From positions 1 to 21,980 of the IMG/VR virus record IMGVR_UViG_3300042987_000276: DNA of 21,980 nucleotides; one strand, 5' to 3'. The DNA is from a virus. The notes beneath the pieces were generated by a model. The model did not search any database. It saw only the letters and a list, made by a program, of their open reading frames with translations, and was not told where the DNA came from. The position numbers and the translations under genes were made by a program. Positions 1 through 21,980 of this stretch are shown here, in pieces (position 1 is the first letter of the stretch; each line of letters begins with the position of its first letter).

Positions 1-461
1 GTTGCCGACGTCGCAGTCGCGGCATTGCCGGTGATGTTGATTCCCCAAGTGCCGGACGCGCCGCTGCCTCCAAGTGATGGGCTATATGACGTGTAGTTGC
101 CGGCATGAAGGACTTGGTTCCCACCATGCTGAAGCGATCCAGCGGTTACATTGATCGTGCTTCCGCTAAACTGCATATTTGCGGCGCTTGCAGCAACATT
201 TAGCGTGCCATACGTGCCGGTGTCTCTGTTGTAGACAAAGATATATCCCTGACCGGACGACATTCCGATCTCTGCGGCTTGCCCCGTAGCGGCTCCGCCG
301 CTGTACCATCCGGTAAAACGACCCTGACCGCCTGAAGATATGTCTCCAGAAAAAGACCTCTGGGATGTGGTCGCGGAGTTACCGCTGATCGATATGCCCC
401 ACGTACCGGACGCACCTGTGCCGCTTAGAGTCGGAGCGTAAGAGCCGATGTTCCCGGTGTG
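1..461 (-). repeat. Two copies of a 118-residue tail fibre module
   Basis: The motif H-T/A-G-N, then SY-P-L, then GASGTWGI and a GN-A/S-AT end occurs twice in frame. Copy A begins at 461 and copy B at 107, exactly 354 nt (118 codons) apart. The DNA is similar but not identical (TCCGGTACGTGGGGC against TCCGGCACTTGGGGA). Copy B runs off the edge. More copies may follow outside. Such units form repeated shaft segments in tail fibres. Confidence 0.7.
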
Positions 462-1448
462 TATGTATGTCTGCCCAGCATCGGTCTGCACGCTGCCCCA
501 AAGCCGGATAATTCGACCTCCGTTTGCAACGGTTTGTGTACCGACAATATTTAGACCGGAGCCAAACAAAGCCGCGCCAATCTTTCCGTCGTTTCCGTCA
601 CTCTGGTTCGCGTGACCAAAGCGGATATTCTGCCCAGACGTTACTTCAACGCTTCCAGTCAGCGTCCCGCCGGCTAACGGCAAATAGCTCGTCGCGTTGC
701 TCAACGGCGTATAACCAAGCGCCGTAGTCACGTCACCGGAAGCAAGTGATGCACCGGTCGTGACGCGACCCTTCGCGTCCACAGTGACCTTGGTGTACGT
801 GCCGGCAGCTACTCCGCTGTTGGCGAGCGTGAGCGCAGTCGAGGAGCCGGTTGATCCGGACCCTGTGACATCGCCCGTGAACGTCAGTGAGCCAGAGATT
901 GACGACGTCGAAACACCGGTAACGTGACCGGTTGCATCCACGGTAATGACAGGCACTGACGTCGAGGACCCGTACGAGCCCGCCGTAACGCCGCTCACCG
1001 CATGGCTGATCGCGCCGCTCGTTGAGTTGTACGAAATCGGCGCAGTACCAGACAGCGCGCCACGCGCACGGGCATTGGTGAAGTACAGATTCGTGCTGCC
1101 TTCCGTGACAGCATCCGTACTTCCCGGGGAAGCAGAGATCTCAACGTACGCCGAGCCAGACCAGCGGTAGGTCTTGTTGGTATCGAGCGTGACGTAGATC
1201 TTGCCGGTCTCCCCCGTCGCCGGAAGCGCGGCTAGGTTAGCCCCTTCAACTACGTCGTCAACGTAGGACGGCAGCTGTGCAGACGGCACTTTCCCGCTTC
1301 CGTCGAGCGAGGCGTAGCCATTTGCCACCCCCTTGTTCGAGGCGGATTCTTTCTGACCCAGCTCGGTGTTGATGTTCGTGAAGTTATTGTCAACTTCAGC
1401 GTTGGTCAGCGGCGAACCTTTGCCTGATCGAGTGGTAATACTAGCCAT
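1..1448 (-). CDS. Tail fibre protein, C-terminus cut by window edge
   Basis: At least 482 codons, open to the left edge with no stop. It was recovered by reading the minus strand from the ATG at 1448, which has AGGTAA about 6 nt upstream. The start MASITTRSGKGSPLTNAEVD and GKIYVTLDTNKTYRWSGSAYVEIS are typical of phage fibre N-terminal parts. Further on are TNLYFTNARARGAL (about residue 118), ALGYTPLS (about 243), LPLAGGTLTG (about 256) and two copies of GASGTWGI followed by GN-ATT/ATA motifs, all known fibre repeat elements. The protein is Gly/Ser/Thr-rich, trimeric beta structure expected. It would form the receptor-binding fibre; the tip, with any chaperone or receptor domain, lies outside the window. 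Confidence 0.88.
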   Translation of the reverse strand, partial: MASITTRSGKGSPLTNAEVDNNFTNINTELGQKESASNKGVANGYASLDGSGKVPSAQLPSYVDDVVEGANLAALPATGETGKIYVTLDTNKTYRWSGSAYVEISASPGSTDAVTEGSTNLYFTNARARGALSGTAPISYNSTSGAISHAVSGVTAGSYGSSTSVPVITVDATGHVTGVSTSSISGSLTFTGDVTGSGSTGSSTALTLANSGVAAGTYTKVTVDAKGRVTTGASLASGDVTTALGYTPLSNATSYLPLAGGTLTGSVEVTSGQNIRFGHANQSDGNDGKIGAALFGSGLNIVGTQTVANGGRIIRLWGSVQTDAGQTYIHTGNIGSYAPTLSGTGASGTWGISISGNSATTSQRSFSGDISSGGQGRFTGWYSGGAATGQAAEIGMSSGQGYIFVYNRDTGTYGTLNVAASAANMQFSGSTINVTAGSLQHGGNQVLHAGNYTSYSPSLGGSGASGTWGINITGNAATATSA

Positions 1449-1479
1449 GCTGGTTACCTAGCGAGAAGCGAGAACGGAA

Positions 1480-1498
1480 GGGCGTGAGTTACACGCCC
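1480..1498 (-). terminator. Hairpin before the tail fibre gene
   Basis: A perfect 7-bp stem, GGGCGTG and CACGCCC with loop TAACT, lies 6 nt after the stop of the 153-aa gene. The bases after it on the minus strand are TTCCGTTCTCGCTTC, pyrimidine-rich but not a clean U-run. It may act as a weak terminator or lower the level of the fibre transcript relative to upstream genes. Confidence 0.5.
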
Positions 1499-1503
1499 GC
1501 CGA

Positions 1504-1965
1504 TTAGACTGCGGACAGGGTAATCGTCCAAGTCACCGTCATCGCGTCATCAGCAGCCTTGTTCACCACTGGGAACACGGTGCGGCAAAGCATGGTGCCA
1601 GCGGTCGAGGCATTGAAAATGCCAGCTTCCGTCACGGCGCCAGTCGCATCACCGGCCTCGAACGAAGACACGTAAACAACCTGGTTGTTGTTCGCGCCAG
1701 CGATCGTGGTCGAGTCAAGCGCCTCACGCGAGCCAAGAGTGCTCACGAGATCGCTCTGACCAGCAGCGGCTGCAGTGGTACCAGCGCCAAGCGCCATGTG
1801 CGACATGACGGCCTGCGACGTACCAACCATACGGCTGATGATGTAAGCAAGGCCGGTGTTCACCACAAGGTTGTTGACCTCGCGCTGATCCTTGACGTTG
1901 CCATCCTTGTCCCGAAGGACAATGTTCAGCCGACCCTTAACCTTCAAACTCTCAAGAGTGTTCAT
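1504..1965 (-). CDS. Conserved phage structural protein, 153 aa
   Basis: A 153-aa beta-rich protein. The opening LKVKGRLNIVLRDKDGNVKD followed by VVNTGLAYIISRMVGTSQA and the later phrases SHMALGAGTTAAAAGQSDL, TEAGIFNASTAGTMLCRTVF and VNKAADDAMTVTWTITLS form a pattern I know from many marine and soil phage proteins that lie next to tail fibre genes. Their function is not settled; a tail-associated or receptor-adhesion part is likely. The ordered strands suggest a single jelly-roll or Ig-like domain. GAGG lies 9 nt before the ATG at 1965, and the gene begins 14 nt after the repeat protein. A perfect hairpin follows its stop and separates it from the tail fibre. Confidence 0.72.
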   Translation of the reverse strand: MNTLESLKVKGRLNIVLRDKDGNVKDQREVNNLVVNTGLAYIISRMVGTSQAVMSHMALGAGTTAAAAGQSDLVSTLGSREALDSTTIAGANNNQVVYVSSFEAGDATGAVTEAGIFNASTAGTMLCRTVFPVVNKAADDAMTVTWTITLSAV

Positions 1966-1979
1966 CTAAGACCCTCACA

Positions 1980-3392
1980 TCAAGTGAATGAACGAGAACT
2001 ACCAACATAATCCTCTGCGAAATACGAGAAATCGCAGTAACCCTGCGACCGTAGAGTTCCCGAACTATCTACGGATACAGAGTCAGACTTTCCGGGATCG
2101 AAGCTCTTGAACGAGGCATCGGTAACCTGGAAGAAGTCGTCGAAATATTTTGAGTGCGCTTTAGCGATTTGTTCAGCAATGTCTATTGAGTTTTCGGGTG
2201 ATCTGGAGAACGATTTTAGGATGGCAATAACGTCTTCAATTAGTGCAGATTCTGATATGGACTTAGCAAGATCCCAGCTGTCAGAGTCGGAGGTAACCGA
2301 CTCGTCAGATGAGGTCTTGCTAAATCCAATAGCTGTAGCGTCCGAAGCATCAGCGCTATCGCTAGTCGGCTTATCGAAGGCATATGAGTGCGCGTCTGAA
2401 AAAGCGCCGTCGTCTGCGAGTAACTTTTCAAGATCAAATCTATCTTCGTCACTGAACACGCCGGCGTCGTCCAGCGCTTTTACCAGTTCGCGAATTGCGC
2501 TATCGGCGGCAGCAGCAGAATCAACGGACGACTTCAGAAACTCCTGAATCGCCTGGTCTGCTGCTTCAAGTGACTCCGCAGTAACCTTTTCGAACAAGCG
2601 AAGATCTGAATCGGACAGTGAAGCTGTGTCGGCGGCTGGCTTTTCAGTCGACAACGCCGCGAGGTCAGATGCGCCGGAGGCGTCATCAAAGACTCTCGTG
2701 TAATTGACCTGGCGATAGAACTCATCGCTAGCACCAGCAATGTTGCTGGTCTGCTTGAGGAAAACCATCTCCTGGTCGTCCTCAATACTTGCTTCTCCGT
2801 CTATGTCGTCGGTTGCAGTTACGCTGTCTGATACCGGCTTAGTAATAAGACGTGAGCTATCGTCAGACAACGTTGCTGCATCAAGTAGCGTCTTTTGTAT
2901 AGCCACCGAAGCATCGTCAAGGGCAGCGCATACGTCAGCAACCTGCTTAGCTACAGACAGATCTGCGTTTTCTAGCACTGCTGCAGCATCTGTAAGCGCC
3001 TTAGCAATGGTGCGCGCGATTGCATCCGCAACCTTCGGGTTCTCTTGCACGCCTTTCGCAAGCGCATACAGACGAACATCGGACAACGAAAGATTGTCCG
3101 TCAGCGTCTTTGCAAACGTCGCCGTCTGGTCGTCGGTAACAGAAGCTTGATCAGTTAGAGACTTGCCGACCGACGCTACGAACCGTTCAACAACGTTGAA
3201 CGCGTCCTGTAGTTGCTTCTGTATTGACCGGGAGGCTTGGTCCGAAACCGTAGCCGCATCAGAGCGATCAAGGACGAGGAGGAAGATTCCGATCTCGTAT
3301 ACGAGCTTTATGACACGGGCTTGCACTGCTGCGGCGAGAGTGCCCGCCGTAGCTGTTGCTTTGAGAATGCTCCATGCCGCAGTCAGCTTCAC
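1980..3392 (-). CDS. Tandem 18-residue repeat protein, probable virion fibre or spacer, 470 aa
   Basis: No named family is assigned. The 470-aa protein starts at GTG 3392, overlapping the previous stop as GTGA. Residues 1-44 contain a hydrophobic helix (VIKLVYEIGIFLLVLD). Residues 45-437 consist of 21 tandem units of about 18 residues with the pattern x-A/S-x-x-x-D, seven to eight variable residues, then K-x-x-x-D; most are exactly 18 long (QASVTDDQTATFAKTLTD is a clean copy). Three insertions break the period near units 9, 10 and 19. The last 33 residues form a different cap with YCDFSYFAEDYVGSSRSFT. I recall similar Asp/Ser repeats in uncultured phage proteins near fibre genes. Position between a BppU-like protein and the fibre genes suggests an exposed rod or stalk. 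It is acidic and has lower GC than the head genes. Confidence 0.75.
   Translation of the reverse strand: MKLTAAWSILKATATAGTLAAAVQARVIKLVYEIGIFLLVLDRSDAATVSDQASRSIQKQLQDAFNVVERFVASVGKSLTDQASVTDDQTATFAKTLTDNLSLSDVRLYALAKGVQENPKVADAIARTIAKALTDAAAVLENADLSVAKQVADVCAALDDASVAIQKTLLDAATLSDDSSRLITKPVSDSVTATDDIDGEASIEDDQEMVFLKQTSNIAGASDEFYRQVNYTRVFDDASGASDLAALSTEKPAADTASLSDSDLRLFEKVTAESLEAADQAIQEFLKSSVDSAAAADSAIRELVKALDDAGVFSDEDRFDLEKLLADDGAFSDAHSYAFDKPTSDSADASDATAIGFSKTSSDESVTSDSDSWDLAKSISESALIEDVIAILKSFSRSPENSIDIAEQIAKAHSKYFDDFFQVTDASFKSFDPGKSDSVSVDSSGTLRSQGYCDFSYFAEDYVGSSRSFT
2082..3260 (-). repeat. 21 tandem 54-nt coding units
   Basis: The stretch encodes the 18-residue repeats of the 470-aa protein (residues 45-437). 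Units are alike at protein level, mainly at the Ala/Ser, Asp and Lys positions, but differ widely in DNA sequence, so they are old or under diversifying selection rather than recent duplications. Exact period holds for units 2-8 and 11-18. Unit 1 has one extra residue, unit 9 ten, unit 10 two and unit 19 two. Confidence 0.75.
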
Positions 3393-3727
3393 GCTATGTC
3401 CTCTCGGACGCGGAATTTGAGCAGGTCATAGACCGTCTGACGGGCCCCTGTATTTGACCAATAGACTTCTACTTCGCCCTCGTAGTCACCAGCCGGGATA
3501 TTCAAATCACCGGCTTGCCATACGATCAGGGCTATACCTTGGGCCGCTTGCTGCTGGTTGATCAGCAACTGCCGTGAGAACAACGCGGCAGTGCCCCCAA
3601 CATCGCGAAAGTGCAGGGTGGCAGTCGCCCCGGCCAAGTCGATCGGGTCGCCTGTGCTTTCATCGGTGAGCGTCACGCTAACTTGAGGATAGGTGTCGCC
3701 TTGAACCAGTTTGATTCTCTCAGCCAT
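3389..3727 (-). CDS. BppU-like Ig-type domain protein, 112 aa
   Basis: A small beta-sandwich protein. It starts MAERIKLVQGDTYPQVSVTL and contains DLAGATATLHFRD and IPAGDYEGEVEVYWSNTG, a pattern seen in the N-terminal domain of phage upper baseplate proteins (BppU) and many stand-alone phage proteins. In those, the domain anchors receptor-binding parts to the tail. Here it stands alone at normal domain length, upstream of the repeat protein and tail fibre genes, so a tail-tip or fibre-adaptor role is likely. AGGGG lies 7 nt before the ATG. Its stop overlaps the GTG start of the repeat protein (GTGA), so both are probably made in fixed ratio. Confidence 0.75.
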   Translation of the reverse strand: MAERIKLVQGDTYPQVSVTLTDESTGDPIDLAGATATLHFRDVGGTAALFSRQLLINQQQAAQGIALIVWQAGDLNIPAGDYEGEVEVYWSNTGARQTVYDLLKFRVREDIA

Positions 3728-3728
3728 C

Positions 3729-3806
3729 CTAACCCCTACTCGTATAGGTTGAGGTGCCCCGCGTGATATTAGCAGGGGTAATACCCGATTGCACGATCGT
3801 CGTCAT
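3729..3806 (-). CDS. Possible 25-aa microORF
   Basis: After the lysozyme stop the minus strand holds a 25-codon frame that starts with an ATG overlapping that stop (ATGA) and ends TAG just before the next ATG. Its last codons (AGTAGGGGTTAG) supply the ribosome binding site of the next gene. The product is Thr/Ser-rich (SGITPANITRGTSTYTSRG at the end), with no membrane span. It could be a coupling frame that keeps ribosomes moving through the 75-nt gap, or a genuine peptide. There is no independent ribosome binding site, so confidence is low. Confidence 0.3.
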   Translation of the reverse strand: MTTIVQSGITPANITRGTSTYTSRG

Positions 3807-4288
3807 AGGCCGGATAGGTAGAGGGCTCTTTCGTCCTGACGACGCTTGACCAGCCCCGGCAGGACCCGACCCCCTGCCTTAGTCCACTTCATAAACTCGT
3901 CAGCGGCCTCTTCGAACTCCCCCCGGTTGGTCTTCATCCGCAGCCCACTGCGCTGCAGATTGCCGAGGCCCACGTTGAAGCTGAAGGAAACCAGAGCGTC
4001 GAAGACGCCTTGGCGACCAACAGCAGCAGGGCAAAGTCTGGCCACGCCGCGCTCAAACCTCTCAAGGTCTTGAGCAAGAATAACGTCCACCTCTCCCATG
4101 CTGATGACCCTGTCCCAGCCAGGGGGTATCGGTAAACCACGCCGCTCTTCAAATGGCACCCTCCCGTGAGCTGGGTCGATGACGTGGCCAACGCCGACCG
4201 TCCACAATAGGGCAGGGCAGCGGTAGGGCTTGGTCCTGACCCCCTCGTGATGCTTGATCATCTGGATTGCAGCTGGGGAGACTTTCAC
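3803..4288 (-). CDS. Endolysin, GH24 lysozyme
   Basis: A 161-aa muramidase that cuts the glycan strand of peptidoglycan. The catalytic E15 sits in HHEGVR, followed by C24 and T30 in KPYRCPALLWTVGVGH. Spacing matches T4 lysozyme E11/D20/T26 exactly, with Cys in the Asp place. Endolysins with an E-D/C-T triad are well known, so the Cys does not imply loss of activity. The C-terminus has the family phrase LPGLVKRRQDERALYL. I start at GTG 4288, overlapping the holin stop as GTGA; the frame stays open to 4414 but the added 42 residues are an Arg/His-rich shadow of the holin. No signal or SAR anchor is seen, so release should depend on a true holin. Confidence 0.9.
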   Translation of the reverse strand: MKVSPAAIQMIKHHEGVRTKPYRCPALLWTVGVGHVIDPAHGRVPFEERRGLPIPPGWDRVISMGEVDVILAQDLERFERGVARLCPAAVGRQGVFDALVSFSFNVGLGNLQRSGLRMKTNRGEFEEAADEFMKWTKAGGRVLPGLVKRRQDERALYLSGL

Positions 4289-4770
4289 TTTTTGTTGAAG
4301 GCCTGCGTACCGAACCAGAAGGCGATGATCGAGGACAGGATCAGCATTTCGTCGTCCGAGAACACGTTCTCCATAGCGACGGCAAACGGAATCCCGGTGG
4401 TGTATGCATACCAAACACCAGCGATGTTTAGTGCTACTAATTCCAAGACAAAAATGTAAGTAACGACCGGTCGGACACTAGCCCGAAGGTTGATCATCCA
4501 CTGGCTCGCGCCCTTGCCGATCTCGATGTCGTGCTGATACAGAGCTTGCCGCTCTTCCCCGGCAGTCTGAGTCTGTATCTGCTCGAGCTTGATCTCCTCG
4601 ACCCTAGCCTGAGCAAGGAACCCCTTCTCGGCGAGGGCGAGCTCACGGTCCTTCTGGGCGGCGACCAAGGCGAGCTCGTGCTTCTTGTCCTGCCGGTCTT
4701 GGAAGATCGTCAGAATCTTCGGCAGACCCCCAGCCAAGAAGGAAAGAAAAGTCGAAACCATGGTCATCAT
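4285..4770 (-). CDS. Holin, GTA-type 3TM family
   Basis: A 161-aa membrane protein. It has a short hydrophobic N-terminus (residues 3-23), a long charged helix at about 28-90 rich in Gln, Glu and Lys, the phrase INLRASVRPVVTYIFV, a span at about 101-124 and a last span at about 142-157 ending FWFGTQAFNKK. The ASVRPVVTY and FWFG elements are typical of the family called holin of 3TMs for gene-transfer release (PF11351). Such proteins open the inner membrane so that the endolysin can reach the wall. Placement fits: the lysozyme gene follows with a 4-nt GTGA overlap. The start shares ATGA with the upstream gene; a second Met one codon later is possible. Confidence 0.82.
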   Translation of the reverse strand: MMTMVSTFLSFLAGGLPKILTIFQDRQDKKHELALVAAQKDRELALAEKGFLAQARVEEIKLEQIQTQTAGEERQALYQHDIEIGKGASQWMINLRASVRPVVTYIFVLELVALNIAGVWYAYTTGIPFAVAMENVFSDDEMLILSSIIAFWFGTQAFNKK

Positions 4771-5177
4771 TTGGAGGCCCTCACAACATCATCGCCCTTA
4801 GTCACAATCACATGGTCGCCCTCGACGTCGACGCGCATCGGTTGTTCCTTGCGGTCAAGCTTGTCGAGTTTTGCGACCAGGCTCTTAATCACTTCAAACT
4901 CTGGTTTTTCTTCCTTCTCGGTAGCGCCGGCGATATTGCCGAGCATTGAAATGAGGGCTGTGAGGCTGGCGCCAAGCAGACCCATAACTGCTGCGATCTT
5001 TTCGTTTTCTAGCATCAAGCTGGAGCCCACGCCAATAACGACAATGATCGTTATGTACAGCAACCCATACTTGCCGATCGCTTTCCCTGCTACTTCCTTC
5101 GCTGAGGATTTAGCCTCGAGTCGATTCAGCTCGGCCTGCATTTGCGCCTTGAACATCTCTAAGTCTTGCTCGCTCAT
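4767..5177 (-). CDS. Two-span membrane protein of the lysis module, 136 aa
   Basis: A 136-aa protein with a charged N-terminal helix (residues 1-35, Glu/Lys-rich), two hydrophobic spans at about 37-56 (YGLLYITIIVVIGVGSSLML) and 63-84 (AAVMGLLGASLTALISMLGN), and a charged C-terminal tail with a small beta-like piece (MRVDVEGDHVIVTKGDD). Two spans with polar ends are the class II holin layout, but sequence alone does not prove it. It is coupled to the next gene through an ATGA overlap, and that gene is the better holin candidate. It could be a second holin, an antiholin or a pore-modifying partner. No homologue is named here. Confidence 0.65.
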   Translation of the reverse strand: MSEQDLEMFKAQMQAELNRLEAKSSAKEVAGKAIGKYGLLYITIIVVIGVGSSLMLENEKIAAVMGLLGASLTALISMLGNIAGATEKEEKPEFEVIKSLVAKLDKLDRKEQPMRVDVEGDHVIVTKGDDVVRASK

Positions 5178-5180
5178 ACC

Positions 5181-5333
5181 TCAACTACCTCTCTTGTTAA
5201 TGAGGTCAAACAGCGTACGGACTTTTTCCTCCAGTACGGCTACGCGGAGGTCGAGCTTCGAGAGCACGATGATCAGGGTGATTACGGCGAGGATTACTGG
5301 CCATGCCCTGACAAACATTTCAAATGCGTCCAT
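5181..5333 (-). CDS. Small single-span membrane protein, 50 aa
   Basis: A short gene found by reading between the giant protein and the lysis genes. The 50-aa product has one hydrophobic span at about residues 11-25 (WPVILAVITLIIVL) after MDAFEMFVRA, then a charged helix LDLRVAVLEEKVRTLFDLIN with heptad character, ending KRGS. AGGGGG lies 6 nt before the ATG, and the stop is 3 nt before the next ATG, with GAGGT of its 3' end serving as the next ribosome binding site. It opens the lysis module, so it may be a small holin, antiholin or spanin-like partner. The TM-then-coil layout would suit an inner-membrane spanin subunit, but it is shorter than known ones. Confidence 0.72.
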   Translation of the reverse strand: MDAFEMFVRAWPVILAVITLIIVLSKLDLRVAVLEEKVRTLFDLINKRGS

Positions 5334-5345
5334 TTTTGCCCCCTA

Positions 5346-8300
5346 TTACAGCTGGTTATAGATGGGCAGCAGCCGGTCCTTGAGGGTCCGGTCAACACGC
5401 CAACCATTGGAGAACGCCTCGTCAACGGTCTCTGCCGTTGGGCCGAGGAGCGTGAATACGGGGCTCTTCCCAAAATCGGCGGCTTGCCCGGCCATCATCG
5501 GAATCGCCATGGCCCCGTGGAATCCAGAGCGGTCGTAAATTTCGGTTACATACTCCGGCCAGTCCATGCGATCTGACCGGAAGTACTTAGGACCGGACTC
5601 AACACCAGGCAGCAGCCAGGCCAGGCCGTTCTTCGCGTACTCACGAAGCTCTAGCCCAAGCATGGCGAGGGGCATGGTGGCGACTGCAGTGAGAGCAAAG
5701 ATGCCGACCGTTGCTCTGATCGGCGTGTTCGGCGACTCCATCAGCCTTGTGAGGGCTTCTCTCTTGACGCCGCCCAGGATGACTTTCTGGTATGAGTAGA
5801 AGTACTGCTTGAGCTGCCATACCAACGCCCAGTGCGGGTCCGATGCCCATACCGGGCGCTCGGCTGCATTCGGGCGGAGGATGGATGACTCAACAAAACG
5901 CTGCAGACCTTGCTTGACCTTCTGGCCTTCGGGCGTCGTCATGCGTCGCCCGTTCTGGATCCAGGTCAGCACGTCTTCTCTGGTCAGCCCGAGCTCACGC
6001 AGGTATCGCTCAGATCTCGGATTGTTGAACTCGTTACGAGCGTGCTTGGTAATGAACTGCACGCCCATACCAGCCGCAAACTCGCGGGTGAAGTTCGTGA
6101 AGAAGTTGAGGCCGATCACCCTGAAGTACGCGTCCGACATCTTGCGCACCTTCGGGTCCATGTAATCCTGCTCGGCTTCTGTCACCCAGGCGTTAGCAAC
6201 GGTCTCGTTAGTGACGATACCGATGTCGCGAGCAAACTGAGCCGCCTCTTGGCGATTTTTAATCGTCGCCGCAAGCTGCTTGAACCCTTCCGTGATCGAG
6301 CCAAATTCCTTTGACGTGATAATTGGGCCAGCCAGGTCGGTCAGCGATGCGATGGTTGCAAACGGCAGAATCGTGATGAACTGCAGGAACTGCCCCCAGC
6401 TGTTCACCTTGCGCCACATCGGGCTGAGCGGCTTGGATTGATAGCCGAGATACGTGCTGATGATCTCTTCAGCCACGGCCCGATCTTCGGCGTTCAGTCT
6501 ATTGAGCGCCGCGTCGAGCATGCTGTTGCCGTTAGCATCCTTCGTATGACGGTCGAACTCGACTCGCTTTACAACATGCCGTATGTAGTTGATGAACGCT
6601 TCATTGGGTTCTTGCAAAAAGCCAGCTTGCTGCAGTCGCTCGCGCGGAATGCCTTTTGTCAGCTTAATCGCTTGAACAACGTCCGACGCGGGGTTCGTAG
6701 GGTCAATATCAATCGGTCGATCATCAAGAACTGCCTGCTGAACGCGGAGCAGCTTATTCACGGAAGTAGTAGCTACGGAACGTGATACGCCATTGGCTAC
6801 TAGCAGATCTATAAACTCCTCAGCCCTACCGTAAACCTCCATCAAGTTCAGAGCTACGGGGAAGTAGTCTGCTTGCCGATTGATATCCGTATTGGACGGC
6901 GCGATGTAGTCTTCGTACAGACTGTCTAGGAACCCGCGAATTTCGCGAGCTTTACCAGTTAGTTGGGCAGTCGGTGTCGAGGTAGCGGCTTCTTGCATAC
7001 CAGCGATTACCGCCGGGTCATCCATACCGCCAATCTCCAGGGCAAACTTGTTCTGCAGCTCGTTGTTCTTGAGAGCTGCTGCTCGAAGCATGCCAAGTCG
7101 TCCCTGCGAGCCGTCTTCCTGTGACCGGACGTAGAACATGTCGGCGACTTGATCCCCGGCGTACATACGAAGCACGCCGTCAGCGGTACGCACGATCTTC
7201 ACGAGCGGGCGTATGTTGGGGTTCTTCAGGATCTGATCAATCCTGCCCCTCCAGTGCGCCGCCAACGCCACGCCACCATTCTGAATGGCCATGTCGTTTA
7301 GCTCGTATGCGAACATCTTCTCGGTAAACCCGAGGCCGTTCTCCTTGACCTGGTTACGGCGGGACTCGAGTACCGAATCCATGAAGGCCTCAAAGTCTTG
7401 ATTGAGGCCCTCCGCGTAACGCTTGCGGAAGTTCTGGCTGGCGGACCGCCACAGCTTGTTGAGGCTGGAGACAAAGTCTTTGAAGAATTTCTCGACCATG
7501 TTCTTAGCCTGGCGGTTCTTGTACCGCTTGCTAGCCCACATGGCGACTTGGTCCGAGAACCACTCTTCAAAGCCAAGATCGAAGCCGTACTTCTCGCTAA
7601 GGCCTTTGAATGTTGCAGAGTTCTGATACGCCTTTACGAGGCGATCACGAAGCGCCTTGTTGGACAGAGCCTTGTCGCGCTCTTCCTTGTAAAGGCTGTG
7701 ACCGATCTCGTGCGCGGCGACGATTGCATCCTGGAGCACGTTACCGGACTCGCGCAGGATGATGACCTTGCCGAACTCACCAGAGATGTGCTTGCCGAAT
7801 ACGGAAGGCGTCCCGCGCATATGCGAGAGCGCCAACTGCACGGCGGCAAGGCCCTTCGGAAACATCTGCTCAAGCTGGCTGGTGCTCATCTGATCGAGCT
7901 GAGCAAACGAGAAGATCCGTGGAGGATTTTTTAGATTCAACACTTTGAGAAGATCGTCGATGATCTCCTGCACCATGTTGTTGACCGCTGCCGTGAGTCT
8001 CTCTTGAGCTCGAGCAGGATTGACCGTACTCGGGGCCGAGCCGCTGCGCCGGTCAATGGCCGAACGCGGAGTATCAATGTTCATCCGCGTAGCAAGCTCG
8101 TCGCCCTGTAGATTGCTTCCAGAACCGCGAGATTCGTTCATGCGGTCGGACTCAGACTGCCCATCTGCAACTTCAGTCGGTCGGTCTCCCGCCAGCGCTT
8201 CTGCCGTGAGCTGCCGTTGGCGGTCTTCCTGCGTCTGTTGACGGAAGCGCGGTGAGCGGAACAGTGTGTTCAGAGAAACGCGGTTAGCTCCGACGACTGC

Positions 8301-10829
8301 AGCAGTAACGTTGCCAAGCTGCTGTGGAATGCGCGCCTGGTTTTTAAGAATGGACTGCCCGTCGATCTGGACGTCGTATCCTTCAATGGCGAGATCCCCA
8401 AGGATTTCTAGCAGGCCCGCCCGAGCAGCAGCTGTAGGAGCGATCGAAGTGTCGCCAGTTCTGCGATCCTGGCGCAGCATAAATCCAGAGCCTTCACGAC
8501 CCTCGATCAGGCGCTGGCCAGCAGCAGTCAGATCTACCAAGTTAATCGCCGATGCCTTGCCATCTGGACCAACGACTGCGACCCGAGAATTACGAGCGAA
8601 CTTACTCTGTTTGGCGCGCTGGATAGCAGCCTTTAGGAACGACTGAACATTGAGCTTGGTTTCGTTGCCCTTCGCGTCGATCGACCGGAATAGGTCGCCG
8701 AAGTCATCTCGAACGAGCTGGTACCCACCGTCCGGTGTATCTTCAATGGATACAGCAGAGTCTGGGTTGTTGCGCTGTTCAGCTACCGCTGAATTTAGCA
8801 GCGCCTCGGTCATGCCTCCAAAGCGAGCGCTGGCCCAATCGGTGGGGCCAAACGCGGCTTCGAAAGCCGCACGAGCCTGCCCCGTGTTGTCGAAGACCCG
8901 ATTCGGATCGGCCTTGCGGCCATACGCACGGACAATCGTCCGCTGGCCTTCGATCGATTGCATGCCCTGACCAAACTGATCTACTTCAGACGCATTGGGA
9001 TCGGTCGGATCCACCTGGCCGTCGTTAGACTGTTGGTCCTGCATGCGGCGCAGCTCTTCCTGCTGATCCGGCGGAAGAGACTCAAAGAGTTCGATATTAC
9101 GAACCTCTACCGAACGCTTGCGGCGCTCCTCGAGGGCCTTCTCCACAGTGGTTTCGCCAATACGACCACCAGCAGGAGTGAGCTTTCGAGCAGCCGCATA
9201 CGCGGCGGGGGCGTTCTCTTTGGTCGTTACTTCCTCAGAGATAACACGGCCCTCTTTATCGAAGACCTGTACCACCGTGTCGCCTGGGTCGCTTGCGCTC
9301 TTTACTGCGCTGTAGCCGAGAGCTATCTGCAGCGACTTGTCGCTCGCGCCAGCGGCAATGACCTGATTGACGATCCCGCGATCAGTCGAGACGATGGTCC
9401 CACGACCCGGAATGAAAGCCGCAAAAGCCAGATTGTTATCACCGCCTACGGTGACCTGCGTAGGTGCGTTGGTTCTAGCTCTAAACTTAGGAGCATCGCC
9501 AGCGACCCAGACGGAATTCTTTCCGCTACTACTATCGACCATCGCCCGCAGCTGAGCTTCGATATCGCTCTCGGGCTCCGGAGTAGTATTACCGGAAAGA
9601 ACATCGCCAAACTGCTCGCCATCGATACGCTGGTTGACCCGCTGCTCGCGGGCGGAGTCCAGCATACGGCGGGCCTGGTCATAGATATCAGCGACTGCGA
9701 CTAAAGCTCCGCGCCCACGCTCTTTGACGCTTTCTGGCGCATTCGCGGCAGCATCGAGCGCACCACCAACTGCGCCGCCTGCAGCACCTGGAGCGGCACC
9801 ACTAAACCAGCCAGTGAAATACGCCTCAGATAACCGCAGCTTCGCGTCTTCAGCCGTGAACAGTGGATCGAGGTCGAAACGATTAGCAACGCTAATACCT
9901 TCCTGCGCAAGTTCAGTCGTCGATTCAATAGCGCCGCCCTTAAATGCGCTCTTGCCAACCTGCTTTGCAAAGTTAGCAAACAGGCTCCCCTCAATTGCAG
10001 AGCGCTTGAACGCCTGCTCTCCGAGGAGTTTCAGGAACGCATATTCACCACCTACACCAATAGCGGCTTGCGGCGCTGCAATCGCAGCGGCACGGAACGC
10101 ACTCGACTCATCGAGTTGTTGCCCGGAATCGAGGCCCTCGGCCAGGTTGCTACCGGCCATCGGAACGTACTCAGCAGCCAGTGCTCCGCCGATAGCACCT
10201 CGCTTGAGCGTATCGCGCATGGAGCCATAGGCTAACTCGGCAATCTGCTGCTCAGTTGGGTCCGCTACGCCTCTAAACGTACGGTCCACCGAGTCTTTAA
10301 TTAGGCGCTTACTGACTTCTCGAGCCGTGCCGGAAAGCACTCCGCGACCAACGCCAGCTACCAGAGCACCTGTACCAGCGCTTGCAATGGACAACGCAGC
10401 TGAAGGTACCGCCTGGCCGCTCTTTGCAACCTGAGTTAGGAACCCATCCAGCGTGGGCTCATCAATGAATTCCGCCCATGTCTGAACGCCATCTAACGGA
10501 GCAGCTGCAAACTCCTCCCGCAGACGTGCGCTTTCAATGGCGCTGGCAGCGGCTTCTTTGTCGCCGGTAAGCGTATTGAATAGCGCGCTAAAATAGTCAA
10601 CGTCAGCTCCAAGATTCTCGGCCCCGGCCTGGACAGAACGTTGGAACGTCTCGCCAAATCCGGATAGACCAGTATCTGGCACCGCATTTGGCGTTAGGCT
10701 CTGGTCTAAGATTGTCTGCTGGACATCCTGTCCTGCGTCAGCAGGGCCTCGAGCATCAATCAACTCAGCGAAGTTATTCCGCTTCGTTGACCCTGGACTA
10801 AAGAATGACTGGAACGGGTCTTGGGCCAC
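5346..10829 (-). CDS. Giant internal virion protein with zincin metallopeptidase motif, 1827 aa
   Basis: The largest gene, a quarter of the window. Residues 1-130 are disordered. Residues 140-370 are Ala/Gly-rich with amphipathic hydrophobic helices (ALSIASAGTGALVAGVG) and ESTTELAQEGISVANRF, a phrase seen in large phage polyvalent or ejection proteins. About 400-1000 is a series of small domains. A zincin follows: HEIGH at 1040-1044 (H1040, E1041, H1044), with FEEWFSDQ 44 residues later offering the third ligand. The C-terminal 550 residues form a module with hydrophobic segments at about 1478-1502 and 1710-1730 and the phrase WALVWQLKQYFYSYQKVILGG, typical of polyvalent-protein C-termini (LPD38-like, from memory). 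The start is GTG at 10829, 10 nt after the upstream stop. No transglycosylase domain is evident. Confidence 0.8.
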   Translation of the reverse strand: MAQDPFQSFFSPGSTKRNNFAELIDARGPADAGQDVQQTILDQSLTPNAVPDTGLSGFGETFQRSVQAGAENLGADVDYFSALFNTLTGDKEAAASAIESARLREEFAAAPLDGVQTWAEFIDEPTLDGFLTQVAKSGQAVPSAALSIASAGTGALVAGVGRGVLSGTAREVSKRLIKDSVDRTFRGVADPTEQQIAELAYGSMRDTLKRGAIGGALAAEYVPMAGSNLAEGLDSGQQLDESSAFRAAAIAAPQAAIGVGGEYAFLKLLGEQAFKRSAIEGSLFANFAKQVGKSAFKGGAIESTTELAQEGISVANRFDLDPLFTAEDAKLRLSEAYFTGWFSGAAPGAAGGAVGGALDAAANAPESVKERGRGALVAVADIYDQARRMLDSAREQRVNQRIDGEQFGDVLSGNTTPEPESDIEAQLRAMVDSSSGKNSVWVAGDAPKFRARTNAPTQVTVGGDNNLAFAAFIPGRGTIVSTDRGIVNQVIAAGASDKSLQIALGYSAVKSASDPGDTVVQVFDKEGRVISEEVTTKENAPAAYAAARKLTPAGGRIGETTVEKALEERRKRSVEVRNIELFESLPPDQQEELRRMQDQQSNDGQVDPTDPNASEVDQFGQGMQSIEGQRTIVRAYGRKADPNRVFDNTGQARAAFEAAFGPTDWASARFGGMTEALLNSAVAEQRNNPDSAVSIEDTPDGGYQLVRDDFGDLFRSIDAKGNETKLNVQSFLKAAIQRAKQSKFARNSRVAVVGPDGKASAINLVDLTAAGQRLIEGREGSGFMLRQDRRTGDTSIAPTAAARAGLLEILGDLAIEGYDVQIDGQSILKNQARIPQQLGNVTAAVVGANRVSLNTLFRSPRFRQQTQEDRQRQLTAEALAGDRPTEVADGQSESDRMNESRGSGSNLQGDELATRMNIDTPRSAIDRRSGSAPSTVNPARAQERLTAAVNNMVQEIIDDLLKVLNLKNPPRIFSFAQLDQMSTSQLEQMFPKGLAAVQLALSHMRGTPSVFGKHISGEFGKVIILRESGNVLQDAIVAAHEIGHSLYKEERDKALSNKALRDRLVKAYQNSATFKGLSEKYGFDLGFEEWFSDQVAMWASKRYKNRQAKNMVEKFFKDFVSSLNKLWRSASQNFRKRYAEGLNQDFEAFMDSVLESRRNQVKENGLGFTEKMFAYELNDMAIQNGGVALAAHWRGRIDQILKNPNIRPLVKIVRTADGVLRMYAGDQVADMFYVRSQEDGSQGRLGMLRAAALKNNELQNKFALEIGGMDDPAVIAGMQEAATSTPTAQLTGKAREIRGFLDSLYEDYIAPSNTDINRQADYFPVALNLMEVYGRAEEFIDLLVANGVSRSVATTSVNKLLRVQQAVLDDRPIDIDPTNPASDVVQAIKLTKGIPRERLQQAGFLQEPNEAFINYIRHVVKRVEFDRHTKDANGNSMLDAALNRLNAEDRAVAEEIISTYLGYQSKPLSPMWRKVNSWGQFLQFITILPFATIASLTDLAGPIITSKEFGSITEGFKQLAATIKNRQEAAQFARDIGIVTNETVANAWVTEAEQDYMDPKVRKMSDAYFRVIGLNFFTNFTREFAAGMGVQFITKHARNEFNNPRSERYLRELGLTREDVLTWIQNGRRMTTPEGQKVKQGLQRFVESSILRPNAAERPVWASDPHWALVWQLKQYFYSYQKVILGGVKREALTRLMESPNTPIRATVGIFALTAVATMPLAMLGLELREYAKNGLAWLLPGVESGPKYFRSDRMDWPEYVTEIYDRSGFHGAMAIPMMAGQAADFGKSPVFTLLGPTAETVDEAFSNGWRVDRTLKDRLLPIYNQL

Positions 10830-10838
10830 AGTTGTAAC

Positions 10839-13211
10839 CTATGGTCGGAGGGCCGATCTGTCATACGCAGCTCCGGCAGTCGCCCTTGCTGATGTGCTCG
10901 GGTTGAAGTTCTGCTTGTTCTGGTTAACATCAGCCGCCTTGATCAGGATCCGATACAGGCTGTTGTCAGCTGATTGCACAACAGAAGCCGGAATGCCTTC
11001 GTCCGCGACCAGCCCGTCATCGCTGAGGTAGAAGAACTTCTGCGGATTGCCCTTACTGTCCTTCTGAACTCTGACGCGGGCGAGACTGAAATCCGTCATG
11101 CTGGCGACGTCTCCAGCGTCCGGTCTGAAGAAGCTAAGGACCGTTTCCATAGGACCGCCAATTTCCTCGGCAGCAAGGCCAGCCAACGCCAAGCTGAGTC
11201 CCGGATTCATGGACAGAAGCAGCGCATTTGCTTCCGCCGGGTTCTTGTCCGCCAAAGTGGAGACCCGGTACATCATATTGGGGGCAACTGTGCGCAAGAA
11301 CTTTTTGGAGGAGTCTGCGCTCAAGGTGAACTCGTTAGTCTCTGGATTCACGAACGTGGCCTTTGTCTTGTCAATGAAGTCGTTACCTTCTTTGGCAAGT
11401 TGATCACGACGTGTGATGCCATCTTTCTCTAGTCCACGCAGGAACTCGGACCGCCGTTGCGTCAGCTCCCCCAAACGAATCCGGTTCGCATCTCTCGAGG
11501 TGATAGCGTTGATCCTGTTCGTTTGAGCGTTGAACGCATTGATCTCGTTAGTCGTGCGGCTAATTTCCTGCGCATCAAACTCTTGGCGGGTCAAACTTAC
11601 CGAGCCGGCCGGATTGTCAAATATGTTAGAGATCTCCTGCGCTTTGGCCGCACGTATGGTCGGGTCCTTCTCAACGGCAAGAATGACCGCGCGGGTAAGG
11701 GCACGATCACGGTCATTCAAACGCGCAAGCTGTCTGATGTTAGTAATGCCCTTGCTCTGTAGTTCACGCTGAACGGCGGCGGCAGTATCCGGAGTAACCT
11801 GGATCTCGCCGCTAGCGATTGCACGGTCTACCTCAGTCGTCGGTCGTCCGTCGACCTTGGCAGCGACGGCGGTAATACCTCCAGCAGCAGGCGGCGCTTG
11901 GTTACCAGGAGCAGGAGCGTCTCCTCGAATCCGGGCTAGGCGCTCATCTCTGCTGCGTTGAGCATTGCTTGCCGCGAGATCGCGTGATCTAGCAGCAGCT
12001 TCGTTTTGCACATCAGCCTCAACCTTGGCTCTGCGTCTACGAATATCAACGTCCGCATAGCCACGGTTCAGCATCACGTCTTTCAGATAGGTCGCGGTGT
12101 TCTCGTCGCCGTTGCGGACAGCAATGTCGTAGACCCCAGCAACTTCCTCGTTGGAAAACGCCTTCGGATCTTTGAGGAGTGCAACGGTTTCGTTGGTCCC
12201 TGCGTCGCCAGCACCAACAATGTTCTTCGCACGGTTGCGCGTGACCCCCTCGAGCTCCGGAGCGAGGCGCTTGTACATGCCCTCCAGCTTCGGATCCACG
12301 GCAGGTGCTGCAGCGGCGGGAGCGGCAGCTGCAGGAGCAGGCGCTGCTGGGGCCGCAGCGGCGGGCTGACCGGACGTAGACAGGGTGGCGTTACGGTTTG
12401 CGCGGCGACGGCCAATCGGTCTACCAGCGGCTTCGTAATCGGCCTCTACCCGATCAAGAATTTGGTCGGTCTCCTGCGCGTTACCAGACGCCGCTCCAAA
12501 TGCATTCACCAGGGCGCGACGCGCTCCTGGATCTGGCGTAGCAGCCAACGCCTCGTTGATGCGGCCTACTCGATCAAACTCTTCATTACGAGAGGCGTCC
12601 GAGTCCGCCTGGTTTTCATAGGCGCGGAATATAGTGGGGCTGATGCGGTCATTATTCGAGAGAACTTTTGTCTTGTAATAGATATTGGAAATCCCAGCGA
12701 GCCGATCCGGTGTGAAGTTCATCACCGTGGAGTCTGAGTTGCTGGACCCGTCGACGGTTACGGCGCCTTTTGAGCCGTCCTTGTTTCGGACGGTGATCGC
12801 GTAGTTGCCGTCAGGTAGAACCTGAAGAGACTCTGCAACCGAGCCCGGCGGAAGTTCGCCGCTTTTGTTCGCAATGTTCAGGGCAATCTGCGTGGCAACC
12901 TGATCGCCTTTCTTGATGCCCTCTGCCATGCGGGCTGTGTCTATACCCATCATGTCGCGGGTCAAGTAACCAGCGGCGGCCGTCGCATCAATAAATGAGC
13001 CGTTCTCTCGCTTTATCTGCTTGTCTGTAGCCTCAGCGTCCAGAATTCTCTGGCCAGCTTCTTGAACGCCTACTTGGCGATCGAGAATACCCAGCCGGCG
13101 CTCTTCTTGCGCAAGCTGATCCTGAGCAATTCGATTGCGCATCCGTTGAGCGCCTATTTGCTGAACGCCCTGGATGCCAGCAAGGATTGCGCTTCCGACA
13201 TCTTCTGCCAT
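10839..13211 (-). CDS. Internal virion (ejection) protein, 790 aa
   Basis: A 790-aa protein, probably packed in the head and injected. Residues 1-65 are a helical, Gln/Arg-rich segment (ILAGIQGVQQIGAQRMRNR and on). Around 80-280 is a mixed globular region. Residues 280-305 are an Ala/Pro linker built almost only of those two residues, and a shorter Pro/Ala linker follows near 435. The rest is mainly helical with many Arg and Asp, with a coiled-coil-like Asn/Arg/Thr-rich part near 550-610, and ends in a small beta-containing region (GNPQKFFYLSDDGLVADEG). Length and style are like T7 gp15-class core proteins, but I see no direct match. AGAGG lies 6 nt before the ATG at 13211. It is followed after 9 nt by the 1827-aa gene. 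Confidence 0.68.
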   Translation of the reverse strand: MAEDVGSAILAGIQGVQQIGAQRMRNRIAQDQLAQEERRLGILDRQVGVQEAGQRILDAEATDKQIKRENGSFIDATAAAGYLTRDMMGIDTARMAEGIKKGDQVATQIALNIANKSGELPPGSVAESLQVLPDGNYAITVRNKDGSKGAVTVDGSSNSDSTVMNFTPDRLAGISNIYYKTKVLSNNDRISPTIFRAYENQADSDASRNEEFDRVGRINEALAATPDPGARRALVNAFGAASGNAQETDQILDRVEADYEAAGRPIGRRRANRNATLSTSGQPAAAAPAAPAPAAAAPAAAAPAVDPKLEGMYKRLAPELEGVTRNRAKNIVGAGDAGTNETVALLKDPKAFSNEEVAGVYDIAVRNGDENTATYLKDVMLNRGYADVDIRRRRAKVEADVQNEAAARSRDLAASNAQRSRDERLARIRGDAPAPGNQAPPAAGGITAVAAKVDGRPTTEVDRAIASGEIQVTPDTAAAVQRELQSKGITNIRQLARLNDRDRALTRAVILAVEKDPTIRAAKAQEISNIFDNPAGSVSLTRQEFDAQEISRTTNEINAFNAQTNRINAITSRDANRIRLGELTQRRSEFLRGLEKDGITRRDQLAKEGNDFIDKTKATFVNPETNEFTLSADSSKKFLRTVAPNMMYRVSTLADKNPAEANALLLSMNPGLSLALAGLAAEEIGGPMETVLSFFRPDAGDVASMTDFSLARVRVQKDSKGNPQKFFYLSDDGLVADEGIPASVVQSADNSLYRILIKAADVNQNKQNFNPSTSARATAGAAYDRSALRP

Positions 13212-13220
13212 GGCTAACCT

Positions 13221-13853
13221 CTAAATAGCGAAGGCCAAGATGGCCGCTGAAGCAAGTGATCCAATCGTGGAGTACGTATTCGCCTTCGATTGAGCTTTCG
13301 CTTGCGTGTATGCGTTATTTCTGGCGGTGGCGTCGGCTGCAGCAGAGCCGAGCTGCTGCTGAGAGGCCCGGTTCACGCCCTGACCAATGTTGATGAGATC
13401 CGCCAGCAGCTTGGTATTCGACTCTCGCTGGGCAATCTTGGCGTCATTGACGGCCTGAATACCACCGAGCGTGTTGGCGCGCTGCAGTCGGAGGGCTTGC
13501 TGCTGCCGCATATCTGGAGTCAAAGCAACGCCGAAACGCTGAGCGTTACGTGCTGCTACGCCCTGGGACAACGTCGACGCCAAGCCCACGTCAGTGCGCG
13601 CCTGATCAATCAGCGTGCGATCAGTCTGAGCTTTGTTGATCAGTTGCTCTTCGTACGCCCGATAGTTTTTAACGTAATCCAAATACTCTTGACGAGTAAG
13701 GTCCGCGTACGCCTTTTCGGGGTCAGTTACAGTGGGCAGGCCGGGCGTATAACCACCGGTCGATGGCTGAGACGCACCGACAGCACCTGGAGGCAGCATT
13801 GCCCCGCCAGGCATAAAGCCATCTTGAAAATACCCAAGTGCAATATTTTCCAT
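13221..13853 (-). CDS. Putative internal virion protein, 210 aa
   Basis: An Ala/Gln-rich protein. The first 45 residues are Gly/Pro-rich and probably unstructured (GYFQDGFMPGGAMLPPGAVG). Then comes a helical region with YADLTRQEYLDYVKNYRAYE and a long Gln/Asn-rich segment, and the C-terminus is a short hydrophobic helix (TIGSLASAAILAFAI) that could insert in a membrane. That is reminiscent of small T7 core proteins that help form the ejection channel, but I see no sequence match to them. I start at ATG 13853, which has GGGTGA 5 nt upstream; a GTG at 13862 overlapping the previous stop would add three residues. Confidence 0.65.
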   Translation of the reverse strand: MENIALGYFQDGFMPGGAMLPPGAVGASQPSTGGYTPGLPTVTDPEKAYADLTRQEYLDYVKNYRAYEEQLINKAQTDRTLIDQARTDVGLASTLSQGVAARNAQRFGVALTPDMRQQQALRLQRANTLGGIQAVNDAKIAQRESNTKLLADLINIGQGVNRASQQQLGSAAADATARNNAYTQAKAQSKANTYSTIGSLASAAILAFAI

Positions 13854-13858
13854 GCTTG

Positions 13859-14512
13859 TCACCCAAAGAACGTGGAGTAACCGAGCCTTCCTCTAGCACC
13901 CTGTACCGGAGAAACAACCGATTTACCGTTGAACTTTTCTCCGGTGGGCGCAACCGGCGTGAAGAACGAACCCTTCACCGGATTCCCTGCAGCATCTACG
14001 CCGCTAGTCCCCATGTTGTCGAAGCCTTGCGCTACAAGTGTCGACCCGGCCTTAACCGCAGCAGCCAGCTTCGCCTGAGCGACGTCCTCTTTGGCCCTAG
14101 CGCGGGTGAGCGCCTCGGACGTGGCGAGCCGGCTGGCCGCAGCCATGCCGCTTTGCGCATCCGCTGCTTGCCCGCGAGCAGTGCCCAGCACGTTCGATTG
14201 CATTGTATTCTGAACGTTCTTGGCCGAGGTGTTGGCCACGCCGAGCTGCCCGCTCAAAGCCTGGGATACGTCGCCAGACGTGTCCGACCGGTTGAGCGCC
14301 GCGTAGTTTGGCGTAGACAACGCCTGCATTGTGTCCGCATTGGCGCGTCCTCGAAGGCCAGACTGAATATCTTCAGTCATGGACTTGTCGCGCATCTGCT
14401 GCAGCAACGGATCGTACTTCTGTTTGAAGTAGTCGTACTCCGCCATCGCTACGGATGCGGATGCCTTCTCAGCCTCGCTCGCCTGATAGCTCTGCTTCTT
14501 GGGTTTACTCAT
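13859..14512 (-). CDS. Putative internal virion protein, 217 aa
   Basis: No named family recognised. The protein is 217 aa, Ala/Gln/Ser-rich and mostly helical from about residue 10 to 160, with a Gly-rich C-terminus (STFFG at the end). Such composition is typical of small ejection proteins stored in podovirus heads. It has no transmembrane segment. It lies in a run of four genes with the same Ala/Gln-rich helical style, after the connector genes and before the two giant proteins, the place of internal core genes. The ATG at 14512 overlaps the upstream stop as ATGA. The assignment is by context. Confidence 0.62.
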   Translation of the reverse strand: MSKPKKQSYQASEAEKASASVAMAEYDYFKQKYDPLLQQMRDKSMTEDIQSGLRGRANADTMQALSTPNYAALNRSDTSGDVSQALSGQLGVANTSAKNVQNTMQSNVLGTARGQAADAQSGMAAASRLATSEALTRARAKEDVAQAKLAAAVKAGSTLVAQGFDNMGTSGVDAAGNPVKGSFFTPVAPTGEKFNGKSVVSPVQGARGRLGYSTFFG

Positions 14513-14964
14513 AGCTCTCTCGTATATACCACGGTGTCCAGGGTCCAGCCGTTGCTCTCAAGGTGGCTCATCAGCCCGAGAAACGGAGACCTGGTCTCCA
14601 GGTAGCTGTACCCTGCTTCTCGTGCGACGCGCTCAAAGAACGACTGATACATAGACACCAAGCTATTGCCACGCTCTTTGGCCCATGCAAGCCAAAGAAA
14701 CATCGTCTTCCGGTCCGTGAAAGGATCGATCTCCGTAGTGGAGATTACGAACCCCTCACTAGTCGTCCACAGTACAGCCTGCTTATTCACACAGGCTGCG
14801 TAGACATCCTCTGCGCGGTAAGTGAGGGTCTTCGAATTCCGAAGAATCTCCTCAACCCCGCGCCTCACCCAATCCCACTCTCTGCGAATATCAGAGACGA
14901 CCGGCTCAACCGCCGCTGCCGTACCTGTTTCTCCGGCGAGAGAACGGTGAGTGGATTCCGCCAT
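14509..14964 (-). CDS. GNAT-like virion-associated protein, 151 aa
   Basis: The layout matches a small GNAT-fold protein: helix WDWVRRGVEEILRN, strands AACVNKQAVLWTTSEGFVIST, a helix SLVSMYQSFFERVAREAG, then a strand YLETRSP and the typical terminal helix plus strand, SHLESNGWTLDTVVYTREL. I do not see a clear acetyl-CoA pyrophosphate loop (Q/RxxGxG/A), so it may be a structural relative without catalysis. T7 gp13 is, from memory, a comparable small protein needed for virion morphogenesis. The start at 14964 is supported by AGGAAGGTAGG just upstream, although it lies 59 nt inside the preceding gene. Its stop overlaps the next start as ATGA. Confidence 0.6.
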   Translation of the reverse strand: MAESTHRSLAGETGTAAAVEPVVSDIRREWDWVRRGVEEILRNSKTLTYRAEDVYAACVNKQAVLWTTSEGFVISTTEIDPFTDRKTMFLWLAWAKERGNSLVSMYQSFFERVAREAGYSYLETRSPFLGLMSHLESNGWTLDTVVYTREL

Positions 14965-15592
14965 AACCTACCTTCCTGGCGATGCCAACGTCAGCGTGAC
15001 GAGCACGCCGATCGGCTACTGCGATGCCTTCGTTAAACAATGATCCGTATACCTGGGCGCCCGAGTAATCCGTCCACTCCTTGCTGGGCAAGCGCAGAAG
15101 ACGGAACAGCGCACCGTTGACGATGGTGTCGCGGTAATCCGACATCAACTCATCATCAGCAGAAAGCGACGTCTGCGTTGGCTTCAGCTGCACACGCAGA
15201 ATGGTGCTCGACACCTTAGTAGCGTTAGGTACAGGCACGAGCCAGAACAGCGACTGACTGACTTTGACGAAGTACTCTGGTGACCCGCGATTCGCGGCGT
15301 CGCGCCAGCTTGGCTTGCGCTGCTCCAGTAGGTTCGTGCTGATCGGCTCGAGGTCTTTGCCGTCGTACACAGCCCACATGATTTTGTGGACTACGGTGTC
15401 TGTCGGTGGCTCGAGATCGTACTCAAAAGTACCAACTCGCGTGGTAACCGGATCGAGCTCAGCCTGAAGGACAGGCGCCTTCTCGCAGAGTTCGATGGCC
15501 GCCGCTCGAATGTAGTTTTCAATAAGCGTGTCAGGGCATCCCGGTACCATCGGGATGATCTCTGGCAGGAGCGACTCATAAAGAGTTGCCAT
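14906..15592 (-). CDS. Second connector or tail adaptor protein, 228 aa
   Basis: A 228-aa protein with the same overall build as many phage adaptor proteins: an N-terminal helical part (ENYIRAAAIELCEKAPVLQAE), a beta-rich centre (TFEYDLEPPTD, YFVKVSQSLFWLVPVP) and a C-terminal helix (DYRDTIVNGALFRLLRLPSKEW). The centre could form the beta domain that contacts the tail. The final 20 residues are Gly/Arg-rich (PFSRRRNRYGSGG) and their codons overlap the next gene by 59 nt, so that stretch is under two constraints. The ATG at 15592 follows the upstream stop by 6 nt. Tail-tube gatekeeper or head-tail adaptor are both possible. Confidence 0.68.
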   Translation of the reverse strand: MATLYESLLPEIIPMVPGCPDTLIENYIRAAAIELCEKAPVLQAELDPVTTRVGTFEYDLEPPTDTVVHKIMWAVYDGKDLEPISTNLLEQRKPSWRDAANRGSPEYFVKVSQSLFWLVPVPNATKVSSTILRVQLKPTQTSLSADDELMSDYRDTIVNGALFRLLRLPSKEWTDYSGAQVYGSLFNEGIAVADRRARHADVGIARKVGYGGIHSPFSRRRNRYGSGG

Positions 15593-15598
15593 GGGCTC

Positions 15599-16300
15599 TT
15601 ACCCCACTGCCGCTGCGATTGGACGCTTGCTGTCGTAATTCGGGGTCGTCAAGGCGTCGATCTGGCCCTTGCCAGTAATAGACGCGGTGAAGAGCTGGTA
15701 ATGCGACGCGGCGCGCTGCTGATTACCGGCGTATTCGGCATCCTTCATGTACGCCATATACAGCACATAGTTCATGACTGCGTTGGCGTAGATATCGGGG
15801 ATGTCGAGGTTGCCGTTCTGGGTAACGGTCGTCGGGTTCGCGGAGTAGATGATCTCAGCAAACGCCGTGTTCGCCGCAGCAACCCCAGGGTAGACGTAGA
15901 AGTTCCGTGGGTTCTGCTCGTCGTATATGTAGTGCTTAACGACGGTGCCGTGTGCTGCGTCGCCAGTAATCGTCGGGTTATGCCAATCTGGCGTCTGCGC
16001 GTCCAAGATATCACGCTGAACGATACGAACCGCACGACGGCCAAGGCCGTTGGTTGCAGCAGACATATTGCGGACTACGCGCAGCAGCGCGTTGCCGTCG
16101 CTCGGGATTTCCTGCTTAGTGCCTACGGCCAAAGTGATCGTAGTGTTCTTCGCGGAAGCGTCAGGCTTGAGCAACGCAATCTCGCGCTGCGCATCGTTGA
16201 CCCAGAGAACGAGTTCATCGACAACCGGCCAACGAACACCAGTAGTGTCCTGCAGTGTCTTTTGAACCCGGTCGATTACGCTTTGTACGGTAACGGCCAT
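15599..16300 (-). CDS. Head-tail adaptor-like protein, 233 aa
   Basis: Probably a ring-forming adaptor that binds the portal after packaging. The N-terminus VQSVIDRVQKTLQDTTGVRW and then ELVLWVNDAQREIALLKPDA is a helix pair characteristic of a widespread phage adaptor-like family (to my memory the DUF6682 type). The middle is beta-rich, with YVYPG and AFAEIIYSANP, and the C-terminal half returns to helix (YANAVMNYVLYMAYMKDAEYAGNQQRAASHYQLF), as in connector proteins with a four-helix core. Ribosome binding site GAGGTAGGCC precedes the ATG. It sits after capsid genes and before a second adaptor-like gene, the standard connector position. The exact role, stopper or adaptor, is not settled by sequence. 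Confidence 0.72.
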   Translation of the reverse strand: MAVTVQSVIDRVQKTLQDTTGVRWPVVDELVLWVNDAQREIALLKPDASAKNTTITLAVGTKQEIPSDGNALLRVVRNMSAATNGLGRRAVRIVQRDILDAQTPDWHNPTITGDAAHGTVVKHYIYDEQNPRNFYVYPGVAAANTAFAEIIYSANPTTVTQNGNLDIPDIYANAVMNYVLYMAYMKDAEYAGNQQRAASHYQLFTASITGKGQIDALTTPNYDSKRPIAAAVG

Positions 16301-16308
16301 GGCCTACC

Positions 16309-16683
16309 TCACGATTTGATAAACAAATCCCAAGCGGCCTCGCGGTCTTCGGGGCTTACATTTCGCCCGACTACGCGGTTAATTGCCGAGGCTTTGGGCG
16401 TTCCATCTGCTTTAAAGTCTTCCGGGTCGCCCACTTCGCAGAGCTTTTCGATCCCGGTCATCACGTCATCGAGGCTTTTTACTTCCTCAATTTCGTCAAC
16501 ATTCGGATTTTCTTTGGACACAGGGGGTGCTGCCTTGGGTTCAGAACCCACTTGACGTGCCCCAAGTTGGAGGGCGATGAGGCCGATCTCGTCGGACACC
16601 TCGCGATCCTCGCCAGGAAAAAACAGAACTACTGCGCCACTAAGCGTGGCAACTCGAATCTCTTTATCGGAGACAACCTTCAC
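16309..16683 (-). CDS. Hypothetical head protein, 124 aa
   Basis: An acidic protein of 124 aa directly after the capsid gene. The N-terminal 45 residues look like a small beta domain (MKVVSDKEIRVATLSGAVVLF and on). A Pro/Glu/Asn-rich linker follows, then a C-terminal helical domain with FKADGTPKASAINRVVGRNVSPEDREAAWDLF, a pattern I have seen in uncharacterised phage proteins at this position. A head-completion or decoration role is possible from context only. The start is GTG at 16683 with AGGAG 5 nt upstream; that site lies between the capsid hairpin and this gene. The stop TGA runs into the ribosome binding site of the next gene (TGAGGTAGGCC). Confidence 0.75.
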   Translation of the reverse strand: MKVVSDKEIRVATLSGAVVLFFPGEDREVSDEIGLIALQLGARQVGSEPKAAPPVSKENPNVDEIEEVKSLDDVMTGIEKLCEVGDPEDFKADGTPKASAINRVVGRNVSPEDREAAWDLFIKS

Positions 16684-16703
16684 GAGTGCTCCTCGTCAGA
16701 AGT

Positions 16704-16731
16704 GGGGGCCCCCTCCGAAGAGAGGGCCCCC
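16704..16731 (-). terminator. GC-rich UUCG hairpin after the capsid gene
   Basis: A 12-bp inverted repeat with a four-base loop. As RNA from the minus strand the stem is GGGGGCCCUCUC with GAGGGGGCCCCC, one G:U pair, closed by C(UUCG)G, an exceptionally stable tetraloop. It starts 8 nt after the capsid stop. No U-run follows; the next bases are ACUUCUGACGAGGAG, the ribosome binding site of the next gene. It is therefore better read as an attenuator, a processing site or a 3'-end protector of capsid mRNA than as a full terminator. Confidence 0.6.
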
Positions 16732-16739
16732 TATGCGGC

Positions 16740-17882
16740 TTACTGCGCGGTATCGAGCGCGATCACGCCGAAGTCCTGGACGGACCCGTTGTAATCGGCC
16801 TGATACTTCGGCTTACGGAGACCAAAGATCTTACCAATCGAGATACCAGACTGGTTCTGGTAGTCGAAGGTGTCTTCCACGATCTCAGGCATGCCGATGT
16901 CGGCCATCGCGAGAGCCTGCGCACCACAGAACAGAGCACGCGCGCCAATAACGTTGGCATTCGCACCCCACTTGTAGCCAGCAGCGCCAGCGTTCGCCGC
17001 AGTGCCAGTGGTCGCGCCAGCGGTGTTAAACACATGGCGGAACTCGTGCACCATCACGCCGTCGACCATCAGCGAGCTCGAGCCAGCGAAGAGCTGGTTG
17101 CTCGGACCACGCACCGCCGCGTTACGCACGTTGGCGAGGAAGTCCGAATCGAGCTTGAGCGAGGCCATCTGCTGCGGGGTTACGAAGAGGTGGAACACCT
17201 CGTCGTTACCGGCAGAGCGGATGCCACGGATGTAGTTGTCCTTGGCATAGGCCTTGAGGTCAACGATGTGGCGATAAGCCAGCTTGTCCGAAGCCGTCAC
17301 AGCGGTCGTGTCGCCGGCAACGATGCTCGTGCCAGAAACACGGCGGTGGCGAGCGCCGGTCGGAGCCGACACGTCAGACGCGAACTCGAGGTTCGACAGG
17401 TTCTGGCCGGCGCTCAGGACCGAGCGGAGACCGCCGTTGGTCTTGTGCGTATAGGCCACACCAGCGAGGGTGAGGAACGCGAGCTGGTCCATGCGGTCAG
17501 CCATCGCGTACGCGAGGGCGTCACGGCTCTGCTCACGGAAGTTCACCACGCTCTTCTGATCCGCGAGGCGGCCGGCAATGCGGTTCGCGAAGCGGAGCTG
17601 GTCGAGCTCGATGGTGATGTCGTAAGCGCGGAGCGCCTCTTCGTTACCCTCGAGGGTGCTGTCGCCGGTCACGCCGTCGCCGCTCATATCGGCGAGGAGG
17701 GTGATGACGGCCTTCGTGCCCTTGTCGGACTTCGTCAACTCAGTGACGCGCTGAATCATCGCATTCGAACCCGAACCAGCGAACTGGTTCACGAACGACA
17801 TATTGCGGGCAACCCGCCAGAAATCGCGGCTCCAGGCAGTGAGCTGTTCACTGGTCAGTGCCGCAAAGTTAGTAAGAGCCAT
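16740..17882 (-). CDS. Major capsid protein, N4-gp56 family
   Basis: The 380-aa shell protein. The opening MALTNFAALTSEQLTAWSRD and the later phrases (LDQLRFANRIAGRLADQ, the MADRMDQLAFLTLAGV helix, VFHLFVTPQQMASLKLD, VMVHEFRHVFNT, GARALFCGAQALAMADIG) match the N4-gp56 type of HK97-fold capsid protein used by many podoviruses. Length is normal for the family. I see no N-terminal extension that would act as a built-in scaffold, in line with the separate scaffold gene. AAAGGAG lies 7 nt before the ATG, one of the best ribosome binding sites in the window, as expected for the most abundant virion protein. The gene is GC-rich (38 of 60 bases in the line at 17161). It is preceded by the structured leader and followed by a strong hairpin. 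Confidence 0.95.
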   Translation of the reverse strand: MALTNFAALTSEQLTAWSRDFWRVARNMSFVNQFAGSGSNAMIQRVTELTKSDKGTKAVITLLADMSGDGVTGDSTLEGNEEALRAYDITIELDQLRFANRIAGRLADQKSVVNFREQSRDALAYAMADRMDQLAFLTLAGVAYTHKTNGGLRSVLSAGQNLSNLEFASDVSAPTGARHRRVSGTSIVAGDTTAVTASDKLAYRHIVDLKAYAKDNYIRGIRSAGNDEVFHLFVTPQQMASLKLDSDFLANVRNAAVRGPSNQLFAGSSSLMVDGVMVHEFRHVFNTAGATTGTAANAGAAGYKWGANANVIGARALFCGAQALAMADIGMPEIVEDTFDYQNQSGISIGKIFGLRKPKYQADYNGSVQDFGVIALDTAQ

Positions 17883-17945
17883 TTGGCTTCTCCTTTAAAT
17901 TGCGTTAACCAAAACCCGTACCGCACTATGCAATACGAGCAACAC

Positions 17946-18100
17946 AGCCGACTTCTTTGGTGCGGCTAACCCGTTCCCCCGTATCGTGGGGGCCCGACTT
18001 AGCGCGTGTTCACGAGACGCGATCTCGGCGGGTTTAACGCCTACGCAGGCGAAGATCGAACGTTTTTTACGTGTGCGACACGGCCGAGTATCGTCTCGGC
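17946..18100 (-). other. Structured leader with six hairpins upstream of the capsid gene
   Basis: This is the core of the 271-nt gap between the 60-aa gene and the capsid gene. Reading down the minus strand there are six inverted repeats: 18100-18083 (6-bp stem GCCGAG), 18082-18070 (CGTGT, 3-nt loop, then GTAAAAAACG), 18051-18038 (CGCCT, 4-nt loop), 18027-18013 (CGAGA, 5-nt loop), 17992-17976 (five G:C pairs, 7-nt loop) and 17967-17946 (AGCCG, 12-nt loop). I see no open frame with a credible start. None of the hairpins has a clear U-run, so a leader or processing role fits better than simple termination. The AT-rich stretch after it leads into AAAGGAG just before the capsid ATG. Confidence 0.5.
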
Positions 18101-18128
18101 GGACGAGTTCAGTTGTAGATTAGCAACA

Positions 18129-18157
18129 CTAATACTAGTTCGCAACAGTCATATCAA
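18129..18157 (-). promoter_or_regulatory. Candidate sigma70-type promoter for the capsid gene
   Basis: On the minus strand TTGATA (18157-18152) is followed after exactly 17 bases by TATTAG (18134-18129): five of six matches to the -35 consensus and four of six to the -10. A transcript would start near 18121 and carry a leader of about 240 nt before the capsid ATG. The -35 hexamer overlaps the stop codon of the upstream gene. The surrounding DNA is noticeably more AT-rich than the genes on either side. This is a consensus match by eye, not proof of activity. Confidence 0.45.
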
Positions 18158-18336
18158 TTCTTTCGCATCTTTCGAAGAGTCAGTGCAAGACGAGCCCGTT
18201 GACCCGTCTTGCCCGACTTCTTGGCGGCGGCTTGGAGTTTCTTAACGGGGATTGTCTCCCCTTTCTTGACCCCCATGGACCGCCGCAGAGCACCTGGCTT
18301 CTTAATCGCGTCCTGGATCCAGTTGCTCTTAGCCAT
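18154..18336 (-). CDS. Small basic phage protein, 60 aa
   Basis: A 60-aa protein starting MAKSNWIQDAIKKPGALRRS and ending LALTLRKMRKN, with about 18 Lys/Arg and 2 acidic residues. The phrases KKPGALRRSMGVKKG and QRARLALTLRKM are ones I know from many short uncharacterised phage proteins near the capsid gene, so it is a real, conserved family of unknown function. It is likely helical with a basic C-terminal helix. It is the last of four consecutive tiny basic genes. The -35 element of the candidate capsid promoter overlaps its stop codon. A DNA-binding or capsid-lumen role is inference from charge and position. Confidence 0.82.
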   Translation of the reverse strand: MAKSNWIQDAIKKPGALRRSMGVKKGETIPVKKLQAAAKKSGKTGQRARLALTLRKMRKN

Positions 18337-18338
18337 GG

Positions 18339-18464
18339 TTAGTACATCCCCATGCCTTTCTTCGCAGCCTTCTTGGGGGCCTTCTTGCTCCCCCCGTGTT
18401 TCTTGCCGGGCATCATGGAACCGTCCGGCATCTTATGCATCGGGCCCTTTGCTTTCTTCTTCAT
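18339..18464 (-). CDS. Tiny Lys/Met-rich basic protein, 41 aa
   Basis: A 41-aa product with 13 Lys, 7 Met and 2 His but only one acidic residue, beginning MKKKAKGPMHKMPDG and ending GMGMY. A near-perfect ribosome binding site, AAAGGAGG, lies 9 nt before the ATG, inside the end of the preceding gene, and the ATG overlaps that gene's stop as ATGA. The strong site argues that this tiny frame is translated at high level. The Met, His and Lys pattern is unlike its neighbours and could suit binding of nucleic acid or possibly metal; neither is shown. The next gene starts 2 nt after the stop. Low complexity means homology searches may miss it. Confidence 0.7.
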   Translation of the reverse strand: MKKKAKGPMHKMPDGSMMPGKKHGGSKKAPKKAAKKGMGMY

Positions 18465-18619
18465 CGCTTCTTGCCTCCTTTGGCAGTTTTTGCAGCCGCT
18501 CGGAAGTTAGCTGCAGTAGGGGCTCCTTTGGAGCCGGGTTTACGCATCTTCTCGCCGCTGCCCGCCGCGATGCGGGCCCTCTTGCGGCGAATGTTTTCGT
18601 ACAAGCCTGTCTTAGCCAT
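18461..18619 (-). CDS. Small basic phage protein, 52 aa
   Basis: A short gene found by reading the minus strand. The 52-aa product starts MAKTGLYENIRRKRARIAAG and ends with Lys and Arg. I count 16 Lys/Arg and 2 Glu. The phrase SGEKMRKPGSKGAPT is one I recognise from small uncharacterised proteins common next to capsid genes in phages of this type. The start ATG shares its A with the stop of the 94-aa gene (TGATG) and its own stop overlaps the next start as ATGA. Its frame is clearly selected, since start, stop and overlap all fit the operon pattern. Function is unknown; nucleic-acid binding is plausible from charge alone. Confidence 0.78.
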   Translation of the reverse strand: MAKTGLYENIRRKRARIAAGSGEKMRKPGSKGAPTAANFRAAAKTAKGGKKR

Positions 18620-18903
18620 CACCACTTCACCTTGTCAGCCCAATAAGCGGCCGACATTTTGCCTTTAGCGATGTTCTTGGCGTGGCGCGCCTTGAACGAC
18701 TCCCGGCGGTTACGGTAGGCCTCGGACTCCCCCTGTTTACGGGGTGAGCCGCTGACGCCTTGCTGTCCAAACCGGATGGTTTTCACCTGGTCGCCCGACT
18801 TAGCCACGACAACGTGGCTCTTGGTCGGATGACTGGGGGTCCGCTTCGGCTTGTTGTAGCCCGACACTCCGGCTCGGGCGAGCCTTGGGTCGCGGCCAGC
18901 CAT
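18619..18903 (-). CDS. Small basic phage protein, 94 aa
   Basis: Function unknown. The protein is 94 aa and strongly basic, with about 22 Lys/Arg against 6 Asp/Glu. The middle has a beta-like stretch (SHVVVAKSGDQVKTIRFGQQG) and the C-terminus a compact segment with aromatic residues (SFKARHAKNIAKGKMSAAYWADKVKW split by a Lys/Gly turn). I recognise this C-terminal pattern from uncharacterised proteins of other tailed phages, but no function is known to me. It overlaps the scaffold stop by one base (TGATG) and is followed by another TGATG, so it is translationally coupled on both sides. Its place between scaffold and capsid suggests a role in head assembly or DNA condensation; that is inference. 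Confidence 0.8.
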   Translation of the reverse strand: MAGRDPRLARAGVSGYNKPKRTPSHPTKSHVVVAKSGDQVKTIRFGQQGVSGSPRKQGESEAYRNRRESFKARHAKNIAKGKMSAAYWADKVKW

Positions 18904-19904
18904 CAGATGACGTCTCCGCGCAAGCGCTTCAAGGTCGCAGCGGGGAGGGCGTTGAATTCATCCTCGGTCAGCGTCGAAATGTCGAAGGCCTTCTCCCCAC
19001 GGGCGGCAGAGCTCTCTCCGGGCATCTCTGGCGGCTGAGATTCAGCAGCCTTCAGCTTGCGGGCGACCTCAGCGCGCTTTTTGGCGACCTCGTCGACCGT
19101 AGACTTCGGCGTCGCCGTGGGCGCCGCAAGAGCCGGCTCCGAAGAGCCACCCATATCGACCAGGCCGTACTCGCGGATAACAAATTTTGCCGCCTTCGAC
19201 AGCGCCGCGACGGGGTTTTCGCCCTTCACAATGAAAGCATCCCGCAGGTCGATGACCTCTTGGGTGTACTTTTCATTGAATTCGGTACTCGACCGGTCAA
19301 ATACCGGGAAAGTGTTCTCGAGCTCAGCTGCTGCCTGCTGCAACGCGGACATCTGCTGGCTCTGAGTGACCTTTTGCTCGACTTTTTGAGTCAGTTCAAA
19401 CTCAAGCTGAGTCCGTTCGGCCTTGCGAATCTCGGCTCGGAGCGCGGCAGCCTTCTCGTGCTGCCCATCGAGCACCATATTCTGGTACTCGACCTCTTTC
19501 GCCGCAAAATCGTATGAGTCTGGCGCTGTTTCCGCCGCAGTTTTTGCGGCCATTAGGTCATCGAGCTGCTTTTGAAGCGCCTTCTGCTTCGCCAACACCT
19601 CGTCGAGGCGAGCCTTAGGCACCATCTTCTGCTTAGGCTCAGGTTCCGGGGCCTTTTTGACCTCAACTTCCGGAACTTCCGCAGCTGGTTCCGGAATAAC
19701 CGGCTCAACCGCAGCCTTTTCAGGCTCAATTACTGGTGTTTCTGGGGCCTCGGCGACCGGTTCCGTGGCCGGTTCCGCTTGAACCTCGGCCTTCGGCTCC
19801 TGGCCGAGACCAAAATTGAAGTCAAAAGCCTGTTCGGGCGGGGCTTCAGTCGGGTCTGCACCCGGCATAGCCTCGAAAACAACGTCCTTCTTATCATCAG
19901 CCAT
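18903..19904 (-). CDS. Capsid scaffolding protein
   Basis: This protein of about 333 aa would guide assembly of the capsid protein into the procapsid and then leave. It is acidic and low in complexity at the front: residues 35 to 105 are rich in Pro, Glu, Ala and Val. Charged helical segments with coiled-coil character follow (about 105-130 and 150-190), rich in Gln, Lys and Glu. The C-terminus contains a conserved-looking acidic then basic segment (TEDEFNALPAATLKRLRGD), as expected for a coat-binding end. It lies between portal and capsid genes, the usual scaffold position. I chose the ATG at 19904 because AGGAG lies 7 nt upstream; a TTG two codons earlier (19910) has worse spacing. Its stop overlaps the next start as TGATG. 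No protease motif is visible. Confidence 0.85.
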   Translation of the reverse strand: MADDKKDVVFEAMPGADPTEAPPEQAFDFNFGLGQEPKAEVQAEPATEPVAEAPETPVIEPEKAAVEPVIPEPAAEVPEVEVKKAPEPEPKQKMVPKARLDEVLAKQKALQKQLDDLMAAKTAAETAPDSYDFAAKEVEYQNMVLDGQHEKAAALRAEIRKAERTQLEFELTQKVEQKVTQSQQMSALQQAAAELENTFPVFDRSSTEFNEKYTQEVIDLRDAFIVKGENPVAALSKAAKFVIREYGLVDMGGSSEPALAAPTATPKSTVDEVAKKRAEVARKLKAAESQPPEMPGESSAARGEKAFDISTLTEDEFNALPAATLKRLRGDVI

Positions 19905-19914
19905 AGTCAATCTC

Positions 19915-21980
19915 CTATTGTGGCGTCATAGGCCGCACGTTTGAGGTCTGGATAGGGCGCGGCGTACCCTGGTTCTGCGTCTTGGCGCTTGTCTGCATGA
20001 CCGTTGCTGCAATACGAGTCGCTGCTGCAGTCTGCTGCTGGCTACGACGCGTTTCGTTGGTGAGCGATGCAAGCTCACGCCGCAGCTCGAGCTCGCGCTC
20101 CTTGAGAGCGATCTGAGTCTGCAGCTCCTGCATTTTGATCTGCGGCTGAACGTCGGCAACGTCCTGAACTTTGGCGATGTTGACGGCTGCTTCGGTCTGC
20201 AGCTTCTGAACTTCCGCCTGCAGTTTGGCCAGCGTAAGCTGAACCTGCTGCATGGCGAGCTCTGCCTGCATCGCGTTGGCTTCCATCTGCTCCGGAGTCT
20301 GCTCGACACCAGTCGCCATGCGGATGCGCTTGGCAAGCTCACCCTTACGGGCGAGGTGGCTGTACTCAATGATTGCGTCGTCCGGGATAGCCACGCCAAC
20401 CTGACGCAGATTGAGCGCCTCGGCGAACTGCATCTCGTCGAACGAATCGCGCGCCGGAGCGGTGGAGACAATTACGTCGTACTCGCCAAGCGTCAAATCA
20501 TTGACCACCCGGCCTTCGGGCGTCATCTGATTGACGACCAGCGGCTCACGCGGCTTCATCGGATCACTTTCATTCGTGATCTGAATGACGCGTTGCTCGG
20601 TGTAGAAACGCTGAACCAGGTTCAGCACCTTCTCGGCCAGGTACTGCCGCGTCTTACGCAGATTGTCGAGCGGCACCTGGATCATGATCACGCCGCGATT
20701 CTGCTTCGCCTGAATGGCGATGCCAGACACCTCGGCGCCATCTGACCCAAGCATCGAGTCATTAACACCACTGATGGTCTTGATGTTAAGCGCAGCCTTC
20801 TGGCTGATACGGTCGAGACCTGTCGGAATCTGGTTGGGCTGAATCTTGAGCGGCGGCTGCGAGCCACGGTTGTACTCGAGCACGAGCCCCGTCTCTGCGC
20901 CATGTTCCTCTAGATCGTCAGCAGTCATGCCAACAAGTGAACCGCTCTCAACCATCCAGCCGCTGTTGGCGGTGGTGTTGACGATGTGCAGCTCCTGGCT
21001 CGCGATCTTGTTCAGCTGCTCCTGCGGAGACAGGAGGTTGCGCACCATGCCGAAGGGACGCCCTCGGCGGAAGTACGCAAAGTAGGGGACCAGCGTGAAG
21101 TCCTCATACGGTGACCAGTCGTCGTGAAGAACGATCTTGTCGCAGGTTACGGTCCAGCGGACCTTGCGCTTGATCTTACTAATTATCCCGAGACCGTACT
21201 GCTTGGCAAACTTCTTCGCCTTCTGCTCCGTCCAGTCCTCAGGGACCTCGCGCTGATCGCCCGTGTTCGGGTCGACAAAGAAATCTGCGCGGCCCATCTT
21301 GCGGTACTGCCGCTCGATGACACGAAGCGCTTTGATGTTGCGGTAGTCGTCCTTGCCGGGGATCGCTGCGCCCAGGTAGTCCTGGGACGTGTCAGTCTTG
21401 CCGTAGCGAGTCTCTTCGTATTCGATCGAGTCGCGACCGAAGCCGTTGCCATTCTCGGCGACGAACCGTAGCGCTTCGGCTTTGTCTGCGCCGTAGAGCT
21501 CCTCGATCTCGTCGAGGGTCATCCATTTAGTTTCGAAGACCTCGTTCCATGTCTTAGGATCGTACTCCTTGGCATCCGGGTCGACGAGGATGTCTATCGG
21601 GTCTTTAGCCGTGATACGTACTTCGCCCTCTACGTGATCGCTGAAGTCCATGCGGACATCGAAGTACCCGCGACCGTCCATGATGAGGCCATCGCTGAAC
21701 ACCTGCTGCTCGACCCAGTCGAGCTTGTTGTTGTCCGCGATCTGCATGTAGAGCTTGGTCAGTACGACCGCCACGTCCTGATCACCGCCACGGCGCGGCT
21801 TGAACTGAATGTCAGCACGGCGCGTGGACTGTTCTCCGAGGACCGTGTTCACGGTCGGGAGAATGGTGTTGATGGTCAGTGCCGGACGGCCCTCGGCCTC
21901 CAGCTTGGAGAGATCAGCCGTGTCCCACTGGTCGCCGCGATAGAACGCGTCGCACTTCTTGGCCATCTCGACGTACTGCA
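19915..21980 (-). CDS. Portal protein, P22-like, N-terminus cut by window edge
   Basis: This is the dodecameric portal that sits at one capsid vertex, docks the terminase and forms the DNA channel. The frame is open to the right edge: codons for Q-Y-V-E precede the Met at 21966, so that Met is probably internal and the true start lies outside the window. Near the visible N-terminus is FYRGDQW, a signature of P22-type portals, followed by the typical stretch PALTINTILPTVNTVLGEQ. The middle holds the wing and stem region. The last 120 or so residues are a Gln/Glu/Ala-rich helical segment with coiled-coil character, like the P22 portal barrel, ending MTPQ. It lies just upstream of the scaffold gene with a 10-nt gap. 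The large terminase is not in view and is expected beyond the edge. I am confident of the family, not of the full length. Confidence 0.93.
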   Translation of the reverse strand, partial: QYVEMAKKCDAFYRGDQWDTADLSKLEAEGRPALTINTILPTVNTVLGEQSTRRADIQFKPRRGGDQDVAVVLTKLYMQIADNNKLDWVEQQVFSDGLIMDGRGYFDVRMDFSDHVEGEVRITAKDPIDILVDPDAKEYDPKTWNEVFETKWMTLDEIEELYGADKAEALRFVAENGNGFGRDSIEYEETRYGKTDTSQDYLGAAIPGKDDYRNIKALRVIERQYRKMGRADFFVDPNTGDQREVPEDWTEQKAKKFAKQYGLGIISKIKRKVRWTVTCDKIVLHDDWSPYEDFTLVPYFAYFRRGRPFGMVRNLLSPQEQLNKIASQELHIVNTTANSGWMVESGSLVGMTADDLEEHGAETGLVLEYNRGSQPPLKIQPNQIPTGLDRISQKAALNIKTISGVNDSMLGSDGAEVSGIAIQAKQNRGVIMIQVPLDNLRKTRQYLAEKVLNLVQRFYTEQRVIQITNESDPMKPREPLVVNQMTPEGRVVNDLTLGEYDVIVSTAPARDSFDEMQFAEALNLRQVGVAIPDDAIIEYSHLARKGELAKRIRMATGVEQTPEQMEANAMQAELAMQQVQLTLAKLQAEVQKLQTEAAVNIAKVQDVADVQPQIKMQELQTQIALKERELELRRELASLTNETRRSQQQTAAATRIAATVMQTSAKTQNQGTPRPIQTSNVRPMTPQ

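Follow-up and report, generated by a model that had tools for sequence, protein, structure and literature searches.

What does a phage protein built largely of 18-residue repeats do among the tail genes, and why does it have the length it has? The question is raised by a 470-aa protein encoded in the window, which is the whole 21,980-base virus record analysed here. The major capsid protein of the window shares 53% identity with its counterpart in Pseudomonas phage KPP25. On the minus strand the capsid, internal and lysis genes come first, followed by genes for a 112-aa protein, the repeat protein, a Gp80-like protein and a tail fibre. The features of this region are as follows.

3389..3727, minus strand: 112-aa protein, 4-base overlap with the repeat gene, possible beta-sandwich connector (phrog_1084)
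1980..3392, minus strand: 470-aa protein with 18-residue repeats, GTG start, proposed rope or tether (autocorrelation, unit profile)
3273..3392, minus strand: helix-like N-terminal segment (residues 1-40), proposed to face the virion (AF2 helix at residues 2-45, low-to-moderate confidence; counterpart internal in relative L001)
2787..3272, minus strand: first repeat block (block 1, residues 41-202), nine 18-aa units (unit profile)
2769..2810, minus strand: conserved insert DDIDGEASIEDDQE, residues 195-208, overlapping the end of block 1 and breaking the register (TDDxDG..A...DDQE invariant in 12 relatives)
2043..2756, minus strand: second repeat block (block 2, residues 213-450), 13 units that become degenerate at the end (unit profile)
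1983..2069, minus strand: C-terminal cap, residues 442-470, DSSGTLRSQGYCDFSYFAEDYVGSSRSFT followed by the stop (conservation among relatives)
1504..1965, minus strand: Gp80-like 153-aa protein, proposed bead (phrog_5417, E 3e-28; Pfam Gp80 PF23140, E 5e-4, below the cut-off)
3..1448, minus strand: tail fibre gene with the opening SPLTNAEVDNNFTNIN, truncated by the window edge (opening motif common to the loci of relatives)

The 18-residue repeat is real. BLOSUM autocorrelation of residues 41-440 gave z=12.3 at lag 18, 8.9 at lag 36 and 8.1 at lag 54, and periodicity was still detectable at lag 108 (z=4.2); the top z over all lags in 500 shuffles was 4.1. With a unit profile derived from relatives, 22 units are recognised between residues 41 and 450. 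They lie in two blocks, residues 41-202 and residues 213-450, and insertions of 10, 2 and 2 residues interrupt the region. The original prediction had described an almost exact period over 393 residues and 21 tandem units. The period and the tandem arrangement stand, but the register is broken and the units number 22 in two blocks; two Asp positions six residues apart mask the break, which that prediction overlooked. Neighbouring units are identical at only 3-8 of 18 residues, and Tandem Repeats Finder detected no tandem repeat in the DNA of the gene, so the repeats are old and have been maintained by selection.

The units follow the pattern K-x-L-S/T-D-S/T-A/V-S/T-A/V-S/T-D-..-L/F-x-F/V, with L, F, V or I at position 3, hydrophobic residues at positions 7, 9, 15 and 17, and S/T at even positions. 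This refutes the earlier statement that all positions other than the conserved Ala/Ser, Asp and Lys-x-x-x-Asp ones are free. Across 2,198 units of the family, S/T accounts for 18-54% of residues at each even position and for at most 14% at odd positions, an enrichment matched by 0 of 20,000 permutations, and large hydrophobics are commonest at odd, uncharged positions. Such alternation is beta-strand-like and makes an extended chain of beta type more likely than a rod of alpha helices, as an indication rather than a proof of the fold.

The family to which the protein belongs is real, constrained and widespread. Podo-, sipho- and T4-like phages contribute at least 160 distinct members; a search with the cap motif yielded at least 120 contigs, and further searches raised the total to 170 distinct proteins. 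Members share the unit and the C-terminal cap and differ in the number of units, so the 18-residue period is kept by homologues with different unit counts. Complete relatives in the first set are 206-1170 aa long, two very short reading frames being excluded. The family is without a curated name and is covered by no Pfam or NCBIfam model. The 470-aa protein scores below every Pfam cut-off and has no NCBIfam match, PDB sequence searches with it and with two family profiles gave no useful match, and in PHROGs the family matches one group labelled 'unknown' and another labelled 'virion structural protein'. Among isolate phages, tblastn gave one weak match, and this proved to be a genuine repeat protein, encoded by phage BUCT-ZZ01.

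Differences in length between close relatives come in whole units, in support of the idea that spacer length scales with unit count. Total length differences of close pairs were used for this comparison, since alignment gaps in multiples of 18 are partly forced by the repeats. Between L064 and L075, a pair with 86% identity, the difference is 54 aa, or three units. A difference of 72 aa, or four units, separates L010 from L026 (75% identical), L027 from L106 (69%) and L118 from L218 (61%), and L025 is about 72 aa apart from the L236 group at about 53% identity. These pairs are not all independent, but the four-unit step is seen in no fewer than four separate groups. The same 72-aa step is also seen between L104 and L121.

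The two ends of the protein differ in how well the earlier description of them holds. The separate C-terminal cap is strongly conserved among relatives, with the consensus GxLxxQxYCDxxYFAEDYVGxSRTF-stop. The letters YFAEDYVG were fixed by the search pattern, so the evidence consists of the flanking residues (in the first set G 81%, Q 76%, Y 81%, C 63%, D 73% and final F 89%) and of the placement of the motif 5-6 residues before the stop in nearly all relatives, and about 6 in the 470-aa protein. Additional cap-like sequences such as YFLEDYV and YFAEDYM occur within or just upstream of the repeat proteins of L047, L062, L114, L011 and L013. The hydrophobic front segment had been taken for an anchor. 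Its counterpart in L001 is internal, at about residue 345-390 of 772, showing that it need not serve as a membrane anchor at the N terminus and leaving that part of the description unsupported. The two repeat blocks are separated by a conserved DxDG...DDQE insert. At window positions 2754-2813 (residues 194-213) it appears as a single module, TDDxDGxAS..DDQEMxFxK, amid the repeats, and it is also found in the nearest relatives. The module resembles a cation-binding loop.

The repeat gene has an almost constant neighbour, which the original prediction missed. A Gp80-like gene lies immediately downstream in 159 of the 162 distinct members with room for it, and likewise in the window; in L128, one of the three exceptions, the gene is present and was overlooked by the start rule. 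Next after the Gp80-like gene, 118 of 133 loci have a fibre gene with the opening LTxxEVDxNF, compared with 0 of 80 upstream stretches, and the loci that lack it downstream are mostly T4-like. The location among tail genes is borne out. The gene upstream of the repeat gene comes from at least four different families (45, 30, 15 and 8 loci), relatives of the 112-aa protein being found there in 30 loci, which shows that the association of repeats with the Gp80-like gene reflects more than one conserved genome. The reciprocal search took Gp80-like genes as its starting point. Where these loci had an upstream gene, an 18-aa repeat was present in it in about half of the cases, often with another cap. 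The isolates phiA008 and EBPR siphovirus 1 also have repeats and a Gp80-like gene with different caps. The Gp80-like protein is thus linked more tightly to the repeats than to the cap.

The link of this neighbour to Gp80 is weak. The protein of the window scores 20.9 bits against PF23140, for which the cut-off is 27, and six of twelve relatives match weakly (best E 4e-5). With hhalign, the match to core Gp80 is weak as well (E 1.4e-4, probability 52%, 30 columns). Among Burkholderiales loci with core Gp80, four of the seven examined have a long protein with repeats of about 20 aa close downstream, which supports a general pairing of Gp80 beads with repeat ropes.

The position of the repeats in other members indicates which end may face the virion. 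In T4-like members they form the C-terminal tail of the protein adjoining gp6, which matches baseplate wedge subunits, and in the marine T4-like L008, L018, L036, L065 and L110 both repeats and cap extend the wedge protein C-terminally. Rhizobium phage RHph_I1_18, in contrast, has the wedge domain without repeats. In Achromobacter siphophages, repeats and cap stand at the end of a protein whose gene directly follows that of the tape measure, and siphophage members match phrog_384 ('virion structural protein') over their full length. The phrog_384 protein of Achromobacter siphophage Axy14 has a similar cap and the same next gene, but it is fused to a tail domain and has only about 2-4 units. 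In T4-like phages and siphophages, then, it is probably the N-terminal side that faces the virion, as judged from these fusions.

Structure prediction of monomers gave no confident fold. For the 470-aa protein (59 aligned sequences) the AF2 model has a pLDDT of 54 and a pTM of 0.22, and for the relative L236 (57 aligned sequences) the values are 44 and 0.13, with mostly coil; both models are too poor to exclude a repeating fold. The monomer check called for by the original prediction thus returned partial helices, at residues 261-320 of the 470-aa protein (pLDDT about 74-89), and no confident repeating structure. The hydrophobic moments of the repeats at 70, 100 and 110 degrees are similar. 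The failure of AF2 would fit a chain that folds on a partner, a trimer invisible to a monomer run, or poor alignments of repeats.

The near-obligatory Gp80-like neighbour makes a rope that acts with a partner a likelier mechanism than a rod standing by itself. It has about an even chance of being true that the 470-aa protein is the rope, or tether, of a virion appendage with the Gp80-like protein as its beads; virion location, binding, polarity and a part in adhesion are what we infer. The N-terminal part of the rope would dock onto the tail. The 18-residue units would make up a beta-alternating, extended chain that by itself has hardly any stable fold or none, and the C-terminal cap would be the distal docking end. 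Copies of the Gp80-like protein would be the beads, bound to the repeats, the cap or both, and the resulting bead-and-string fibre would hold the adhesin fibre encoded by the following gene. Gain or loss of whole units would change the length, and perhaps the number of beads, so that the appendage could vary in length without altering either end. A role as a tail-appendage tether is likely, and binding of the Gp80-like bead to the rope would be plausible. The appendage may belong to the tail or to the neck, with beads strung along the rope or capping it, as in fibre I of podophage GP4. Of the anchored spacer with a tip that had been proposed, the spacer, the cap, the tail-gene context and the unit-wise length are retained, and the hydrophobic helix as anchor is not.

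Besides the phrog_384 and wedge proteins, three known systems resemble this arrangement in part. Fibre I of the Ralstonia podophage GP4 (PDB 8JOU) is described as a chain-like fibre that combines a small Gp80-like protein with a long extended partner; according to Zheng et al. 2023 it reportedly consists of gp80 dimers joined by an elongated rope protein. The 470-aa protein is likened to that rope by description and not by sequence, however, the bead of the window is only weakly homologous to gp80, and the core Gp80 relatives of Burkholderiales pair with repeats of about 20 aa rather than with 18-aa units and a YFAEDYVG cap. The GP4 fibril protein, 8JOU_g, has been described as a fibril linking an adhesin to the tail collar (PMC13243795). 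In Alishewanella phage LSH1, mass spectrometry found a virion module (gp34-gp36) in which gp34, with an unpredictable and perhaps repetitive tail, lies beside gp35, matched to 8JOU_g and related to GP4 gp80 (PMC13243795); gp34 differs in having a lyase-like domain at its start, and the likeness is again one of description, not of repeat sequence. The neck fibre of Anabaena phage A-1(L), gp82-gp81-gp80, is a flexible chain of about 16 beads and 100 nm, but its beads connect head to tail without a rope. Homology of these beads to the Gp80-like protein was considered and rejected, as none of the three matches the Gp80-like profile.

The period, the gene order, the wedge and tape-measure context, the length changes by whole units and the low AF2 confidence in two models argue for the rope, enough to put its being right about level with its being wrong. 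The predicted helices at residues 261-320 count against it, as do the A-1(L) bead chain that lacks a rope and the weak Gp80 homology of the bead in the window.

The strongest alternative, although rather unlikely, is a beta rod that folds by itself, either a beta-solenoid in which each coil takes 18 residues or a trimeric, intertwined beta fibre, with the Gp80-like protein serving only as an adaptor that binds the cap. The strict odd/even alternation would suit it, as would a pseudo-hexad of inward positions (1/7/13, 3/9/15 and 5/11/17) that fits 18 residues per coil; the cap is the most conserved part, and a trimer is beyond what monomer AF2 can judge. On the other hand, neither AF2 model has a confident fold, stacked Asp columns would require ions, and repeats and Gp80-like gene stay together in loci that have another cap. 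The alpha-helical rod or solenoid first proposed, or a coiled coil, with 18 residues making five turns, is weakened and now appears very unlikely. AF2 does place helices in parts of the protein with pLDDT up to 89, the K-x3-D spacing is compatible, and the repeats of the window rank high within the family in helix propensity (the helix cost is lower in just 15 of 168 members), yet S/T at all even positions with hydrophobics mainly at odd ones in 2,198 units, and the mostly coil prediction for L236, stand against it. Least likely is a disordered low-complexity linker with no specific partner and a period that is a mere duplication relic, for although AF2 confidence is low, the composition is Ser/Asp-rich and some relatives match serine-rich models, the period persists despite the low identity between units, and its conservation together with that of the neighbour, cap and insert points to constraint, not drift.

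The rope reading can be taken one step further, to a doubtful but specific possibility. The units may act as a molecular ruler in which a fixed group of them binds one Gp80-like bead, in which case length and bead number would evolve in quanta, such as the recurrent step of four units, and the same cassette of rope, cap and bead may have been grafted onto unrelated podo-, sipho- and myovirus parts. A large environmental phage protein family without a curated name gains a testable role. If the reading is true, it would account for the failure of structure predictors on the repeat proteins, and a single cassette would be reused on three kinds of phage tail. It would also be a rare case of phage appendage length encoded as repeat number and readable from metagenomes.

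Repeats of about 20 residues were seen in several other proteins. In L001 (529-2847) they occupy the first half and 18-residue units the second. Alishewanella phage Slicko01, which the LSH1 paper names, was considered as a carrier of the 18-residue unit and rejected, as its repeat is different; its 1843-aa protein (L295:5570-11101) has a repeat of about 20 residues and lies beside a small gene that resembles the 112-aa protein by eye. The proteins at L341:9707-11230, L342:6822-8525, L343:9879-11858 and L346:10408-11964, all close to core Gp80 (PF23140) genes of Burkholderiales, have tandem repeats of about 20 residues with a short proline-containing tail at the end, and at least some of them start with a sequence that looks lectin-like by eye.
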